A DNA stretch of 64,000 nucleotides from Clostridia bacterium. Its GTDB lineage: Bacteria > Bacillota > Clostridia > Oscillospirales > Acutalibacteraceae. Below are positions 1-64,000 of the stretch, one piece after another (position 1 is the stretch's first letter; every line of letters starts with the position of its first letter). The notes beneath the pieces were generated by a model. That model saw nothing but the letters and a program-made list of their open reading frames with translations. It ran no database searches and was not told the origin of the DNA. Location: contig JAFQRA010000021.1 of the NCBI GenBank assembly GCA_017410325.1, positions 62,001 to 126,000 of the forward strand, written 5' to 3'. The position numbers and the translations under genes are program-made.

Positions 1-987
1 ACACTGCTCCAGCTCTTTCCTTTGCACATCGAGCTTTCTTGCCGTGCGCTGTATGAGGTTTGCAACTAACCTTTGCAGCTCGGCGGAATTCTGCTTGGTT
101 CTTTCAAGCCTGTCCTTTTCAAAATAAAAATCGTCAAGCAGTTCGGAGAAGGAGTTAAACGGCTTGATTTTCGCGTTGACGCCGTACTGTGTGATGTTCA
201 TAAACGAAAAGTCAAGCGGCTTTCCGCTTGGGTCAATTACTGCGCAGGGGTTCGGTTCAACGGTTTTCAGCTTTTCAATTTCTTCGCCGATTTTCCGGAT
301 TTCGCCGTCGCTCAGAAATTCCGTTCTTTTATCTTCACCGATACTGCGGCTTGCAATTTCGCGGCAGACTATGGGCGACAAGCCCTGTACGCTGGAAAGA
401 ATTGCGGCTGAAACAGCCTTGTTTTCCGTTTCGGCGGCGTTCTTTGCAATTTCGGTGCCCGTTGTATCAAACAGGTCGGGCTTGTTCTGCTTAGGCGGCA
501 GCTTATAGAGCATACCGGGCAGAATCTGCCGCAGTGATGAGGTTTCACTGTCAACACGCTTTACCGCATCCAGAATATTGCCCTGCTCATTTATGAGAAT
601 TATGTTGCTGTACTGCGCCATAATCTCCGTGCAGAGCGTGAATTTTACAGGCTCGCCGATTTCGTTTGTAGCATCAAAATCCAGAAAGAGCACTCTTTCA
701 AGCCCTTCTTGACGCACGGCGGTCAGCAGGGCAGAGGTAAGATGCTTCCTAAGCAGCATACAAAGCATCGGCGGCTTTGCGGGGTTTTCGGGCGGAAAAG
801 CCGTGAAATGAATTTTCGGTGAGTTGGCACGGGCGCTGATAAGCAATTTATGTGCACCGTTTCTGCCGCGCAAAACGAGCACCAGCTCCTCTCTGGAGGG
901 CTGATGCACCTTTTCAACGCGGCAGCCGACAGCCGCCGCGGCTATTTCTTCTTTTATAAAATGCAGGGTTAATCCGTCAAGTGCCAT
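1..987 (-). CDS. rqcH: RqcH/FbpA (NFACT-family) ribosome quality-control protein, 3' end cut by window edge
   Basis: The minus strand is open from an ATG at 987 to the edge (329 codons, no stop). The start MALDGLTLHFIKEEI is typical of NFACT-N proteins (RqcH, fibronectin-binding protein A, NEMF). RqcH binds obstructed 50S subunits and adds C-terminal Ala tails to stalled peptides. Visible features are LRKHLTSA (about 79-86), the Glu-Ile-Met-x-x-x-Ser-Asn-Ile-Ile-Leu-Ile segment (about 120-132) and the beginning of a charged coiled coil (from about 280). The conserved Asp-Arg pair of Bacillus RqcH is Glu97-Arg98 here. The start follows the parB stop after 3 nt; GAGGAA at the end of parB serves as its ribosome binding site, so it is probably cotranslated with parB. 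The C-terminal NFACT-R region is missing only because the window ends. Confidence 0.9.
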   Translation of the reverse strand, partial: MALDGLTLHFIKEEIAAAAVGCRVEKVHQPSREELVLVLRGRNGAHKLLISARANSPKIHFTAFPPENPAKPPMLCMLLRKHLTSALLTAVRQEGLERVLFLDFDATNEIGEPVKFTLCTEIMAQYSNIILINEQGNILDAVKRVDSETSSLRQILPGMLYKLPPKQNKPDLFDTTGTEIAKNAAETENKAVSAAILSSVQGLSPIVCREIASRSIGEDKRTEFLSDGEIRKIGEEIEKLKTVEPNPCAVIDPSGKPLDFSFMNITQYGVNAKIKPFNSFSELLDDFYFEKDRLERTKQNSAELQRLVANLIQRTARKLDVQRKELEQC

Positions 988-990
988 TAA

Positions 991-1845
991 TTATTCCTCA
1001 AACATTTTTGCAAGCTTTCTCAAATCATCGCTGTCAAAGTATTCTATTGTAATCGTGCCGCCCTTGCCCTTGGCATTTACGCTGACCTTTCTGGCAAGTG
1101 TTTCGCAGAGTGAAAGCTCAACCTCGGTGATGTACTTGTCCCTTTCGGGTGCGGCTTTGGGTGCTTTTTTAGGCTTAAGGAAATCCTTTACCAGCTTTTC
1201 CGTCTGCCTTACCGAATAGCCGTTTGCAATAATTTCATCGGCAAACTGCTTTATAAGCGCACCGTCCTCAAGGGGAAGGAGAGCTCTTGCGTGGCCTGCA
1301 GAAAGCTTCTTTTCGCTCACCAAAGCAAGCACGTCTGCGGGAAGTGCGAGCAAACGCATAAGGTTGGCAACTGCGGAGCGTGATTTACCCACACGCTGTG
1401 CGGCTTCTTCCTGCGTGAGTGAGTAGTTATCCATAAGGTACTTGTAGCCCTCTGCCTCTTCAATCGGGTCAAGGTCTTCTCTCTGCAGGTTTTCAATAAG
1501 CGCAAGTGCGGCCGCATCCTCATCGCTGAGTTCCCTTATAACAACGGGTACTTCCGTAAGCCCTGCCATTCTGGATGCTCTCCAGCGCCTTTCGCCTGCG
1601 ACAAGCTGATAATTGCCGCCGGGCAGGGGACGCACGAGAAGCGGCTGAATAACGCCGTGTTTTTGTATGCTTGCACTCAGTTCGGCAAGTGCCTCATCGT
1701 CAAAATTCTTTCTGGGCTGGTTTTTGTTGGGCTCAATTTCGTTGAGCTTGAGTTTGACTGCGGAGGATGCTGAAATATTTTCAATCGAGTTATCGACAAG
1801 AAGTGCATCAAGTCCTCTTCCGAGTCCGCCTTTTTTCGGTGCCAT
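991..1845 (-). CDS. parB: Chromosome-partitioning protein ParB (Spo0J), 284 aa
   Basis: Centromere-binding CTP-dependent clamp that loads on parS and spreads along DNA, recruiting SMC and stimulating ParA. The N-terminus KKGGLGRGLDALL is the usual ParA-interacting segment. GERRWRA (84-90) is the CTP-binding motif, ENLQRED lies at 118-124, a helix-turn-helix reads GKSRSAVANLMRLL (153-166), and GHARAL is at 184-189. Length is normal for Firmicutes. An AGGAGGAG ribosome binding site lies about 8 nt before the ATG. It sits 21 nt after parA and 3 nt before rqcH. I found no consensus parS (TGTTTCACGTGAAACA) in the window. Confidence 0.97.
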   Translation of the reverse strand: MAPKKGGLGRGLDALLVDNSIENISASSAVKLKLNEIEPNKNQPRKNFDDEALAELSASIQKHGVIQPLLVRPLPGGNYQLVAGERRWRASRMAGLTEVPVVIRELSDEDAAALALIENLQREDLDPIEEAEGYKYLMDNYSLTQEEAAQRVGKSRSAVANLMRLLALPADVLALVSEKKLSAGHARALLPLEDGALIKQFADEIIANGYSVRQTEKLVKDFLKPKKAPKAAPERDKYITEVELSLCETLARKVSVNAKGKGGTITIEYFDSDDLRKLAKMFEE

Positions 1846-1866
1846 AGTCTTTCTCCTCCTGATAAA

Positions 1867-2631
1867 TTATGTATTCTTCTGAATGAGCTCGTCTGCAAGG
1901 GCGTCATAGGCAAGCGTGCCCTTGGAAGCACGGTCATAATACATTACGGGCTGACCGAAGCTCGGTGCTTCGGAAAGCCTGACCGTACGGGGAATAACGG
2001 TTGAAAAAACCTTTTTTGGGAAGAATTTTTTGACTTCCTCCACAACCTGCTGTGTGAGGTTGAGCCTGCCGTCATACATTGTAAGCAGTACGCCTTCAAT
2101 ATCTATAAGGGGGTTATAAAGGCGCTTGATATTTCTGACGGTAGAAATAAGCTGAGACAGACCCTCAAGCGCATAGTATTCGCACTGAATAGGCACAAGC
2201 AGGGTGTCTGCCGCACAAAGACCGTTGAGAGTTATGAGACCAAGCGACGGCGGACAGTCAAGAAAAATAAAATCGTACTGCGCCTTTACAAGTGCAAGGC
2301 AGGTGCGAAGCTTGGCTTCTCTTCTCTCAACATCAACAAGCTCAAGCTCTGCGCCTGCAAGGTCCATTGTCGAGGGGATAACGTCAACATTCTTGAAGGG
2401 TGAATGAACAATGGTCTGTGAAGCAGGTGTACCGCCTATTATATTGTCGTAGGATGATAATTTGACATCCCTTTTGTTTATTCCCAGTCCGCTCGTTGAG
2501 TTGCCCTGCGGGTCAATGTCAACAAGCAGCACTTTTTTGCCCTTTGCGCCAAGGGCGGCCGTAAGGTTGACTGCGGTTGTGGTTTTGCCCACACCGCCCT
2601 TCTGATTTACTATCGCAATTATTTTAGCCAT
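1867..2631 (-). CDS. parA: Chromosome-partitioning ATPase ParA (Soj), 254 aa
   Basis: Deviant Walker ATPase that binds nucleoid DNA as an ATP dimer and works with ParB in origin segregation; in sporulating Firmicutes Soj also touches DnaA control. The P-loop KGGVGKTT is at about 10-17 with the signature Lys, Walker A' is VLLVDIDPQGN (about 35-45) and Walker B is FIFLDCPPSLG (about 121-131). Full length. Its ATG directly follows the stop codon of the YfhO-type gene (TAAATG), and the GGAGG ribosome binding site lies inside that gene's last codons, so translation is coupled to a membrane-protein gene. ParB follows 21 nt later. Confidence 0.97.
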   Translation of the reverse strand: MAKIIAIVNQKGGVGKTTTAVNLTAALGAKGKKVLLVDIDPQGNSTSGLGINKRDVKLSSYDNIIGGTPASQTIVHSPFKNVDVIPSTMDLAGAELELVDVERREAKLRTCLALVKAQYDFIFLDCPPSLGLITLNGLCAADTLLVPIQCEYYALEGLSQLISTVRNIKRLYNPLIDIEGVLLTMYDGRLNLTQQVVEEVKKFFPKKVFSTVIPRTVRLSEAPSFGQPVMYYDRASKGTLAYDALADELIQKNT

Positions 2632-5355
2632 TTATTTTATTCCTCCGGAAATCAAATCATAAAGAATAAAGCCAATCGGTACAAGGTGAATTGCCGCAAC
2701 GGCGGCAACCGAAGCAAACGCAAAGCCGTAATAAACTGTTCTTTCAATTACTTTGGGTATATTAAAATTTTTCTTTTTCATCAGCCAAATAAACGCCGTG
2801 AGAAGAACGCCGAAAACGGTGAGAACAATGCCGGACTTTTCTCCTTCGGGCTGCCAGTCGATTTCAACCTTTCCGCTGCCGTTGGGTAATTCAACCGCAA
2901 GGTAAGCGCCGAGAGCACAGTGTATATCGGCTTTTTCACCGTTGATTTTACAGGTGAAGCCGTTGTCAAAAGTAACTGGGATGAAAAGGTATCTGTTTTC
3001 GCCCGTTGTATTGTTATAATCGAAGTTTAAAGACGATTTACCGACCTTTTCGTTGGTCACGGTGTCCTTGCAGAGACTGTTGAGAGCGGTCATTTTGTCA
3101 AGCGGCATTGAGGCTAACTGTACCGTTTTGTCGCCGAATTTCTGGCCGTTTATGCACTCAACTACTATCTCAACCTCTTCACCCTCGCTGAAGCTTCCGA
3201 GCAGAAGCGTGCCGTTTACGGCGGCAGAGGGATAGTAGCGGTAATCCGTGTATTTGTGGTAGGACGCAAAAACGGTTTCGCCGTTGACCGACATCTTGAA
3301 GCTTTGCTTTTGGTATTCACCTGCATTCAGGTAAAGCTCTTCGTTTTTGCCTGCCGTGTAGCGGAAAACAAGCTTGTCGGGCGTGCTTTCAACGAGCTTT
3401 ATATTCTCGCCGTCAGCCGTTCTTGTACATATATCAAACAGCTTATCATTATCGCCCGTAAAAATCTGCCAGAGCTTGTTCTGTACCTCAAAACGCTCGT
3501 CAACGCTGATTTCATTTATACTGCCGAGCAGCTCTTCACTGCCCAGCAAGCCGAACTCAACTGCATATTCGTTTTCGTAAAGACTGAAGTTTTCGGTAGA
3601 ATCAAGCAGAGCGTATCTGTTGCTTGCACTGTGATGATTCCTCATAATCATCTTTTTAACGCCGATAATGCCGTCGGTAAACGCCGTGCCGCCCGAATCA
3701 AGCAGACGGGTATACTGTACGCTGTAGCCGAGCACTTTTGCCGTATTCTGTGCGGAAAGGGAAATATAGTGCGTCCAGTTTGAAAGCGCAGGAGTGCCTA
3801 TAACAAACGGATAGTTCGTGTTAAGGCTCGTGTCGGCGTTTTTGATTCTGCCCATTTCGCCGCAGCCGGTGTCAAGCGACGAAACCTCTGCACAGTATTC
3901 AAGGAAGGACGGGCTGTTGTAAAGGTATTCCTCGCTTTCCTGCTGGTGCTTGTTTGCAACTCCGCCGTAGCAGATGCCCGCAGTTTGCACGATGCACAGC
4001 ACGAAGCAGAAGGCGCGGATGATATATTTTTTCTGAAAAAGAAGAAACGCAAAAAGCGGTATGCCGAAGCCGAAAAGAAGCAGAAACGAATTGTATTTTA
4101 CGTCCGCTGCGGAAGCGGTTTCTTCGAGTGCCGTGCTGATTGAGCCGAGAATATTTTCCGCAAAATAGATAAGCCCGTAAAGCATACCCACCGTGAGCAG
4201 GGCGCAGAGCACGAGCAGACCGAAACGCAGGAATTTGTTTTTCAGCGTAACGATTGCTTCGGAATACTGTTCAATTCCCGCAAGCGAGAAGCACAGCAGC
4301 ATAAACACGCAAATGAAGAAAAATCTTGTCGGAAACTGGACGTAGCTGCCCATGTGCCAGATAAGGTTTATGCTCTCAATAAAAATCGGAAGCAGAAGAA
4401 TGAGCGTTGACGTGAGTACGAAAAAAGCCTGCTTGATTTTTTTGTCTTTGAAGAGCTTTACAATAAAAACAACGGTCAGCACGATTGCAAGCTGCAGGCC
4501 GATGAGAAGTATGAGCTTGTTGTGAAGCTGTGTATCGGGTTTTGCCTTGAGTATCTTTTCAAGTACGCCTTCTTCACTGCCCGTGCTGGTTTCGAAGCGC
4601 TTTGAGCCCAGGGTCTGCAACGCTGCAGGAACAGCGGCAAAGCAGGAAAGCAGGCCGCCGGCAAGCGTTGAAAGGCCAAGCAAACAAGCCTGTCTGCCGC
4701 GTTTTTCTTTTGGAGAAATCAGTATGATATAAAGTCCGCTTAACATAAATACGGCAAGCGTAATCATAAAGCCGTGGTACACGGAATAGAAAAGCGTTAC
4801 CGCAAAGGCGGCAATATACATAAACGGCTTGTCCTCGTCAAAAAGGCGCTTCAGGCCGTAAATGATAAACGGAAAAACAACAACGAAATCAAGCCATGAT
4901 GTGTTTGTATAATAGAACATTGAAAACGCACTCATGGCGTACATAACGGAAAACAGAGTGTGCCATATTCCGTCGGGCTTCGGGAACATTTTTTTAAAGC
5001 AATATTTTGAAGCGAAGGCCGCCGCCGAAACCTTAAGCACTACATAAATGCCAACGGCATAAAGCAGGCTGTCTCTGGGAAAAAGACACAGCACAAGCAA
5101 AAGGGGAGTGGGGTTGCCGAAGTTGGAAACGTTGGTGCCCAGTCCCGACAGCCAGTCCCAGTCAAGCGCCTTGCCGCCGTGAATCCAGTCATATAAATGG
5201 TAGAGCGCAGGCACGGCACCCTGTGCCATATCATCGTAGCATATATTGCCCGTGCCGAAGGGCCAGACACCCTTGAGCGCATAAACAAAGAGCATTATAA
5301 CTGCGCATATCAGAGCGGAATCCAACAGCGTGAGGCTTTGGAGTTTCTTTTTCAT
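2632..5355 (-). CDS. YfhO-family polytopic membrane protein, 907 aa
   Basis: Large membrane protein of the YfhO family, whose studied members (Bacillus YfhO, Listeria GtlB-type) act in glycosylating lipoteichoic or wall teichoic acid from lipid-linked sugars outside the cell. About a dozen hydrophobic segments fill residues 8-470, followed by a long extracellular region (about 480-830) and two C-terminal membrane spans. The start is put at MKKKLQSLTLL (ATG at 5355), 14 nt after the upstream stop with AAGGA before it; a start at 5433 would run into the upstream gene. It ends flush with the parA start and carries the parA ribosome binding site. Target polymer unknown. Family call firm, function inferred. 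Confidence 0.85.
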   Translation of the reverse strand: MKKKLQSLTLLDSALICAVIMLFVYALKGVWPFGTGNICYDDMAQGAVPALYHLYDWIHGGKALDWDWLSGLGTNVSNFGNPTPLLLVLCLFPRDSLLYAVGIYVVLKVSAAAFASKYCFKKMFPKPDGIWHTLFSVMYAMSAFSMFYYTNTSWLDFVVVFPFIIYGLKRLFDEDKPFMYIAAFAVTLFYSVYHGFMITLAVFMLSGLYIILISPKEKRGRQACLLGLSTLAGGLLSCFAAVPAALQTLGSKRFETSTGSEEGVLEKILKAKPDTQLHNKLILLIGLQLAIVLTVVFIVKLFKDKKIKQAFFVLTSTLILLLPIFIESINLIWHMGSYVQFPTRFFFICVFMLLCFSLAGIEQYSEAIVTLKNKFLRFGLLVLCALLTVGMLYGLIYFAENILGSISTALEETASAADVKYNSFLLLFGFGIPLFAFLLFQKKYIIRAFCFVLCIVQTAGICYGGVANKHQQESEEYLYNSPSFLEYCAEVSSLDTGCGEMGRIKNADTSLNTNYPFVIGTPALSNWTHYISLSAQNTAKVLGYSVQYTRLLDSGGTAFTDGIIGVKKMIMRNHHSASNRYALLDSTENFSLYENEYAVEFGLLGSEELLGSINEISVDERFEVQNKLWQIFTGDNDKLFDICTRTADGENIKLVESTPDKLVFRYTAGKNEELYLNAGEYQKQSFKMSVNGETVFASYHKYTDYRYYPSAAVNGTLLLGSFSEGEEVEIVVECINGQKFGDKTVQLASMPLDKMTALNSLCKDTVTNEKVGKSSLNFDYNNTTGENRYLFIPVTFDNGFTCKINGEKADIHCALGAYLAVELPNGSGKVEIDWQPEGEKSGIVLTVFGVLLTAFIWLMKKKNFNIPKVIERTVYYGFAFASVAAVAAIHLVPIGFILYDLISGGIK

Positions 5356-5369
5356 TAATATTTCAATCC

Positions 5370-5837
5370 TTAAAGAGTTTCTTCTAATTCTTTTGCAAGT
5401 ATTGTCGCCGCACAGCGCACGTATTCTCCGCACGGACGGCGGCGGTAATATTCTGCGGTACGCTCCTCGGGGACAGGTCGGCTTGCACCGGGTAAATCAA
5501 GCAGCTCGCGGCAGATGTAGCTGCCGTTTTCTTCCTTGAACTCAGCCGCAAGCTTCTGGATAAGGGCGTAGTGCTCTGCCTTTTCTGCCTTTGCCTTAGG
5601 GTCGTCATAGCCCTTGAGCATACCTGCAACGGCAAACATACCGCTTACCGCACCGCATACCTCGCGTAGTCTGCCCATTCCTCCGCCGAAAGAGGAGGCA
5701 AGCATAGCGGCGGTCTTGTTATCAAGCCCCGTCAAATCGTCAAAGGCAAGCACAACAGCCTGGGCACAGTTGTAGCCCTGCTCAAAAAGTGCCTGTGCCT
5801 TTGCGCCGTATTCTTCGGGGGAAAGATTTGTTTTCAT
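5370..5837 (-). CDS. C_GCAxxG_C_C-family redox protein, 155 aa
   Basis: Small cysteine-rich protein of the C_GCAxxG_C_C family (PF09719), thought to be redox active or cofactor binding but without a settled function. Family cysteines are visible: YNCAQAV (Cys24), GGGMGRLREVCGA (51-63, Cys61), SYICREL (Cys109) and Cys136/Cys142 near the C-terminus. No signal peptide or membrane span, so cytoplasmic. First gene of the run leading to the YfhO-type gene and parAB; its upstream spacer contains two small inverted repeats. Assignment rests on the motif spacing, which is unambiguous. Confidence 0.9.
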   Translation of the reverse strand: MKTNLSPEEYGAKAQALFEQGYNCAQAVVLAFDDLTGLDNKTAAMLASSFGGGMGRLREVCGAVSGMFAVAGMLKGYDDPKAKAEKAEHYALIQKLAAEFKEENGSYICRELLDLPGASRPVPEERTAEYYRRRPCGEYVRCAATILAKELEETL

Positions 5838-5861
5838 TTTATTACTCCTTACAAATAACAG

Positions 5862-5913
5862 TTTGTCTGTCCGGTGATAGACAAAAATTATGGATTAGGA
5901 ATGAATTCCTAAT
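5862..5913. repeat. Two adjacent small inverted repeats upstream of the C_GCAxxG gene
   Basis: TTTGTCTGTC-CGGT-GATAGACAAA (5862-5885) resembles a decayed copy of the perfect palindrome at 20940-20979: same tetraloop size and related arms. Next to it ATTAGGAAT-GA-ATTCCTAAT (5894-5913) is a perfect 9-bp inverted repeat of the same AATTAGGAATT motif that occurs at 59762-59793. These look like pieces of dispersed intergenic repeats rather than an operator. Confidence 0.6.
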
Positions 5914-5936
5914 TATTCAGTTCGACAAACCGTAGT

Positions 5937-6827
5937 TTACACCATATTCCAATCAGGTACGTACGACTTTTCTGCCGCTTCAAGCTCCTGCACGAAGCCG
6001 TTTTCAAGGCCGAGGAGAAGCATATAGCCGCTTACCTTTTCGTATTCTTCCGCGGTAATTTTTCTGCTTAGTTCGCTGTGAATTTCATTGCCTGTCGGGA
6101 AATACTGCGCCATAAGACTTATCCAGATATCCTCCGGCAGATTGTCCGCAATCATATCAAGCACGCCGTAGCTGTTTTCAAGGCTGTCGGGAAGTATCAG
6201 GTGCCTTACCATAACGCCCTTTTTCATCATACCGTCTTCACCGTGTACGGGTGTGCCGACCTGGCGAACCATTTCCTTTATTGCATCAAGTGCAATTTTC
6301 GGGTAATCGGGGGCTTGGGAATATTTTACTGCTAAGCAGGGGTCGGAATATTTGAAGTCGGGCAGATAAATATCTATCAGCCCTTCAAGCGCTTTGAGCG
6401 TTTCAACCCTTTCGTAACCCGAGGTGTTGCACACAACGGGTATTGACGGCTTGTATTTCTGCAAAGCCTTTACTATCACGGGGTAGTAAGGCGTTGGGCT
6501 TACAAGGTTTATATTGTGCACTCCCGAGGCTTCCAGTTCTTTTATCATTTCAGTAAGAGCGTGTGCATCAACCGTTTTTCCGCAGTAGCTTCGGCTGATA
6601 TCGCTGTTCTGGCAGAATTCGCACCTGAGAACACAGCCGCTGAAGAATATTGTGCCCGAACCGTTGCTTCCGCTGATGTTCGGCTCTTCCCAGAAGTGCT
6701 TGTCGGCCCGACATACAGCGGGCAGGGCAGGCAGCCTGCAAAAGCCTTCACCGACAGTGCTGTCAAGGCGTTTGGCTTTACAATTCCGTGGGCAGAGCGA
6801 GCAGCTTTCGATAAGAAATTTATCCAT
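5937..6827 (-). CDS. Radical SAM protein, PflX/PflA-like (COG1313 type), 296 aa
   Basis: Radical SAM enzyme of the pyruvate formate-lyase activase-like group. CxxxCxxC for the SAM-binding 4Fe-4S cluster is C65-x3-C69-x2-C72 within GCVLRCEFCQN. A second Cys set at the N-terminus (C9, C12, C16, C30 in CSLCPRNCKAKR) is typical of PflX-like proteins. No glycyl-radical enzyme lies nearby, so the substrate is unknown. The start is set at ATG 6827 (MDKFLIES), overlapping the upstream nucleosidase stop by 8 nt; a TTG at 6851 is the only longer option and has no ribosome binding site. Overlap implies cotranslation with a nucleosidase that may clear 5'-deoxyadenosine, the radical SAM by-product (inference). 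Confidence 0.88.
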   Translation of the reverse strand: MDKFLIESCSLCPRNCKAKRLDSTVGEGFCRLPALPAVCRADKHFWEEPNISGSNGSGTIFFSGCVLRCEFCQNSDISRSYCGKTVDAHALTEMIKELEASGVHNINLVSPTPYYPVIVKALQKYKPSIPVVCNTSGYERVETLKALEGLIDIYLPDFKYSDPCLAVKYSQAPDYPKIALDAIKEMVRQVGTPVHGEDGMMKKGVMVRHLILPDSLENSYGVLDMIADNLPEDIWISLMAQYFPTGNEIHSELSRKITAEEYEKVSGYMLLLGLENGFVQELEAAEKSYVPDWNMV

Positions 6828-7503
6828 TGTATTTTTTTGTAAGAAGTGCAATGAGCGTGTCAGTCAGACCCATCTCTTCACTCTTGTTCATTGCTCTGTA
6901 ATCCTCACGTGCGGTTTCCTCGCTATCGTCGGAAATCTTGCGAATACTAAGGGATTTCACGCCGTAGCGGTCGCAGACAGAGGCAATTGCACCCGACTCC
7001 ATATCAAAGGCGCAAATGCCGAAGCGCTTGTGAAAATCCGCTTTCTTTTCGTTGCTCGTCAGGAACATATCACCCGTGCCGAGTGCACCAATGTAAAGGC
7101 TCATATCTTTACAGAACTTGAGCAGTTCGGGGTCGGTTTCGTATACATATTTCTGGCCGGGCTTTACGCCTAATTCGTAACCGAGAGGTGTCAGGTCAAA
7201 ATCGCACTCGGTACAGCTGGAGCCTGCCACAAGGTCACCCCTGCGAACACCCTTTACTGCACCCGAAAAGCCGATGTTGTATATTTCTTCTGCACCGTAT
7301 TTGAGAATGAGATGCGTTGCGGCAATTGCGGCATTTACCTTGCCCGTGTTGCTCAGCATGGCAACGAGCCTGTCACCGCAAAACGACATCTTGAGCATTC
7401 TCATACCGTTTTCTTCAAAGTTTTCTGCACCGTTTTCGGTTGCCCATTTGCAGAAGGGATTGTATTCGTGTGTGTCTGCAATAAGTACAGCAATTGTTTT
7501 CAT
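6820..7503 (-). CDS. MTA/SAH-nucleosidase-like phosphorylase superfamily protein, 227 aa
   Basis: Belongs to the PNP/UDP superfamily, closest in layout to MTA/SAH nucleosidases, which cleave methylthioadenosine, S-adenosylhomocysteine and 5'-deoxyadenosine. Motifs are GKVNAA (54-59), DFDLTPLGYELG (101-112; compare DADVTAFGYEYG in E. coli MtnN), AFDMESGAIA (165-174, ribose-contacting Glu169) and ISDD (190-193, catalytic Asp192). Of two in-frame ATGs, 7503 is chosen because AAGGTG sits 8 nt before it and only 2 nt before 7509. The gene overlaps a radical SAM gene by 8 nt. A futalosine-hydrolase-like role is less likely because no menaquinone genes are nearby. Confidence 0.82.
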   Translation of the reverse strand: MKTIAVLIADTHEYNPFCKWATENGAENFEENGMRMLKMSFCGDRLVAMLSNTGKVNAAIAATHLILKYGAEEIYNIGFSGAVKGVRRGDLVAGSSCTECDFDLTPLGYELGVKPGQKYVYETDPELLKFCKDMSLYIGALGTGDMFLTSNEKKADFHKRFGICAFDMESGAIASVCDRYGVKSLSIRKISDDSEETAREDYRAMNKSEEMGLTDTLIALLTKKYNG

Positions 7504-7556
7504 AATCATTTCACCTTAAACAGTATTTTAACATAGTATGTTTTGAGAGCAGCCTC

Positions 7557-7661
7557 GCAGCCTCAAAGAAACGGCAGTGGCTTTCAAAGCCCGCGGGGAG
7601 CTGCCGTTTCGGCTGCTTAATTTATATATTTGCAGGCGCCGTAAACGATCGGCGTCTGCAC
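7557..7661. other. Double hairpin region downstream of nagA
   Basis: Two strong inverted repeats fill the 166-nt gap. GCAGCC + GAAACGGCAG (7557-7577) pair with CTGCCGTTTC + GGCTGC (7601-7616), enclosing a small GGCTTT/AAAGCC hairpin. TGCAGGCGCCG (7633-7643) pairs with CGGCGTCTGCA with one wobble. On the minus strand they follow the nagA stop and may end its transcript, although there is no clean U-run. They could instead be a miniature repeat element. Confidence 0.5.
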
Positions 7662-7669
7662 GGGAAGCA

Positions 7670-8785
7670 TCAGACAATCTGTCTGCCGCCGATGTAAACC
7701 GCTTTCAGGTTAAGATCGCCGTCAAGTACAAGGAGGTCTGCTCTCTTGCCCTTTGATATCGAACCCGTAAAACCGTCAGCACCTATAACCCTTGCAGGGT
7801 TGATTGTACACGCTTTGAGTGCGGATTTGAAATCAACGCCGAATTTAAGCAGATTTTTGAATTCCGCAAAAATATTCGTCGTGCTTGCGGCTATCGTGCC
7901 GTCGGCAAGAGTGGCCTTGCCGTCCCTTACATATACGGTCTGACCGCCGAGCTCGTATTCACCGTCGCCCATACCTGCCGCAGACATAGAGTCGCTTATA
8001 ACCACGGCTCTGTCCTCGCCTAAAAGGCTGAAAGCCATGCGCAGTACGGCGGGGTGGTTGTGAAGGCCGTCGCAGATAAGCTCTGCGGTGGCTTTTTCGT
8101 CGTCAAAAACGGCAGTAGGCACACCGGGGGCTCTGTTCTGAATCGGTGTCATGGCGTTGAAAAGGTGAGTTGCGTGGGTGAAGCCGTTTTCAAATCCGAG
8201 CCTTGCCTGCTCGTAGATTGCCGAAGTGTGTGCGGCGGAAACCGTACAGGTTTTGCTCACTTGCTTTGCAAATTCAATTGCGCCGTCCTCTTCGGGTGCG
8301 ATATCGGCCAGCTTAATCGGGCAGATTGCGTTGAGCCTTTCAAACTCCTCCGTGTCGGGCCTACGGATGTGCTCTGCCGCCTGCGCACCCTTTTTCGCAA
8401 GGGAGATGAACGGGCCTTCCATATTGATGCCGTGAATATATGCACCGTCTTCCTTGCCCATACATTCTTTAACAGCCCCGAAAGCCCTTGCGAGGACTTC
8501 CTCGGGAAGAGTCATTGTCGTCGGGCAGAAAGAGGTGATGCCGTTTTCGGCAAGATATCTGCTGATTGTCTGAATTTCCTGCGTGCTGCCGGACGAGCTG
8601 TCCGAAAGACGTGCACCGTGAATGTGTATGTCAATAAAGCCGGGCACAACGGTACAACCCGAATAATCCGCACCGTCTTCGTTTGCAAAACAGCCGATGT
8701 CCTCGATTAATCCGTTCGAAATTTTAATGTCTTTTTTTACCGGCGAAAAGTCCTCCGCCCAGATAACAGCGTTTTTAATAATCAT
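7670..8785 (-). CDS. nagA: N-acetylglucosamine-6-phosphate deacetylase, 371 aa
   Basis: Removes acetate from GlcNAc-6-P to give glucosamine-6-P in amino-sugar use and wall recycling. Amidohydrolase features are HIHG (54-57), the metal ligand Glu123 in NMEGPF, His186 in SAAHTS, HATHLFNAM (204-212, ligand His207), LCDGLHNHP-type substrate loop (about 238-245) and catalytic Asp265 in VISDSM. Full length. Monocistronic: no nagB beside it, and the hairpin region follows. The first metal-site His-x-His is intact, as in Bacillus/Thermotoga-type two-metal enzymes. Divergent from the DUF1846 gene across an AT-rich promoter region. Confidence 0.95.
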   Translation of the reverse strand: MIIKNAVIWAEDFSPVKKDIKISNGLIEDIGCFANEDGADYSGCTVVPGFIDIHIHGARLSDSSSGSTQEIQTISRYLAENGITSFCPTTMTLPEEVLARAFGAVKECMGKEDGAYIHGINMEGPFISLAKKGAQAAEHIRRPDTEEFERLNAICPIKLADIAPEEDGAIEFAKQVSKTCTVSAAHTSAIYEQARLGFENGFTHATHLFNAMTPIQNRAPGVPTAVFDDEKATAELICDGLHNHPAVLRMAFSLLGEDRAVVISDSMSAAGMGDGEYELGGQTVYVRDGKATLADGTIAASTTNIFAEFKNLLKFGVDFKSALKACTINPARVIGADGFTGSISKGKRADLLVLDGDLNLKAVYIGGRQIV

Positions 8786-8896
8786 AACAAACTACCCCAT
8801 TATAATTAGAGTAAATTATATTATACTTATTTTAAACGCATATTTCAATAAGAAAGAAAATTTTTTATAATTTTAAGAAAATTTATAATTAAACTC

Positions 8897-8925
8897 TTTA
8901 ACTGCCGAAAAGTATATGATATAAT
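8897..8925 (+). promoter_or_regulatory. Sigma-A-type promoter for the DUF1846 gene
   Basis: A perfect TATAAT (8920-8925) with a weak TTTAAC -35 (8897-8902) at 17 bp, about 35 nt before the translation start. Confidence 0.6.
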
Positions 8926-8967
8926 ACACGAGTTATATCTCTTAATCAAAACGGAGAATTGATTGAT

Positions 8968-10455
8968 ATGGAAAGAATAGGTTTCGACAACGAGAAATAC
9001 CTCAAAATGCAGTCCGAGTGCATCAGACAGCGCATTGAACAGTTCGGCGGCAAGCTCTATCTTGAGTTCGGCGGCAAGCTGTTTGACGATTACCATGCGT
9101 CCCGCGTCTTGCCCGGCTTTAAACCCGACAGTAAGCTTAAAATGCTGCTTGAGCTTAAAGATCAGGCAGAGGTTGTAATCGTAATAAACGCCGCCGATAT
9201 CGAAAACAACAAGATCAGGGGCGACTACGGCATCACCTACGATGCAGACGTGCTCAGGCTTATTGACGAATTCCGTGAGATAGGTCTCTTTGTCGGCAGT
9301 ATTGTCGTTTCACAGCTTGCCGGTCAGCCTGCGGCCGAGGTGTTTATAGAGCGAATGACGAGTCTTGGCGTAAAGGTATACCGCCATTACAGAATACCCG
9401 GCTATCCCTCCAACATCCCGTTTATTGTCAGCGACCGTGGCTTCGGCAAGAACGACTATATAGAAACCCAGCGTGAGCTTGTTATCATTACTGCACCGGG
9501 CCCCGGCAGCGGCAAAATGGCAACCTGTCTTTCACAGCTTTATCACGAAAACAAGAGAGGTATCAAAGCCGGCTACGCCAAGTTCGAAACCTTCCCGATA
9601 TGGAATCTTGCGCTTGACCACCCCGTTAACCTGGCTTATGAGGCGGCTACGGCAGACCTTAAGGACGTCAATATGATTGACCCCTTCCACCTCAAGGCTT
9701 ACGGCGAAACAACGGTAAATTACAACCGCGACGTTGAGGTTTTCCCTGTTCTCAATACGATGTTTGAAAGCATCTACGGCACGTCGCCTTACAAGTCTCC
9801 GACCGATATGGGTGTAAATATGGCAGGCTACTGCATTTACGATGACGAGGCTGTCTGTGCCGCCGCAAAGCAGGAAATTATCCGCCGCTACTACGTCGGG
9901 CTTTGCGAGCGCCGCGAGGGCAAGGTTGACCAGGAGGTTGTCTATAAGCTTGAACTTCTGATGCGTCAGGCAAACATCACCAAGGAGGACAGACCGGTTG
10001 TCAGCGCTGCTCTTGACAGGGCACAGCTTACGGGTGCTCCTGCCGCGGCAATCGAGCTTGACGACGGCAGAATAATCACGGGCAAAACCACGGGTCTGCT
10101 CGGCTGCAGCGCCGCAATGCTGCTCAACGCACTCAAGGCTTACGCAGGTCTGGATGAGGATATGCACCTTATCTCACCTGAGGTTATAACCCCTATACAG
10201 TACCTTAAAACAGAACATTTCGGCAGCAAAAACCCCAGACTTCACACCGATGAAATTCTGCTTGCTCTTTCAATCTGTGCCGCCAGCGATGAGAATGCTG
10301 CCAAGGCTATGGAACAGCTCAGAAGACTGCGCGGCTGTGAAATGCACGTAAGCGTTATGCTTTCTCAGGTTGATGAGCACCTGCTCAAAAAGCTCGGTGT
10401 CAACGTAACCTGCGAGCCCGAATATCAGGGCCAGAAGCTTTACAGAAAGAAATAA
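8968..10455 (+). CDS. DUF1846 family protein, 495 aa
   Basis: Matches the DUF1846 family (PF08903): a conserved Firmicutes protein of about 500 residues with a solved structural-genomics representative and no established activity. Recognisable pieces are the N-terminal GFDNEKYLKMQSECIRQRI, the ITAPGPGSGKMATCLSQLYHE segment (about 175-195; a Gly-rich GPGSGK turn resembling a P-loop) and the C-terminal LHTDEILLALSICAA. No signal peptide. ATG 8968 is used: ACGGAGA lies about 10 nt upstream, whereas an in-frame TTG at 8959 sits too near it. The fusion gene begins 31 nt after the stop, so the two are likely cotranscribed. The Gly-rich loop suggests nucleotide binding, which is inference. Confidence 0.88.
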   Translation: MERIGFDNEKYLKMQSECIRQRIEQFGGKLYLEFGGKLFDDYHASRVLPGFKPDSKLKMLLELKDQAEVVIVINAADIENNKIRGDYGITYDADVLRLIDEFREIGLFVGSIVVSQLAGQPAAEVFIERMTSLGVKVYRHYRIPGYPSNIPFIVSDRGFGKNDYIETQRELVIITAPGPGSGKMATCLSQLYHENKRGIKAGYAKFETFPIWNLALDHPVNLAYEAATADLKDVNMIDPFHLKAYGETTVNYNRDVEVFPVLNTMFESIYGTSPYKSPTDMGVNMAGYCIYDDEAVCAAAKQEIIRRYYVGLCERREGKVDQEVVYKLELLMRQANITKEDRPVVSAALDRAQLTGAPAAAIELDDGRIITGKTTGLLGCSAAMLLNALKAYAGLDEDMHLISPEVITPIQYLKTEHFGSKNPRLHTDEILLALSICAASDENAAKAMEQLRRLRGCEMHVSVMLSQVDEHLLKKLGVNVTCEPEYQGQKLYRKK

Positions 10456-10486
10456 CTATTTACCACAATACAAAGGAGTGTCAGCT

Positions 10487-12523
10487 ATGTTGGATTTTAT
10501 TCTCACCGGTTTTGCGGATGAGGCCGCAAAAGAGCTTGACGGCCAGATTGCCGCGCTCAAGCGTAACGGAATGTCTTATTTTGAGCCGAGAGGTATTGAC
10601 GGCAAGAACATTGCGGATTTTACCGTTGAAGAGGCAAAGGCTCTCAAGGAAAAGCTTGATGCAAACGGTATCAGGGTTTCCTCAATCGGTTCGCCCTTCG
10701 GCAAGATTGAAATTGACGAGGATTTTGAGCCCCACTTTGAAAAATTCAAGAATACCGTTGAGGTTGCAAAGATTCTTGATACCAAGTTTATCCGTATGTT
10801 CAGCTTCTTTTTCACAAAGGGTCAGAGCTACGAGGATAACAGGGAAGAGGTGCTCCGCAGAGTAAAGGCTATGGCAGACTACTCCTATGAGCAGGGTGTA
10901 TATTGTTGCCTTGAAAACGAAAAGGGCATCTACGGCGACAACGCCGAAAGAAACCTCGAAGTTCTTCGCTACTGCGAACATAAGCTTTTTGCGATTGTTG
11001 ACCCTGCAAACTATATTCAGTGCGGCGTTGACCCGCTTGCAGCCTATGAAAAGGTTGCAGGCTTTGTAAAGTACCTCCACGTAAAGGATGCTTACTTTGA
11101 AAACGGCGAGGTTGTCCCCGCAGGCAAGGGCGACGGTCAGGTGGCCGAAATCATAAAGCGCTTTGCCCGCAACGGCGGCGAAAAGTTCCTTTCGCTTGAG
11201 CCTCACCTTACCGTGTTTGACGGCCTTGAAAACCTTGAGGCTGACAACGGCACAATCAACTCCATCGGCAAAAAGCAGAGCTACGTATACAACAGCACGG
11301 ACGAATCCTTTGATGCCGCAGTAAACGCACTCAAGGAAATTCTTGCTTCTATGGAAAAGGGCACAATCCGCCTTGGAATTATCGGCTACGGTAATATGGG
11401 CTCAAGCCATATGAACAACATCGTAAAGGGCTGTCTGCCCGATTTTGAGGTTACCGCTGTTGCCGACCTTAAGGAAGAGCGCCGTAAGGCCGCGCTTGAA
11501 ACAAAGCCCGGTATCAAGGTTTATAACACCGGCAGTGAGCTTATCGCTTCGGGTGAGGTTGATGCCGTTATCGTTGCAACTCCTCACTATCTCCACCCGA
11601 CTTATGCTATTGAGGCACTTAACGCAGGTCTTCACGTTATGATTGAAAAGCCCGCAGGCGTTTACACAAAGCAGGTTGAGGAGATGAACGAGGTTGCCGC
11701 AAAGAGCGACAAATCGTTTGCAATTATGTTCAACCAGCGCACAAACCCCTGCTACATAAAGCTGCGTGAAATCCTCAAAAGCGGTGAATACGGCGAAATC
11801 ACAAGAGTTAACTGGATTATCACAGACTGGTTCAGAACGCAGTCCTATTACGATTCGGGCGACTGGCGTGCAACCTGGTCAGGCGAAGGCGGCGGCGTAC
11901 TGCTCAACCAGTGTCCTCACCAGCTCGATTTGTGGCAGTGGCTTTGCGGAATGCCCTGCAAGGTAAGAGGCTTCCTGCACGAGGGCAAGTACCACAACAT
12001 TGAGGTTGAGGATGACGTAACAATTTACGTTGAGTACCCCAACGGCGCAACAGGTGTGTTCATCACAACAACCGGCGATTATCCGGGCACAAACAGACTT
12101 GAGATTACTCTCGATAAGGCAAAGATTGTCTGCATGGGCGGCAAGCTTGAAATTACCGAGCTTGACGGCTCTGTCAGCAATTACACCAAGCATTCGGATG
12201 AGGGCTTCGGCAAGCTCAACAGCAAGACCTTTACAGTCCTGCCCGACCCCGAGCCCTGGTCACAGCACGTTCAGGTTATGAAGCAGTTTGCGGATAACAT
12301 TCTTCGCGGCGGTGAGCTTGTCGGCAGAGGCGAAGAGGGTATCAACGGCCTTACGATTTCCAACTGCGCTCATCTTTCAAGCTGGCTTGATAAGACGGTA
12401 GAGCTTCCGATAGATAAGGAGCTGTACTTCAAGCTTCTTCAGGAAAAAATTGATAATTCCAAGTTCGTTAAGGTTACAAGAGAGGCTGTTCAGGCCGATA
12501 TGAGTTCCACCTTCGGAAGCTGA
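10487..12523 (+). CDS. Fusion of xylose-isomerase-like TIM barrel and Gfo/Idh/MocA oxidoreductase, 678 aa
   Basis: Two enzymes in one frame. Residues 1-285 form a sugar phosphate isomerase/epimerase-type barrel (AP endonuclease 2 superfamily), with LENEKG (about 142-147), HVKDA (about 198-202) and a late SLEPH (about 236-240) as metal-site candidates. Residues 295-678 form a Gfo/Idh/MocA dehydrogenase, with Rossmann GYGNMG (300-305), the catalytic-Lys motif EKP (387-389) and GGGVLLNQCPHQLDLWQW further on. Together they suggest an inositol- or sugar-type oxidation plus isomerisation; the substrate is unknown. The frame is continuous across the junction, and both halves look complete. The ATG at 10487 follows AAAGGAG by 8 nt; a GTG at 10478 overlaps that site and is rejected. 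Confidence 0.9.
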   Translation: MLDFILTGFADEAAKELDGQIAALKRNGMSYFEPRGIDGKNIADFTVEEAKALKEKLDANGIRVSSIGSPFGKIEIDEDFEPHFEKFKNTVEVAKILDTKFIRMFSFFFTKGQSYEDNREEVLRRVKAMADYSYEQGVYCCLENEKGIYGDNAERNLEVLRYCEHKLFAIVDPANYIQCGVDPLAAYEKVAGFVKYLHVKDAYFENGEVVPAGKGDGQVAEIIKRFARNGGEKFLSLEPHLTVFDGLENLEADNGTINSIGKKQSYVYNSTDESFDAAVNALKEILASMEKGTIRLGIIGYGNMGSSHMNNIVKGCLPDFEVTAVADLKEERRKAALETKPGIKVYNTGSELIASGEVDAVIVATPHYLHPTYAIEALNAGLHVMIEKPAGVYTKQVEEMNEVAAKSDKSFAIMFNQRTNPCYIKLREILKSGEYGEITRVNWIITDWFRTQSYYDSGDWRATWSGEGGGVLLNQCPHQLDLWQWLCGMPCKVRGFLHEGKYHNIEVEDDVTIYVEYPNGATGVFITTTGDYPGTNRLEITLDKAKIVCMGGKLEITELDGSVSNYTKHSDEGFGKLNSKTFTVLPDPEPWSQHVQVMKQFADNILRGGELVGRGEEGINGLTISNCAHLSSWLDKTVELPIDKELYFKLLQEKIDNSKFVKVTREAVQADMSSTFGS

Positions 12524-12560
12524 TTCGTGAACAATTTGTTAAGAAATTTTTAAAAAGCAC

Positions 12561-12589
12561 TTGACAAACTGCACGATAGCCTTTAAGAT
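12561..12589 (+). promoter_or_regulatory. Sigma-A-type promoter of acpP
   Basis: Perfect -35 TTGACA (12561-12566), 17-bp spacer and TAAGAT -10 (12584-12589). It leaves a 5' leader of about 57 nt before acpP. Confidence 0.7.
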
Positions 12590-12652
12590 AAAAAACGCAA
12601 TAAGTAAACCAACAATTAAATTAATAGTATTTTTATGAAGGAGGAAAAAACA

Positions 12653-12877
12653 ATGCCTTTCGAGCAGGTAAGAGAAATCATCTGCAAGCAGCTTGAGCTT
12701 GAAGAAAGCGATGTCACAATGGAAACCAACATCAAGGACGACCTTGGCGCAGACAGTCTTGATCTTGTTGATCTTGCAATCAGCCTTGAGGACGAGTTTG
12801 AGGTTGAAGTTCCCGACAACGTTCTTGAAAAGTTTGAAACAGTCGGCGATATCGTAAAGTTTATCGAAGAAATGTAA
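12653..12877 (+). CDS. acpP: Acyl carrier protein, 74 aa
   Basis: Carries acyl chains on a 4'-phosphopantetheine arm during fatty-acid synthesis. The DSLDLVDL motif places the modified serine at Ser35; the protein is acidic and of standard length. ATG 12653 is used because AAGGAGG lies 8 nt upstream; the in-frame ATG at 12635 lies just before that site. The gene has its own promoter and terminator and no fab genes beside it, so it is expressed as a single gene. Confidence 0.95.
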   Translation: MPFEQVREIICKQLELEESDVTMETNIKDDLGADSLDLVDLAISLEDEFEVEVPDNVLEKFETVGDIVKFIEEM

Positions 12878-12890
12878 TTTTATAAAGAAT

Positions 12891-12938
12891 AATCCGCTCT
12901 TTCAGGCAGACAATAGCTTTGAAGGAGCGGATTTTTTT
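12891..12938 (+). terminator. Rho-independent terminator of acpP, overlapping the spoVAE ribosome binding site
   Basis: AATCCGCTCTTTC (12891-12903) pairs with GAAGGAGCGGATT (12921-12933; 13 pairs, one G-U), followed by a T-run (12932-12938). The AAGGAG Shine-Dalgarno of spoVAE (12922-12927) lies in the 3' arm, so acpP read-through RNA would hide it. Confidence 0.85.
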
Positions 12939-13292
12939 ATGATTTTTTTAAAGGCATTTCTGGTAGGCGGTTTTATCTGTGCCATAGGACAGCTTTTAAT
13001 GGATACAACAAAGCTCACACCTGCGAGGATACTTGTAGCCTTCGTGGTTTCAGGTGTTATTCTCGGTGCGCTGGGGCTTTATGAGCCGCTTGTCGAATGG
13101 GCAGGCTCCGGTGCGGCTGTACCTTTGACCGGCTTCGGATATACTCTTGTAAAAGGCACACGGCAGGCGGTGGAGGAACAAGGGCTGCTCGGCGCGCTGA
13201 CGGGGCCGTTGTCCTCCGGTGCGGCGGGTATAAGTGCGGCGGTTTTCTGCGGACTCATAGTTTCAATGTTTGCCAAGCCTAAGGAAAAATAA
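12939..13292 (+). CDS. spoVAE: Stage V sporulation protein SpoVAE (SpoVAEb-like), 117 aa
   Basis: Small membrane protein of the SpoVA dipicolinate channel in the spore inner membrane. Hydrophobic segments cover about 4-20, 31-50 and 92-111. FLVGGFICAIGQLLMD, KLTPARILV and GLYEPLVEWAGSGAAVPLTGFG are close to the known SpoVAEb pattern, and the length is typical. Usually spoVAE sits with spoVAC and spoVAD; here it is alone, directly behind the acpP terminator, with its ribosome binding site inside that hairpin. A sporulation sigma-G promoter is expected from family knowledge but I could not identify one. It converges on dinB with a 10-nt gap. Confidence 0.9.
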   Translation: MIFLKAFLVGGFICAIGQLLMDTTKLTPARILVAFVVSGVILGALGLYEPLVEWAGSGAAVPLTGFGYTLVKGTRQAVEEQGLLGALTGPLSSGAAGISAAVFCGLIVSMFAKPKEK

Positions 13293-13302
13293 AACTATAA
13301 TA

Positions 13303-14538
13303 CTATAATACAAGTTTTCCGAAGGAGGAATATATCCCTAAGGCTTCTCCGCTTAACTGTCTGCAGCGCACAATGGCATCCTTGCCGTAGCGTTCACGTG
13401 TGTTGCCGATTACACATTCGAGCTTTTCGAGCCTTTCAAGCCGCTCGTAATCACAGCCGAGCGAGAGCTGAAAGCTTTCGTCCTGCGGTATAAGCTGAGC
13501 GGCTCTTATTCCGATTGAACGAAGCGGAGCTTCGCGGTTCCATATTTCGTCTATGAGTTCAAGCCCCGTTCGGAAAAGCAGCTCGGTCAGTCTTATCGGC
13601 TCATCCAGCTTTCGCTGATGTTCGGTAATGTTTAGCTTCGTGTCGCGTATATGCACCTGTACCACGCCTGCAAGGGCGTGGTTTTGCCTTAATGAGGCGG
13701 AAACCCTGTCACACAGCTTTATGAGAACTGTCATAACATCCTCACGTGTACATATATTTTCGGGCGGAGTAGTGCTTCTGCCTATGCTTTTCGGCGGCGG
13801 TGCAAATTCGCTGCTTATGACGGGGGCGTTATCCAAGCCGTTTGTGAATTTCCACAGGCTTTCGCCTGCCTTACCCAGAACAAGCCGCAGCATATCGGGG
13901 TTGGCTCTTGCAACATCGCCTACGGTAAACAGCCCGATTCTGCAAAGACTCTGGCTGGTCGCTTGGCCTACTCCTATAAGCTCGCCTATGTCAAGCGGCC
14001 ATACAATATCCTTGAACTTCTCACGGCTGATTACCGTTACCGCATCGGGCTTTTTCAGGTCGCTGCCGAGCTTTGCAAATACCTTGTTGAAGCTCACTCC
14101 AACCGAAACGGTCAGACCGGTTTCTTTTTTTACGGCTTGGCGTATGCTCTGTGCAATTTGTTCGCCGCCGCCGAAAAGGAAGGTGCTTCCCGTTACGTCC
14201 AGCCAGCATTCGTCAATTCCGAAGGGCTCTATTATATCCGTATATCTTTCGTAAATCCTGCGTACAGACTGCGAATAGCTGTTGTAAAGCTCATAGTGCG
14301 GCGGCAGAAGAACAAGGTCGGGACATTTTTGCTGTGCCTGCCATATTGCTTCGGCGGTCTTTACGCCGAATTTTTTGGCAGCTTCGTTTTTGGCAAGTAT
14401 TATGCCGTGGCGTTTTTCAACGCTGCCTGCAACCGCAACGGGTTTGTCCTTGAGCTCGTCCTTTCCCAGACACTCTACAGATGCAAAAAAGTTGTTCAGG
14501 TCACAGTGCAGTATTATTCGTTCAGCCGTTGTACTCAC
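13303..14538 (-). CDS. dinB: DNA polymerase IV (Y-family), about 411 aa
   Basis: Error-prone translesion polymerase. HCDLNNFFASVE gives the first catalytic Asp (Asp13) and GIDECWLDVT the second site (Asp109, Glu110); KPVAVAGSVEKRHGIILAKNEAAK matches the fingers region. A little-finger domain follows, and the C-terminal clamp-binding-like motif is QLSLG rather than the usual QLSLF. The start is uncertain: upstream in-frame GTG 14574 lies between the -35 and -10 elements and cannot be translated, so GTG 14538 is used although AAAGG abuts it directly. A LexA box overlaps the predicted transcription start, indicating SOS control. Confidence 0.93.
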   Translation of the reverse strand: MSTTAERIILHCDLNNFFASVECLGKDELKDKPVAVAGSVEKRHGIILAKNEAAKKFGVKTAEAIWQAQQKCPDLVLLPPHYELYNSYSQSVRRIYERYTDIIEPFGIDECWLDVTGSTFLFGGGEQIAQSIRQAVKKETGLTVSVGVSFNKVFAKLGSDLKKPDAVTVISREKFKDIVWPLDIGELIGVGQATSQSLCRIGLFTVGDVARANPDMLRLVLGKAGESLWKFTNGLDNAPVISSEFAPPPKSIGRSTTPPENICTREDVMTVLIKLCDRVSASLRQNHALAGVVQVHIRDTKLNITEHQRKLDEPIRLTELLFRTGLELIDEIWNREAPLRSIGIRAAQLIPQDESFQLSLGCDYERLERLEKLECVIGNTRERYGKDAIVRCRQLSGEALGIYSSFGKLVL

Positions 14539-14545
14539 CCTTTCA

Positions 14546-14559
14546 AGAACATTTGTTCG
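14546..14559 (-). promoter_or_regulatory. LexA (SOS) box at dinB
   Basis: Read on the minus strand this is CGAACAAATGTTCT, matching the Gram-positive LexA consensus CGAACRNRYGTTCG except for the last base. It lies about 6 bp downstream of the dinB -10 element and covers the expected transcription start, an ideal repressor position. Confidence 0.85.
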
Positions 14560-14564
14560 GTAAA

Positions 14565-14593
14565 ATAATAGCACAAAGGTTTATGTTTGTAAA
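14565..14593 (-). promoter_or_regulatory. Sigma-A-type promoter of dinB
   Basis: On the minus strand: TTTACA (14593-14588), 17-bp spacer, TATTAT (14570-14565). It is followed directly by the LexA box, giving an untranslated leader of only about 20 nt. Confidence 0.8.
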
Positions 14594-14625
14594 GTGTATT
14601 TACCGTAAAATTTTATTTTGTCGGT

Positions 14626-14654
14626 TTGACATTTAAGCTGTATTAATATATACT
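14626..14654 (+). promoter_or_regulatory. Sigma-A-type promoter of the glycosyltransferase pair
   Basis: TTGACA (14626-14631), 17-bp spacer, TATACT (14649-14654), divergent from the dinB promoter, with 32 bp between the two -35 boxes. The LexA box lies too far back to be expected to repress this one. Confidence 0.8.
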
Positions 14655-14690
14655 TATTTAAGTTGAGTTATAAAAGAAAGCGGTGAAAAG

Positions 14691-15731
14691 GTGTACAAGG
14701 TTGGTATCTGCGGCCATCTGGGGCTGGGTAAGGATTTTGCCGACGGGCAGACGGATAAGACCAGGGCGGTTTACAAGGCTCTTGTAAAAGCGCTCGGGAA
14801 AGAAAACATTACCGTGCTTGACACCTGCGGCTGGAAACGCAAGCCTGCTGCTGTGTTTTTGAATTGCATTAAGCTGCTTAAAAGCTGTGATAATATTATT
14901 ATGATGCCGGCACAGGGCGGGGTAAGGGTTTTTCCCGCTTTGTTTGAAGCGTTCAACCGTAAGCTTAACCGCAGGCTTCATTATGTCGTTGTCGGCGGCT
15001 GGTTGCCCGGTATGCTTGCAGAGGATAAGAAGCTTTTTAACAGTATTTCACGTCTTGACAGGGTGTATGTTGAATTGGAGCCTATGAAAAGCGAGTTATC
15101 AATGCTCGGGCTTGGCAACGTACTGTACCTGCCGAATTTCAGAGAAACTCATTCGCTTGACGAAAGCGGGCTTGTTTATACCGAGGCTGAGCCGTACCGG
15201 CTTTGTACGTTTTCCCGTGTCACGCCCGAAAAGGGTGTTGATAAGGCTGTTAACGCCGTAACGGCGGTCAACACCAGGCTGGGACGAACGGTATTTTTGC
15301 TTGACATATTCGGCAAGGTTGCGCCTGAATACGAAGAAGAGTTTGCCGCCCTTTGTAAAAAATCGGGTGATTTTATTACCTATAAGGGCTTTATAAATAC
15401 GGACAGCAGCACGGACGAGCTCAAAAGCTGTTTTGCTCTGCTTTTCCCGACTGTATATAAAGGAGAGGGCTTTGCAGGCACTATTGTGGATGCTTTTGCG
15501 GCGGGTGTTCCCGTAATCGCTACGGACTGGAACTTCAATTCGCATATCATACGAAACGGTGTTGACGGTCTTGTTTATACTCCGTACAAAGACGGCGAGC
15601 TTGAAAGAATACTGCTTGAAGCCGCCGAAAATCCGCAAAGGCTCAATTTAATGAAGAAGGCCTGCCTTGAGCGTGCGGCGCATTTTGAAGCGGACAAGGC
15701 TGTTGAGACACTGCTGAATGAACTTGAATGA
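14691..15731 (+). CDS. GT4-like glycosyltransferase, 346 aa
   Basis: GT-B-fold glycosyltransferase. The C-terminal half has the nucleotide-sugar site with FSRVTPEKGVDKAV (about 175-188) and the EGFAGTIVDAFAAGVPVIATDW segment (about 262-283), the family's donor-binding E-x7-E-like region. The N-terminal half is divergent (GICGHLGLGKDFADGQTDKT), consistent with acceptor specificity. No membrane span. The start is GTG 14691, preceded by a weak AAAGCGG; no better start is visible. A second glycosyltransferase follows 18 nt later, so the pair is an operon, probably for surface polysaccharide or glycolipid assembly; the polymer cannot be named. Confidence 0.85.
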   Translation: MYKVGICGHLGLGKDFADGQTDKTRAVYKALVKALGKENITVLDTCGWKRKPAAVFLNCIKLLKSCDNIIMMPAQGGVRVFPALFEAFNRKLNRRLHYVVVGGWLPGMLAEDKKLFNSISRLDRVYVELEPMKSELSMLGLGNVLYLPNFRETHSLDESGLVYTEAEPYRLCTFSRVTPEKGVDKAVNAVTAVNTRLGRTVFLLDIFGKVAPEYEEEFAALCKKSGDFITYKGFINTDSSTDELKSCFALLFPTVYKGEGFAGTIVDAFAAGVPVIATDWNFNSHIIRNGVDGLVYTPYKDGELERILLEAAENPQRLNLMKKACLERAAHFEADKAVETLLNELE

Positions 15732-15749
15732 CAAAGAGGCTGTAAAAAT

Positions 15750-16853
15750 ATGAGCGTAAAAAGATTGCTCTGCTGTATGAACAGTATGGATGCGGGCGGT
15801 GCGGAAACCTTCCTGATGAAGCAGTACCGTAAGCTGGACCGTGAAAAATATCAGATGGATTTCTGTGTCAATATTCAACAAAGAGGTTATTACGACGACG
15901 AAATAGAAGCCCTCGGCGGCAGGATTTACCGTATTCCTCTCAAATCCGAGGATTTTAAGGGGTCGCTGAAGGCACTTGAAAACATTGTAAGAGAAAACGG
16001 CTACGAAAGCGTTCTTTGCTCATCTGTCAAGCCGGGCACGGCGCTTGAGCTTCTTGCCGCAAAAAAAGGCGGCGCAAAAAGGCTGATTTACCGCTCAAGC
16101 AACACGGCGGTTGACGGCGGATCGAAGCAGAAAATTCTCCATTCTACGCTCGGTCAGCTTGCGAAAGTTGTTCCCAACGTTAAAATTGCCCCGTCAAAGG
16201 AGGCCGCGGAATATTGCTTCGGCAAAAACTGCATAAAGAGCGGTAAAGCGAATATACTTTACAATGGTGTCGATATGAGCGTCTATCACTACAGCGGTGA
16301 TAAAAGGCGGGAAATGCGTGAAAAGCTGGGGCTTGAAAACGAGCTTGCCGTATTCCATGTCGGACGCTTCTCAACGGCTAAAAATCACGGTTTTCTGCTT
16401 GAAGTGTTTGCAGAGATTTTAAAGCTTGAGCCTGAGTCAAAGCTGTTCCTTGCCGGTGGCGGAGAATTGGAAGAAAAAATCAAAAGTAAAGCTGAAGAGC
16501 TTTACATAAAAGACAGCGTTGTATTTCTCGGAATACGTAAAGATATACCCGATTTGCTGTGCGCGGCGGATGTTTTTGTGTTTCCGTCGTTCTATGAGGG
16601 TATGCCAAACACCGTAATCGAGGCACAGGCGCTTTCCGTGCCGTGCGTTATTTCGGACAGAATAACTCCCGATGCGGATATAACGGGCAGAGTTAAATAC
16701 CTGCCGCTCGGTAATGCTTCGCTCTGGGCGAAAACCGCTGTTGAATATTGGAAAAAATTTGAAAGACAGGATATGACGGAAATATTCAAGGCAAAAAAAT
16801 ATGACATTGATTCTGTTGCCGCGGAATTTACAAAATATTGCTTCGGAGAATAA
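15750..16853 (+). CDS. GT4 glycosyltransferase, EpsF-like, 367 aa
   Basis: GT-B glycosyltransferase with the N-terminal GGAETFL motif (16-22) typical of EpsF/capsule GT4 enzymes, linker ILYNGVDMS (about 170-178), VGRFSTAKNHGFLLEVF (about 206-222) and the C-terminal donor site SFYEGMPNTVIEAQALSVPCVISD (about 284-307). Full length, cytoplasmic. Preceded by AGAGG, 18 nt after the first glycosyltransferase and followed by a terminator, so the two form a complete transcription unit. Likely makes an exopolysaccharide or cell-surface glycan; the sugar is unknown. Confidence 0.9.
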   Translation: MSVKRLLCCMNSMDAGGAETFLMKQYRKLDREKYQMDFCVNIQQRGYYDDEIEALGGRIYRIPLKSEDFKGSLKALENIVRENGYESVLCSSVKPGTALELLAAKKGGAKRLIYRSSNTAVDGGSKQKILHSTLGQLAKVVPNVKIAPSKEAAEYCFGKNCIKSGKANILYNGVDMSVYHYSGDKRREMREKLGLENELAVFHVGRFSTAKNHGFLLEVFAEILKLEPESKLFLAGGGELEEKIKSKAEELYIKDSVVFLGIRKDIPDLLCAADVFVFPSFYEGMPNTVIEAQALSVPCVISDRITPDADITGRVKYLPLGNASLWAKTAVEYWKKFERQDMTEIFKAKKYDIDSVAAEFTKYCFGE

Positions 16854-16866
16854 CGGAATAACGTTT

Positions 16867-16905
16867 AAGAGCCATACACTTTTGCGGGTGTGTGGCTCTT
16901 CTTTT
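16867..16905 (+). terminator. Terminator of the glycosyltransferase operon
   Basis: AAGAGCCATACAC (16867-16879) pairs with GTGTGTGGCTCTT (16888-16900, one wobble), then CTTTT. It lies between convergent genes. Confidence 0.85.
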
Positions 16906-17572
16906 ATATCATATTTTTTCTCAGCTCAATAAGAATAACCTTTTCCCGCCGTGAAACCTGCACCTGCGACATTCCGAGCTGCTGAGCGGTTTTGGCTTGC
17001 GTAAGGCCTTTGAAATAGCGCAGCTCAATGAGCCTTCTGTCTCTTTCGGGCAGGGTGAGCATTGTTTGGTGAAGAGCTATTTTGTCCGAAATTTCCGTTT
17101 CCTGCGAGTCCACGGGTATGTCAAGCTGCGGATTGCGGCTGTCATCCTCGTGGGCGGTCAGCGAAACGGCAGGCATAGCGGCGTTTAGTATTTGTGCCGT
17201 TTCCTGTACGTCAAGCCCCAGAGCATCTGCCAATTCTTCGATTGTCGGCTCGCGGTCGTTTATTCGGGTGAGCCTTTCTTTCTGGCTGAGTGCAAGACGG
17301 GCTTTTTCTTTGAGCATACGGCTGACCTTTACCGAGCCGCCGTCACGGAATATCCGCCGTATTTCGCCTAAAATTACGGGCACGGCATAGGTCGAAAAGG
17401 CGAAGCCCCTGTCGGCTTCAAAGCCGTCTGCCGCTTTGATAAGTCCCACACATCCTGCCTGAAACAAATCGTCGTATTCCACTCCCTTGCCCTTGAAGCG
17501 TGCGGCGCAGGAGTGAACGAGCCCCATATTTTCCGTTATCAGCTTTTCTCTTTCGTCTGTTTTAACCGCCAA
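16904..17572 (-). CDS. sigF: Forespore-specific sigma factor SigF, 222 aa
   Basis: First compartment-specific sporulation sigma factor, held inactive by SpoIIAB. Region 2 shows YDDLFQAGCVGLIKAADGFE and FSTYAVPVILGEIRRIFRD; region 4 ends in LRYFKGLTQAKTAQQLGMSQVQVSRREK with the -35-recognising helix. SigF rather than SigG follows from context, as it is third in a spoIIAA-spoIIAB-sigF operon. It overlaps spoIIAB by 11 nt. Length is slightly below Bacillus SigF. Confidence 0.95.
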   Translation of the reverse strand: MAVKTDEREKLITENMGLVHSCAARFKGKGVEYDDLFQAGCVGLIKAADGFEADRGFAFSTYAVPVILGEIRRIFRDGGSVKVSRMLKEKARLALSQKERLTRINDREPTIEELADALGLDVQETAQILNAAMPAVSLTAHEDDSRNPQLDIPVDSQETEISDKIALHQTMLTLPERDRRLIELRYFKGLTQAKTAQQLGMSQVQVSRREKVILIELRKNMI

Positions 17573-18002
17573 ATTCTTTACCCTTTATATATTTGTCAAG
17601 CGTTACCGCCGTGCCCTTGCCGGGGGCTGAGCGCACGCGGATTTTGTCGCAGAAGCTTTCCATTACCGCAAAGCCGAGCCCTGCTCTTTCACCGCCAAGG
17701 CTCGAATAAAGCGGCTCCATAGCCCTTTTGATATCGGCAATTCCGCAGCCCTTGTCGCGGATTTTAATGCGTACAAGGCCGTTTTCAAAAATGCCTGCCG
17801 ATATGTAAATGTTGCCCACGCCGTCAGGGTAGGCGTGGACTATGCAGTTTGTAACCGCCTCGCTTACGGCGGTTTTGATGTCGCAGAGCTCTTCAACGGT
17901 CGGGTCAAGCTGAGCGGCAAAGCCTGACGCCACAAGGCGTGCAAAGCCCTCGTTTGCGCTTCGGCTGTCCATAGTCATTGTGAATTTGTTAAGTGCTTTC
18001 AT
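17562..18002 (-). CDS. spoIIAB: Anti-sigma-F factor/serine kinase SpoIIAB, 146 aa
   Basis: GHKL-fold protein that binds and inhibits SigF and phosphorylates SpoIIAA. The N-box reads TAVSEAVTNCIVHAYP (about 44-59), the G1 box IRDKGCGIAD (about 80-89) and the later box GGERAGLGFAVM (about 103-114) binds ATP. Standard length. Its start overlaps the spoIIAA stop by 4 nt, and it overlaps sigF by 11 nt, so all three are translated as one unit. Confidence 0.95.
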   Translation of the reverse strand: MKALNKFTMTMDSRSANEGFARLVASGFAAQLDPTVEELCDIKTAVSEAVTNCIVHAYPDGVGNIYISAGIFENGLVRIKIRDKGCGIADIKRAMEPLYSSLGGERAGLGFAVMESFCDKIRVRSAPGKGTAVTLDKYIKGKEFGG

Positions 18003-18319
18003 CGCTGCACCCCCGTCATCTGAATTTTTGCAATTTTGTCAAGTCCCGACATTTTCATAATTTTGTAGCACCACGGCGACAGGTTTACCGCTTCAAGCCG
18101 TCCGCCGTGTGCGCTTACGTTGCGGTATCTGCCCATAACGAGCCCGACTCCCGAGCTGTCCATAAAGCTCACGTTGCCGAAATCAAGCACGAGCAGCTGC
18201 GGCAAAAGCCTGTCCGTTTCTTCGTCGATTCTTTTGCGTATGGCGGCGGCTGAATGGTGGTCAATTTCGCCGCTTAAAAATACAGTCATACATTTTCCCG
18301 AAACCGAAATTTCAATCAT
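17999..18319 (-). CDS. spoIIAA: Anti-anti-sigma factor SpoIIAA, 106 aa
   Basis: STAS-domain protein whose unphosphorylated form frees SigF from SpoIIAB. SFMDSSGVGLVMGRY (51-65) contains the phosphorylated serine, by alignment with Bacillus Ser58 the second of the pair, Ser56. AAAGGAAG lies about 9 nt upstream of the ATG. First gene of the spoIIA operon; in Bacillus the operon is sigma-H and Spo0A dependent, but I could not identify a convincing sigma-H or 0A box in the short space behind the folC terminator. Confidence 0.95.
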   Translation of the reverse strand: MIEISVSGKCMTVFLSGEIDHHSAAAIRKRIDEETDRLLPQLLVLDFGNVSFMDSSGVGLVMGRYRNVSAHGGRLEAVNLSPWCYKIMKMSGLDKIAKIQMTGVQR

Positions 18320-18334
18320 TTCCTACTTCCTTTC

Positions 18335-18373
18335 AAAAAAAATAAAGCCTCTACCCGTATAGGATAGAGGCTT
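18335..18373 (-). terminator. Terminator of folC, just upstream of spoIIAA
   Basis: On the minus strand AAGCCTCTA (18373-18365) pairs with TAGAGGCTT (18353-18345), followed by TATTTTTTTT. It separates folC from the spoIIA operon; the spoIIAA ribosome binding site begins about 8 nt past the T-run. Confidence 0.85.
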
Positions 18374-18406
18374 GGTATTAAAAACCGTGTCATTTTAAGG
18401 CGAGGC

Positions 18407-19675
18407 TTAAAAAATATTTTTCAGCCTGCTTCTCACTTCGCCCGCAAGATAGAGTGAGCCGCACACAAGAAGGCAGTCGAAATCCGCAATATTTCTTTTC
18501 GCGTATTCTACCGCTTCGGCTGCCGAATTAAAGGAAACCGTATTGCCGCAGTATTTCTTTGCTTTTTGCTCCAGCTCATCTGCGCTCATTGCTCTGGGGT
18601 TGTCGGCTACGGTTGTTGCCGCCACGAGTGAGCAAAGCGAAGCCACTTTTTCAAGATAGCTTTCAATATTCTTGTCCGCCATCATAGCGATAACGGCAAA
18701 TATTTTTTTGCCGCCGAGCATGCTTTTAAGGCTTTGAGCAACCGCTTTTCCGCCGTCCTCGTTGTGCCCGCCGTCAAGCAGTACAAGGGGAGAGGAGGAA
18801 ATAACCTCCATTCTTGCGGGTACTTTTGCCGTTTCAATTCCGTGCTTTATGCTTGCTTCGTCAAGCCCCAAAACACGGCAGGCTTCAATTGCCGTAATTG
18901 CATTGTAAACCTGATATTCACCGCTCATTGAGAGCTTGTATTCGGTGCCGCTGTACGTGAATTTTACGCCGTCAATTCTGTTTTCAATCGCGATTATTCC
19001 GCGGACATTCGGAATTAAAAGAGAGCTGTTCATCTTTTCGCAGGTGTCGTGAATAATATCAAAAGCGCCTGCTTCCTGCCACGGATAACACACGGTTTTG
19101 CCGTTGCGCTTGATTATGCCGCACTTTTCCCTTGCAATTTCCTCAACCGTTTCGCCGAGAATTGCCGTGTGGTCAAGCGAAACCGAAGCAATTACGCTCA
19201 CGAGCGGTGTGCCGATAACGTTTGTCGAATCAAGCCTGCCGCCGAGACCTACCTCAAGCACGCAGACGTCACATTCCGTTTTTTCGAAAACCATAAACGC
19301 GGCGGCTGTAATAACCTCAAACTCTGTCGGCTGCATATTTTTTGCCGCCATCTGCGAAACAATCGGCTCAAGCTCTGTTATACACTGTGCAAAAAGCGCT
19401 TTGTCACACGGCTTGCCGTCAATCTGTATTCTCTCCAGGAACTCGCTGACATAGGGCGAGGTGAAAAGCCCCGTCTTCTTACCGGCTGCGGTGAGTGCAC
19501 CTGCCATCATAGTAGAGGTTGAGCCCTTGCCGTTGGTGCCTGCAACGTGGACGAATTTCAGCCTGTCCTGCGGGTTGCCGACAGCCCTGCAAAGCTCCCC
19601 AATGCGTTCAAGCCCCGGGTGTATGCCGAAGCGGTTGAGCGAATGTATATAATTTATAGCCTGATCGTAGTTCAA
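18407..19675 (-). CDS. folC: Folylpolyglutamate synthase/dihydrofolate synthase, 422 aa
   Basis: Mur-ligase-like ATP enzyme that adds glutamate to dihydropteroate and/or folates. The P-loop GTNGKGST is at 46-53, followed by LFTSPYVSEFLERIQIDG, the EVGLGGRLDSTNV segment, the SLDHTAILGETVEEIAREKCGIIK metal/Lys region and LLDGGHNEDG in the C-terminal domain. Full length. The start is a TTG at 19675 with TGAGGTG 9 nt upstream; no ATG fits. It lies 11 nt after the RodA-type gene and ends in its own terminator. Confidence 0.93.
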   Translation of the reverse strand: MNYDQAINYIHSLNRFGIHPGLERIGELCRAVGNPQDRLKFVHVAGTNGKGSTSTMMAGALTAAGKKTGLFTSPYVSEFLERIQIDGKPCDKALFAQCITELEPIVSQMAAKNMQPTEFEVITAAAFMVFEKTECDVCVLEVGLGGRLDSTNVIGTPLVSVIASVSLDHTAILGETVEEIAREKCGIIKRNGKTVCYPWQEAGAFDIIHDTCEKMNSSLLIPNVRGIIAIENRIDGVKFTYSGTEYKLSMSGEYQVYNAITAIEACRVLGLDEASIKHGIETAKVPARMEVISSSPLVLLDGGHNEDGGKAVAQSLKSMLGGKKIFAVIAMMADKNIESYLEKVASLCSLVAATTVADNPRAMSADELEQKAKKYCGNTVSFNSAAEAVEYAKRNIADFDCLLVCGSLYLAGEVRSRLKNIF

Positions 19676-19686
19676 ATTTTTGCACC

Positions 19687-20859
19687 TCAGATGTACGGAG
19701 TTCTTATATTTATTGCCCTGAAATCAACGGGTGCTCTTTCGCAGTTCATTCTGTAAACGCTGAAAACAATGCCCATTGCAAGATAAATGCAAAGGTTGGA
19801 CGTGCCGCCCGAGCTCATAAACGGCAGGGTGATGCCGATACAGGGCAGGAGCATAAGGCACATACCGATGTTGACAACAACCTGCGAGCCTATCATAGCG
19901 GCAACGCCTATGCACATCATTCTGCCGGGCGTATCGTTGGCAAGGCGTGCGGTTTTGATTGTTCTGAAAACAATCAGCATAAACAGAATCATAACGCCAA
20001 GACAGCCCACGAAGCCTAGTTCCTCGCCGAAAACGCTTAATATCATATCCGTTTCTGCGGCGGGAACAACGCCGTTCTGCGTGTAGGGGCCTTCAAAAAG
20101 ACCCTGGCCGAAAAGCTGACCCGAGCCCATTGCGTTCTTGCTCTGCAGCTGCTGATAAATAATATCGGAATACGATTCGGGGTAGAGCAGGGCAAGAAAG
20201 CGGTTGCGCTGAATATCGCTGAAAACCTTGACCCATACGAGCGGAAAGGCGGCTATAACCGTTGCGATTGCAACCGCAAAATAACGCAGCTTAACGCCCG
20301 CCATAAACGTCATAACGACGAACATCATAAGGAAAATAAGCGCCGAGCCCATATCGCCCGTAACGACAACGAGCAGTGTGGGGATTGCACCGTGAACGGC
20401 AAGCAGAAGCACGTTTACGACCTTGTCCAGTCTGTCGCTGATAAGCTCAAGGTGAACGGAAAAGGTAATGATAAACGCGATTTTAAGCAGCTCCGACGGC
20501 TGAAAATAGATACTGAAGCCGCCTATCGAGAAGGGCAGCCAGGTGATAACGTCGCTTCTTTCGCTCGGACCCGTGCCCCACTTGAAAAGCGCCAGCATAA
20601 GCAAAACCGAAACGCCTGCAACTGCGGGCCAAAGCTTTAGTATAACCTCGTAATCTATTGCGGAAATTACCATGCACATTATAAAACCGACCGCAACGGC
20701 GGCTATCATAACAATAGCCTCACGTGCAATAAACTCACCCTCCTCAAGGTCGTGCATCGTTGCACTGAAAACGGCAACGATACCTGCAACCGAAGCAATA
20801 AGGCACAGCACGGCAAGATATATATCGGTTTCCTTCAGAAAATTTGTGATTGAACGCAT
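19687..20859 (-). CDS. rodA: SEDS-family peptidoglycan polymerase, RodA-like, 390 aa
   Basis: Polytopic SEDS glycosyltransferase that polymerises lipid II, paired with a class B PBP. About ten hydrophobic segments. Signature pieces are FQPSELLKI (about 137-145), VVTGDMGSALIFL, the loop before VVPAAETDMILSVFGEELGF (about 265-284; carries the conserved acidic site) and ITLPFMSSGGTSNL near the end. RodA rather than FtsW is favoured by the short N-terminus and the PFSIGGFSIYFQPSE wording, but no mre or PBP gene is nearby to confirm it. GAGGTG precedes the ATG. Confidence 0.88.
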   Translation of the reverse strand: MRSITNFLKETDIYLAVLCLIASVAGIVAVFSATMHDLEEGEFIAREAIVMIAAVAVGFIMCMVISAIDYEVILKLWPAVAGVSVLLMLALFKWGTGPSERSDVITWLPFSIGGFSIYFQPSELLKIAFIITFSVHLELISDRLDKVVNVLLLAVHGAIPTLLVVVTGDMGSALIFLMMFVVMTFMAGVKLRYFAVAIATVIAAFPLVWVKVFSDIQRNRFLALLYPESYSDIIYQQLQSKNAMGSGQLFGQGLFEGPYTQNGVVPAAETDMILSVFGEELGFVGCLGVMILFMLIVFRTIKTARLANDTPGRMMCIGVAAMIGSQVVVNIGMCLMLLPCIGITLPFMSSGGTSNLCIYLAMGIVFSVYRMNCERAPVDFRAINIRTPYI

Positions 20860-20939
20860 TAACTCACCTCACGGGGATTTAAATTTAGAATTATTCTTCA
20901 TTATAGTACAACATAAAAGGAAATACAAGAGATAATGTA

Positions 20940-20979
20940 AATTACAGTTTATCTGTCTGATGACAGATAAACTGTAATT
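20940..20979. repeat. Perfect 40-bp palindrome (18-bp arms, 4-nt loop)
   Basis: AATTACAGTTTATCTGTC (20940-20957), loop TGAT, then the exact complement (20962-20979). A decayed relative with the same loop length is at 5862-5885. Looks like a dispersed palindromic unit; no T-run follows. Confidence 0.85.
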
Positions 20980-20980
20980 A

Positions 20981-21125
20981 GTGCAAAGTGCAAAACGCAA
21001 AGTGCAAAGTTAAGGGTCGCTTCGCTCCGATTTTATAAAATGTTAATCTAGAGCGATTTATACAAATGGGTGAGGGCAAAGCCCTCCCACAATTTTACAT
21101 TTTGAACTTTGCATTTTGCATTGTT
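20981..21125. mobile_element. MITE-like non-coding element
   Basis: The left end has tandem GCAAAGTGCAAA-type motifs; GCAAAGTGCAAAGTT (20997-21011) is mirrored by AACTTTGCATTTTGC (21105-21119), 14 of 15 matching. The inside contains GAGGGC-AAA-GCCCTC. No reading frame. About 145 bp; no clear target-site duplication was seen. Confidence 0.55.
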
Positions 21126-21158
21126 TGTCATTAAACCTAAAAAATTATATCTACCCTC

Positions 21159-21187
21159 TTTATATCTTCAAAGTTTTATGTTATAAT
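21159..21187 (+). promoter_or_regulatory. Sigma-A-type promoter of the tsaE operon
   Basis: TATAAT (21182-21187) with a TTTATA -35 (21159-21164) at 17 bp. It sits just beyond the MITE-like element and about 38 nt before the tsaE start. Confidence 0.65.
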
Positions 21188-21225
21188 CCCATAGATAAAG
21201 CAGAAATTATGCATAAGGTGATATT

Positions 21226-21672
21226 TTGAAAAAGGCTTTCACTACGAAAAGTACATACGAAACCGAATTGCTCGGACAAAAACTCGGTGCCGTGCTTCGG
21301 CGCGGAGATGTTGTTGCCTACTTCGGCGGACTCGGCGTGGGCAAAACAGCCTTCACACGCGGGCTTGCCGCAGGTATGGGCATTGCTGCCGATGTCAGCA
21401 GCCCTACCTTTGCGATTGTAAACGTCTACCACGGCTCGCCGATGCTGTGCCATTTTGATATGTACCGTATTGACGGATGGGACGACCTTTGCACCACGGG
21501 ATATTTTGAATATCTTGAGGACGATGCGGTGCTCGCCGTCGAATGGAGCGAAAATATTGAAAACGTACTGCCGGAAAATTCGTTTTTCGTAAATATAACA
21601 AAGGGCGAAACGGACGAAGTGAGAATTATTGAGATAGAGGGGGATGAGCGGCTTGAAAATATTGGCGCTTGA
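21226..21672 (+). CDS. tsaE: tRNA t6A biosynthesis ATPase TsaE, 148 aa
   Basis: ATPase needed with TsaB and TsaD to make N6-threonylcarbamoyladenosine at position 37 of ANN-decoding tRNAs. Walker A GGLGVGKT at 34-41, SSPTFAIVNVYHG (about 58-70), HFDMYRIDGWDDL (about 76-88) and the Walker-B-like VLAVEWSENI (about 102-111). Normal length. Start is TTG 21226 after AAGGTG. tsaB begins inside its 3' end, 20 nt before the stop. No tsaD is in the window. Confidence 0.95.
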   Translation: MKKAFTTKSTYETELLGQKLGAVLRRGDVVAYFGGLGVGKTAFTRGLAAGMGIAADVSSPTFAIVNVYHGSPMLCHFDMYRIDGWDDLCTTGYFEYLEDDAVLAVEWSENIENVLPENSFFVNITKGETDEVRIIEIEGDERLENIGA

Positions 21673-22354
21673 AAGCTCTGCGGTCAGTGCAGGTGCGGCT
21701 GTGAGTGTTGACGGCAAAATCGTTGCCGAAAATTTTGTAAACGCAGGGCTTACCCATTCGCAGACCCTTCTGCCTATGGTTGAAGCCTGCCTGAAAACGG
21801 CAAACCGTACCGTGCAGGATGTGGACGCCGTGGCAATTGCAAACGGCCCGGGGTCATTTACGGGCATACGTATCGGCGTTGCGGCGGTAAAGGGCATTTG
21901 CTTCGGCGGTAAAAAGTGTATCGGTGTTTCAACTCTCGAAGCTATGGCGTATAACCTTCTCGGGGCTGACTGTATAGCTCTGTGCGTTATGGATGCACGC
22001 TGTTCGCAGGTGTATACCGCCGTGTTTGACTGCGGCGAAAAAGTCACAAGACTGTGCGAAGACAAGGCGGTTATGATATCGGATTTGCCCGAAATGATAG
22101 AAAATGCCAAAAAAGATATAAAAAAAGATGTAATAATACTTGGCGATGGTGCCGAGTTGTGCTATAATTATTTGAAAACTGTTTGCAACGGCGTTTTTCT
22201 TGCACCCGTAACCGTGCGTTATCAGCGTGCGGCGGGCGTTGCGCTTGCGGCGGAATATGCAGGCGAGCTTATTGAGGCAGATGCCCTTAAGCCTGTTTAT
22301 TTAAGAGTGCCGCAGGCAGAAAGAGAATTAAAGAAAAGGAGCGAAAACCAATGA
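21653..22354 (+). CDS. tsaB: tRNA t6A biosynthesis protein TsaB, 233 aa
   Basis: ASKHA-fold partner and activator of TsaD in t6A synthesis. LKILALESSAVSAGAAV at the N-terminus, THSQTLLPMVEACL, VDAVAIANGPGSFTGIRIGV (about 58-77) and the MDARCSQVYTAVF segment are family hallmarks. The TTG at 21653 sits 9-10 nt after AGAGGGGG and gives the usual LKILALESS opening; an in-frame ATG at 21644 would be too close to that site. Overlaps tsaE and, by 4 nt, rpiB. Confidence 0.94.
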   Translation: MKILALESSAVSAGAAVSVDGKIVAENFVNAGLTHSQTLLPMVEACLKTANRTVQDVDAVAIANGPGSFTGIRIGVAAVKGICFGGKKCIGVSTLEAMAYNLLGADCIALCVMDARCSQVYTAVFDCGEKVTRLCEDKAVMISDLPEMIENAKKDIKKDVIILGDGAELCYNYLKTVCNGVFLAPVTVRYQRAAGVALAAEYAGELIEADALKPVYLRVPQAERELKKRSENQ

Positions 22355-22791
22355 TAGCTTTAGGTGCAGACCACGGCGGCTACGAACTTAAGGAAAGCAT
22401 AAAAAAACACCTTGACGAAAAAGGTGTGGAGTATAAGGATTACGGCTCATATACGGGCGAAGCAATAGATTACCCGATTATAGCAAAGCAGGTTGCAGAC
22501 GCAATCGTCAGCGGCGAGTGCGAAAGAGGAATTCTCTGCTGCGGTACGGGTGTTGGTATTTCCATTGCCGCAAACAAGGTGAAGGGAATCCGTTGTGCCT
22601 GCTGTTCAGACTGCTTCAGCGCACACTACACAAGGCTTCATAACGATGCAAACATTCTTGCAATGGGCGGCAGAGTTATCGGCGCGGGCCTTGCGTGTAT
22701 GATGGTTGACACCTTCCTCGAAACAGAGTTTGAGGGCGGCAGACACGCACGCAGAGTAGGCCTTATTACAGAAATTGAAGAAAACAACTGA
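22351..22791 (+). CDS. rpiB: Ribose-5-phosphate isomerase B, 146 aa
   Basis: Interconverts ribose-5-P and ribulose-5-P in the pentose phosphate pathway. [10 protein letters not shown] (5-14; Asp7, His8), [14 protein letters not shown] (63-76, catalytic Cys64), and RLHNDANIL (about 95-103) match RpiB. Full length; some homologues act on allose-6-P or galactose-6-P, but nothing nearby points there. ATGA overlap with tsaB; upp follows 28 nt on, so ribose supply sits next to a PRPP-using salvage enzyme. Confidence 0.95.
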
Positions 22792-22819
22792 AAATATACA
22801 AAACCGGGAGGATAAAGAA

Positions 22820-23446
22820 ATGGCAGTACACGTAATGGATCATCCGCTTATTCAGCATAAGGTTTCCGTGTTGAGAGACGTTAAAACCACCTCCAAGCAG
22901 TTCCGCGAGCTTGTCAGCGAAATAGCAATGCTTATGTGCTACGAGGCAACGCGCGACCTTCCCCTTACCGACAAGGACGTTCAGACTCCGCTTGCAACGG
23001 CACACACTAAGGTTATAGCCGGCAAGAAGCTCGCTTTTGTGCCTATTCTCCGCGCAGGTCTGGGTATGGTGGACGGTGTTCTTACCCTTGTTCCCAACGC
23101 AAGAGTAGGCCATATCGGTCTTTACCGCGACCCCGACACTCTTCAGCCCGTTGAATATTACTGCAAGCTGCCTGCCGATATCGAGCACCGTGAGGTTATC
23201 GTTGTTGACCCGATGCTTGCTACGGGCGGCTCGGCTATAGACGCCATCTCTCAAATTAAGAAGAGAGGCCCCAAGGATATCAAATTTATGTGCCTTATCG
23301 CCGCACCCGAGGGTGTTGAAGCTCTCACAAAGGCACACCCCGATGTTGAAATTTATATTGCTGCGCTTGACGATTGCCTTAACGACCACGGTTATATCGT
23401 ACCGGGTCTCGGCGATGCAGGCGACAGAATATTTGGTACTAAGTAA
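22820..23446 (+). CDS. upp: Uracil phosphoribosyltransferase, 208 aa
   Basis: Converts uracil and PRPP to UMP (pyrimidine salvage). [18 protein letters not shown] at the N-terminus, [33 protein letters not shown] and the PRPP loop [12 protein letters not shown] are all present. The start MAVHVM (ATG 22820) has GGGAGG 9 nt upstream; earlier in-frame codons would overlap rpiB. Same operon as tsaE-tsaB-rpiB. Confidence 0.96.
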
Positions 23447-23499
23447 TTTCATCGAACCTTACTTAATCGAAAACACTTTTAGGAAAGGAAGGAACAATT

Positions 23500-23940
23500 A
23501 TGAAGGTTGTTCTCAGGCAGGATGTAAAGTCACTTGGTAAGAAGGGCGAGCTTGTAAACGTTTCCGACGGCTACGCAAGAAACTTCCTCTTCCCCAAGAA
23601 CCTTGCTTCCGAAGCAAACGCTCAGGCTATGTCCGAGCTTAAAAACAAAGAGCAGGCGGAGAAATACCGCATTGAAACAGAAACGGCCGCCGCAAAGGCA
23701 GCTGCCGCTAAAATCAGCGGCAAGACGGTCAAGGTCGTTGCCAAGGCAGGCCAGAACGGCAAGCTCTTCGGCTCCGTAACCTCCAAGGAGGTTGCCGCAC
23801 AGATTAAAGCCGATTTCGGTGTGGAGCTTGACAAGAGAAAGGTCGACGTTGAGGATATCAAGTCCTTCGGCACCTATCCCGTAACCGTAAAGCTCAACCA
23901 CGGCGTAACAGCCTCGCTTTACGTGCAGGTCTGCGAATAA
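23500..23940 (+). CDS. rplI: 50S ribosomal protein bL9, 146 aa
   Basis: bL9 binds 23S rRNA and helps maintain reading frame. [33 protein letters not shown] is the classical N-terminal domain, followed by a long charged helix and the C-terminal domain ([33 protein letters not shown]-like). A strong AGGAAAGGAAGG lies before the ATG. rplI-dnaB adjacency is common in Firmicutes. Confidence 0.97.
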
Positions 23941-23983
23941 TTGCAGTGAATTTTATTATTGATTAAAGAAAGGGGGATGCAGC

Positions 23984-25369
23984 GTGGCAGATGTATCCAC
24001 AAATTACGACGGTATGAATATGCCCTACAGCCTTGAGGCAGAGCAGGCAGTGCTCGGCGCAATACTCAAGGATCCTCGCTGTATGCCTACCGTGCTTATT
24101 CACCTTAAGGCGGAGCATTTCTATATGCCGCAGCACAAGGCTATTTTTACAACCGTTGTAATGCTCGATGCAAATGCTCAGCCCATAGACCCGCTTGTAG
24201 TGCTTGAACGCCTGAAGAAGGACGGCGTTTACGACGATGCGGCCGGCAAAACCTACCTATATCAGCTGGCTCAGGCAGTGCCGTCGGTACAGAACGTTGA
24301 ATCCTACGCAAAGATTGTGCGTGAAAAATTCTATCTGCGTTCGCTGATTTCCGCTTCGCGTGAAATTATCGACAGCTCGATGAACGAGGACAATTCTGCG
24401 GATTTGCTTCTTGATTCCGCCGAGCAGAAGATATACAACATCCGCCAGGGCAGAAATACGGACGCACCCTCACGCCTTAACGATATTATCAACAACGAGG
24501 TTTTTGAGCGCCTCAAGGTTATATCAAACAAAGAAGAGCGTGAAAAGCACAGGGGTCTGCCCTCGGGCTTTTCAATGCTGGACAGGCATATTTCCGGCTT
24601 CAACAAGTCCGACCTTATAATTATCGGTGCCCGTCCCGGTATGGGTAAAACGAGCTTTGCACTAAACCTTGCACGAAATATCGCTGTCTGCGGCGGCAAA
24701 AAGGTTGTAATGTTCTCGCTCGAAATGACAAAGGCTCAGCTTGCCGAGCGAATACTCGCAACGGAAGCAAGGGTTGACGTCAAGAAAATGCGTTCGGGCG
24801 AATTTGACGATGCCGACTGGCAGCGTATGGGTGTTGCAATAGAGTCACTTGTCAACTGTGAGCTCTATTTTGACGATACCTCTACAATTACCGTGCCCGA
24901 AATGAAGGCAAGAATACGCCGTATGCGTGACGTTGATGCGGTTGTTGTCGATTATCTCGGCCTGGTCAAATCCGAAAAGGATTACGGTGCACAGCGCGTT
25001 CAGGAGGTTTCGGACATCACCCGTAACCTCAAGCTTATGGCAAAGGACCTCAATATACCCGTTATCGTTTGTTCGCAGCTTGCCAGAGTTACCGAGGGCA
25101 GGGGCAAGTCCCACCGCCCGATGCTGGCTGACCTGCGTGATTCGGGTTCAATCGAGCAGGATGCCGATATAGTCCTTATGCTCTACAGACCGTTTTACTA
25201 TATTAATGAAAAGGACGGTCCTCTCACTGAGGAGGATCTCGCCAAGAAGAACGAGGCAGAGCTTATCATAGCCAAAAACAGACACGGCTCACTTGAAACC
25301 GTGCCTCTGCATTGGAACGGTGCGTTCACTCTGTTCTCAACGGCGGAAAAAACACGTAATGAAGATTAA
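23984..25369 (+). CDS. dnaB: Replicative DNA helicase DnaB, 461 aa
   Basis: Hexameric 5'-3' fork helicase (DnaC in Bacillus naming). N-terminal domain from PYSLEAEQAVLGAIL (14-28); RecA-like C-terminal domain with Walker A GARPGMGKT (215-223), MFSLEMTKAQLAER, the Walker B VVVDYLGLV and QLARVTEGR-type loop, DLRDSGSIEQDADIVLMLYR near the end. No intein. GTG start at 23984 after AGGGGGAT. Overlaps tilS by 11 nt. Confidence 0.97.
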   Translation: MADVSTNYDGMNMPYSLEAEQAVLGAILKDPRCMPTVLIHLKAEHFYMPQHKAIFTTVVMLDANAQPIDPLVVLERLKKDGVYDDAAGKTYLYQLAQAVPSVQNVESYAKIVREKFYLRSLISASREIIDSSMNEDNSADLLLDSAEQKIYNIRQGRNTDAPSRLNDIINNEVFERLKVISNKEEREKHRGLPSGFSMLDRHISGFNKSDLIIIGARPGMGKTSFALNLARNIAVCGGKKVVMFSLEMTKAQLAERILATEARVDVKKMRSGEFDDADWQRMGVAIESLVNCELYFDDTSTITVPEMKARIRRMRDVDAVVVDYLGLVKSEKDYGAQRVQEVSDITRNLKLMAKDLNIPVIVCSQLARVTEGRGKSHRPMLADLRDSGSIEQDADIVLMLYRPFYYINEKDGPLTEEDLAKKNEAELIIAKNRHGSLETVPLHWNGAFTLFSTAEKTRNED

Positions 25370-26705
25370 AGCAATCCGTGCAATTGAGCGTCATCAGATG
25401 CTTCACCCGGGGGATACCGTTCTGGCAGCTCTTTCGGGCGGAGCAGATTCGATGGCGCTTCTTCACGTTTTATACGGCTTAAAAGACGAATATAATATTA
25501 AAATTGCCGCCGCTCATTTCAACCACGGTATCCGCGGCGAGGAGGCCGAGCGTGACGAAAGCTTCTGCGTTGAGGTGTGCAAAAGCCTCGGTGTAGAGCT
25601 TTTCATCGGCTCTGCGGATATACCTGCTCTTGCAAAGGAAAGGGGCTTGGGTGTTGAGGAATGCGGCAGAAAAGAACGCTATGCGTTTTTCGAAAGAATA
25701 GCTCCCGAAGCAAAAATTGCAACGGCGCACACGCTTTCCGACTGTGAGGAAACCTTTTTGTTCAACCTTGCAAGGGGGGCTTCGCTCAAGGGTCTGGGCT
25801 CTATCCCGCCCGTTAGGGGTAATATCATCCGTCCGCTGATTTATTGTTCGAGGGATGATATCGAAAGGTACTGCGCTGAAAACGGTATACCCTTTGTTAC
25901 GGACAGCACAAACCTGAGCGACGAATACACACGCAACAGCATCAGGCATAATATCGTGCCCCGACTCAAAAAAATCAATCCCTCGTTTGACTGTGCGTTT
26001 GAAAGATGTGTTTCAAACCTGCGTGAGGATGAGGAATTGCTTGATATTCTTTCAGCCTCCGTGCTGGAAAACTCACGCACGGAAAACGGCTGGCTTGCCG
26101 AAAATCTTAACACCGTGCATCCTTCGCTTAAGAGAAGGGCGGTTGCAAAAATAATTGAAGAAATTACTGCCGAAAAGCCGCAGGCACATCATATTGAGGC
26201 CGTGTGTGATATACTTTCAAACGGCGGCAGCACACAGATTCTTAACGCAGTTTCGCTTTGCGTTTACGGCGGCGTGCTTGCGAAAGAGGAAGGTGAAGCG
26301 GACGAATGGGAGCAGGATTTTGTTTTGGGAACAAACTTTTTGCCCTATGAAACGGTAATTTCGTCCTTTTATGACAAAATTGACAAAATAAATATACAAA
26401 AATTTAACAAACAACTATTGGCTAAAGCTATAGATTATGATAAAATAAAAGGAGTGCTGATTTTCAGCTCTATTAAACCGGGCGATAAAATCCGCCCCAA
26501 GGGCAGGGGAGTTACCAAACAGCTCCGCCGCCTGTTTAACGAAAAGCACATAGCTCCGTCACACCGCAACAGGATTCCCGTCCTGCGGGACGATAACGGC
26601 GTTGTGTGGGTCAGCGGTACGGGTGCGGATGAACGCGTACAGGCTGACGGAAATACGGAAAGATTTCTGATTATTGAAACAGTGGGGGAAGCTGAAAATG
26701 ACTAA
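25359..26705 (+). CDS. tilS: tRNA(Ile)-lysidine synthetase, 448 aa
   Basis: Modifies C34 of the CAU-anticodon isoleucine tRNA to lysidine so it reads AUA. PP-loop SGGADS at 26-31, HFNHGIRGEEAERDESFC (about 59-76), GLGVEECGRKERYAFF, the HTLSDCEETFLFNL segment and DSTNLSDEYTRNSIRHNIVPRL. A C-terminal domain with GDKIRPKGRGVTKQLRRLFNEK follows. ATG 25359 lies within the dnaB 3' end (11-nt overlap). Overlaps hpt by 8 nt; tilS-hpt-ftsH is the conserved Firmicutes order. Confidence 0.96.
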   Translation: MKIKAIRAIERHQMLHPGDTVLAALSGGADSMALLHVLYGLKDEYNIKIAAAHFNHGIRGEEAERDESFCVEVCKSLGVELFIGSADIPALAKERGLGVEECGRKERYAFFERIAPEAKIATAHTLSDCEETFLFNLARGASLKGLGSIPPVRGNIIRPLIYCSRDDIERYCAENGIPFVTDSTNLSDEYTRNSIRHNIVPRLKKINPSFDCAFERCVSNLREDEELLDILSASVLENSRTENGWLAENLNTVHPSLKRRAVAKIIEEITAEKPQAHHIEAVCDILSNGGSTQILNAVSLCVYGGVLAKEEGEADEWEQDFVLGTNFLPYETVISSFYDKIDKINIQKFNKQLLAKAIDYDKIKGVLIFSSIKPGDKIRPKGRGVTKQLRRLFNEKHIAPSHRNRIPVLRDDNGVVWVSGTGADERVQADGNTERFLIIETVGEAEND

Positions 26706-27240
26706 CGATATACAATCCGTTCTTTTTTCGCAGGAAGACCTTGAGAAAATTGTGAGCCGTCTCGGTGCACAGATAACGGAAGATTACAAGGGAAAAAATC
26801 TTCTGCTTGTAAGCATACTCAAGGGCTCTATTGCCATTATGTCCGACCTTATGAGACATATCGACCTTCCCTGCCGTATAGATTTTATGGCGGTTTCCAG
26901 CTACGGCTCGGGCATAAACAGCTCGGGAAATGTTAAAATTATTAAAGACCTTGATATCTCACTTGAAGGCTATGACCTTCTTATTGTAGAGGATATCCTC
27001 GACAGCGGCAGAACGCTCAACTCACTTATGGAAATTCTTTCCACCAGAAAGCCCAGGAGTATTGAAATCTGCACACTTTTCGATAAGCCTGAGCGCCGTG
27101 AGGCAGATGTTTATGCAAAATACATAGGTGCCGAGGTGCCCGATGCTTTTATTGTCGGCTACGGTCTCGATTACGATGAAAAGTACCGTAATCTGCCCTA
27201 TGTCGGCGTACTCAAGCCCGAAATCTACGAAAATAAGTAA
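26698..27240 (+). CDS. hpt: Hypoxanthine phosphoribosyltransferase, 180 aa
   Basis: Salvages hypoxanthine and guanine with [25 protein letters not shown] (about 35-55), [11 protein letters not shown], the PRPP loop [10 protein letters not shown] (98-107) and [20 protein letters not shown] at the C-terminus are standard. ATG 26698 overlaps the tilS stop by 8 nt with GGGGGAAG upstream. Full length. Confidence 0.96.
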
Positions 27241-27277
27241 TTTTCAATCTTTCATATATATTTCAAGGAGTGAAAAA

Positions 27278-29185
27278 ATGGACACAAAGAAGTTGAAAAG
27301 CTTTTTGCCCTACCTCATTATTCCGGTTGTGATAATCGGCCTTGCTTTTTATTTCGTTACTTCGTCAACGGAAAGCACCAAGGCAAAGTATTACGAGGTT
27401 GTGGCAAAATTCCAGGCAGGCGAGGTGACGGAGTATACCCTCAACCTCAGCTCCGGTGCACTGGTTTATTATGAAGAGGGCGAAACCGCCCCCAAAAAGT
27501 ACACCGTACCCAACGTCAATCTGTTCCTTGAGGACGTTCATTTTGACGTAATGGAGTACAACAAGGCTAACCCCGATTCACCCGTCAAGGTTGAGCTTGA
27601 GAGAGGCGCCGAAAATTCATGGCTGCTTCAGGTGCTGCCCACGATTATTTTAATGGGCGTGCTCGGCGTGCTGATGTTTGTTATGGTGCGCCGTATGGGT
27701 CAGACCTTTAATAACGAAACCAACAAAACACTCAGCTTCGGCAAGGCGAGAATCAAAAACGCCAAGGACGAAAAGCGCAAGACGACATTTGCCGACGTTG
27801 CAGGTGCAGACGAGGAAAAGCAGGAGCTTGCCGAAATTGTTGAGTTCCTTAAGGACCCGCAGAAGTTCAATGATCTTGGTGCGCGTATTCCCAAGGGTGT
27901 TCTTCTTGTAGGCCCTCCCGGTACGGGTAAAACCCTTCTTGCACGCGCCGTTGCAGGCGAGGCAGACGTTCCCTTCTTCTCAATCTCTGGCTCCGACTTC
28001 GTTGAGATGTACGTCGGTGTCGGCGCTTCCCGAGTAAGAGATTTGTTTGACCAGGCAAAGAAGAATTCTCCGTCGATTATTTTTATTGATGAAATCGATG
28101 CCGTAGGCCGCCACAGAGGCGCAGGTATGGGCGGCGGCCACGATGAGCGTGAGCAGACCCTCAACCAGATGCTTGTCGAAATGGACGGCTTCGGCGCAAA
28201 CGAGGGCGTTATCATCATTGCCGCAACAAACCGCCCCGATATTCTTGACCCGGCACTTCTCCGTCCGGGCCGTTTTGACCGTCAGGTTACGGTCAACTAC
28301 CCCGACCTCAAGGGCAGAGAGGAAATTCTCCACGTTCACGCAAAGGGCAAGCCCCTTGCGCCCGACGTTGATTTGTCCGTAATTGCCCGTTCAACCGTAG
28401 GCTTCACCGGTGCAGACCTTGAAAATCTTCTCAACGAAGCTGCTCTTCTTGCCGCAAGAATCGACAGGAAGGCAATCACGATGAAGGAAATTGAGGAAGC
28501 AACGGTAAAGGTTATCGTCGGCACGGAAAAGAAGTCCCACAAGATGAGCGACAAGGAAAAGCGCCTCACTGCCTACCACGAGGCAGGCCACGCGGTTGCA
28601 ACCTTTGCGCTCGAATCACAGGATCCCGTTCACGAAATTTCAATTATTCCCCGCGGTATGGCAGGCGGCTATACTATGTCCATTCCCAGGGAGGATAAGA
28701 GCTACACCACAAAGAACGATATGATTGACAACATCGTTACGCTTCTTGGCGGCCGTGTTGCCGAAAAAATCGTTCTCGGCGATATCTCAACGGGCGCTTC
28801 AAACGATATTGAGCGCTCAACCTCAATTGCCCGCAATATGGTTACGAGATACGGTATGAGCGATACTCTCGGCCCGATTTCCTTTACCTCAGGCAGTCAC
28901 GAGGTCTTCCTCGGCAAGGATTACGGCCAGACACGCAACTATTCCGAAAACGTTGCAGGCTCAATCGACAGCGAGATTGACGCTATTATCACCAACGCTT
29001 ACAACCGCTGTGAAAAGATTCTCACCGACAATCTCGACAAGCTCCACAAGGTAGCTGAATATCTTATCGAAAACGAGAAGATGAGCGGCGAAACCTTCAG
29101 GCAGTATATGCTCGGCGAGGAGCCCAAGGCAGAAGAAGTGCCTGCTGCCCCGGAAGAAGCAGCCGAAGAAAACGAAAATGCATAA
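27278..29185 (+). CDS. ftsH: ATP-dependent zinc metalloprotease FtsH, 635 aa
   Basis: Membrane-anchored AAA+ protease for misfolded membrane proteins and regulators. Two transmembrane helices (about 9-28 and 117-138) flank an extracytoplasmic domain. Walker A GPPGTGKT (212-219), Walker [13 protein letters not shown] (266-277), SRH region [23 protein letters not shown] (315-337) and zinc motif HEAGH (434-438). The tail is Glu/Ala rich ([22 protein letters not shown] type). ATG 27278 has AAGGAG 7 nt upstream. Confidence 0.97.
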
Positions 29186-29252
29186 ATAATTCATTTTGCC
29201 GACACTGTGTAAAGCAGTGCCGGCAATATGCAGTATAAAGAGAGGTAATAAA

Positions 29253-31238
29253 ATGCCTAAGAAAGCAGAATACGGAGTAGAAAGCATAACCTCCCTCAAG
29301 GGTGCGGACAGAGTCCGCAAGCGTCCCGCCGTTATTTTCGGCTCGGACGGTCTTGAGGGCTGCGAGCACTCCATTTTTGAAATTATCTCAAACTCAATAG
29401 ATGAGGCAAGGGAGGGCTACGGCGAAAAGATTGTCATAACCCGTTTTTCGGACGGCTCTGTTGAAGTACAGGACTTCGGCAGAGGTATTCCCGTTGACTA
29501 TAACCCCAAGGAAAAGAAGTTCAACTGGGAGCTTGTCTTCTGCGAGCTTTACGCAGGCGGCAAGTACGACACCAATGACGGCGGCAGCTACGAATATTCG
29601 CTCGGTCTTAACGGCCTTGGCCTTTGCTCAACGCAGTACGCTTCCGAGTATATGGAGGCTGAAATCAAAACGGGCGGCTACCGCTACGAGCTCAAATTCA
29701 AAAAGGGTAAGCCCGTGGGCAAAATGCTCAAGGAGGAATACCCGAAAAAGGATACGGGCACGAGAATCAGGTGGAAGCCCGACCTTGACGTTTTTACCGA
29801 TATAAACGTACCGCTTGACTATTTTCAGTCCACACTCAAGCGCCAGGCAATAGTAAACGCAGGCGTGCGCTTTATTCTGAAAAATCAGAAGGGCCACACC
29901 GCTTCCTTTGAAACCTACGAATACCTTTACGAAAACGGTATCAAGGACTATGTTGACGAGCTCGGCGGTGAAGAGGCAATGAGCGCAACCCAGTTCTGGA
30001 CTGCGGAGCGTGTCGGCCGAGACAGAGAGGATCAGAAGGACTACAAGCTCAAAATCAATGCCGCTCTGCGCTTTTCCAACAAAACGCAGGTCAAGGAGTA
30101 CTACCACAATTCAAGCTGGCTTGAATACGGCGGTGCACCCGACAAGGCGGTAAGAAGTGCCTTTGTTTCTTCGATTGATGCGTACCTTAAGCAGAACGGC
30201 AAGTACGCTAAAACCGACCCGAAAGTCAGCTTTCAGGATATTGAAGACTGTATGATTCTCGTCATTTCCTCGTTCTCAACGCAGACCTCCTATGAAAACC
30301 AGACGAAGAAGTCCATCAACAACAAGTTTATACAGGAGGCTATGGCTGAGTTCTTCCGCCGTCAGCTTGAAATTTATTTTATCGAAAATAAGCTTGAAGC
30401 AGAGAAAATCTGCAATCAGGTGCTTATAAATATGCGCAGCCGTGTAAAGGCTGAAACCACAAGGCAGACAATCAAAAAGAACCTGCAGACGAGCAACGAT
30501 ATGGCAAACAGAGTACAGAAGTTTGTCGATTGCCGCAGCCGTGACGTGAGTATGCGCGAGCTGTTCATCGTTGAGGGTGACTCTGCGTTGGGTGCCTGTA
30601 AGCAGTCGAGAGATTCGGAATTCCAGGCAATTATCCCCGTAAGAGGTAAAATTCTCAACTGTTTAAAATGCGAGTATGACAGAATTTTCAAGAGCGATAT
30701 CATAACCGACCTTATCAAAGTTCTTGGCTGCGGTATCGAGGTAAAGGGCAAAATGGCAAAGGATTTAGCCTCTTTCAATCTTGAAAATTTAAGGTGGAAC
30801 AAGGTTATTATCTGTACCGATGCCGACGTTGACGGCTTCCAGATAAGAACGCTTATCCTCACTATGATTTACCGCCTTATGCCGACTCTTATCGAAGAGG
30901 GCTATGTCTTTATTGCGGAATCACCGCTTTACGAAATCAACTACAAGGACGAAACCTGGTTTGCCTACACCGAAAAGGAAAAGGCAGACGTTTTGGCTGA
31001 ACTTGAGGGCAAGAAATTCACAATTCAGCGCTCAAAGGGTCTTGGTGAAAACGAGGCGGATATGATGTGGCTGACCACTATGAATCCCGCCACACGCCGT
31101 CTTATCAAAGTTGAGCCCGATATGGCAGAAGCTATGTCGGAAAAATTTGAGCTTCTGCTCGGCGATAACCTTGCCGGCAGAAAGCAGTATATTGCAGAAA
31201 ACGGCCATCTCTATATTGATATGGCTGACGTAAGCTGA
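29253..31238 (+). CDS. Divergent type IIA topoisomerase ATPase subunit (GyrB/ParE-like), 661 aa
   Basis: GHKL ATPase plus TOPRIM protein that would act with the next gene. ATP site NSIDEA (47-52) is normal, but the adenine loop is DFGRGIP (74-80) in place of DNGRGIP, and GLNGLGLC replaces GLHGVGAS. TOPRIM reads EGDSALG (441-447; usually EGDSAGG), with TDADVDG (522-528) intact, so the metal-binding acids are conserved. These many changes suggest a paralogue distinct from housekeeping GyrB, as seen in Clostridia where it is often named only TOPRIM-domain protein. ATG 29253 follows AGAGGT. The GyrA-like gene begins 18 nt after its stop. Confidence 0.85.
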   Translation: MPKKAEYGVESITSLKGADRVRKRPAVIFGSDGLEGCEHSIFEIISNSIDEAREGYGEKIVITRFSDGSVEVQDFGRGIPVDYNPKEKKFNWELVFCELYAGGKYDTNDGGSYEYSLGLNGLGLCSTQYASEYMEAEIKTGGYRYELKFKKGKPVGKMLKEEYPKKDTGTRIRWKPDLDVFTDINVPLDYFQSTLKRQAIVNAGVRFILKNQKGHTASFETYEYLYENGIKDYVDELGGEEAMSATQFWTAERVGRDREDQKDYKLKINAALRFSNKTQVKEYYHNSSWLEYGGAPDKAVRSAFVSSIDAYLKQNGKYAKTDPKVSFQDIEDCMILVISSFSTQTSYENQTKKSINNKFIQEAMAEFFRRQLEIYFIENKLEAEKICNQVLINMRSRVKAETTRQTIKKNLQTSNDMANRVQKFVDCRSRDVSMRELFIVEGDSALGACKQSRDSEFQAIIPVRGKILNCLKCEYDRIFKSDIITDLIKVLGCGIEVKGKMAKDLASFNLENLRWNKVIICTDADVDGFQIRTLILTMIYRLMPTLIEEGYVFIAESPLYEINYKDETWFAYTEKEKADVLAELEGKKFTIQRSKGLGENEADMMWLTTMNPATRRLIKVEPDMAEAMSEKFELLLGDNLAGRKQYIAENGHLYIDMADVS

Positions 31239-31255
31239 GAAAGGGGAGAGGACGA

Positions 31256-33493
31256 ATGGCTAAGAAAAAGCAGGATAAGCAGCCCAAGGCTGAAATCAAT
31301 CCGAAAGCCCATATTCTCGGTGCAGGCGAGGTTGTAAACCAGCGTATTACCGATACGCTCGAAGTCAACTATATGCCTTACGCCATGAGCGTTATTATGT
31401 CCCGTGCAATCCCCGAAATCGACGGCTTGAAGCCTGCCCACAGAAAGCTGCTTTATACAATGTATAAAATGGGACTTCTCACGGGCGGCAGAATCAAGTC
31501 CGCAAACATCGTCGGCCGTACAATGCAGCTCAACCCCCACGGTGATGCCGCAATTTACGACACAATGGTGCGTCTCTCCCGAGGTTACGAGGCTCTGCTT
31601 CATCCGCTTGTTGATTCAAAGGGTAACTTCGGTAAGGCTTATTCCCGTGATATGATGTGGGCTGCCTCCCGTTATACCGAGGCAAAATTAGAGCCCATCT
31701 GTGCCGAGCTTTTCGGCGATATCGATAAGGACACCGTTGACTTTGTTGACAACTACGACAACACTATGAAGGAGCCCACGCTTCTCCCCGTTTCCTTCCC
31801 GAGTGTGCTTGTCAACAACAACACGGGTATTGCCGTCGGTATGGCAAGCTCAATCTGCTCGTTTAACCTCAACGAGGTCTGCCGTGCAGCAATTGAGATG
31901 ATAAAAGACCCCGATTACGATGTTTCCGAAATAATCAAAGCCCCCGATTTTATCGGCGGCGGTCAGATTATCTATAACCCCGAGGAAATGGCTAACGTCA
32001 TCAACAACGGCAGGGGAAGCATAAAGGTAAGAGCAAAGTACAAGTACGATAAATCCAACAACTGTATAGATATTTATGAAATTCCGCCCACGACTACGGC
32101 GGAGGCAATAATCGACAAGATTATTGAAAAATTCAAGGCAGGCTCGCTCAAGGAAATCAGCGATGTGCGTGACGAAACCGACAAGAACGGTCTTAAAATC
32201 ACGATTGACCTCAAGCGCGGTGTCGATGCCGAAAAGCTTATGTTAAAGCTCTACAAGCAGACACCTATGGAGGACACCTTCTCGTGCAACTTCAACGTGC
32301 TTATTGCCGGTATGCCTCAGGTGCTCGGCGTAAAGGCGCTTCTTGAGGAGTGGATAGCCTTCCGTACCGAATGTGTGCGCAGAAGAACCTTCTTCGATTT
32401 GCAGAAGGCGAAAAACAGGCTTCATCTTCTGCAGGGTCTTGAAAAGATACTGCTTGATATCGATAAGGCGATTAAAATTATCCGCAACACCGAAGAGGAA
32501 AAGGAAGTCGTTACCAACTTGATGATAGGCTTCGGCATTGACGAGCTTCAGGCGGAGTATGTTGCGGAAATCAAGCTTCGCCACCTCAACCGTGAATATA
32601 TCCTCAAGCACACCAAGGATATCGAAAACCTTGAAGAGGCCATAAAGGATATGGAGGATATCCTCAAAAGAGGCCAGCGTGTCAGGAAGATTATCGTTTC
32701 CGAGCTTGAAAACGTAATCAAGAAATACGGCAAGGAGCGCAGAAGCGAAATTATCTACAACGCTGAAATCGTAGAGGAAGAGGACGAAAACCCCGTTTCC
32801 AACGAGCCGGTGCACCTGTTTATGTCTGAGGGCGGTTATTTCAAGAAGATTACTCCTTTGTCACTTCGTATGAGCGGTGAGCAGAAGGTCAAGGAGGGCG
32901 ACAAGATTGCCTGCACCTGTGACACTACCAACGATGTTGAGTTGCTCTTCTTTACGAATAAACAGCAGGTCTACAAGGCAAAGGCGGACGATTTTGAGTT
33001 TACCAAGGCAAGCGCGCTGGGTGAATACGTGCCCTCAAAGCTTGATATGGAACCGGAGGAGGCCTTTATGTATATGGCCGTAACCAAGGATTACAGCGGC
33101 TATATGCTCTTCTTCTTTGAAAACGGCAAGGTTGCAAAGGTCGATATGTCGGCTTACGCCACAAAGACCAACCGCAAAAAGCTGATTAAAGCCTATTGCG
33201 ATAAATCTCCGCTTGTTTCGGCGCTGTATGTAAAAGAAGATACCGAGCTTGTGCTAGTTTCGAGTGCAGGCAGACACCTTCTTTTCAACACGGGCTCTGT
33301 TTCACCCAAGACAACAAAGGACACCCAGGGCGTTGCCGTGCTCACCCTCAAAAAAGGTCAGCGGCTGATGACTGTCAGACCATATGTTGAGGGTGAATTT
33401 GTAAAGCCCTACCGCTACCGCACGAAAAATCTGCCCTCAACGGGAGCACTCCTGAGCGCAGAGGACAGCGGCGAGCAGCTTAGTCTTATATAA
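31256..33493 (+). CDS. Divergent type IIA topoisomerase cleavage subunit (GyrA/ParC-like), 745 aa
   Basis: DNA breakage-reunion subunit. YAMSVIMSRAIPEIDGLKPAHRKLLYTM (about 42-69) opens the winged-helix/tower core and the catalytic tyrosine is Tyr140 in SRYTEAKLEPI. The quinolone-pocket stretch reads HGDAAIYD (95-102): Ala98 stands at E. coli GyrA Ser83, Asp102 at Asp87. The C-terminal region (about 530-745) has beta-pinwheel-like repeats, but I see no GyrA box (QRRGGKG), so the pair more likely decatenates or relaxes than supercoils. Cotranscribed with the TOPRIM subunit; ftsH lies upstream. Confidence 0.85.
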   Translation: MAKKKQDKQPKAEINPKAHILGAGEVVNQRITDTLEVNYMPYAMSVIMSRAIPEIDGLKPAHRKLLYTMYKMGLLTGGRIKSANIVGRTMQLNPHGDAAIYDTMVRLSRGYEALLHPLVDSKGNFGKAYSRDMMWAASRYTEAKLEPICAELFGDIDKDTVDFVDNYDNTMKEPTLLPVSFPSVLVNNNTGIAVGMASSICSFNLNEVCRAAIEMIKDPDYDVSEIIKAPDFIGGGQIIYNPEEMANVINNGRGSIKVRAKYKYDKSNNCIDIYEIPPTTTAEAIIDKIIEKFKAGSLKEISDVRDETDKNGLKITIDLKRGVDAEKLMLKLYKQTPMEDTFSCNFNVLIAGMPQVLGVKALLEEWIAFRTECVRRRTFFDLQKAKNRLHLLQGLEKILLDIDKAIKIIRNTEEEKEVVTNLMIGFGIDELQAEYVAEIKLRHLNREYILKHTKDIENLEEAIKDMEDILKRGQRVRKIIVSELENVIKKYGKERRSEIIYNAEIVEEEDENPVSNEPVHLFMSEGGYFKKITPLSLRMSGEQKVKEGDKIACTCDTTNDVELLFFTNKQQVYKAKADDFEFTKASALGEYVPSKLDMEPEEAFMYMAVTKDYSGYMLFFFENGKVAKVDMSAYATKTNRKKLIKAYCDKSPLVSALYVKEDTELVLVSSAGRHLLFNTGSVSPKTTKDTQGVAVLTLKKGQRLMTVRPYVEGEFVKPYRYRTKNLPSTGALLSAEDSGEQLSLI

Positions 33494-33672
33494 AACAAAA
33501 CCGACGATACAGAAAAGTTGTACCGACGGTAATGACAAAACTAAAAGCTGATGCAAACACAAACACCTGAAATAAAACAGCTTTTTGCTTGTCAGTAGTA
33601 TTTTTGCCCAAACGAGGGCAGATATACGTTCAAAATTTTTACCGAATAAATACATCTTTTTACAAAAAGGTG

Positions 33673-33701
33673 TTGCATTTCTTGTTTCAATGTGGTAGAA
33701 T
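33673..33701 (+). promoter_or_regulatory. Sigma-A-type promoter of secG
   Basis: TTGCAT (33673-33678), 17-bp spacer, TAGAAT (33696-33701). The transcript would include a 15-codon basic ORF before secG. Confidence 0.7.
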
Positions 33702-33729
33702 ACCGAAGTATCGAATATGTCGGGGTGTT

Positions 33730-33777
33730 ATGTCCCGTAACAAAAGAAAGGGTATTCGCTTCAAATTAAAGCGTTAA
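33730..33777 (+). CDS. Possible 15-codon leader ORF upstream of secG, strongly basic
   Basis: ATG at 33730 to TAA at 33775-33777 encodes MSRNKRKGIRFKLKR: 8 of 15 residues are Lys/Arg. It starts about 22 nt after the predicted transcription start and ends 13 nt before the secG ATG, with the secG ribosome binding site beginning just after its stop. A GGGGTG lies only 2-4 nt before the ATG, so initiation may be poor. It could be a leader peptide that tunes secG translation, or chance. No homologue known to me. Confidence 0.35.
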   Translation: MSRNKRKGIRFKLKR

Positions 33778-33790
33778 AAGGTGATTTATT

Positions 33791-34039
33791 ATGTTATGGT
33801 ATCAGGTTGTTTTCGGTGTAGTTCTTATCGTTCTCTCAATCGCAATCGTTGCACTTGTTCTCCTTCAGGAAGGTAACTCAAAGGGTCTTTCCGGTGCAAT
33901 CGCAGGCGGTGCAGAAACCTTCTTCGGCAAGAACAAGGGCCGTACAATGGAAGCAAAGCTTGTCAAGCTCACAAAGATTGTCGGTATCGGCTTCTTTGTA
34001 ATTGCACTTGCAGCAAAGATTATCCTCTCAATTTTCTGA
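33791..34039 (+). CDS. secG: Preprotein translocase subunit SecG, 82 aa
   Basis: Small SecYEG subunit. Two transmembrane helices (about 4-25 and 61-81) flank the conserved cytoplasmic loop LLQEGNSKGLSGAIAGGAETFFGKNKGRT (24-52), diagnostic for SecG. AAAGGTG precedes the ATG. Own promoter and terminator; secG next to rnr/smpB is common elsewhere, not here. Confidence 0.95.
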   Translation: MLWYQVVFGVVLIVLSIAIVALVLLQEGNSKGLSGAIAGGAETFFGKNKGRTMEAKLVKLTKIVGIGFFVIALAAKIILSIF

Positions 34040-34058
34040 TTAAGTTAATAATCAACCG

Positions 34059-34088
34059 ACAGCCGTGTTTTTTCACGGCTGTTTTTTA
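34059..34088 (+). terminator. Terminator of secG
   Basis: ACAGCCGTG (34059-34067), 6-nt T loop, CACGGCTGT (34074-34082), then TTTTT. Confidence 0.9.
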
Positions 34089-34108
34089 TTATTTATATAT
34101 GCTTTTTC

Positions 34109-34136
34109 TTGACTATTTTCTACAATGTGTTATCAT
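34109..34136 (+). promoter_or_regulatory. Sigma-A-type promoter of the Gfo/Idh-EamA operon
   Basis: TTGACT (34109-34114), 16-bp spacer, TATCAT (34131-34136), about 40 nt before the start codon. Confidence 0.6.
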
Positions 34137-34176
34137 AACCATTAGTTATGTTTTTTGAAAATAGAGGTCTTGGATT

Positions 34177-35460
34177 ATGTCAACTAAACCCGTAACAGCA
34201 ATTATTGTCGGCGGAGGACACCGTGCATTTACCTATGCCGAGCTTGCGCTCAAAAGCCCCGACAAGCTGAAAATCGTCGGTATTGCCGACCCGAATCCCT
34301 TTCGCTGTGAAAAGGCAAGGAAGATGTTCGGCTTCCCCGAGGAAAACTGCTTTCCGTCTGCCGAGGCGCTGGCAAGCGTGCCGAAATTTGCCGATGCAAT
34401 AATCAACGGCACTATGGACCACCAGCACGTTGAAACGGCAATTCCTTTGCTCAAAAAGGGCTACGATATGCTGCTTGAAAAGCCCTTTGCCGTAAGCCTT
34501 GAGGAAATGGAAAGATTAGTAAGGGTTGTCGAGGAAAACGCCAACAGGGTTATGATTTGCCACGTGCTGCGTTACACTCCGTTTTACCTTGCAATAAAGG
34601 AGCGTGTGCTTGCGGGCGAAATAGGCGACATAATCAGCATAAATACCTTTGAGCACGTCAGCTATCACCACGCTTCAACGTCCTACGTCAGAGGCAAGTG
34701 GGGCAATTCCGACAACTGCAAAACCTCAATGCTTCTTGCAAAGTGCTGTCACGATATTGATATAATGATGTGGATGATGGGTGAGGTCAAGCCGAAGACT
34801 GTGTCCAGCTGCGGCTCGATTTTCCAGTTTAAGCCCGAAATGGCACCGGAGGGCGCAGGCACAAAGTGCCTTGTAGACTGCCCTTATGTTGATACCTGTC
34901 TCTATTCCGCAAAGAGAATATACATAGACCATCCCGACCGCTGGGAATTTTACGTCTGGTCTGCGCTTGAAGATAAGGAAAATGCTGCGATTGAGGACAA
35001 AATCAATCTTCTCAAGGGTGACAGCCCATACGGCAAGTGTATTTATAAGAGCGGAAACAACGTTGTTGACCACCAGAGCGTTATGGTTAATTTTGCCTCG
35101 GGCGCAACAGGTACACACAATATGGTCGGCGGTGCGGCAAGACCGCTTCGCAGAATTGAAATCGTCGGCACGAAGGGCGAAATCTGGGGCGAATTCGAGC
35201 ACAACGATATTCACGTGCTTCGCATAAATCCCGACCCCGGCAAGGAGTTTGACGAGGAGGTTATAGACCTTTCCGCCTTCTGCGAGGGCGGCGGTCACGG
35301 CGGCGGAGACCTCGGTCTGGCGGAGGATTTCGTCAACTACGTAAGAGGTGAAGAGCCCTCGGTTTCCTGCACGAGTATTTTCGATTCCGTAGCAGGCCAT
35401 AAAACTGTTTTCCTTGCCGATATATCGCGCGAAAACGGTTCGGAAAAAATGGAGTATTAA
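34177..35460 (+). CDS. Gfo/Idh/MocA-family oxidoreductase with cysteine cluster, 427 aa
   Basis: NAD(P)-dependent dehydrogenase of sugars or sugar derivatives. Rossmann start VTAIIVGGGHRAFTY (6-20), IADPNPFR, the catalytic-Lys motif EKPF (101-104) and CCHDIDIMMWM (190-200, the active-site His/Asp region). It is longer than the usual 330-390 residues: an insert after about residue 208 carries Cys212, Cys231, Cys235 and Cys241 (CLVDCPYVDTC), seen in one subgroup and possibly metal binding. The EamA gene starts 3 nt after its stop, suggesting they share a substrate. Substrate unknown. Confidence 0.88.
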   Translation: MSTKPVTAIIVGGGHRAFTYAELALKSPDKLKIVGIADPNPFRCEKARKMFGFPEENCFPSAEALASVPKFADAIINGTMDHQHVETAIPLLKKGYDMLLEKPFAVSLEEMERLVRVVEENANRVMICHVLRYTPFYLAIKERVLAGEIGDIISINTFEHVSYHHASTSYVRGKWGNSDNCKTSMLLAKCCHDIDIMMWMMGEVKPKTVSSCGSIFQFKPEMAPEGAGTKCLVDCPYVDTCLYSAKRIYIDHPDRWEFYVWSALEDKENAAIEDKINLLKGDSPYGKCIYKSGNNVVDHQSVMVNFASGATGTHNMVGGAARPLRRIEIVGTKGEIWGEFEHNDIHVLRINPDPGKEFDEEVIDLSAFCEGGGHGGGDLGLAEDFVNYVRGEEPSVSCTSIFDSVAGHKTVFLADISRENGSEKMEY

Positions 35461-35463
35461 TTT

Positions 35464-36375
35464 ATGAATCTCAGTTCAAAAAAAGCCTTCGGCGGTAACA
35501 TAGCGCTTCTGCTTGCCGCATTTATATGGGGTACGTCTTTCGTTGCGCAAAGCGTCGGAATGGAATCCGTGGAGGCGTTTACCTTCAACGGAATCAGAAT
35601 GTTTCTCGGCTGTGCGGCGCTTTTACCGCTTATAGTTTTTATACAGATAAGAAAGCGCAAAAACGATACGCGCACCGAAGCGGAAAAGAAAAAGCAAGCC
35701 GCGGTACAGCTTAAAAGCGGTGTGATTTGCGGCGTTATTCTTTACTGCGCCAGCAGCTTTCAGCAGTTTGCCTTCAACTATTCAACGCCCGGTAAAATCG
35801 GCTTTATCACGGCGCTTTATATGCTTCTCGTGCCCGTTTTCGGCCTTGCACTTAAACAGCGGCCCAGACTTTTCGTCTGGTTTGCCGTTCTGATGGGCTG
35901 TGTGGGTGCGTATCTGCTTTGTGTGGATGCTGAAATGACCATAGGTAAGGGCGAATTGCTCACGCTTGCTTGTGCCGTTTTCTATGCCATTCATATACTT
36001 TATATTGACAGCGTTGTCGATAAGGTGGACGGTGTCCTTCTCTCCTTTACGCAGTTTTTTGTTGTCGGCGTTATTTCTGCCGTGTGTATGCTTATTTTTG
36101 AAACACCGCAGGCGGAAAATATTCAGGCGGCAATGGTGCCTATGCTCTATTCGGGAATTATGAGCAGCGGCATTGCCTACACTCTCCAGATTATAGGCCA
36201 GAAGCACACACAGCCTGCCGTAGCTTCGCTTCTGATGTGCCTTGAATCGGTCTTTGCCGTGCTTTCGGGCTGGGTTATTCTGCACGAAGCACTTACCGGC
36301 AGAGAAATTCTCGGTTGTGTAATTATGTTTGTTGCTATAATTCTCACAAACCTGCCCGAAAGAAAAAAAGCTTGA
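35464..36375 (+). CDS. EamA-family (drug/metabolite transporter) permease, 303 aa
   Basis: Ten-helix DMT transporter with two EamA repeats: the first from LLLAAFIWGTSFVAQSVG (about 15-32), the second from LTLACAVFYAIHILYIDSVV (about 165-184), with the typical end-of-repeat GAYLLC and SVFAVLSGWVILHEALTGREILGCVIMFVAIILTNL. Probably exports a small metabolite. Translationally close to the preceding dehydrogenase (3-nt gap) and followed by a terminator. Confidence 0.92.
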   Translation: MNLSSKKAFGGNIALLLAAFIWGTSFVAQSVGMESVEAFTFNGIRMFLGCAALLPLIVFIQIRKRKNDTRTEAEKKKQAAVQLKSGVICGVILYCASSFQQFAFNYSTPGKIGFITALYMLLVPVFGLALKQRPRLFVWFAVLMGCVGAYLLCVDAEMTIGKGELLTLACAVFYAIHILYIDSVVDKVDGVLLSFTQFFVVGVISAVCMLIFETPQAENIQAAMVPMLYSGIMSSGIAYTLQIIGQKHTQPAVASLLMCLESVFAVLSGWVILHEALTGREILGCVIMFVAIILTNLPERKKA

Positions 36376-36381
36376 ATTTTG

Positions 36382-36414
36382 TCAAGAAGTGCTCGGTCAC
36401 TTCTTGATTTTTTT
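36382..36414 (+). terminator. Terminator of the Gfo/Idh-EamA operon
   Basis: TCAAGAAGTG (36382-36391), loop CTCGGT, CACTTCTTGA (36398-36407), then TTTTTTT. Confidence 0.92.
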
Positions 36415-36424
36415 ATATTTACTA

Positions 36425-36459
36425 TTGACAAAGGAAAACGCACTGTATATACTGTATAT
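36425..36459 (+). promoter_or_regulatory. Strong promoter with overlapping palindrome, upstream of ABC-2 permease
   Basis: TTGACA (36425-36430), 17-bp spacer, TATACT (36448-36453). ATATAC-T-GTATAT (36447-36459) is a palindrome centred on the -10 box, the sort of site a GntR/YtrA-like repressor would use; the regulator is not in the window. Confidence 0.7.
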
Positions 36460-36558
36460 GCACGGTGCTTGCAAAATCGTGCGGTTTAAGCCGCGAGGAT
36501 GTTCAGAAATATAGAAGCTTACCGTAGAAGAAAAATATTGAAAGTAAGGTTTGTGAAA

Positions 36559-37971
36559 ATGAAAGGTGCTTTACTGTCGGAATTCTATTCGTGGAGACAC
36601 AAAAGAATATGGCTGATGCTTGTTACGGTTGCGGGTGCGGTTGCGTGCTCCGCTTCGGAAATTCTGTTTGTCTTTCTGTTCGGCATTATGCCGGTGACGA
36701 ACTTCGTTTCGGGTATGCTTGCGTTTAAGGGTGAGCATTCGGCGGCTGTTGAAGGATTCAATATGTCCGTGCCGATTACCAAGGCACAGCGCATAGCGGC
36801 AAAATATATTGTTTTGCTTTGTGAAAACGTTGTTATGTGGCTGTGCTACGCTTTTACCTGCATTACCGTGGATACTGTTTTGCTCGGCGAGTATTATTCC
36901 GAATATGACAGCCGTACGGCAATGAAACAGCGTGCGATATTTATGGTTTGCGTGTTTGCCGTGGCTTTTGTGCTGTGGTTTTTACTCAACTGTAAGCTGA
37001 AAAAACACAGAGTGCTTGTAAACGTTCTGCTATTTTTGCCCTTTGCTTTTGTCACATGGTTTATCCACATGGAGTTTGAATCCCTCAGCATTTCAAGTAT
37101 TTTCAGGGATGAATTATGGATATTGCCTTCATCGCTTGTTTCTGCCGTTCTGCTTCTTGCCGCGGGCGTTCCGCTGGCAGTGTGGGGAGCAAACCGTAAA
37201 GAATGCAGCAAAAAAATGAAAACGGCAGCCGCAGTCTGCGTTGCGCTTGTAGCTGTGTTTACGGCTTCGTTTATCCTGCTTGATGAATACGGTTATTTCA
37301 GGTGGAATGCGCCGCTCGGTTTTATCTATTACGGTCAGGATGAATACGAAGATGAATATGAATATGAGCCGGAAATTCCCGTACCGCCCACGGAAGAACA
37401 GCTTGCCGTCAGAGAAGAAATGCTTGATTTTCTTGAAAAAGACGGCTCTCAAAGTATAGTCGGAAGAAGAATGACCGAATGCGAAAGGGTGCTCAAAAGC
37501 TACGGCTTCAGCGGTGAAGGCAGTGACGGATACGCCGAATACGAGCTTGGCGGTATGTTCTGCATTCTGGAAAATAATCTTTATGGCGAAGAAATAATGG
37601 CCGGCAGCAATATGCTTTCTTCTTTGTCTGAAAAGGTGCAGTCATTCGAGGTGTATGCCGAGGTCGGTAATATGTATTTTGAAACCCTGACTGACTCCGA
37701 TATGGAAAAAATGGTGGCTGATTTAAAGGCTTGTGCCGACACACAGCAACTCGTTGAAGCTTTCAGAAGTCTTGGTCTCGTTCCGGATCATATGAACGAG
37801 CTGCTGATGGAATCATCATCGGTGACAAGTGAGATTGAATCATCGGTGTGCAGAGGGTATACCATAAACGGTGCCGCGGAAGAATACGAGGACCTTGGAA
37901 TAATGGAATTTTCAATATCGGTAGTTACAAATGACGGTAAGATAGTTTCTGTAGATTACAGTTTGGGTTAA
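36559..37971 (+). CDS. ABC-2-type membrane permease with long extracytoplasmic tail, 470 aa
   Basis: The N-terminus MKGALLSEFYSWRHKRIW and six hydrophobic segments (about 20-250) resemble ABC-2 permeases of the kind paired with bacitracin/lantibiotic-type ATPases; SVPITKAQRIAAKYI (about 70-84) is a family-like loop. After the last span (about 225-245) comes an acidic EDEYEYEPEIPVPP linker and a roughly 190-residue soluble domain of unknown type. No ATPase partner is adjacent, which is unusual. ATG 36559 is chosen (AAAGTAAGG about 10 nt upstream); an ATG at 36499 in the same frame has poorer spacing. Distinct function unknown. Confidence 0.65.
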   Translation: MKGALLSEFYSWRHKRIWLMLVTVAGAVACSASEILFVFLFGIMPVTNFVSGMLAFKGEHSAAVEGFNMSVPITKAQRIAAKYIVLLCENVVMWLCYAFTCITVDTVLLGEYYSEYDSRTAMKQRAIFMVCVFAVAFVLWFLLNCKLKKHRVLVNVLLFLPFAFVTWFIHMEFESLSISSIFRDELWILPSSLVSAVLLLAAGVPLAVWGANRKECSKKMKTAAAVCVALVAVFTASFILLDEYGYFRWNAPLGFIYYGQDEYEDEYEYEPEIPVPPTEEQLAVREEMLDFLEKDGSQSIVGRRMTECERVLKSYGFSGEGSDGYAEYELGGMFCILENNLYGEEIMAGSNMLSSLSEKVQSFEVYAEVGNMYFETLTDSDMEKMVADLKACADTQQLVEAFRSLGLVPDHMNELLMESSSVTSEIESSVCRGYTINGAAEEYEDLGIMEFSISVVTNDGKIVSVDYSLG

Positions 37972-37994
37972 GTAACAGTAAAAGGGTGGTCGGG

Positions 37995-39059
37995 ATGAAA
38001 ATCGAAAAAATCGACTCTAATTTTACGGTGGGTGAGGTCACTGCCGACGGTATGAAAGCCTACAGTATACATACCTCTCCCTTTAAAATTTACGGTCTTT
38101 ACGACTGTAAGGAGAATAACTACAGGCGTATGCCCCGTGAGGTTGCCGAAAAGGTGAATGACGGCGTAAAAGCGCTTCACACCAACACCGCAGGCGGCAG
38201 AATACGCTTTGAAACGGACAGCAAAAGAATAGCTCTGCGCTTTGCTTTGCCCGATGTGTGCCTGTTTCCTCACATGCCCCTGACGGGCACGAGCTGCTTC
38301 GATTTGTACGCCGACGGCGAGTATATAAAGCCCTTTATTCCGCAGGGTGATTTCTTTGGGAAGGCAAGGGAAGAGGGTGAAAAAGAGTTTTACTCCGAAG
38401 TTAATTTGGGCTCGGCAAAAATGCGTGATATTCTTATAAACTTTCCGCTCTATAACAATGTTTCCTCGGTCTGTGTTTTGCTTGAGGACGGTGCGGCGGT
38501 TGAAGCATCGCAGGAATATACGCACCAAAGGCCCGTAGTGTTTTACGGCTCGTCAATCACTCAGGGCGGCTGTGCAAGCCATTCGGGCAACAGCTACGAG
38601 GCGGTAATTTCACGCAAGCTCGACTGCGACTTTGTAAACCTCGGCTTTTCGGGCAGCTGCAGGGGTGAGGACGAAATGGCGCATTATATTGCAACGCTTG
38701 ATATGAGTGTTTTCGTTTACGATTACGACCACAATGCCTCCGATACCCGGTGGCTCGGAAAAACACACTCCCGTTTCTTTGAAATACTGCGTGAAGCACA
38801 GCCCGATTTACCCGTTATAATGGTTTCCGTTGCGGATAAGTGCTTCGGCAAGGAAATTGAAAAGCGCAAGGAAATAATCCGTAACACCTACGATACCGCC
38901 GTTGCAAACGGTGACAAAAACGTTTATTTTATCGACGGGCAGGAAATATACGGCTCCCGTGCAGACCTCGCAACCGTTGATTACTGCCACCCGAATGACC
39001 TCGGCTTTTGCCTTATGGCGGAAAAAATCGGCGGGGTTTTAGGTGAAATGCTAAGTTGA
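37995..39059 (+). CDS. SGNH-hydrolase-family protein, 354 aa
   Basis: Probable carbohydrate esterase. The N-terminal 175 residues look like a beta-sandwich SGNH_N-type domain; the catalytic domain has block I YGSSITQGG (nucleophile Ser187), block II LGFSGSC, block III YDYDHNAS and block V DYCHPND with the Asp/His pair (about residue 327-330). No signal peptide, so cytoplasmic; likely deacetylates an imported oligosaccharide. ATG 37995 follows AAAGGGTGG. It follows the permease by 23 nt and ends at a strong terminator. Confidence 0.87.
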   Translation: MKIEKIDSNFTVGEVTADGMKAYSIHTSPFKIYGLYDCKENNYRRMPREVAEKVNDGVKALHTNTAGGRIRFETDSKRIALRFALPDVCLFPHMPLTGTSCFDLYADGEYIKPFIPQGDFFGKAREEGEKEFYSEVNLGSAKMRDILINFPLYNNVSSVCVLLEDGAAVEASQEYTHQRPVVFYGSSITQGGCASHSGNSYEAVISRKLDCDFVNLGFSGSCRGEDEMAHYIATLDMSVFVYDYDHNASDTRWLGKTHSRFFEILREAQPDLPVIMVSVADKCFGKEIEKRKEIIRNTYDTAVANGDKNVYFIDGQEIYGSRADLATVDYCHPNDLGFCLMAEKIGGVLGEMLS

Positions 39060-39075
39060 ATAAAGTCCGCCTATA

Positions 39076-39116
39076 ACAAAAAGCCTTATGGCATAATTTG
39101 CCATAAGGCTTTTTGT
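39076..39116. terminator. Strong terminator after the SGNH gene
   Basis: ACAAAAAGCCTTATGGCA (39076-39093) pairs perfectly with its complement (39099-39116) around a 5-nt loop, with A and T runs on both flanks, so it works in either direction. Confidence 0.92.
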
Positions 39117-39220
39117 TTCTTGCACGGAAAAATACCGCGTCAAAATGCACAAACAAGCAGAGTTGAAAATGTGCAATATTACAGAGTTTTGGAAATATTT
39201 ATAAAATGTGTACAAAAATA

Positions 39221-39249
39221 TTGAAATTCAGACAGTAATTTGGTAATAT
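39221..39249 (+). promoter_or_regulatory. Promoter of the 772-residue secreted-protein gene
   Basis: TTGAAA (39221-39226), 17-bp spacer, TAATAT (39244-39249). It predicts a leader of about 305 nt before the start at 39561. Confidence 0.65.
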
Positions 39250-39302
39250 TTACTTAACAACTTGCATAAGTTGAATAAATCAGAAAAAAGGATGTGATTC
39301 CA

Positions 39303-39431
39303 ATGGCTCAACACCTTTCACCCGAAAAACCAAATAACGGGGCACGTTTGAAATTTAACAGCACTGAAAGTCGTGAAACCTCTGTTGCCATATCACGTCT
39401 TTGCTTAATTTTTTACTGCATAAGAGAATAA
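39303..39431 (+). CDS. Possible 42-codon ORF in the leader of the secreted-protein gene
   Basis: ATG 39303 to TAA 39429-39431, preceded by AAAAAGGA at about 10 nt, encodes MAQHLSPEKPNNGARLKFN at the start and ISRLCLIFYCIRE at the end. No family recognised. Its second half overlaps a long RNA stem, so the region may be a structured leader with an incidental ORF, or a short peptide whose translation rearranges the stem. Confidence 0.35.
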   Translation: MAQHLSPEKPNNGARLKFNSTESRETSVAISRLCLIFYCIRE

Positions 39432-39553
39432 AGACTATGGCAAAAACAGAGTGAAGATTTTTTGCTTGAGTTTTCAGATGTGTCCGACTAAACATGATGA
39501 GAAAAATTTCGGCCGACTTGAAACACCGACCGGAAAAAAGTTTAGAAACGGAG
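39380..39553 (+). promoter_or_regulatory. Structured 5' leader with a stem covering the ribosome binding site
   Basis: Stem 1: CTCTGTT, GCCATA and GTCTTT (39380-39402) pair with AAAGAC, TATGGC and AACAGAG (39430-39451) with small bulges. Stem 2: TCCG and CTAAAC (39483-39493) pair with GTTTAG and CGGA (39540-39552); the latter contains the GGAG ribosome binding site of the gene at 39561. I do not recognise a known riboswitch class. The remaining 39117-39220 is AT-rich and empty. Confidence 0.5.
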
Positions 39554-39560
39554 AAACATT

Positions 39561-41879
39561 ATGAAAAAACTTAACAAATCCTTCGCTGTCCTTCTGACGG
39601 CACTTTTGCTTTTGTCAATTATCCCGATGGGTCTTACTGCTTCGGCGGCAGACCCGATAGCACTTAACTACCGCAACGCAACCGTAACGGTTGCTCCCAC
39701 CGTTACACCCAGTACCTTTGAATACGGCCTGAGCTACGGCGACCTTACCGTATCAGGCGGTGAGGTCTGGTACGAGGGCGAAAAGGTTGAAGGATACTTT
39801 GGCTTTAACAACGCATCAACCGTACCTACTCCCCGTGAAAATTCGGAGGTTACGCTTTATTTCTTCCCGACGGATACGACGAAATATAAGAAAGGCTCGT
39901 TCAGAACTACGGACGATTACCCGATTGAAAACTGGCCGACGATAACCGTTACTGCGATTGAAACCGCTCTTCAGGGTACGGCAACGGCTGCTGCAATTGA
40001 CCCCGGCACAAAGCTTTCTGACGCAACGATAACGGGCACGATTATAAACACGAAAACAGGCGAACCGATTGAAGGCGGTAAATGGGCTTACGATTCCATA
40101 TCAAACGTCCAATCGGGCAGCAAAAAGATTTATGAGAGCGGTACATATTCCGCAACGTGGACTCTCAAGGGTCATGCGGACGTTACAACTACCGTACAGG
40201 TAAACGTAAACGATAACCCTGCATTGGCTTCGGGTATATCTGTTTATCCGACGGTTCTTGATGATGACCTTGTCTGGTCACCCGACCTCACATACGGTGA
40301 CATCAAGTTTGAAGGCGGACGTGTTATCTACGAGGGTCAGCCCATAACCGGTATCTTCAAATGGCAGAGCAAGGATACCGCAAAAGTCGCAGGTACGAAT
40401 ATAAGCACATGGGCATACTTTGTGCCCGATAATCCCGACCTTATCAGCTTTTTTGCACAGAGCGCACAGATGATATCCCTGAGCATATCCCTTAAACCCG
40501 GCACACTCAACGTTAGGGTGCCTATGCCGCTTGAGATTGTTCAGGGTACTGTAGGCTCTTCGGTAAAGGCTGATGCCCTGCTCGGCTTTGAGTTCGGCGA
40601 GGGGATTGACCCTGCAAACGTAACCGTGAAGTTCAGCAAGAGTCTTTCAACTCTTGAGCCCGGAACATATAACGATATAACAACCACAGTAAGCTGCGCA
40701 AATTACGAGAGCCTTGAGTTCAATATTCCCATAAAGATAATTGCTCCCAAGAAGCTTCCGATTACAAAAACTCCCGAGGCCGTTAAGGTCAACTACGGCT
40801 ACGTGGCCAAAAACAGAAAGGCTGCAGATGCAGGCTTTGAGTTTGAGGAGGGCTTTGATGCCTCTAAGGTTATGGTTGAATGGGGCGTAAGCGTAAGAGA
40901 TCTTCCTCTCGGTAAAACCGAAGCTATGGAAATGAAAGTTTACCTTGATGCGAACTACGAGGAGCTTACGTATACGCTTCCCATAGAAATTGTAAAGCGA
41001 CCCGATACGGGCAAGTTCGGCTCACTTGCGGTTAATACCCGTAACTCCAACAACGAGGGTGTAATTCAGGTAACTCTTGCTTTCCACGACCAGTACAAGA
41101 ACGGTACGGCAAAGGTCTGGCTTACGGATGGCACGAATACCTGGGTTCTCGGCGAGGATATTCCGCCAACCTACAGCCATACGCAGAGCAGTAAGCGCAA
41201 GATATTCGAGCATCAGATTGAACAGCCGGGCACATATACCTTTGTTGCCTACGCCGAATATACTCCCGGTGATGCAGACTGTATCTACTTTACAAATCCG
41301 GTTATGGAATCCCACGCAACGACAGTTACCTACGAAAAGTGGATCAAGATGACCTGCATCAATACAAGGTACGATACAAGTGTGCTCGACGTATACAAGG
41401 GCAAACAGATTTCGGCAAGAACATCACTTTCTTCAAGCGATTTCTCCTATTGGGAAATTCTTGATTCAAAGGGCAGAAAATACGACCCGTCAGTTTTCGG
41501 CCTTGACGAGGATGATATGAAGGAAACGACCCTTGCCTTCTACGTTCCCATTGAAGAGGACTTCACAATTGCGGCAAGAGACAAGTTCTATATTCCTCCT
41601 ATCGTACAGCCCGATGTTCCCGATGAACCGGATAATCCCGACAACCCCGATAACCCCGATAACCCCGATAACCCCGATAACCCCGATAATCCCGACGACC
41701 CCGATAATCCCGATGACCCTGTTGATGAGCCTACCCTTTGGGAGCAGATAGTTGCTTTCTTCCAAAATCTTTTTAACGGCTCAGGTGAAGGTATACAGCT
41801 TCCCTCCTGGCTGGTAAGATTCTTTAATATCATAGTCTCCTTCTTCACAGGCTTATTCAACGGTCTGTTCGGTAAATAA
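39561..41879 (+). CDS. Large secreted protein with repeated modules and a Pro-Asp-Asn linker, 772 aa
   Basis: A Sec signal peptide (LLTALLLLSIIPMGLTASA, cleavage near residue 30) is followed by two related modules, about 31-118 and 212-300, each with a YGDL/YGDI...GG-x-V-x-YEG pattern, then three beta-rich segments that look Ig-like. A (Asp-Asn-Pro)-rich linker (about 690-720) precedes a hydrophobic, Phe-rich C-terminus (LWEQIVAFFQNLFNG; IIVSFFTGLFNGLFGK) instead of LPXTG, possibly a membrane- or wall-association tail. No catalytic motif recognised; likely a cell-surface adhesin or structural protein. GGAG precedes the ATG. Confidence 0.75.
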   Translation: MKKLNKSFAVLLTALLLLSIIPMGLTASAADPIALNYRNATVTVAPTVTPSTFEYGLSYGDLTVSGGEVWYEGEKVEGYFGFNNASTVPTPRENSEVTLYFFPTDTTKYKKGSFRTTDDYPIENWPTITVTAIETALQGTATAAAIDPGTKLSDATITGTIINTKTGEPIEGGKWAYDSISNVQSGSKKIYESGTYSATWTLKGHADVTTTVQVNVNDNPALASGISVYPTVLDDDLVWSPDLTYGDIKFEGGRVIYEGQPITGIFKWQSKDTAKVAGTNISTWAYFVPDNPDLISFFAQSAQMISLSISLKPGTLNVRVPMPLEIVQGTVGSSVKADALLGFEFGEGIDPANVTVKFSKSLSTLEPGTYNDITTTVSCANYESLEFNIPIKIIAPKKLPITKTPEAVKVNYGYVAKNRKAADAGFEFEEGFDASKVMVEWGVSVRDLPLGKTEAMEMKVYLDANYEELTYTLPIEIVKRPDTGKFGSLAVNTRNSNNEGVIQVTLAFHDQYKNGTAKVWLTDGTNTWVLGEDIPPTYSHTQSSKRKIFEHQIEQPGTYTFVAYAEYTPGDADCIYFTNPVMESHATTVTYEKWIKMTCINTRYDTSVLDVYKGKQISARTSLSSSDFSYWEILDSKGRKYDPSVFGLDEDDMKETTLAFYVPIEEDFTIAARDKFYIPPIVQPDVPDEPDNPDNPDNPDNPDNPDNPDNPDDPDNPDDPVDEPTLWEQIVAFFQNLFNGSGEGIQLPSWLVRFFNIIVSFFTGLFNGLFGK
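41631..41720 (+). repeat. 9-bp tandem repeat (10 units) coding Asp-Asn-Pro
   Basis: Ten 9-bp units, mostly GATAACCCC with GATAATCCC and GACGACCCC variants. In frame, so copy-number change would alter linker length without breaking the protein. Confidence 0.95.
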
Positions 41880-41925
41880 AAAAGCCAAAATCTGCTGCTT
41901 TGCAGCAGTGAAACATAATGTTTTT

Positions 41926-41967
41926 CTCCCCTCTGCCCGGTTACCCGGGCACGGGGGAGTTTTTTTT
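41926..41967 (+). terminator. Terminator of the secreted-protein gene
   Basis: CTCCCC and GCCCGG (41926-41940) pair with CCCGGGC and GGGGGAG (41944-41959), then an 8-T run. A small CTGCTGC-TTT-GCAGCAG hairpin precedes it at 41892-41908. Confidence 0.9.
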
Positions 41968-42007
41968 CGACCAATTGTTACAATTTTTCAAAGAATATAT
42001 TTTACTC

Positions 42008-42036
42008 TTGCCTTTTACTTTTTTATTTGGTAAACT
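42008..42036 (+). promoter_or_regulatory. Promoter of the DUF2238-like/GH29 operon
   Basis: TTGCCT (42008-42013), 17-bp spacer, TAAACT (42031-42036). Confidence 0.5.
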
Positions 42037-42088
42037 TACATTGTTGTACGGTTAAACCGTGACAGTATAAATTGAGGGAGAAAGATTT

Positions 42089-42916
42089 ATGAAAAACTAC
42101 ATTGCAAGAATCAAGGCTAACGCAAAGCCGATAGAAATAGTCTGGTGGTGGATTTTCCGTGCCATTATGATTTTCGGTATTCTCGATTCAATATTCGGCT
42201 TCACTCCGCTTGGCGGCAGACCTATGATGGTAAAGCAGATGGCGGCTAACCTTGTCGGTATGTTCGCATGGGAAATCTGTATGGCAACAAGCAAGAAAAA
42301 CTTTATGCACTACCTGCCTTCCTATATTCAGGATATTTCCGTTATAGGCTTCTTTATGGCATCCTTCTGCGGTGCATATGTTAACCTTTACTATTCGTTC
42401 CGTTACTACGACCTTATTTTCCATATATTCGGCGGTATAGCAGGTGCTCTCTTCGGCTACGAGGCAATCACGGCTATGCAGGTGCGTGATAAGATTAAGC
42501 ACCACGTTCCGCTTGTTGCTCTTGCCGCCTTCGGTGTTTCCTTTATTGCGGGTAACGCCTGGGAAATTGTAGAGTTCATTCTTGACCAGTTCTTCGGCTC
42601 CGATGCTCAGCACTGGTGCTATCAGGAGGCACAGACAGCAGCCGAAACTTACGGTAAGGACTTCCTTGCAAATCCGCACATAATACCTCATGTTATAAGT
42701 GAGAGCCTTTGGGCTGAAGGCTGGACAGCAGAAACCTTTGAATACCGTTGGGCACTTATGGATACTATGGAAGACATTCTTTGTAACTCAATCGGCGGTA
42801 TTCTTGCCTATGTATTCCTGCTCGTTTTCCCCTACCACCACAAGGGTAAGCACAGCGTTGATAAAATGATTGACAATACAGCCGCAAATGAGCAGAAGGA
42901 AGCTGTTGCAAAATGA
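42089..42916 (+). CDS. DUF2238 (YjdF)-like integral membrane protein, 275 aa
   Basis: Six or so membrane helices between residues 18 and 245. The pattern YDLIFHIFGGIAGALFGYEA (about 107-126), GNAWEIVEFILDQFFG (about 154-169) and MDTMEDILCNSIGGILAY (about 229-246), with charged residues inside helices, matches the DUF2238/YjdF layout; function is unknown. GAGGGAG precedes the ATG. The GH29 gene overlaps its stop by 4 nt (ATGA), so the two are translationally coupled, an odd pairing for a membrane protein and a cytoplasmic fucosidase. Confidence 0.68.
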   Translation: MKNYIARIKANAKPIEIVWWWIFRAIMIFGILDSIFGFTPLGGRPMMVKQMAANLVGMFAWEICMATSKKNFMHYLPSYIQDISVIGFFMASFCGAYVNLYYSFRYYDLIFHIFGGIAGALFGYEAITAMQVRDKIKHHVPLVALAAFGVSFIAGNAWEIVEFILDQFFGSDAQHWCYQEAQTAAETYGKDFLANPHIIPHVISESLWAEGWTAETFEYRWALMDTMEDILCNSIGGILAYVFLLVFPYHHKGKHSVDKMIDNTAANEQKEAVAK

Positions 42917-44259
42917 TTTCGTTCAGCGAATTTATCGAAAACGCAGGCAGGGTAAAGCCCAGCAAGCGCCAGCTTGAACGCCTGAGAGAAACGCAGTTCT
43001 ACGCCTTTATCCATTTCAGCCCCAACACCTACACGGGTCTTGAATGGGGTACGGGCAAGGAAGACCCTGCAATTTTCAACCCGACGGAGCTTGACTGCGA
43101 CCAATGGGTCGAGGCTATAAAATCTGCCGGTATGAAGGGTGCGGTTATCACTGCCAAGCACCACGACGGTTTCTGCCTTTGGCAGACCGATACTACCGAG
43201 CATTCAATAAAAAACAGCCCCTACAAAAACGGCAAGGGCGACGTTGTGCGCGAGCTTGCCGAGGCTTGTAAAAGGGGCGGTATAAAATTCGGCTTTTATC
43301 TTTCCCCGTGGGACAGAAACGCCGCCTGCTACGGCACGGATGAATACAACGCCTTCTACCGTGCACAGCTTACCGAGCTGCTCACAAACTACGGTGAGGT
43401 TTTTCACGTGTGGTTTGACGGCGCCTGCGGCGAGGGTCCGAGCGGTAAGAAGCAGGTTTATGATTTTGAGTCCTGCTTTGAGCTTGTGCGTAAATATCAG
43501 CCAAACGCCACTATTTTTAAGGATGACGGCCCCGATTTGCGCTGGTGTGGCAACGAAAGCGGCACGGCAAGGGCAAGCGAGTGGGCTGTAGTGCCTTATG
43601 AGCTTTGCGGCTTCTGCGAAAAGCAGACTGAGGGCAAGCTTGCGGAAGGTACGCTTGACGGCATTTGCAACTGCAACTGCGATATCGGCACGCTTGAAAA
43701 CATCATCTATTCCGAGGGACTTGTTTTTGCTCCGTCGGAAATTGATATGTCAATCCGCAAGGGCTGGTTTTACCACCCGGAGGAGGAGCCTCATTCGCTC
43801 GACCGTCTTTTTAAAACCTATCTCAACTCCGTCGGTGCAAACACAACCTTCAACCTCAATATTCCGCCTATGCCAAACGGCAGGTTTGACCCGAGGGACG
43901 TTGCACGCCTCAAGGAGCTGGGCGACAAAATACGTTCATCCTTTGCCGTGAATTTTTGCGAAAACGCAAAAATCACCTGCACGCATACCTCACCCACACA
44001 GTCCGTTTACCTGGTTGAAATGGGCGAAGAAAAGCAGATAAGCTATTTTGAGCTTATGGAGAATATTGCCGAGGGTCAGCGCGTTGCCTCGTTCAGAATT
44101 GAGTGCAGGGAAGACGGCAGGTGGAAGCAGGCGTACGATAACTATACCACTATAGGTAGCCGCAAAATCTGCCCCGTTGAGGAAAAATGCGATGCATTCA
44201 GGGTTGTTATAACCTCTTCCCGCGGCAGGGCTGAAATTGAAAAAATTGCAGCATATTAA
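42913..44259 (+). CDS. GH29-family alpha-L-fucosidase, 448 aa
   Basis: Retaining fucosidase fold: FYAFIHFSPNTYTGLEWGTG (29-48), AKHHDGFCLW (81-90), FGFYLSPWDR (126-135) and the nucleophile Asp169 in VWFDGACGEG. A C-terminal beta-sandwich follows from about residue 345. There is no signal peptide, so it should work on imported fucosylated oligosaccharides such as host mucin glycans. The acid/base residue is not conserved in position across GH29 and I cannot name it. Coupled to the preceding membrane protein by a 4-nt overlap; a 106-residue orphan follows 9 nt later. Confidence 0.9.
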   Translation: MISFSEFIENAGRVKPSKRQLERLRETQFYAFIHFSPNTYTGLEWGTGKEDPAIFNPTELDCDQWVEAIKSAGMKGAVITAKHHDGFCLWQTDTTEHSIKNSPYKNGKGDVVRELAEACKRGGIKFGFYLSPWDRNAACYGTDEYNAFYRAQLTELLTNYGEVFHVWFDGACGEGPSGKKQVYDFESCFELVRKYQPNATIFKDDGPDLRWCGNESGTARASEWAVVPYELCGFCEKQTEGKLAEGTLDGICNCNCDIGTLENIIYSEGLVFAPSEIDMSIRKGWFYHPEEEPHSLDRLFKTYLNSVGANTTFNLNIPPMPNGRFDPRDVARLKELGDKIRSSFAVNFCENAKITCTHTSPTQSVYLVEMGEEKQISYFELMENIAEGQRVASFRIECREDGRWKQAYDNYTTIGSRKICPVEEKCDAFRVVITSSRGRAEIEKIAAY

Positions 44260-44268
44260 GGTGACTTT

Positions 44269-44589
44269 ATGAACACTATACCCGATATAACTTTTGAATA
44301 TTTGCTCGGTGCCGTGCCTATCTGGGGCAAGCCCAACATCTGGTACGGCTCCGTAACATATAAGGAGAATACGGGCGTTTTTGATGACCGCTTCCGCTAC
44401 AGACTCACCGTTAAGGTGGACGAGGAAAACGGCAACAAAATCAGCGCTTCGTACTACATCGGCTGGCAGTCCTATGACATTGTTGACAAGGGAAAAATCA
44501 CCGAAGAATTTTTCCCTGCGGACGATGAGGGTACGGCACAGGCTATAAACTGGCTGCGCGAACAGCTTGAAACTGTGACAAAAATGTGA
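44269..44589 (+). CDS. Small orphan protein after the fucosidase, 106 aa
   Basis: I do not recognise this family. The protein is acidic, soluble, without signal peptide or membrane span, and rich in aromatic residues (IWGKPNIWYGSVTY, YYIGWQSYD), which suggests a compact beta-sheet fold. It starts 9 nt after the GH29 stop with AAGGTGA upstream, so it shares that operon. Codon use looks like its neighbours, so it is probably a real gene. Confidence 0.75.
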   Translation: MNTIPDITFEYLLGAVPIWGKPNIWYGSVTYKENTGVFDDRFRYRLTVKVDEENGNKISASYYIGWQSYDIVDKGKITEEFFPADDEGTAQAINWLREQLETVTKM

Positions 44590-44656
44590 TTTTTCACCAA
44601 ACAAACACTATATTTTAAAAACAACTTATGTAAAACGAAAAAATATAAAAAAGCTC

Positions 44657-44685
44657 TTGCATTTTAGTTGTTAATCTGCTAAAAT
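44657..44685 (+). promoter_or_regulatory. Promoter of rpmB
   Basis: TTGCAT (44657-44662), 17-bp spacer, TAAAAT (44680-44685). Confidence 0.7.
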
Positions 44686-44729
44686 ACTTAATGTTCGTTT
44701 AGTAAAAGCTTAAAAGGAGGTTTTCACCA

Positions 44730-44918
44730 ATGGCAAAATGTGAATTCTGCGGTAAGGGTGTCGCTTTCGGTATCCAGGTTTCTCACTCCCACAGACGTTC
44801 CAACAGAACATGGAAGTCCAACATCAAGCGTGTTAAGGCTGTTGTAAACGGCTCTCCCAAGAGAGTTTATGCTTGCACCCGTTGCCTTCGTTCAGGAAAG
44901 GTTACCCGCGCTATCTGA
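44730..44918 (+). CDS. rpmB: 50S ribosomal protein bL28, 62 aa
   Basis: MAKCEFCGKGVAFGIQVSHSHRRSNRTWKSN is the bL28 signature. Two CxxC pairs (Cys4/Cys7 and Cys49/Cys52) mark the zinc-binding form, so a zinc-free paralogue may exist elsewhere. AAAAGGAGG precedes the ATG. Single-gene transcription unit. Confidence 0.97.
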   Translation: MAKCEFCGKGVAFGIQVSHSHRRSNRTWKSNIKRVKAVVNGSPKRVYACTRCLRSGKVTRAI

Positions 44919-44935
44919 CGCAAATTTGTTGATTT

Positions 44936-44968
44936 AGAGACTGTCGGTTTTCCCGATAGTCTCTTTTT
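44936..44968 (+). terminator. Terminator of rpmB
   Basis: AGAGACTGTCGG (44936-44947) pairs with CCGATAGTCTCT (44953-44964; one mismatch), then TTTT. Confidence 0.9.
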
Positions 44969-45025
44969 CATTTATATAGGATACCCCCTGAAAACTCGCC
45001 ACACAATCTCCGTTCTTAATTACTC

Positions 45026-45054
45026 TTGCAATTTTTTACATTATAGTATATAAT
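45026..45054 (+). promoter_or_regulatory. Promoter of the TagB/TagF-like gene
   Basis: TTGCAA (45026-45031), 17-bp spacer, perfect TATAAT (45049-45054). Confidence 0.75.
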
Positions 45055-45083
45055 ATCCTTTTGAAAAAGGAGTTGAGTTTACC

Positions 45084-46331
45084 TTGAGTAAAGTGACTGC
45101 TGTAAAAAATATATTAAGACTTTTTAAACGCAAGTTTATGAAAAGGCTGGGCGATTTCAGAAGAAGCTTCTGGTACTATCACCTGTGGCCGCACTACTAT
45201 AAAAAATACTCAAAACAGCCTATTGACGAAAAGAAGGTTGTTCTTGCGTATTCAAGCCTTTACAAAACCCTTCCCGACAACCTCAGGTGCATTAAAGAAG
45301 AGCTTGAGGGCAGAGGCTACAACTGCGTTGTGGTTAACAGGGGAGAGGGAGACAACCGCTACAAAAATAAGGTTATAAACGAGCTTTCCAAGTTTATTGA
45401 CTGTAAGTTTTTCTTTAAAGAATTCGGCAATTGCCGTGCGCTTTTCCTTGTGGATTATTATTTCCCTGCCTTTGCAAACAAGCCGCGCGAGGGTCAGGAT
45501 ATCGTCCAGCTATGGCACGCCTGCGGCGCTTTCAAGATGTGGGGCTACTCCACGGTAGATAAAAAATGGGGTGCCAACAAAGATTCTCTTGACAAATTTC
45601 CCGTGCACAATACATACACCAACGTCTGTGTTTCTTCGCAGAAGGTCAGCTTTGCCTACGCCGAAGCCTTCAACTGTAACGAGGCTGTTGTGAAGCCTCT
45701 CGGTACTCCGCGAACGGACGTTTATTTCGACCCCGATTTTGTAAAGAGCGGCAGGGATACACTCAATCAGCTCTGCCCCGGTATCGAGGGCAAAAAGGTA
45801 ATCCTTTACGCTCCTACCTTTCGCGGCAACAGCCTGAGGAATTCTTATATGCGCAATACGCTTGACCTTGATGCGCTTTATGACAATCTTCACGAGGATT
45901 ATGCCCTTGTTATGAAGCTTCATCCGCTTACCGCAAAGGCATTCAAGCTCACCGAGGAGCAGCAGGAAAAGTACAACGGCTTCCTCTACGATGTTTCCAA
46001 GGCGGCAAATATCGACACGGCGCTTTGTGCGGCGGATATAGTTATTTCCGACTATTCCTCGCTTATTTTTGAGTATTCGCTTCTCGAACGTCCGATGATT
46101 TTCTATGCATACGACCTTGAAAAGTATGAAAACGACCGCAGCTTCTATTTCGATTACAGAAGCTTTGTTCCCGGCGAAATCGTGGAGGATACCGAGGGCA
46201 TTATAAACGAAGTAAAACGCCTTGAAACCGGCTTTGACAGGAACAAGGTAATTAACTTTAAAAACGACTTTATGTCAGCCTGCGACGGTAATTCAACCAA
46301 GCGCATCTGCGACTATATTTTCAACAACTGA
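45084..46331 (+). CDS. CDP-glycerol glycerophosphotransferase family protein (TagB/TagF-like), 415 aa
   Basis: Glyphos_transf-family enzyme (PF04464), used in making teichoic-acid-like polymers of glycerol- or ribitol-phosphate. QLWHACGAFKMWGYS (142-156, with the catalytic-type His), PLGTPRTDVYF (about 207-217), ILYAPTFRGN (about 241-250), KLHPL (about 281-285), and DIVISDYSSLIFEYSLLERPMIFYAYDLEKY (about 316-346) are all family positions. A basic N-terminal 45 residues probably binds the membrane. Start is TTG 45084 with AAAGGAG 10 nt upstream. No other tag genes are nearby, so whether it primes or polymerises is open. Confidence 0.9.
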   Translation: MSKVTAVKNILRLFKRKFMKRLGDFRRSFWYYHLWPHYYKKYSKQPIDEKKVVLAYSSLYKTLPDNLRCIKEELEGRGYNCVVVNRGEGDNRYKNKVINELSKFIDCKFFFKEFGNCRALFLVDYYFPAFANKPREGQDIVQLWHACGAFKMWGYSTVDKKWGANKDSLDKFPVHNTYTNVCVSSQKVSFAYAEAFNCNEAVVKPLGTPRTDVYFDPDFVKSGRDTLNQLCPGIEGKKVILYAPTFRGNSLRNSYMRNTLDLDALYDNLHEDYALVMKLHPLTAKAFKLTEEQQEKYNGFLYDVSKAANIDTALCAADIVISDYSSLIFEYSLLERPMIFYAYDLEKYENDRSFYFDYRSFVPGEIVEDTEGIINEVKRLETGFDRNKVINFKNDFMSACDGNSTKRICDYIFNN

Positions 46332-46344
46332 ACATAACAAAAAG

Positions 46345-46382
46345 GGGACTGTCTCAACCGAGACAGTCCCTGAAATTTTTTA
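46345..46382. terminator. Bidirectional terminator between TagB/TagF-like gene and purC
   Basis: GGGACTGTCTC (46345-46355), loop AACC, GAGACAGTCCC (46360-46370), with an A-run before and a T-run after, between convergent genes. Confidence 0.9.
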
Positions 46383-46388
46383 TTAAGC

Positions 46389-47072
46389 TTATCTTTCGTT
46401 GATGTACTTTGTAAGTTCAACGGGGTCAACGATAACGCCGTCCTTGTAAACTCTCATATTACCGGAAGCGATTTCGTCAATGAGGATAACCTCGTCGTTA
46501 TTGTAGCCGAACTCGAACTTGATATCCCAAAGGTCGAGACCGATGGACTTGAGGTCGTCAGCAACAATCTTTGTGATGTTGAGCGTCTGCTCCTTGAGGC
46601 TTTCAAACATAGCGGGAGTCATAACGCCGAGTGCTGCAAGGCCTTCGCCTGTTACAAGCGGGTCGCCCTTAGCATCATCCTTGAAGGTGCACTCAACATA
46701 GCCGCCCTCAAGAGGTGTGCCGTCTGCAATGTAGTTGCCGTATCTGCGGATAAAGCTGCCCGTAGCAACAAGGCGGCAGATAACTTCGAGACCCTGGCCG
46801 AATACCTTTGCGGGAAGAACTTCCATTGTAGCGTTGTCAATATCAGCGCTTACGTAGTGGGTTTTGATGCCGGCCTTCTTAAGAAGCTCAAAATAGTGGA
46901 TAGAGGACTTGAGGTTAGCCTTGCCGATGCCCTCGATTGTAAGACCGACTGTGTTTTCGCCGGGATCAAAAACGCCGTCCTTGCCTGTGCAGTCGTCCTT
47001 GAACTTGAGCATTACGTTGCCGTTTTCAAGGCTGTAAACGTCCTTAGTCTTGCCTTCGTAAATTTTTGTCAT
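46389..47072 (-). CDS. purC: SAICAR synthetase, 227 aa
   Basis: Joins aspartate to CAIR in purine synthesis, using [13 protein letters not shown] (3-12), [26 protein letters not shown] (about 97-112), [16 protein letters not shown] near the C-terminus are standard. ATG 47072 has GAGGAG 8 nt upstream; a GTG at 47081 touches that site. Stand-alone purC, no other pur genes in the window. The 160-nt upstream space has no PurR box or purine riboswitch that I can recognise. Confidence 0.95.
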
Positions 47073-47232
47073 TGTAAACACTCCTCTTTAAGCGGAATAA
47101 AATTAACATAAATAATTTATCACAATTTTCTTGATATGTATATAGTTTTCGTTAAAAAAACGTTGCTTCAGGAATAAAAATTTGCGCTTTTCAAAGCCGA
47201 AAATATGTAAAAACTGCAAAAATCAAAGGCTG

Positions 47233-48264
47233 TCAGAAATTGTAATTCGGGTAAACCTTTTCGCCCTTCTTTGCGGATTCAACAATTGCAAGGCAGACCT
47301 CGACCGTCTTTGCGCCCTCTCTTGCGTCTGTGGGGATGGGCTTACCGTTGAGAATAGCGTCGGCAAAAACCTCAAATTCCTTGACGGCGTTGTGGTTGTT
47401 TACCTCAAGGTCGATAATCTGCGGTTCCTTGGGCGCAACGCCCTCTTCGTCAACAACGAAAAGCTGCATAGTGGGGGAGGTGTTGTCGCAGATGATTGTG
47501 CCCTTTGTGCCGTAAACGAGTGTGCGCATCGTGTAGTCACGCTTGCAGCCCGTGGAAACGAAAACCTTGCCCATACATCTGTCGCTGAATTTCATAAGTG
47601 CAGTTGTTGCATCATCGTAATCAACCGTGGGAAGCATAAGGTGTGTGCCGTAGGCAAAAACCTCTGTCGGGTCGCCTGCAAGCCAGCGCAGCAGGTCAAC
47701 CGCGTGGCAACCGCCGCCGATAACGCCGTGGCGCTTGGGGTCAGCACGCCAGTGGGCAGAGCCGTCTGCATTCTCAACTATCTTCATATAGTCGTGCGCG
47801 TATTCGCTTTCAACGAAGTAAACCTCGCCGATAAGACCCGAGTCGATAATTTCCTTTGCCTTTATAAATGAAGGCGTGAAGCGGCAAATCTGGCCGACCA
47901 TAAATTTTGCGCCCGATTCGTCCGCAACCCTTACGATTTCCTCAATATCCTCACGGGTGAGTGCAAGGGGCTTTTCGCAAAGCACGTGCTTGCCTGCGCG
48001 CAGCAGCTCGGAGCAGACCTGCTTGTGCTGCTGGTCGGGGATAGCAACGGAAACAACATTGATATCCTTGTTGTTGATAATGTCGTGGTAATCCGTGCAC
48101 TGCTTTTCGGCGGGAATACCGTACTTTTCGCCTGCCTTGCGCAGTGTTTCCTCGTTGCAGTCGCAGATGAGTGCGATTTCCGCATCGTCATAAGCCAGCG
48201 CACCCTCAACGTGTGCCATACCGAACATCATACCGATGTTGCCGACAACCAATTTCTTGCTCAT
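47233..48264 (-). CDS. Gfo/Idh/MocA-family oxidoreductase, 343 aa
   Basis: Sugar dehydrogenase-type protein. Rossmann opening VVGNIGMMFGMAHV (6-19), ALICDCNEET, VVSVAIPDQQHKQV (about 70-83), the Lys motif CEKPLALT (about 95-102) and the GGGCHAVDLLRWL catalytic region (about 186-198; His near 190). Standard length, no signal peptide. Divergent from the GH36-like gene, consistent with a shared glycan-use theme, but not in its operon. Substrate unknown. AAGGAGA precedes the ATG. Confidence 0.9.
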   Translation of the reverse strand: MSKKLVVGNIGMMFGMAHVEGALAYDDAEIALICDCNEETLRKAGEKYGIPAEKQCTDYHDIINNKDINVVSVAIPDQQHKQVCSELLRAGKHVLCEKPLALTREDIEEIVRVADESGAKFMVGQICRFTPSFIKAKEIIDSGLIGEVYFVESEYAHDYMKIVENADGSAHWRADPKRHGVIGGGCHAVDLLRWLAGDPTEVFAYGTHLMLPTVDYDDATTALMKFSDRCMGKVFVSTGCKRDYTMRTLVYGTKGTIICDNTSPTMQLFVVDEEGVAPKEPQIIDLEVNNHNAVKEFEVFADAILNGKPIPTDAREGAKTVEVCLAIVESAKKGEKVYPNYNF

Positions 48265-48345
48265 AAATCATTATTCTCCTTTTTATAAACTAACAGTTAT
48301 TTTACTATAAAATAATCTGTAAATCAATAATAAAGAATAAAAAAA

Positions 48346-48420
48346 GTAGGGGAGGCGTTTCGCCTCCCGCGGTTGACGGCATTATCGCTTTTATGTCGGG
48401 AGGGGAGACCCCTCCCCTAC
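48346..48420. mobile_element. 75-bp miniature element with 10-bp terminal inverted repeats
   Basis: GTAGGGGAGG (48346-48355) mirrors CCTCCCCTAC (48411-48420) exactly. Each end folds as a hairpin (GGAGGCG-TTT-CGCCTCC; GGGAGGGG-AGA-CCCCTCCC). No coding content. Same architecture as the element at 54692-54764. Confidence 0.75.
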
Positions 48421-48493
48421 AAAATGTGATATAGCAACAATGTTTATTCCGGCCAAACGCCAAAAATTAAATCCTTTTGCATTGCGTTAATAG

Positions 48494-48522
48494 TTGATTA
48501 ATAACACGAATTCTGCTATTAT
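48494..48522 (+). promoter_or_regulatory. Promoter of the GH36-like gene
   Basis: TTGATT (48494-48499), 17-bp spacer, TATTAT (48517-48522), 30 nt before the start codon. Confidence 0.65.
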
Positions 48523-48552
48523 ATATTTATTAACGTAACGGGAGCGATAAAT

Positions 48553-50271
48553 ATGGACAAAAAATATACCGTAAGCTTTAAATTCGGCGGCAAGGAGTTC
48601 ACAACGAACGATCGTGAGAACGAATACTACCGCCTTGAAATTGAAAACAGCGGCAACAGCTACAAGGTTACCATTGTTCCGAAAAAGACGATTGAGCTTG
48701 TAGAATTCTATTCCGAAATGCCCTATGAGTTCAAGGCGTGCGACCTTTTCTTCGGTAACGGCTACCAGTCCTGGACGAAGACAAGGGAATACAAGGCAGA
48801 CGAAATCATGCGCGGCTGTATCAAGCTTGCAAATATTTCCGAGTACACCAAGGGCATTGCAAGAAAAACGGGTGACGAGTGGATAGTCAAGTATTCCGAA
48901 AAGCCCGGCGAATTCCACAGCCACTGCTACACCTATATCCGCAACGGCGAAAACGTAAAGCTTTGGGGCTCACTTACCGAAAAGACAGGCTTTACTATCT
49001 TTAAGGTTAAGATGAACGAAAACCGCTTCTACTTCACAAAGGACCTGCTCGGCAAGGTGCTCACGGCTCCGCTTGAGGTGTTTGACATCGTTTACTTCGA
49101 GGGCGGCTACGAGGAGGTATTTGACAGCTACTTCGGCCTGTGGGATATGCCCGAAACAAGGCACGGCACTATGAGCGGCTACACCTCCTGGTACAACTAC
49201 TTCCAGGACATTGACGAAAAGATTATTCTGCGTGACCTTGACGGCCTTGACCCGTATAGTGATCTGGTCAATATTTTCCAGATTGACGACGGCTACGAAA
49301 CCTATATCGGCGACTGGCTTGACCCCAACCCCGCAAAGTTCCCCAACGGTATGAAATACATTGCCGATAAGATTCACGACAAGGGCTACAAGGCAGGTAT
49401 CTGGCTTGCTCCCTTCAACTGCCAGAAGATTTCCCGTATGGCAAAGGAACACCCCGACTGGCTTATCAAGGACACCAACGGCAAGCCGATGGTTGGCTGT
49501 ATTGCCTGGGGCGGTGCCTATACGTTCGATATTTACAACGAAGAGGTAAGAGCATATCTCAGAGAAGTATTCGATACTGTCCTCAACGACTGGGGTTACG
49601 ATATGGTTAAGCTCGATTTCCTCTACAGCCAGTGTATCAAGCCCAGACACGGCAAGAGCAGAGGCGAAATTATGTGCGACGCTATGGCGTTCCTTCGTGA
49701 GTGCGTTGGCGATAAGCTCTTCCTTGGCTGCGGTGTGCCGATTGGCCCTGCTATGGGTGTTGTTGATGCCTGCCGTATCAGCTGTGACGTTGACCTTTAC
49801 TACGACGGTCTGTTCTTCAACCGTATTCAGGTTGCTAACGAAATGCTCAGCGCAAGAAGCGCAATAAATAACTCCATTTTCCGCCGCCATATGAATGGCA
49901 GAGTATGGATGAACGACCCCGACGTATTCTTCCTGCGAAAGAACAACCAGAAGCTTACCGATGTGCTGATGATGCGCATTAATAAGCTCCAGTTTACAAA
50001 TGAGCAGAAGTACCTCCTCGGCAAAATTAACAACCTGTGCGGTAACGTTCTTTTTGTTTCAGATAACGCAGGCGATTACGACAAGGCGGCACAGACACTC
50101 GTGCGAAAGTTCTTCAAAAAGACGGACGAAAAGATTATCAGTGCCGAATATATCAACAGCGAAGTTATCAAACTCGTAACCGAAAAGGACGGCAAGCAGG
50201 AAACCTTCACCTTCAACCTCGCAGAAGGCAGAATCCTCTCAGACGACAGCTGGAAAAAGTATTTTGAATAA
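48553..50271 (+). CDS. GH36-like alpha-galactosidase-family glycoside hydrolase, 572 aa
   Basis: Clan GH-D retaining hydrolase. N-terminal beta-sandwich (about 1-200), then the barrel: MSGYTSWYNYF (207-217), FQIDDGYE (242-249), GIWLAPF (282-288), KLDFLYS (353-359, nucleophile Asp355) and RISCDVD (408-414, candidate acid/base Asp412). A short C-terminal domain follows. Shorter than the usual 700-residue GH36 and without a signal peptide, so intracellular action on small galactosides is likely. CGGGAG precedes the ATG. Own promoter and terminator. Confidence 0.87.
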   Translation: MDKKYTVSFKFGGKEFTTNDRENEYYRLEIENSGNSYKVTIVPKKTIELVEFYSEMPYEFKACDLFFGNGYQSWTKTREYKADEIMRGCIKLANISEYTKGIARKTGDEWIVKYSEKPGEFHSHCYTYIRNGENVKLWGSLTEKTGFTIFKVKMNENRFYFTKDLLGKVLTAPLEVFDIVYFEGGYEEVFDSYFGLWDMPETRHGTMSGYTSWYNYFQDIDEKIILRDLDGLDPYSDLVNIFQIDDGYETYIGDWLDPNPAKFPNGMKYIADKIHDKGYKAGIWLAPFNCQKISRMAKEHPDWLIKDTNGKPMVGCIAWGGAYTFDIYNEEVRAYLREVFDTVLNDWGYDMVKLDFLYSQCIKPRHGKSRGEIMCDAMAFLRECVGDKLFLGCGVPIGPAMGVVDACRISCDVDLYYDGLFFNRIQVANEMLSARSAINNSIFRRHMNGRVWMNDPDVFFLRKNNQKLTDVLMMRINKLQFTNEQKYLLGKINNLCGNVLFVSDNAGDYDKAAQTLVRKFFKKTDEKIISAEYINSEVIKLVTEKDGKQETFTFNLAEGRILSDDSWKKYFE

Positions 50272-50279
50272 TTAACAAA

Positions 50280-50326
50280 AAGCCCAAGGCATTTGCCGAT
50301 AATTCGGCGTAATCTGCCTTGGGCTT
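50280..50326. terminator. Bidirectional terminator between GH36-like and beta-helix genes
   Basis: AAGCCCAAGGCA (50280-50291) pairs with TGCCTTGGGCTT (50315-50326), enclosing a GCCGA-TAAT-TCGGC inner hairpin; lies between convergent genes. Confidence 0.85.
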
Positions 50327-50350
50327 ATTTATGCTTTTTATACGGAATGA

Positions 50351-52498
50351 TTAATCAAACAATGTTTTCGTTCCTGCGCTGTACTCCCACGGGGTGAAGC
50401 CTGCATCAAGTGCAGGTGAATTCTTTGCAAGCGTGAAATCGCGGTTTTGGGCATCCTTGAAAATCGGGTCAGCAAACACGGCGTTGTTGTAATAGCCTCT
50501 TGCCGCCATAACGGGAATGCTCTTTTTGTCAGTCAGCTTCATCGAGTAGCCCGAGGTAACATTGCCGCCGTTGCTATAATCCCAGTAAAGATTGCTGTCA
50601 TCGACAAACCAGTTGCTTTCAATCGTGCGTGCATATATAGGCTGGTTATCGGTAACCAAAATGTTGTTGGTAAGGGTAAGGGAGTTGTGTTCTTCGTGCC
50701 TCGAAATTATGAACGCACCCTCACCGCCGAATGCAAAGATATTGTTCCTTACAACGTTGTCCTTGCCGTAGTGCTGGTGGAAGGTCTGCGAGGAACAGTC
50801 GTAAGCGAGGTTGTTTTCAACAAGTATTCCGCTTGAGCCCTCGTCAAGGTAAATTCCCCAGCCGCCGTAGCCGTAAGCGCCTTCGTCACAGCCGACGTTG
50901 TAAATAACGTTGCCGCTGATTACCGAATCGGGCTGAATTCCGAGGGTGTATATACCGCCCATATCGGAAAGCCAGCCGTTACCGATATTGTAAATAAGAT
51001 TATTGCAGATTTTTATTCCGTTTGTCGGGTTGTCGGAATAGCCCCAGTTCCAACCAACGGAAACACCCGTATACCAGCCGTCGTGAATTTCGTTGTTTGA
51101 TATTTCACAGTCTGTTGCATGTGTGAGCAGAACGCCGATAGCATTATTGAAAATTCTGCCGTAGCTGCTGATGTGGCAATCCGTTACGTTTATGCGCTGT
51201 GTGCTTGCGGGCACAACGAAATCGCCGTGGATAAACACTGCGTTTGCACCGATTTCGTTGAAGTAACAGCTTGTTACGTTACAGTCGGTTGAAGCCTTGT
51301 CAAACTTGACAGCCGTGTAGGAGATATTTTCAAAACGGCAGTCGGTAAAATCGACACCGGATGATGCCGTGATATAAATTGCTGACGGAATCTCAAACGC
51401 TGCCTGCGGGTGCACACCGCCGTACTTTATATTGCCGTACATCGGGCTTGACTCAAGCATGGATTCGTCAAAGAAAGTGCCGTCAATATGAGACCAGTCC
51501 GTTTTTTCAAAATTGATGCCCTGAAAAGAGATGCCTTCAACACCGTCAAGTGTTATAAGCTGTTCACAGCCGCCCGCATAAAGCACGGTATTGTCAACCG
51601 TGTCGCCATCCTGCGGTATATAGTAGAGCTTTTCTTCGCTGCGGTCGAGGTACCACTCGCCCGGAAGGCTGAGTGCTTCCTTTACGTTTTCAAATATGTA
51701 GTTATCGTCAACCCTTAAAGTCATTGACGAAACCTTGGAAACTTCTATTCTGCCCGTGGAGGTGTTGACAGAGTGAATAGGCAGAAGCTCATCGCACCAA
51801 AAGTGCATAACCCTTACGTCAACGTCGTTAACGTTTGAGAAGTTGAGCAAATCCTTGGTGTGTGCAATAAAAGCCACCGTATGTGTAAAGAAATCGGGAG
51901 ACCAGTCAGAGGGTACGCCTTCATCGGTTATCGGGTCGGCAATTTTGAAAACACCGTCCTTGGGGTAGTTGGAACGTGAAAGACGCTTGCCGTCCTTAAA
52001 CAGCGAATAGAAATAATCCGCATCGCTTTCAACGGGCATATCGGTTACAAATGCTTTTACGCCGTTTATTGTCGTTTCGCTCCAGTTACCGCTTATTTCC
52101 TTGGCACCGGAGAAGATTACCTCTTCACCCGGGTACGAGCGGTAAAGCACGCCGCTCTTGTCCTCTGCGGTAAATTCCAAAGCGGAATATATATTGTATG
52201 TACCCTCTCTGAACCAGACTGTGAGAGAGTCGGCAGAGCTTGCCTTTGCCTTTTCCTTGGCGGCTTCAACCGTCTTCAACGGATTTTCAAGTGAGCCGTC
52301 GTTAGCGTCATTATCGTCGGGGGAAACAACTATATCGTATTCGCCCATTGTAAACTCTCCTTCGTCAAAAGCCTGCTTTGTAACGGGTGTTACCTCGTCA
52401 AACTCACCCTCAACGGGCTTTGCAGGTGTAAAAATAAGGCTGAACATAGTAAAAATTGCGGTTATAAAAGACACGATTTTCGCAAAAAAAGCATCCAT
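50351..52498 (-). CDS. Secreted right-handed beta-helix protein, GH141-like, 715 aa
   Basis: The N-terminus has a hydrophobic export signal (residues 5-25), then YDIVVSPDDNDANDGSLENPLKTVEAA (about 52-78), the opening of many pectate-lyase-fold/GH141-type enzymes, and WFREGTYNI. LFKDGKRLSRSNYP and LPGEWYLDRSEEKLYYIPQDGD are GH141-like; GISFQGINFEKTDWSHIDG begins a run of parallel beta-helix coils (about 330-640). GH141 members include fucosidases and xylanases, so a role in complex glycan attack fits the nearby GH29 and GH36 genes; family is inference. ATG 52498 is chosen (AAAGGAGG 9 nt upstream) over 52504. Confidence 0.78.
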   Translation of the reverse strand: MDAFFAKIVSFITAIFTMFSLIFTPAKPVEGEFDEVTPVTKQAFDEGEFTMGEYDIVVSPDDNDANDGSLENPLKTVEAAKEKAKASSADSLTVWFREGTYNIYSALEFTAEDKSGVLYRSYPGEEVIFSGAKEISGNWSETTINGVKAFVTDMPVESDADYFYSLFKDGKRLSRSNYPKDGVFKIADPITDEGVPSDWSPDFFTHTVAFIAHTKDLLNFSNVNDVDVRVMHFWCDELLPIHSVNTSTGRIEVSKVSSMTLRVDDNYIFENVKEALSLPGEWYLDRSEEKLYYIPQDGDTVDNTVLYAGGCEQLITLDGVEGISFQGINFEKTDWSHIDGTFFDESMLESSPMYGNIKYGGVHPQAAFEIPSAIYITASSGVDFTDCRFENISYTAVKFDKASTDCNVTSCYFNEIGANAVFIHGDFVVPASTQRINVTDCHISSYGRIFNNAIGVLLTHATDCEISNNEIHDGWYTGVSVGWNWGYSDNPTNGIKICNNLIYNIGNGWLSDMGGIYTLGIQPDSVISGNVIYNVGCDEGAYGYGGWGIYLDEGSSGILVENNLAYDCSSQTFHQHYGKDNVVRNNIFAFGGEGAFIISRHEEHNSLTLTNNILVTDNQPIYARTIESNWFVDDSNLYWDYSNGGNVTSGYSMKLTDKKSIPVMAARGYYNNAVFADPIFKDAQNRDFTLAKNSPALDAGFTPWEYSAGTKTLFD

Positions 52499-52526
52499 AA
52501 ACATGAACCTCCTTTGAGTTGCTTTG

Positions 52527-52556
52527 ATTATAACATATTGTTCACAATAATTGCAA
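52527..52556 (-). promoter_or_regulatory. Promoter of the beta-helix gene with internal palindrome
   Basis: Minus strand: TTGCAA (52556-52551), 18-bp spacer, TATAAT (52532-52527). TATTGT-TC-ACAATA (52536-52549) fills the spacer as a perfect 6-bp inverted repeat, a likely repressor site. Confidence 0.7.
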
Positions 52557-52562
52557 TAATTA

Positions 52563-52591
52563 TTTACGGCGCGGTTTGTTTGTGATAATAT
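52563..52591 (+). promoter_or_regulatory. Promoter of the SLC13-type permease/cysK operon
   Basis: TTTACG (52563-52568), 17-bp spacer, TAATAT (52586-52591), back to back with the beta-helix promoter. Confidence 0.5.
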
Positions 52592-52626
52592 ATGATAAAA
52601 CCCGAAACAAAGGTGTAAAATCATAT

Positions 52627-53730
52627 ATGATAAAGATTAAAGCATTTCTTAAAAAGGAAGCCGTGCTTGTAATATCGTTTTTGCTCGCTGCGGCTTCAAT
52701 GTTTTTCGTTATACCCTCGGCAGAATATGTTGAGTATATTGATTTTCGCACGCTTGCGCTTCTGCTGTGTCTTATGCTCGTTATGGCAGGCTTAAATGCA
52801 TTGGGTGTGTTCCGCCTGCTTGCGGATAAGCTCTTAAGTAAAACCGACAGCATACGCACGCTCGGATTAACGCTCAATCTCCTGTGCTTTTTCTCCTCAA
52901 TGCTGATAACGAACGATGTTGCGCTGATAACCTTCGTGCCCTTCACGCTGATTGTGCTGAAATTATCGGACAGGATGAACAAGGCGGTTATACTCGTTGT
53001 GCTTGAAACGGTTGCGGCAAACCTGGGCAGTATGCTCACACCCATAGGCAATCCGCAAAACCTCTACCTGTTTTCCGCTTTCGGTATGGAGATAGGTGAA
53101 TTTATCGGCGCAGTTGCACCTTACGCCGTGCTTTCGCTTATACTTATCGTGATAAGCTCGTTTTTACTCGGTAGCGAAAAGGTAACAGTCCGGTCGGAAG
53201 AAAAAGAATATAAAATAAGCAAGGGCAAGGTGTTGCTTTACGGGCTGCTTTTCGCCGTTTCGCTGCTCACGGTTTTTCGCGTGATACCGTACGGCGTAAC
53301 GCTTGGCATAACTCTTGCGGCGGTGATTGTTGCGGACAGAAAAACGCTTTTAAAAGCCGATTACAGCCTGCTTTTAACCTTTGTTTTCCTCTTTGTGTTT
53401 ATAGGCAACCTCGGCAGAATTGAAGCGGTAAGCTCCTTCCTGGAATCCGTTGTTTCAGGCAGAGAGGTACCTGTCGGAATAGCGGCAAGCCAGGTCTTCT
53501 CTAACGTGCCTGCGGCGCTTCTTCTTTCGGGCTTTACCGAAAACGCAACGGATTTGCTTGTAGGTGTAAACCTCGGCGGATTGGGCACACTTATAGCGTC
53601 TATGGCAAGCTTGATTTCGTTCAAGCTTGTTGCAAAGGAAAGCATAAATTCGGGCAGATATCTGCTCGTGTTTACGGTTGTAAATATAATATTTTTAGCA
53701 GTTAACATCATACTTTGGCTTGTTATATAG
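52627..53730 (+). CDS. SLC13/ArsB-NhaD-superfamily permease, 367 aa
   Basis: About ten hydrophobic segments. ITNDVALITFVPFTLIVL (about 97-114) and GSMLTPIGNPQNLYLF (about 137-152) are the duplicated ion-transporter signatures of this superfamily (anion or dicarboxylate/sulfate symport). ATG 52627 follows AAAGGTG at about 12 nt. cysK starts 15 nt after its stop, making sulfate or a sulfur/anion precursor a reasonable substrate guess, but this is inference from context. Lacks cytoplasmic TrkA_C domains seen in some SLC13-like transporters. Confidence 0.8.
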   Translation: MIKIKAFLKKEAVLVISFLLAAASMFFVIPSAEYVEYIDFRTLALLLCLMLVMAGLNALGVFRLLADKLLSKTDSIRTLGLTLNLLCFFSSMLITNDVALITFVPFTLIVLKLSDRMNKAVILVVLETVAANLGSMLTPIGNPQNLYLFSAFGMEIGEFIGAVAPYAVLSLILIVISSFLLGSEKVTVRSEEKEYKISKGKVLLYGLLFAVSLLTVFRVIPYGVTLGITLAAVIVADRKTLLKADYSLLLTFVFLFVFIGNLGRIEAVSSFLESVVSGREVPVGIAASQVFSNVPAALLLSGFTENATDLLVGVNLGGLGTLIASMASLISFKLVAKESINSGRYLLVFTVVNIIFLAVNIILWLVI

Positions 53731-53744
53731 GAGGAGAAATAATT

Positions 53745-54674
53745 ATGGCAAAAATTTATTCATCAGCCGCTCATTTAATCGGCAGAACGCCGCTGGTGCG
53801 GCTTCACAATATCGAAAAAGAATACGGCTTAAAGGCGGAAATTCTTGCAAAGCTCGAATACCTTAACCCCGCGGGCTCCGTAAAGGACAGGGTTGCACGG
53901 GCTATGGTTGAGGATGCCGAAAGCAAGGGCCTGCTCAAGCCCGACAGCGTTATAATTGAGCCGACAAGCGGCAACACGGGTATAGGTCTGTGCCTGATGG
54001 CGGCGGTAAGGGGCTACAGAATAATTATCGTAATGCCCGAAACGATGTCGCTTGAGCGCAGACAGCTTATGAAGGCTTACGGGGCAGAATTGGTGCTCAC
54101 CGACGGCGCAAAGGGTATGAGCGGTGCAATTGAAAAAGCGGATGAGCTGGCAAAAGAAATTCCGAACAGCTTTATACCCGGCCAGTTTGTAAACCCCGCC
54201 AACCCCGAAGCACATTACGCTACGACGGGCCCCGAAATTTTTGAAGACACCGACGGCAGGCTCGGTTTCTTCGTTGCAGGTATAGGTACGGGCGGCACGA
54301 TAACGGGCACGGGCAGATATTTAAAGGAAAAAATTTCCGATATAAAAATCGTCGGGGTTGAGCCGTTCGATTCAGCCGTGCTTACGGGCGGCAAGGCAGG
54401 GGCACACAAACTCCAGGGCATAGGCGCAGGCTTGGTGCCCGAGGTACTCGATACGGATATATATGACGAAGTAATGCCTGTAACAAGCGAAAACGCCTTT
54501 GAAGCAGGCAGACTGATTGCAAAAAAGGAGGGCATACTAGTTGGAATTTCGGCAGGTGCGGCGCTTCACGCGGCGATTGAAATCGCAAAACGCCCCGAAA
54601 ACGAAGGAAAACGCATAGCCGTACTCCTGCCCGATACGGGTGACAGATATCTGTCAACGGAATTGTTTAATTAG
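53745..54674 (+). CDS. cysK: Cysteine synthase A (O-acetylserine sulfhydrylase), 309 aa
   Basis: PLP enzyme forming cysteine from O-acetylserine and sulfide. LIGRTPLVRL (11-20), NPAGSVKDRVA (41-51, PLP-lysine Lys47), EPTSGNTGIGL (71-81), phosphate-cup GTGGTITGTGRYLKE and C-terminal GISAGAALHA. Standard length. GGAGGAG precedes the ATG. Cotranscribed with the SLC13-type permease. No T-box or SAM riboswitch seen. Confidence 0.95.
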   Translation: MAKIYSSAAHLIGRTPLVRLHNIEKEYGLKAEILAKLEYLNPAGSVKDRVARAMVEDAESKGLLKPDSVIIEPTSGNTGIGLCLMAAVRGYRIIIVMPETMSLERRQLMKAYGAELVLTDGAKGMSGAIEKADELAKEIPNSFIPGQFVNPANPEAHYATTGPEIFEDTDGRLGFFVAGIGTGGTITGTGRYLKEKISDIKIVGVEPFDSAVLTGGKAGAHKLQGIGAGLVPEVLDTDIYDEVMPVTSENAFEAGRLIAKKEGILVGISAGAALHAAIEIAKRPENEGKRIAVLLPDTGDRYLSTELFN

Positions 54675-54691
54675 GATTATATTAAAATTTT

Positions 54692-54764
54692 TGTAGGGAA
54701 CGGTCTTGACCGTTCCGTCAGGTTTCATCAGACCTCGGCGGAACACTCAAGAGTGTTCCCTGCG
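54692..54764. mobile_element. 73-bp miniature element with GTAGGGAAC-type ends
   Basis: Ends TGTAGGGAAC and GTTCCCTGCG share a 7-bp AGGGAAC inverted repeat. Two internal hairpins: GAACGGTC-TT-GACCGTTC (54698-54715) and GGAACACTC-AA-GAGTGTTCC (54740-54759). Same plan as the element at 48346-48420. Confidence 0.7.
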
Positions 54765-54785
54765 TTTATTTCCAATATTTGTGCG

Positions 54786-54815
54786 TTGACGGTTATACCC
54801 TGTAGATGTTAGTAT
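54786..54815 (+). promoter_or_regulatory. Promoter of the PDTG surface-protein gene
   Basis: TTGACG (54786-54791), 18-bp spacer, TAGTAT (54810-54815). Confidence 0.6.
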
Positions 54816-54842
54816 CTTTTTGTCGAACAAAACAGTTTCGCA

Positions 54843-54870
54843 CTTTGGGCGGTTTGTCAGCCGCCCAAAG
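54843..54870 (+). promoter_or_regulatory. Stable 10-bp hairpin in the leader of the surface-protein gene
   Basis: CTTTGGGCGG (54843-54852) pairs perfectly with CCGCCCAAAG (54861-54870). It lies between promoter and ribosome binding site and is followed by AAAATTTT, not a clean T-run, so it may protect or attenuate the mRNA. Confidence 0.6.
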
Positions 54871-54901
54871 CAAAATTTTAAAAAAGGAAGGATTTTGGCA
54901 A

Positions 54902-55591
54902 ATGACACTCAAGAAAATTCTGTCTTGCGTTATTGCTGCGGTAATGTGCCTGTCACTCAGCGTAACCTCTTTTGCGGCACCTGAGGACGAGTCCACCACC
55001 GAGGCTGTAACAAACGAAGAAATCACAAGCGAAGAAGCAACCTCCGAGGAAGCAAGCTCTGAGGAAGCTACATCCGAAGAAAACGTTTCCGAAGAAGCAA
55101 CAAGCGAGGAAGCAAGCTCTGAAGAAGCTTCAAGCGAAGAAAACTCTACCGAAGAGCCCGGCAAGGAAGACGTTATTGCTCTTATCGTAAAGCTTCTCGG
55201 TCAGATTGACTTTGAAGAGGTAAAGGACACTCTCAACGATATCAACGAGGCACTCGGCCTTCCCAGAGTTGAGAATTTTACGGATATTCCTGCTTATGCA
55301 GATGCTATCTACAAGAAGCTTGACGAAATGGGTCTTGGCTATGCAGACATTCTCAACGGCCTTGCTTCAAGCGACCTGCTCGACTGGCTCAACAACCTCC
55401 TTTTCGGCGGCGGTAACAAGCCCGGCAGCACTACCACCACAGTTGTTGATTCCGAAAGCAACGGCTCCGACAGCGGCGAAAGCACACCCGACACGGGTAT
55501 TGCACTCGGCGGTACGATTGCCGCAGTTGCTGCCCTCAGCGGTTCTTCCGCACTCGCCTTCGTGCTCCGCAAGCGCAACGATGAGGAATAA
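54902..55591 (+). CDS. Wall-anchored surface protein with Ser-Glu-Glu repeat and PDTG sorting signal, 229 aa
   Basis: Signal peptide (MTLKKILSCVIAAVMCLSLSVTSFA, cut near residue 25), a highly acidic stalk of nine pentapeptides of the type (E-E-x-x-S), a soluble domain (about 85-165; helical, with LGQIDFEEVKDTLNDINEALGLP), a Thr/Ser linker and then TPDTG, a hydrophobic stretch and RKR at the end: a variant sortase sorting signal. No family recognised for the soluble part. AAAGGAAGG precedes ATG 54902. A sortase accepting PDTG must be elsewhere in the genome. Confidence 0.78.
   Translation: MTLKKILSCVIAAVMCLSLSVTSFAAPEDESTTEAVTNEEITSEEATSEEASSEEATSEENVSEEATSEEASSEEASSEENSTEEPGKEDVIALIVKLLGQIDFEEVKDTLNDINEALGLPRVENFTDIPAYADAIYKKLDEMGLGYADILNGLASSDLLDWLNNLLFGGGNKPGSTTTTVVDSESNGSDSGESTPDTGIALGGTIAAVAALSGSSALAFVLRKRNDEE
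55016..55150 (+). repeat. 15-bp tandem repeat (9 units) coding an acidic stalk
   Basis: Nine imperfect 15-bp units (GAAGAAGCAACCTCC type) coding Glu-Glu-x-x-Ser. In-frame copy-number change would alter stalk length. Confidence 0.92.
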
Positions 55592-55670
55592 ACAAAAAAT
55601 ATAAATCTCAATTGACGAAAAAATCAAAGTGAACGTAAAAAATAAATCATAGTCATAAGTTTAACCTCCG

Positions 55671-55705
55671 AAGGTCTGCTCTGATCAACCAGGGCAGACC
55701 TTTTT
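55671..55705 (+). terminator. Terminator of the PDTG surface-protein gene
   Basis: AAGGTCTGCTCTG (55671-55683) pairs with CAGGGCAGACCTT (55690-55702; one G-U), then TTT. Confidence 0.88.
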
Positions 55706-55723
55706 AATGCTGCAATAATGTAA

Positions 55724-55779
55724 AATAGTGAAAAAATAGTGAAATAATAGTGGAAATTTTAACGAAGCCGTGGTATAAT
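55724..55779 (+). promoter_or_regulatory. fic promoter with three 11-bp-phased AATAGTG repeats
   Basis: AATAGTG occurs at 55724, 55735 and 55746, exactly 11 bp apart. A perfect TATAAT lies at 55774-55779 with a poor -35 (TGGAAA, 55751-55756) overlapping the end of the third copy. The layout suggests a DNA-binding protein contacting one face of the helix, either activator (poor -35) or autorepressor. Confidence 0.65.
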
Positions 55780-55810
55780 ATGTTCAGTTAATTATCAAAG
55801 GAATGACGTT

Positions 55811-56917
55811 ATGATTAAAGTTACTTTGACAAACGACATATTGAAAAATATTACCGCAATAGATGAAAACCGTTTTTCATTGCGGACGGTCAATATGCCT
55901 ACCATTACAAAAAACAGGCTGAGAAAAAACTCCAAAAAGAAAAGCTCCTATGCTTCAAACAAAATCGAGGGTAATCCGCTTACCGAAACACAGGCAATTG
56001 AAGCTATGGAGAGGGATTCACACAAGCATTTTCTAAAGCCTGAGCAAGAGGTGAGGAATTATTTTCTTGCACTCAATCTTCTCGAAGAAAAGCTGAAAAA
56101 GAATACTCCTTTTTCAAAGGAACTTCTGCTTGAAGTACAGGCAATGGTTGAAAAGGGCGCATCTAAAGAAAAAATCGGTCTGCGCGGTGCAATGCCTCCC
56201 GGAATGCTGTTTGCAGTTTATGACAGCCTAACGGGCGAGCCTGAATATATACCGCCCGAATATACCGATATTCCCGTGCTACTTGATGAGCTCGTTGAGT
56301 ACGTCAACACTACCGACGACCATCCGCTTATTGTTGCGGCTGTGGTGCACTATCAGCTCGTTACCATCCACCCATTCGAAGACGGAAACGGCAGAACGGC
56401 AAGGCTGATGTCAGGATACGTTCTTGACCTGAACGGATACGGCTTTAACGGCATAGGCTCACTGGAAGAGTATTTCGCCTATGACCCCGATGAATATTAT
56501 GCCTCGCTTCAGATGGGTTTGCCTGCACTATACTATTCGGGCAGGGAAAATCCGCCTCACCCCGAAATATGGGTAAATTATTTTCTACGCATGGTGGAGC
56601 TTTATTCAAAAAAGGTATGCGAGCTGTCTTTATCATCCGTAACGGACGAATTGGATTCCGCTTTATCGCATCTGAACGAAAAGGAAAAGGAGTTTCTATC
56701 ATTCCTGCTGAAAAAACGTTTATTTGAATTCAAGCCGATTGACGTGAGTAAAATGCTCAACGTTACCAACAAAACCGTTATCAACCGCTGTGCCAAGCTG
56801 ACGGCAAATGGCTTTCTCGTTCCGAACATTGTAAAAGAAAGAGTCCGTTCATATTCATTAAGTGAATTCGCAAAAGCAAATTGCGAAGCGATTTGTTCAA
56901 AAACCAACAGTAAATAA
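55811..56917 (+). CDS. Fic-domain protein (class II, self-inhibited) with C-terminal wHTH, 368 aa
   Basis: Likely AMP-transferase (or related nucleotidyl-transferase). The active loop HPFEDGNGRTAR (187-198) is complete: catalytic His187, metal Asp191-type acid, and the Arg pair. The N-terminal helix SNKIEGN (49-55) fits the (S/T)xxxE(G/N) inhibitory motif with Glu53, so it carries its own antitoxin-like switch (class II). The C-terminus (about 290-355; IDVSKMLNVTNKTVINRCAKLTANGFL) is a winged helix-turn-helix. Chromosomal members often modify host-cell proteins of the bacterium itself; target unknown. The 191-residue membrane orphan follows 13 nt later. Confidence 0.92.
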   Translation: MIKVTLTNDILKNITAIDENRFSLRTVNMPTITKNRLRKNSKKKSSYASNKIEGNPLTETQAIEAMERDSHKHFLKPEQEVRNYFLALNLLEEKLKKNTPFSKELLLEVQAMVEKGASKEKIGLRGAMPPGMLFAVYDSLTGEPEYIPPEYTDIPVLLDELVEYVNTTDDHPLIVAAVVHYQLVTIHPFEDGNGRTARLMSGYVLDLNGYGFNGIGSLEEYFAYDPDEYYASLQMGLPALYYSGRENPPHPEIWVNYFLRMVELYSKKVCELSLSSVTDELDSALSHLNEKEKEFLSFLLKKRLFEFKPIDVSKMLNVTNKTVINRCAKLTANGFLVPNIVKERVRSYSLSEFAKANCEAICSKTNSK

Positions 56918-56930
56918 GGAATGAAATATA

Positions 56931-57506
56931 ATGAGCAGGTATTCAAAACGAAAAACTACTTATACAAATAAAATGAGCGTCAAAAGCTTCGTTGTGGCTT
57001 TTGCGGTGATTGCTTTGTTTTTGATATCTGCCATTTATTTTGTTTCAAGTATATTTTCAGAACCTAAAACCCAAGCAACTGTTGAGGAAGTTTGGAAAGC
57101 AATTGAAACTGAGGGGTTTGAACCTAAAGATATAACCCAAGATTATTACAATGGCGATTCTGATGCTTTTATGTATTTGATTAAATGTATTGCATTCGAT
57201 AAAAATGATATACATTTTGAATTTTTTGAGTTTAATAATGAAGACAGTGCAAAAGATCTTTACGGTCAAGCACACTATAAAATAACAACAACTCATAATT
57301 CGTGGCAAAGAATCGAAACAGATAATCGAATGGCTAATTATCGCATTTACACTTTAGATGCAAACGGTCAATATGGGGTTGCGATTTTTGTTGGCAATAC
57401 CGCTGTTTACGCTCATAGTCAATCGCAAAGCAAAAACAAAATTGACAAAATTCTTGACTCAATTGACTATTTAAGACCTGGCAACAACAAAGAAAAAACA
57501 GAATAA
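56931..57506 (+). CDS. Membrane-anchored orphan downstream of fic, 191 aa
   Basis: Not recognised. A short basic N-terminus (MSRYSKRKTTYTNK) precedes one transmembrane helix (about 19-41), and about 145 residues face outward: Glu/Asp-rich, with FMYLIKCIAFDKNDIHFEFFEF and YRIYTLDANGQYGVAIFVGNTAVYAHSQ in a beta-rich pattern. Base composition is visibly richer in A+T than neighbouring genes, hinting at transfer with fic. It begins 13 nt after fic with AAGGAATG upstream and ends before the ctsR regulatory region. Could be a Fic partner or an unrelated accessory gene. Confidence 0.72.
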   Translation: MSRYSKRKTTYTNKMSVKSFVVAFAVIALFLISAIYFVSSIFSEPKTQATVEEVWKAIETEGFEPKDITQDYYNGDSDAFMYLIKCIAFDKNDIHFEFFEFNNEDSAKDLYGQAHYKITTTHNSWQRIETDNRMANYRIYTLDANGQYGVAIFVGNTAVYAHSQSQSKNKIDKILDSIDYLRPGNNKEKTE

Positions 57507-57575
57507 CCCATAACGCAACAAAAGCGAGAGGCACCCAATCGGATGTCGCTCGTTATTTTTTGACTTTCGCGCAAA

Positions 57576-57592
57576 GGTCAAAGAAGGTCAAA
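57576..57592 (+). promoter_or_regulatory. CtsR operator 1
   Basis: GGTCAAA (57576-57582), GAA, GGTCAAA (57586-57592): the CtsR tandem heptad with the canonical 3-bp spacer, about 90 bp upstream of the ctsR -35. Confidence 0.88.
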
Positions 57593-57661
57593 AAATTAGA
57601 AAATCGAAGAAAAATGGAGCATTCGGGAGCTATTTTCAAAAATCGGGGCATAGAAAACAGA

Positions 57662-57685
57662 TTTGACCTTTATTGACCTTTGACG
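57662..57685 (-). promoter_or_regulatory. CtsR operator 2, inverted, over the ctsR -35
   Basis: Reverse heptads TTTGACC (57662-57668), TTT, ATTGACC (57672-57678), plus TTTGACG (57679-57685) which contains the -35 TTGACG. Confidence 0.85.
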
Positions 57686-57708
57686 GTTTTGTCAAAATGG
57701 TATAGACT
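57680..57708 (+). promoter_or_regulatory. Promoter of the ctsR-mcsAB-clpC operon
   Basis: TTGACG (57680-57685), 17-bp spacer, TAGACT (57703-57708), flanked on both sides by CtsR heptads. Confidence 0.7.
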
Positions 57709-57710
57709 AA

Positions 57711-57734
57711 AGTCAAAGAAAGTCAAAGTCAAAC
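57711..57734 (+). promoter_or_regulatory. CtsR operator 3, at the transcription start
   Basis: AGTCAAA (57711-57717), GAA, AGTCAAA (57721-57727), with a further partial GTCAAA (57728-57733). It covers the +1 region, ideal for repression. Confidence 0.9.
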
Positions 57735-57759
57735 AACGGCGAAAGGAAGTGAGCGTTAA

Positions 57760-58218
57760 GTGAACATCAGCAACACTATTGCAAAGCTTATTATGGATAT
57801 GCTTGAGGCGGACGGCGGAAGCGCCGAAATGCAGCGAAACGAGCTTGCACAACTTGTCGGCTGTGTGCCCAGCCAGATAAACTACGTTATCTCTTCACGC
57901 TTTACGCCCGAGCAGGGCTATATAGTCGAAAGCCGCAGAGGCGGCGGCGGTTACATCCGCATCACCCGTGCGGCATACACTACGCCGGGGGATATGGTGA
58001 TGCACCTGCTCAACCATATGGGCACGGCTATTGATGAAAAGACGGCACGGGCGCATATAATAAACCTTGCAGGCAGAGAAATTATTTCCGCAAAAACGGC
58101 AAAAATTATGCTTGCGGCAACGAGTGACAACTGCTACAGGAATCTTGACCAACCGGTAAGAGATACAGTCCGTGCATCTGTATTCAAGCAGATGCTTTTA
58201 CAGGTAATCAATTCATAA
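57760..58218 (+). CDS. ctsR: Heat-shock repressor CtsR, 152 aa
   Basis: Represses clp and its own operon at normal temperature. MNISNTIAKLIMDMLEADGGSAEMQRNELAQLVGCVPSQINYVISSRF is the winged HTH; ESRRGGGGYIRITR (about 57-70) is the glycine-rich wing that senses heat. Released from DNA and degraded under stress via McsB/ClpC. GTG start 57760 with AAAGGAAG at about 10 nt. Three CtsR boxes precede it, so autoregulated. Confidence 0.97.
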   Translation: MNISNTIAKLIMDMLEADGGSAEMQRNELAQLVGCVPSQINYVISSRFTPEQGYIVESRRGGGGYIRITRAAYTTPGDMVMHLLNHMGTAIDEKTARAHIINLAGREIISAKTAKIMLAATSDNCYRNLDQPVRDTVRASVFKQMLLQVINS

Positions 58219-58243
58219 AAGGAAAGGCAAGGAGGAATATATA

Positions 58244-58759
58244 ATGTTATGTCAGAATTGTGCGAAGGCACAGGCAACCACACACATCAAAAGAGTTGTA
58301 AACGGAGAAACAACCCAGCATCACCTGTGCTCACAGTGTGCAAAGGAATTGGGCTACACCGATATGTTTTCGGGCTTTGCACCCTTGAGCCTGAGCGATT
58401 TCTTTTCGGATTTCCTCGGCGACGTCGGCAGAAAGGCTGTCGGTGCAAAGGTTGAGCGCTGTCCGAAATGCGGTAATTCCTTTAACGATATCGTAAGGGA
58501 AAGCCGCCTGGGCTGTGCGGAATGCTACAGAATTTTCTTCGACAAGCTTCAGCCCTCGCTCGAAAGAATTCACGGCAGAGCGCTTCACTCGGGCAAGAAA
58601 ATCGAAGTCACGCGTGAGGAAGCGGCAGTACCCACTAAAGAGGAGCGGATTGCACAGCTTAAGGTGAAGCTTGAAGAAGCTGTAAAGGAGCAGGAATTCG
58701 AACAGGCGGCGAAGCTGCGTGACGAAATCCGTGAGCTTGAAGGAGGCGAAGGAAAATGA
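58244..58759 (+). CDS. mcsA: McsA, zinc-finger activator of McsB, 171 aa
   Basis: Four CxxC pairs: Cys3/Cys6, Cys29/Cys32, Cys73/Cys76 and Cys91/Cys94 (the last in LGCAECY), with a C-terminal UVR domain (about 135-168; EQEFEQAAKLRDEIRELEGG). It activates the arginine kinase McsB and senses metal or redox stress. AAGGAGGAA precedes the ATG. Overlaps mcsB by 4 nt. Confidence 0.95.
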   Translation: MLCQNCAKAQATTHIKRVVNGETTQHHLCSQCAKELGYTDMFSGFAPLSLSDFFSDFLGDVGRKAVGAKVERCPKCGNSFNDIVRESRLGCAECYRIFFDKLQPSLERIHGRALHSGKKIEVTREEAAVPTKEERIAQLKVKLEEAVKEQEFEQAAKLRDEIRELEGGEGK

Positions 58760-59763
58760 GTAAATGGTATATTGGTAATAGTGAAAAATGCAGGGTTGTT
58801 GTCAGCACGAGAATACGCCTTGCGAGAAATCTTGAGGATTATCCCTTCCCCGCAAAGCTTGACACCGCAGGCAAAGCACAGGTAAACGCTCTTGTAAGAG
58901 ATGCGCTTCTGGGCAGCTGCGGCGAGGATTTAAGCTACATCGAAATGGAAAACCTTACCCGTGCGCAGGCGGTTTCAATGGCGGAGCGCCACCTTGTCAG
59001 CCCCGAATTTGCAAGCGAGGTCAAGGGCAGAGCACTTCTGCTTTCCGAGGATGAGTCCGTCAGCATTATGCTCTGCGAAGAAGACCATATCCGCCTGCAG
59101 GTTATGGAGGCAGGCCTTGCTCTCGACAGTGCATACAAGCGTGCGGACGACCTTGACAACGCAGTTGCTTCAAAGCTAAGGCTGGCGTTTGACGAGCGCA
59201 TCGGCTTTCTCACCCAGTGCCCGACCAACCTCGGCACGGCTATGAGAGCCTCGGTTATGCTTCACCTGCCTGCGCTTGCAAAAAGCGGTCAGATTACAAA
59301 AATCGCCTCAACCGTATCAAAGCTCGGTCTTATCATAAGAGGTGCTTACGGCGAAGGCTCAAGCCCCAACGGGGATATGTATCAGCTCAGCAACCAGGTA
59401 ACGCTCGGCATCAGCGAGGAAACTGCGCTGAGTAACCTTAAATCCATTGCACAGCAGCTCGTTGCGCAGGAATTGGCGCTTCGTGAGCAGATTATCAGAA
59501 ATCCCGTCTGGGAGGACAAAATCTTCCGTGCGCTGGGCATACTGAAAAATGCACGGCTTATGAGCTGTGAGGAATTTATGCAGCTTTCCTCACTCGTTCG
59601 CCTCGGTGCGGCGGAGGGACTCCTCGACGTGAGCCTTGAAGCACTCAGCGAACTCAATGTTGATATGCAGCCCGCAACGGTAAACGCTAGGGAGGGCAGA
59701 ACACTTGAGCCTTCGGAAAGAGATGCAATACGGGCAAAGGCAGTTCGTGAAGCACTCGGTTAA
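58756..59763 (+). CDS. mcsB: Protein-arginine kinase McsB, 335 aa
   Basis: Phosphorylates arginines on aggregated proteins and on CtsR, marking them for ClpCP. VVVSTRIRLARNLEDYPFP (14-32), MENLTRAQAVSMAERHLVSP, SVSIMLCEEDHIRLQV (101-116) and LTQCPTNLGTAMRAS (152-166, catalytic-site Cys155) are the guanidino-kinase motifs; C-terminal segment binds pArg. Full length. The stop codon lies at the first bases of an intergenic repeat, and clpC does not follow directly, as it normally would. Confidence 0.96.
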   Translation: MSKWYIGNSEKCRVVVSTRIRLARNLEDYPFPAKLDTAGKAQVNALVRDALLGSCGEDLSYIEMENLTRAQAVSMAERHLVSPEFASEVKGRALLLSEDESVSIMLCEEDHIRLQVMEAGLALDSAYKRADDLDNAVASKLRLAFDERIGFLTQCPTNLGTAMRASVMLHLPALAKSGQITKIASTVSKLGLIIRGAYGEGSSPNGDMYQLSNQVTLGISEETALSNLKSIAQQLVAQELALREQIIRNPVWEDKIFRALGILKNARLMSCEEFMQLSSLVRLGAAEGLLDVSLEALSELNVDMQPATVNAREGRTLEPSERDAIRAKAVREALG

Positions 59764-59793
59764 TTAGGAATTCGGAATTATGAATTAGGAATT
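59762..59793. repeat. AATTAGGAATT direct-repeat unit at the mcsB stop
   Basis: AATTAGGAATT at 59762-59772 and again at 59783-59793, separated by CGGAATTATG. The same core appears as an inverted repeat at 5894-5913. The second copy supplies TTAGGA, 9 nt before the methyltransferase ATG. Confidence 0.75.
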
Positions 59794-59799
59794 TTTACT

Positions 59800-60387
59800 A
59801 TGGACAAAGACTTTTTATTGAAGGCATACGGACAGTGCTACGACTCCGAAGCAGGACCTTGGAATCTGTCCGTAAAAAACAAATACCTTGAATATATGTT
59901 TGCAAAGTTCTTCGAGGAAAATTTCTCGGTTGAAAAGAATATGTGTATTTGCAACGTCGGTATCGGCGCAGGGTATTGGGACAGATATCTGTCATATAAG
60001 CTGAAAGACGGCAGCCTGACAAGTATTGATATCAACGCTCTTTCGTGCAGACAGTTAAAGGAATGTCTTGAAAACGAAAATAATCCCAATAGAGTAAAAA
60101 TCATCAATTCAGACGTAATGCTGATAAATGATTTGGACGATAGCTTTGACATCGTGACTATGGTAGGTTCTTCACGATTGGAAAGCGGTCTTTACGAGTC
60201 AATACTCAAAAAAGTTTTTTCCTTAGTAAAGCAAGGCGGCAGTTTATATTATCAATCGTTTGACAGAAAAGAAACAAAAGAAGAATTTGAAGCGTTGTGC
60301 AATGCCAATAATATGAAGATAGTAAATTATCTGCAAGATGATAATTACGGCTTTAATGCACAGTATTGGAAGGTACTCAAGGAGTGA
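59800..60387 (+). CDS. Class I SAM-dependent methyltransferase inserted in the clpC operon, 195 aa
   Basis: A Rossmann methyltransferase: motif I CNVGIGAGYWDRYLS (51-65), acidic end of strand 2 at Asp77 (TSIDINA), motif II-like SDVMLINDLDDSFDIVTMVGSSRLE (104-128) and post-motif LVKQGGSLYYQSF. N-terminal 40 residues (YGQCYDSEAGPWNLSVKNKYLEYMF) suggest a small-molecule or protein cap. Substrate unknown. It sits between mcsB and clpC, where other Firmicutes have nothing or radA-type genes after clpC. The ribosome binding site appears to come from the repeat; AAGGAG in its last codons serves clpC. Its middle is richer in A+T than mcsB. Function in protein quality control is inference from position only. 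Confidence 0.82.
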   Translation: MDKDFLLKAYGQCYDSEAGPWNLSVKNKYLEYMFAKFFEENFSVEKNMCICNVGIGAGYWDRYLSYKLKDGSLTSIDINALSCRQLKECLENENNPNRVKIINSDVMLINDLDDSFDIVTMVGSSRLESGLYESILKKVFSLVKQGGSLYYQSFDRKETKEEFEALCNANNMKIVNYLQDDNYGFNAQYWKVLKE

Positions 60388-60393
60388 TGAAAA

Positions 60394-62841
60394 ATGTACA
60401 AATTTACAGGTTTTACGCAGAAAGCCAATTCGGCGCTCAACGCAGCAGTTGAGGTTGCCGAAAATATGGGACACACCTATGTCGGCAGTGAGCACCTGCT
60501 TGCAGGTCTGCTTAAAACCGACGGCGGTGTTGCCTGCACGGCACTTAACGCCAGAGGTATCGGTATTGACGATGTTGAAGGTGTGCTCAAATCCACGGTC
60601 GGTGTCGGTACGCCTACCGTGCTTGTGCCCGACGATTTTACGCCAAGACTCAAATATATAATTGAGCTTTCCGTTGCCGCCGCCCGTTCAATGGGGCATA
60701 CTTACACGGGCACGGAGCATCTGCTCATTTCGCTTATCAAGGAAGGCTCAAACTGCGCCGTGAACATTATCACCAAGCTCGGCGTTTCGCCTTCGGATGT
60801 GCTCGCAGACACGGTAAAGGCGGTAAGCTCAAATTCCCAGTCGTCAAAGCAAAGCAACGAAAAGGGCGGCAAGGCAAACGGCAAATCCGACACGCCTACG
60901 CTTGAGCAGTTCGGCAGAGACCTGACCGATTACGCCAAAAACAACAAAATCGACCCCGTTATCGGCAGGTCGAAGGAGATAGAAAGAGTTATTCAGATTC
61001 TTTCACGCCGCACAAAAAACAACCCCTGCCTTATCGGTGAGCCCGGTGTAGGCAAAACCGCAATTGCAGAGGGGCTTGCGCTCAAAATTGCCTCGGGCGA
61101 GGTGCCGGAAATACTTGCAGACAAGCGCATTGTTTCGCTTGACCTTACGGGTATGGTTGCGGGCACAAAGTACAGAGGCGATTTTGAGGAAAGAATCAAA
61201 ACGGCACTTGAAGAGGTTGCAAAAAGCGGCAACGTAATTTTGTTTATTGACGAGCTTCACACCCTTATCGGTGCAGGCTCGGCAGAGGGTGCGGTTGACG
61301 CCGCAAACATTCTCAAGCCCTCACTTGCAAGGGGTGAAATTCAGGTTATCGGAGCGACAACGCTTGAAGAATACCGCAAGCACATCGAAAAGGATGCCGC
61401 ACTTGAAAGGCGTTTTCAGCCCGTTACTGTAGGTGAGCCGAGTGAGGACGAGGCGGTGGAAATTCTTAAGGGTCTGCGCGACCGATATGAAGCCCACCAC
61501 AAGGTAAAAATTACCGATGAGGCAATCGTTGCCGCAGTAAAGATGTCCGTAAGATATATCGGCGACCGTTTTCTGCCCGACAAGGCGATTGACCTTGTTG
61601 ACGAGGCGGCCTCAAAGGTGCGTCTTCGCGCCTTTACCGCACCGCCCGACCTTAAAGAGCTTGAGGAAAAAATCAAAGCTTTTGACGATGAAATGGCGGC
61701 GGCAATAAACTCGCAGGAGTTTGAGCGCGCAGCTAAAATCAGAGATGAAAAGCGCGAGGTACAGCTTGAATTAAAGAAGCAGAAGGACGGATGGCAGCAG
61801 CGCAGCTCAAGCAGTGCAGGCGAGGTTACGGCAAACGAAATTGCCGAAATCGTTTCGGGCTGGACTGGTATTCCCGTTATTGAACTTACAAAGGAAGAAA
61901 GTGCAAGACTGCTCAATATGGAAAACGAGCTGCACGAGCGCATTGTAGGGCAGGACGAAGCCGTAAAGGCTGTTTCCCGTGCAATAAGAAGAAGCAGAGT
62001 GGGTCTCAAAGACCCGAAGCGGCCAACTGGCTCGTTCATTTTCCTCGGCCCTACGGGCGTGGGTAAAACCGAGCTTTGCAAAACGCTTGCCGCCTCAATG
62101 TTCGGCGATGAAAACGCAATGATAAGGCTCGATATGTCCGAATATATGGAAAAGCACACCACCTCACGCCTTGTCGGCTCGCCTCCCGGCTACGTCGGCT
62201 ATGACGAGGGCGGTCAGCTCACCGAGCGTGTGCGCCGCAAGCCCTATTCGGTAATTCTGTTTGACGAAATCGAAAAAGCACACCCCGACGTGTTCAATAT
62301 GCTGTTGCAGATTCTTGATGACGGTATACTCACCGATTCCCAGGGGCGAAAGGTCGATTTCAAAAACTGTATTATAATTATGACCTCAAACATCGGCGCA
62401 AAGCTGATTGCGGGCAGCGGCTCAGCGCTAGGCTTCGGCAACGAAAAGGGCAGTTCAATGAGCGATGAAAAAATCAAAGAAGCGGTTATGGGCGAGCTCA
62501 AAAAAGCGTTCCGTCCCGAATTTCTCAACCGCGTTGACGACATCATCGTTTTCCGCAAGCTTGTCAAAGAAGACATCAGAGAAATTGCAAAGCGTATGCT
62601 GTCCTCTCTTACAAAGCGTGTTGCGGCTATGGGAATAACCGTTGAGTTTGACGAAACCGCCACGGAAAAAATTGCCGATGCAGGCTTTGACCCCGTTTAC
62701 GGTGCAAGACCCCTGCGCAGAGCAATTCAGTCGCAAATCGAGGATAAGCTTTCCGAAGAAATCCTGGAAGGTAAAATAAATGCAGGTGAAGCCTGTGTCT
62801 GTAAGGCAGACAGTGACGGCTTTGTGTTTGAAAAGAAATAA
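60394..62841 (+). CDS. clpC: AAA+ unfoldase ClpC, 815 aa
   Basis: Hsp100 partner of ClpP. N-terminal double Clp_N repeat (FTQKANSALNAAVE 7-20; FTPRLKYIIELSVAAARS 82-99) binds phospho-arginine. Walker A sites GEPGVGKT (215-222) and GPTGVGKT (552-559); Walker B VILFIDELHTL (281-291) and VILFDEIEKAH; UVR-like middle coil (432-463). The middle domain marks ClpC rather than ClpA. ATG 60394 is 6 nt after the methyltransferase stop, and its AAGGAG lies in that gene. A terminator follows. Confidence 0.96.
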   Translation: MYKFTGFTQKANSALNAAVEVAENMGHTYVGSEHLLAGLLKTDGGVACTALNARGIGIDDVEGVLKSTVGVGTPTVLVPDDFTPRLKYIIELSVAAARSMGHTYTGTEHLLISLIKEGSNCAVNIITKLGVSPSDVLADTVKAVSSNSQSSKQSNEKGGKANGKSDTPTLEQFGRDLTDYAKNNKIDPVIGRSKEIERVIQILSRRTKNNPCLIGEPGVGKTAIAEGLALKIASGEVPEILADKRIVSLDLTGMVAGTKYRGDFEERIKTALEEVAKSGNVILFIDELHTLIGAGSAEGAVDAANILKPSLARGEIQVIGATTLEEYRKHIEKDAALERRFQPVTVGEPSEDEAVEILKGLRDRYEAHHKVKITDEAIVAAVKMSVRYIGDRFLPDKAIDLVDEAASKVRLRAFTAPPDLKELEEKIKAFDDEMAAAINSQEFERAAKIRDEKREVQLELKKQKDGWQQRSSSSAGEVTANEIAEIVSGWTGIPVIELTKEESARLLNMENELHERIVGQDEAVKAVSRAIRRSRVGLKDPKRPTGSFIFLGPTGVGKTELCKTLAASMFGDENAMIRLDMSEYMEKHTTSRLVGSPPGYVGYDEGGQLTERVRRKPYSVILFDEIEKAHPDVFNMLLQILDDGILTDSQGRKVDFKNCIIIMTSNIGAKLIAGSGSALGFGNEKGSSMSDEKIKEAVMGELKKAFRPEFLNRVDDIIVFRKLVKEDIREIAKRMLSSLTKRVAAMGITVEFDETATEKIADAGFDPVYGARPLRRAIQSQIEDKLSEEILEGKINAGEACVCKADSDGFVFEKK

Positions 62842-62856
62842 GAATAGTTCATCAAC

Positions 62857-62899
62857 ATTCAGGGCAGTAACCAAGGGAAGGAGCTGCCCTGAATTTTTA
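62857..62899 (+). terminator. Terminator of the ctsR-clpC operon
   Basis: ATTCAGGGCAG (62857-62867) pairs with CTGCCCTGAAT (62884-62894), then TTTT. Confidence 0.88.
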
Positions 62900-62934
62900 T
62901 CTGAGCTGTATTCTGAATTCGGTAAATAATCCGA

Positions 62935-62963
62935 TTGACTAATTCTCCTTGTTATGGTAAAAT
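62935..62963 (+). promoter_or_regulatory. Promoter of the lipoprotein gene
   Basis: TTGACT (62935-62940), 17-bp spacer, TAAAAT (62958-62963). Confidence 0.7.
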
Positions 62964-62995
62964 AATTTGTAATTCTTTAAAAGGAGATATGAGAA

Positions 62996-63676
62996 ATGAA
63001 AAAATATATTGCCGTTGTTCTTGTTTTCGCCATGATTTTTGCTTTCGCAGCCTGCAAAAATGATGTTGACGAGGGTCAGACAACCGAGCCCGTTGCAGAG
63101 GAAACGGGCAGACCCGGCGACTGGGTTACAAATGCTTCGGGTGAACCGCAGACAACACAGAACTACTATGTAATTCTTGATGACAACAGTAAGCCGATGA
63201 CGGAAGTTGTCACGGATGAAAACGGCTCCGAAAGCTTTGAAATTGTAACAACCGTTGTCTACGACATTGAAACCTACCCCGGTGCAACTCAGGCACCCAC
63301 GGTTGCACCCGGCTACACAATGGCAGACAAGGGAATGAGCTGGCCCGGATATAAGTTTATGGACAAGGTGCCCGTGCTTAAAGAAAAGATTTCCGACAGC
63401 AGCTACTCAAAGAACGAAGAGGGCGAGGTTGCCGTTATATACCTCAACGATATGAGCTATGCCGATTACCTTAAGTATATCGACAAGTGCAAGGCAGCAG
63501 GCTTTGAGCAGACACTCGGCGACAACCTTCCCGAAAAAGAAGAGGACGGCAACAGCTATATTTACTACTCAATAGCAAACGGCCTGTATCTCGGTGTCAC
63601 CTACAACACCAATTCCGCACCCTACCGTAACTGTGACGTTAAAATTACCGTTACCAACTACGATGTCAGAAAGTAA
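62996..63676 (+). CDS. Putative lipoprotein, 226 aa
   Basis: MKKYIAVVLVFAMIFAFAAC ends in a lipobox-like AFAAC with Cys20 as lipidation site. Then an acidic, Thr-rich spacer (DEGQTTEPVAEETGRP), a TTVVYDIETYPGATQAPTVAPG linker and a C-terminal domain of about 120 residues (SWPGYKFMDKVPVLKEKI; SYADYLKYIDKCKAAGFEQ), which resembles uncharacterised Clostridia lipoproteins. Function unknown. Own promoter and AAAAGGAG before the ATG. Confidence 0.8.
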   Translation: MKKYIAVVLVFAMIFAFAACKNDVDEGQTTEPVAEETGRPGDWVTNASGEPQTTQNYYVILDDNSKPMTEVVTDENGSESFEIVTTVVYDIETYPGATQAPTVAPGYTMADKGMSWPGYKFMDKVPVLKEKISDSSYSKNEEGEVAVIYLNDMSYADYLKYIDKCKAAGFEQTLGDNLPEKEEDGNSYIYYSIANGLYLGVTYNTNSAPYRNCDVKITVTNYDVRK

Positions 63677-63692
63677 AAGCGCCCGATAAGAA

Positions 63693-64000
63693 ATGAACGT
63701 ATTTGATTTTGACAATACAATTTACAGGGGCGAAAGCTTTGTTGACCTGTTTGTAATGGTGCTCAAAAAAGACCCGACCCTGCTGAGAAACGTTCCGCAC
63801 ATGGTTTCGGGCGTGCTGCAGTACAAGCTGGGCACGCTCCGCCTTGAAAAGGCACTTGAAAAATATGCGGGCATTTTTGAGGAATACGTTTCGGGGCTCG
63901 ATAATCTGGACGGCCTTGTAAACGAATTCTGGGACAAGCACATACATAAGGTCAAGCCGTTTTATCTGGACGTTAAGAGCGAGGACGATATTGTAATTTC
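63693..64000 (+). CDS. HAD-superfamily phosphatase, 3' end cut by window edge
   Basis: ATG 63693 opens MNVFDFDNTIYRGESFVDLF; DFDNT (5-9) is HAD motif I with the nucleophile Asp5 and acid Asp7. The helical cap follows (LLRNVPHMVSGVLQYKLGTLRLEKALEKYAGIFEE), as in HAD-IB enzymes of the SerB/YP type. Open to the window end, about 102 codons seen. It starts 16 nt after the lipoprotein stop; no strong ribosome binding site. Substrate cannot be told. Confidence 0.8.
   Translation, partial: MNVFDFDNTIYRGESFVDLFVMVLKKDPTLLRNVPHMVSGVLQYKLGTLRLEKALEKYAGIFEEYVSGLDNLDGLVNEFWDKHIHKVKPFYLDVKSEDDIVI

Follow-up and report, generated by a model that had tools for sequence, protein, structure and literature searches.

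Why does the ctsR–mcsA–mcsB–clpC stress operon of this Clostridia bacterium carry a methyltransferase gene between mcsB and clpC, and does that gene take part in arginine phosphorylation? We analyzed the whole 64-kb stretch of DNA surrounding the operon, hereafter called the window, together with related genomes. The gene is probably a horizontally acquired accessory class I SAM-dependent methyltransferase that came in as a nearly bare open reading frame (ORF) and now forms an extra cistron under CtsR control. Hitch-hiking on the operon is a likelier account of it than membership in the arginine-phosphorylation pathway.

ORF and Pfam analysis of the window identified, all on the forward strand, the operon repressor gene ctsR (57760–58218; CtsR PF05848, 4e-31, and PF17727, 2.7e-19), mcsA (58244–58759; UVR motif, 1.9e-09, and operon position), the protein arginine kinase gene mcsB (58756–59763; ATP-gua_Ptrans PF00217, 4.7e-63), and clpC (60394–62841; AAA_2, 7.1e-71, ClpB_D2-small, 1.2e-26, and Clp_N, 5e-23). 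Between mcsB and clpC, and co-directional with both, lies an ATG-initiated ORF of 195 codons (59800–60387) that matches Methyltransf_25 (2e-09) and contains the motif I sequence CNVGIGAGYWD, just as the initial annotation had read it. The locus is like the subtilis-type clpC operon, as described (PMC12634643), in gene order, Pfam content, and CtsR operators; it differs by this fifth gene between mcsB and clpC and by having the native clpC leader replaced by the end of the extra gene. A search of mostly open literature at title and abstract level returned no report of a methyltransferase in this slot. A Fic-like protein (55811–56917), its motif HPFEDGNGRTAR recognized by eye, and a membrane-like protein (56931–57506) are both encoded directly upstream of the ctsR promoter region.

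The slot itself was surveyed in 45 genomes searched for McsB (a set of 15 and a second set of 30 from the same family), 36 of which bear it. clpC follows the mcsB stop by 8–265 bp in 31 of these 36, in keeping with the assertion in the initial annotation that the gene order is among the most stable in Firmicutes stress operons, and the methyltransferase occupies the slot in two, the genome under study (G000) and G003. No clpC match lay within ~1.5 kb of mcsB in three of the 36 (L059, L074, and L076). A different long frame follows mcsB in L059; in L074 a different gene comes after the mcsA–mcsB pair, and neither a clpC match over the following 1.5 kb nor an upstream ctsR match was found. In G327, whose methyltransferase gene is located elsewhere, the gap between mcsB and clpC measures 413 bases (L108, 1088–1500) and by eye contains dispersed non-coding repeats; non-coding insertions are also found in this spacer in G004 and G010. 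The survey and the 413-base gap thus describe a gene order that is stable, yet a spacer that tolerates added DNA.

Transcription of the gene can be judged from its upstream control elements. Two perfect heptad direct repeats conforming to the CtsR operator consensus (PMC12634643), GGTCAAAGAAGGTCAAA at 57576–57592 and AGTCAAAGAAAGTCAAA at 57711–57727 (0 mismatches each), precede ctsR on the forward strand. Three operator matches with at most one mismatch occur in the window against 0.16 expected, and every one of the 11 genus members has at least one operator ahead of ctsR within the stretch examined. A terminator scan listed no terminator-like site between ctsR and clpC; its two matches fall inside clpC. 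Promoter-like matches numbered 8, compared with 5.5 (sd 2.1) in shuffled sequence, and those on the forward strand include one inside the methyltransferase gene and one inside ctsR. With operators upstream on the same strand and no terminator-like site in between, the gene has the attributes of a CtsR regulon member, and the sequence makes it likely that it is co-transcribed from the CtsR-controlled promoter and induced by heat, as initially proposed.

Both junctions of the gene bear on how it is translated. At the 5′ side, a degenerate 7-base tandem repeat, (AATTNNG)n, spans 32 bases of the forward strand 3′ of mcsB (59762–59793, AATTAGGAATTCGGAATTATGAATTAGGAATT); it overlaps the mcsB stop codon (59761–59763), starting at its second base, and a further 6 bases separate its end from the methyltransferase ATG. 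The repeat exceeds chance (0 of 100 shuffles at ≤3 mismatches), and a 26-base piece of it has six copies in the genome at ≤2 mismatches, versus none for a reversed-pattern control. The gene does begin at a repeat that sets out from the mcsB stop, as first noted; the idea that the repeat is part of the methyltransferase unit did not hold. G008 (L046) has the identical 32 bases after mcsB and G005 a shorter form, both without the methyltransferase. The other 15 homologue loci inspected, two of them (L036 and L037) with short flanks, lack the pattern for 1.5 kb around the gene. Because G008 carries the same 32 bases without the gene, the repeat belongs to the spacer, and we rejected it as the boundary of an inserted unit. 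It may nevertheless supply the weak methyltransferase ribosome-binding site AGGA. The length of the repeat after mcsB varies between species (the window, G008, and G005; L046 and L047). At the 3′ side, the gene ends in AAG GAG TGA, and its final two sense codons, AAGGAG (60379–60384), lie 9 bases before the clpC ATG at 60394, so direct reading confirms that they hold the clpC Shine–Dalgarno sequence on the forward strand. A native clpC leader (GTGGAAGGAGTAGTGATTT... or close; CTTTGTGGAAGGAGTARTGATTT...) is common to G008, G005, G004, and G001, all without the gene, and was not found in that form in the window.

The protein has the hallmarks of a class I SAM-dependent methyltransferase, with a full Rossmann core and a glycine-rich motif I, and such activity is predicted from its sequence. 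Methyltransf_25 (PF13649) is matched at 38.5 bits against a curated cut-off of 27, residues 50–147 covering profile positions 1–97 of 97. In an alignment of 15 family members, 43 columns are invariant, with motif I and portions of the N-terminal AGPWN/NKYLEYM block among them; G54, G56, G58, and D77 are invariant and D105 nearly so. The full-profile match of the window protein and the motif I glycines and D77 of the family are common ground with PF13649; a distinctive conserved block at the N terminus (AGPWN..NKYLEYM) sets the family apart as a tight subfamily. For the window protein, no NCBIfam family with a named function scored above cut-off; across the 15 members, seven NCBIfam families matched weakly (best 3.8e-08). 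Profile matches to the PDB were weak and limited to the common core (best 1.4e-4, MJ0882). What emerges is a small, strongly conserved Clostridia methyltransferase family without a named function in the profile libraries searched. Our guess from sequence is a small-molecule substrate, perhaps some toxic or antibiotic-like compound, handled independently of McsB and ClpC.

A defense function suggested itself, since all 15 members match the PADLOC model of Mad2 (PDLC04134; best 1.1e-17), the methyltransferase of the anti-phage MADS system. The window protein aligns to positions 279–431 of 492, however, so the similarity covers one stretch, and a lone gene of 195 residues is set against a 492-position model and judged on the gene alone. 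D/NPPY/F is the motif of amino-methylating DNA methyltransferases, and it is absent from the 15-member alignment. Neighboring genes differ from locus to locus, and the phage, plasmid, and viral-contig searches described below found no relatives. We consequently rejected identity with Mad2, similar over one stretch only, and regard a related anti-phage role as very improbable.

The distribution of the family is patchy. Of the 11 genomes in the genus, two have the slot filled, G000 and G003, whose methyltransferases are 79% identical; it is empty in the other nine, including the closest relatives G008 and G005 (McsB 98% and 97% identical). At E ≤1e-30, the gene was present in 3 of 398 genomes in a family-wide search, in the same three among 394 in an order-wide draw, and in 1 of 391, the genome under study, in a class-wide draw. 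A pattern-seeded scan of genome contigs disclosed at least 15 Clostridia loci (46–79% identity): L028, which is the G003 operon, and 14 further homologue loci (L029–L042). These 14 and the G327 copy all lie outside the mcsB–clpC slot. Carrier records name Oscillospiraceae, Lachnospiraceae, Eubacterium, Anaerocolumna, and Agathobacter hosts; several record titles name animal guts, with goat cecum and roe deer omasum among the sources. The homologue search suggested in the initial annotation therefore yielded the same slot in G000 and G003 and scattered homologues elsewhere. Within the G000 genome there is no second copy, the next match reaching 26% identity (E 0.03), and a paralogue was rejected on this basis. 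Weaker matches in G013 (35%) and G002 (28%) are frames of 248 and 224 residues that by eye resemble other methyltransferases, and were not counted as carriers. tblastn found no relatives in plasmids or phages, nor did two pattern-seeded scans of viral contigs, which use short exact peptide seeds and could miss distant relatives; a phage or plasmid origin was rejected accordingly.

Homologues outside the genus occupy other slots, one of them recurrently. In L030, L038, and L040, which are Oscillospiraceae or Clostridia metagenome-assembled genomes, a member of the same protein family (58–66% identity) sits between the aconitase (acn) and isocitrate dehydrogenase (icd) genes. It begins no more than 2 bases past the acn stop, or overlaps it (2, 1, and −2 bases, respectively); in L040, icd comes some 290 bases further on. 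This is housekeeping metabolism, as opposed to the stress operon here, and no McsB was found in these hosts. At L036, isocitrate dehydrogenase lies downstream, and the 207 bases available upstream contain no aconitase match. We fetched 30 order relatives by isocitrate dehydrogenase, out of 120 genomes with a match; none carries the methyltransferase within the fetched stretch, and acn lies upstream of icd in 21 of the 30, with a gap below 200 bases in 19 of these 21 (the others being L085, 304, and L081, 683). In L081, no methyltransferase match falls in the 683 bases that separate icd from the acn match. In L029, the gene follows a tmRNA gene by 290 bases; this tmRNA gene (4359–4710; tag DNTSVAMAA) comes after a frame that resembles smpB by eye. 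At the remaining homologue loci, neighbors differ from one locus to the next. In the Anaerocolumna locus L033 (5713–7761), downstream of the methyltransferase come a NUDIX frame, an APH-type phosphotransferase, and a frame that looks HD-like by eye, together a small group of enzymes for small molecules.

We also looked for traces of transfer. None of 20 neighboring frames from 12 homologue loci was a transposase or integrase by Pfam (17 had a family, 3 had none), and no repeat pair flanked the gene on both sides in the 7 loci tested of 17. The gene thus shows none of the features expected of mobile-element cargo: transposase or integrase, flanking repeats, or phage or plasmid relatives. G+C of the gene is 37.6% in the window, where ctsR to clpC have 50–53%, and 34.4% in G003; for the two together, the range from ctsR to clpC is 48–53%. 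The gene is also far below its surroundings in L029, L031, L037, L039, and L040, whereas in L030, L032, L033, L034, L041, and L042 it differs from them by no more than 0.035. The family tree joins the two mcsB–clpC copies as sisters (100/98), the only firmly supported branch among 14 inner ones, and groups the four icd-linked copies at 80/97. With a single firm branch in 14, the case for transfer between distant hosts leans more on patchiness and composition.

The initial annotation had envisaged methylation of a protein or small molecule in the arginine-phosphorylation pathway. On such a reading, the gene would be a functional partner of that pathway and ClpC, recruited in this genus, that methylates McsB, ClpC, CtsR, or their substrates under stress. 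The same slot and orientation in two species with sister proteins (100/98), the upstream CtsR boxes, and strong constraint on the gene speak for such a partner; its occurrence across genomes does not. We examined 17 carriers, namely G000, G003, G327, and the 14 genomes behind L029–L042. The ATP-guanido kinase domain PF00217 is present in 6 and absent in 11; completeness is not stated for the 14 genomes behind L029–L042, so gaps could account for some of these absences. Since none of the 14 control genomes of the PF00217 search matched, they provide no positive control, and G000 and G003 serve instead. A search by McsB sequence in the 15 carriers other than G000 and G003, sensitive enough to detect 37% identity, gave the same division, with McsB in 4 and none in 11. 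In these 4 carriers, all from outside the genus, the next gene found after mcsB is clpC (gaps ~24 to 413 bases), with no methyltransferase in between; the gene lies elsewhere. Linkage to mcsB and clpC is therefore confined to 2 of 17 carriers, both of one genus, in which 9 of 11 members, the closest two included, have an empty slot. McsB absence combined with unlinked placement led us to reject pathway partnership as the main reading; we consider it improbable, and the passenger insertion named as the alternative fits better. Hitch-hiking is favored because most carriers examined show no McsB-type kinase. A McsB match was also missing in 9 of 30 same-family genomes taken regardless of the methyltransferase, and the McsB-type arginine kinase seems often lost in the host family. 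With such loss frequent in these bacteria, the comparison says no more than that the methyltransferase is independent of McsB. G019 and G026, both listed as 99% complete, are among the genomes without a McsB match.

How the gene came to be in the same slot in two species is a separate matter, and the histories considered here are not exclusive with the acquired-cistron explanation. The gene is under purifying selection: between G000 and G003 it has dN 0.123, dS 1.85, and a fourfold-site difference of 0.535, giving a dN/dS of roughly 0.07, a rough value because dS is near saturation. mcsB (dN 0.103, dS 2.01, fourfold difference 0.529) and mcsA (0.150, 1.70, and 0.442) have diverged similarly. 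The annotation had counted absence from close relatives and scattered homologues as marks of a random insertion. Both were found, which largely bears this out, but ‘random’ is too weak a description, because G003 holds the same slot and the gene is under purifying selection. Given the shared slot and a divergence like that of mcsA and mcsB, the gene could have been resident for a long time and serve some local role.

Such residence would follow from one insertion in the ancestor of an eight-species clade and vertical descent, with G000 and G003 as the survivors of some 5–6 losses. The common slot and orientation, the sister relationship in the family tree, and the matching divergence agree with this, although the match counts for little with dS near saturation. 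The operon protein tree, however, places G000 and G003 in two well-supported separate groups, and a nucleotide tree, which positions G004 and G006 differently, still keeps the two apart. The distribution therefore calls for at least two changes, or one gain and 5–6 losses, and G005, G008, G004, and G001 all keep the native clpC leader. We rate a single insertion as a real possibility that falls somewhat short of an even chance. Close to an even chance, by our estimate, is that the gene arrived at least twice in a permissive spacer, or spread within the genus by homologous recombination through mcsB and clpC. Two changes are the most parsimonious count, the gene flanks in G000 and G003 show no likeness by eye, and the spacer has taken up other, non-coding insertions in G004, G010, and G327. 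Against this, sister genes reaching one spacer independently in the same orientation are unlikely a priori, and no exchanged tract is evident beside the gene in G000: at the 3′ end of mcsB it matches G005 at 89%, the level seen elsewhere, its clpC 5′ end is 98% identical to G008 and 90% to G005, and the 81% identity to G008 at the mcsB end is assigned to G008.

Taken as an acquired extra cistron, the gene would have reached the mcsB–clpC spacer as a nearly bare ORF, drawn its ribosome-binding site from the pre-existing heptad repeat, and become one more cistron transcribed under CtsR control, to be de-repressed along with the operon by heat or protein stress. Its final codons would supply the clpC ribosome-binding site, and clpC translation would thereby be kept. 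Somewhat more weakly, the enzyme may act on a small molecule independently of McsB and ClpC, its location reflecting hitch-hiking. A more general scheme, which we think unlikely, is that a bare, apparently promoterless methyltransferase family spreads without recognizable transposase or repeats and settles almost scarlessly between genes of conserved operons (mcsB^clpC in one genus, acn^icd in a second group), here giving the downstream ribosome-binding site and becoming stress-induced. The locus illustrates that a very stable stress operon can accept an extra gene while the downstream gene keeps a translation signal. It also illustrates that operon location alone is a poor guide to function, as occurrence across genomes speaks against the arginine-phosphorylation link.

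Two further features of the spacer region were observed. The mcsB–clpC spacers of G003 (L051) and G010 (L049) share ~150 identical bases with palindromic parts, together with an identical clpC leader, despite a difference of ~10% between their mcsB genes. In G008 (L046), the last ~105 bases of mcsB are 81% identical to the window, compared with 90–100% in the other segments of that comparison, possibly reflecting a short tract of gene conversion next to the variable spacer.
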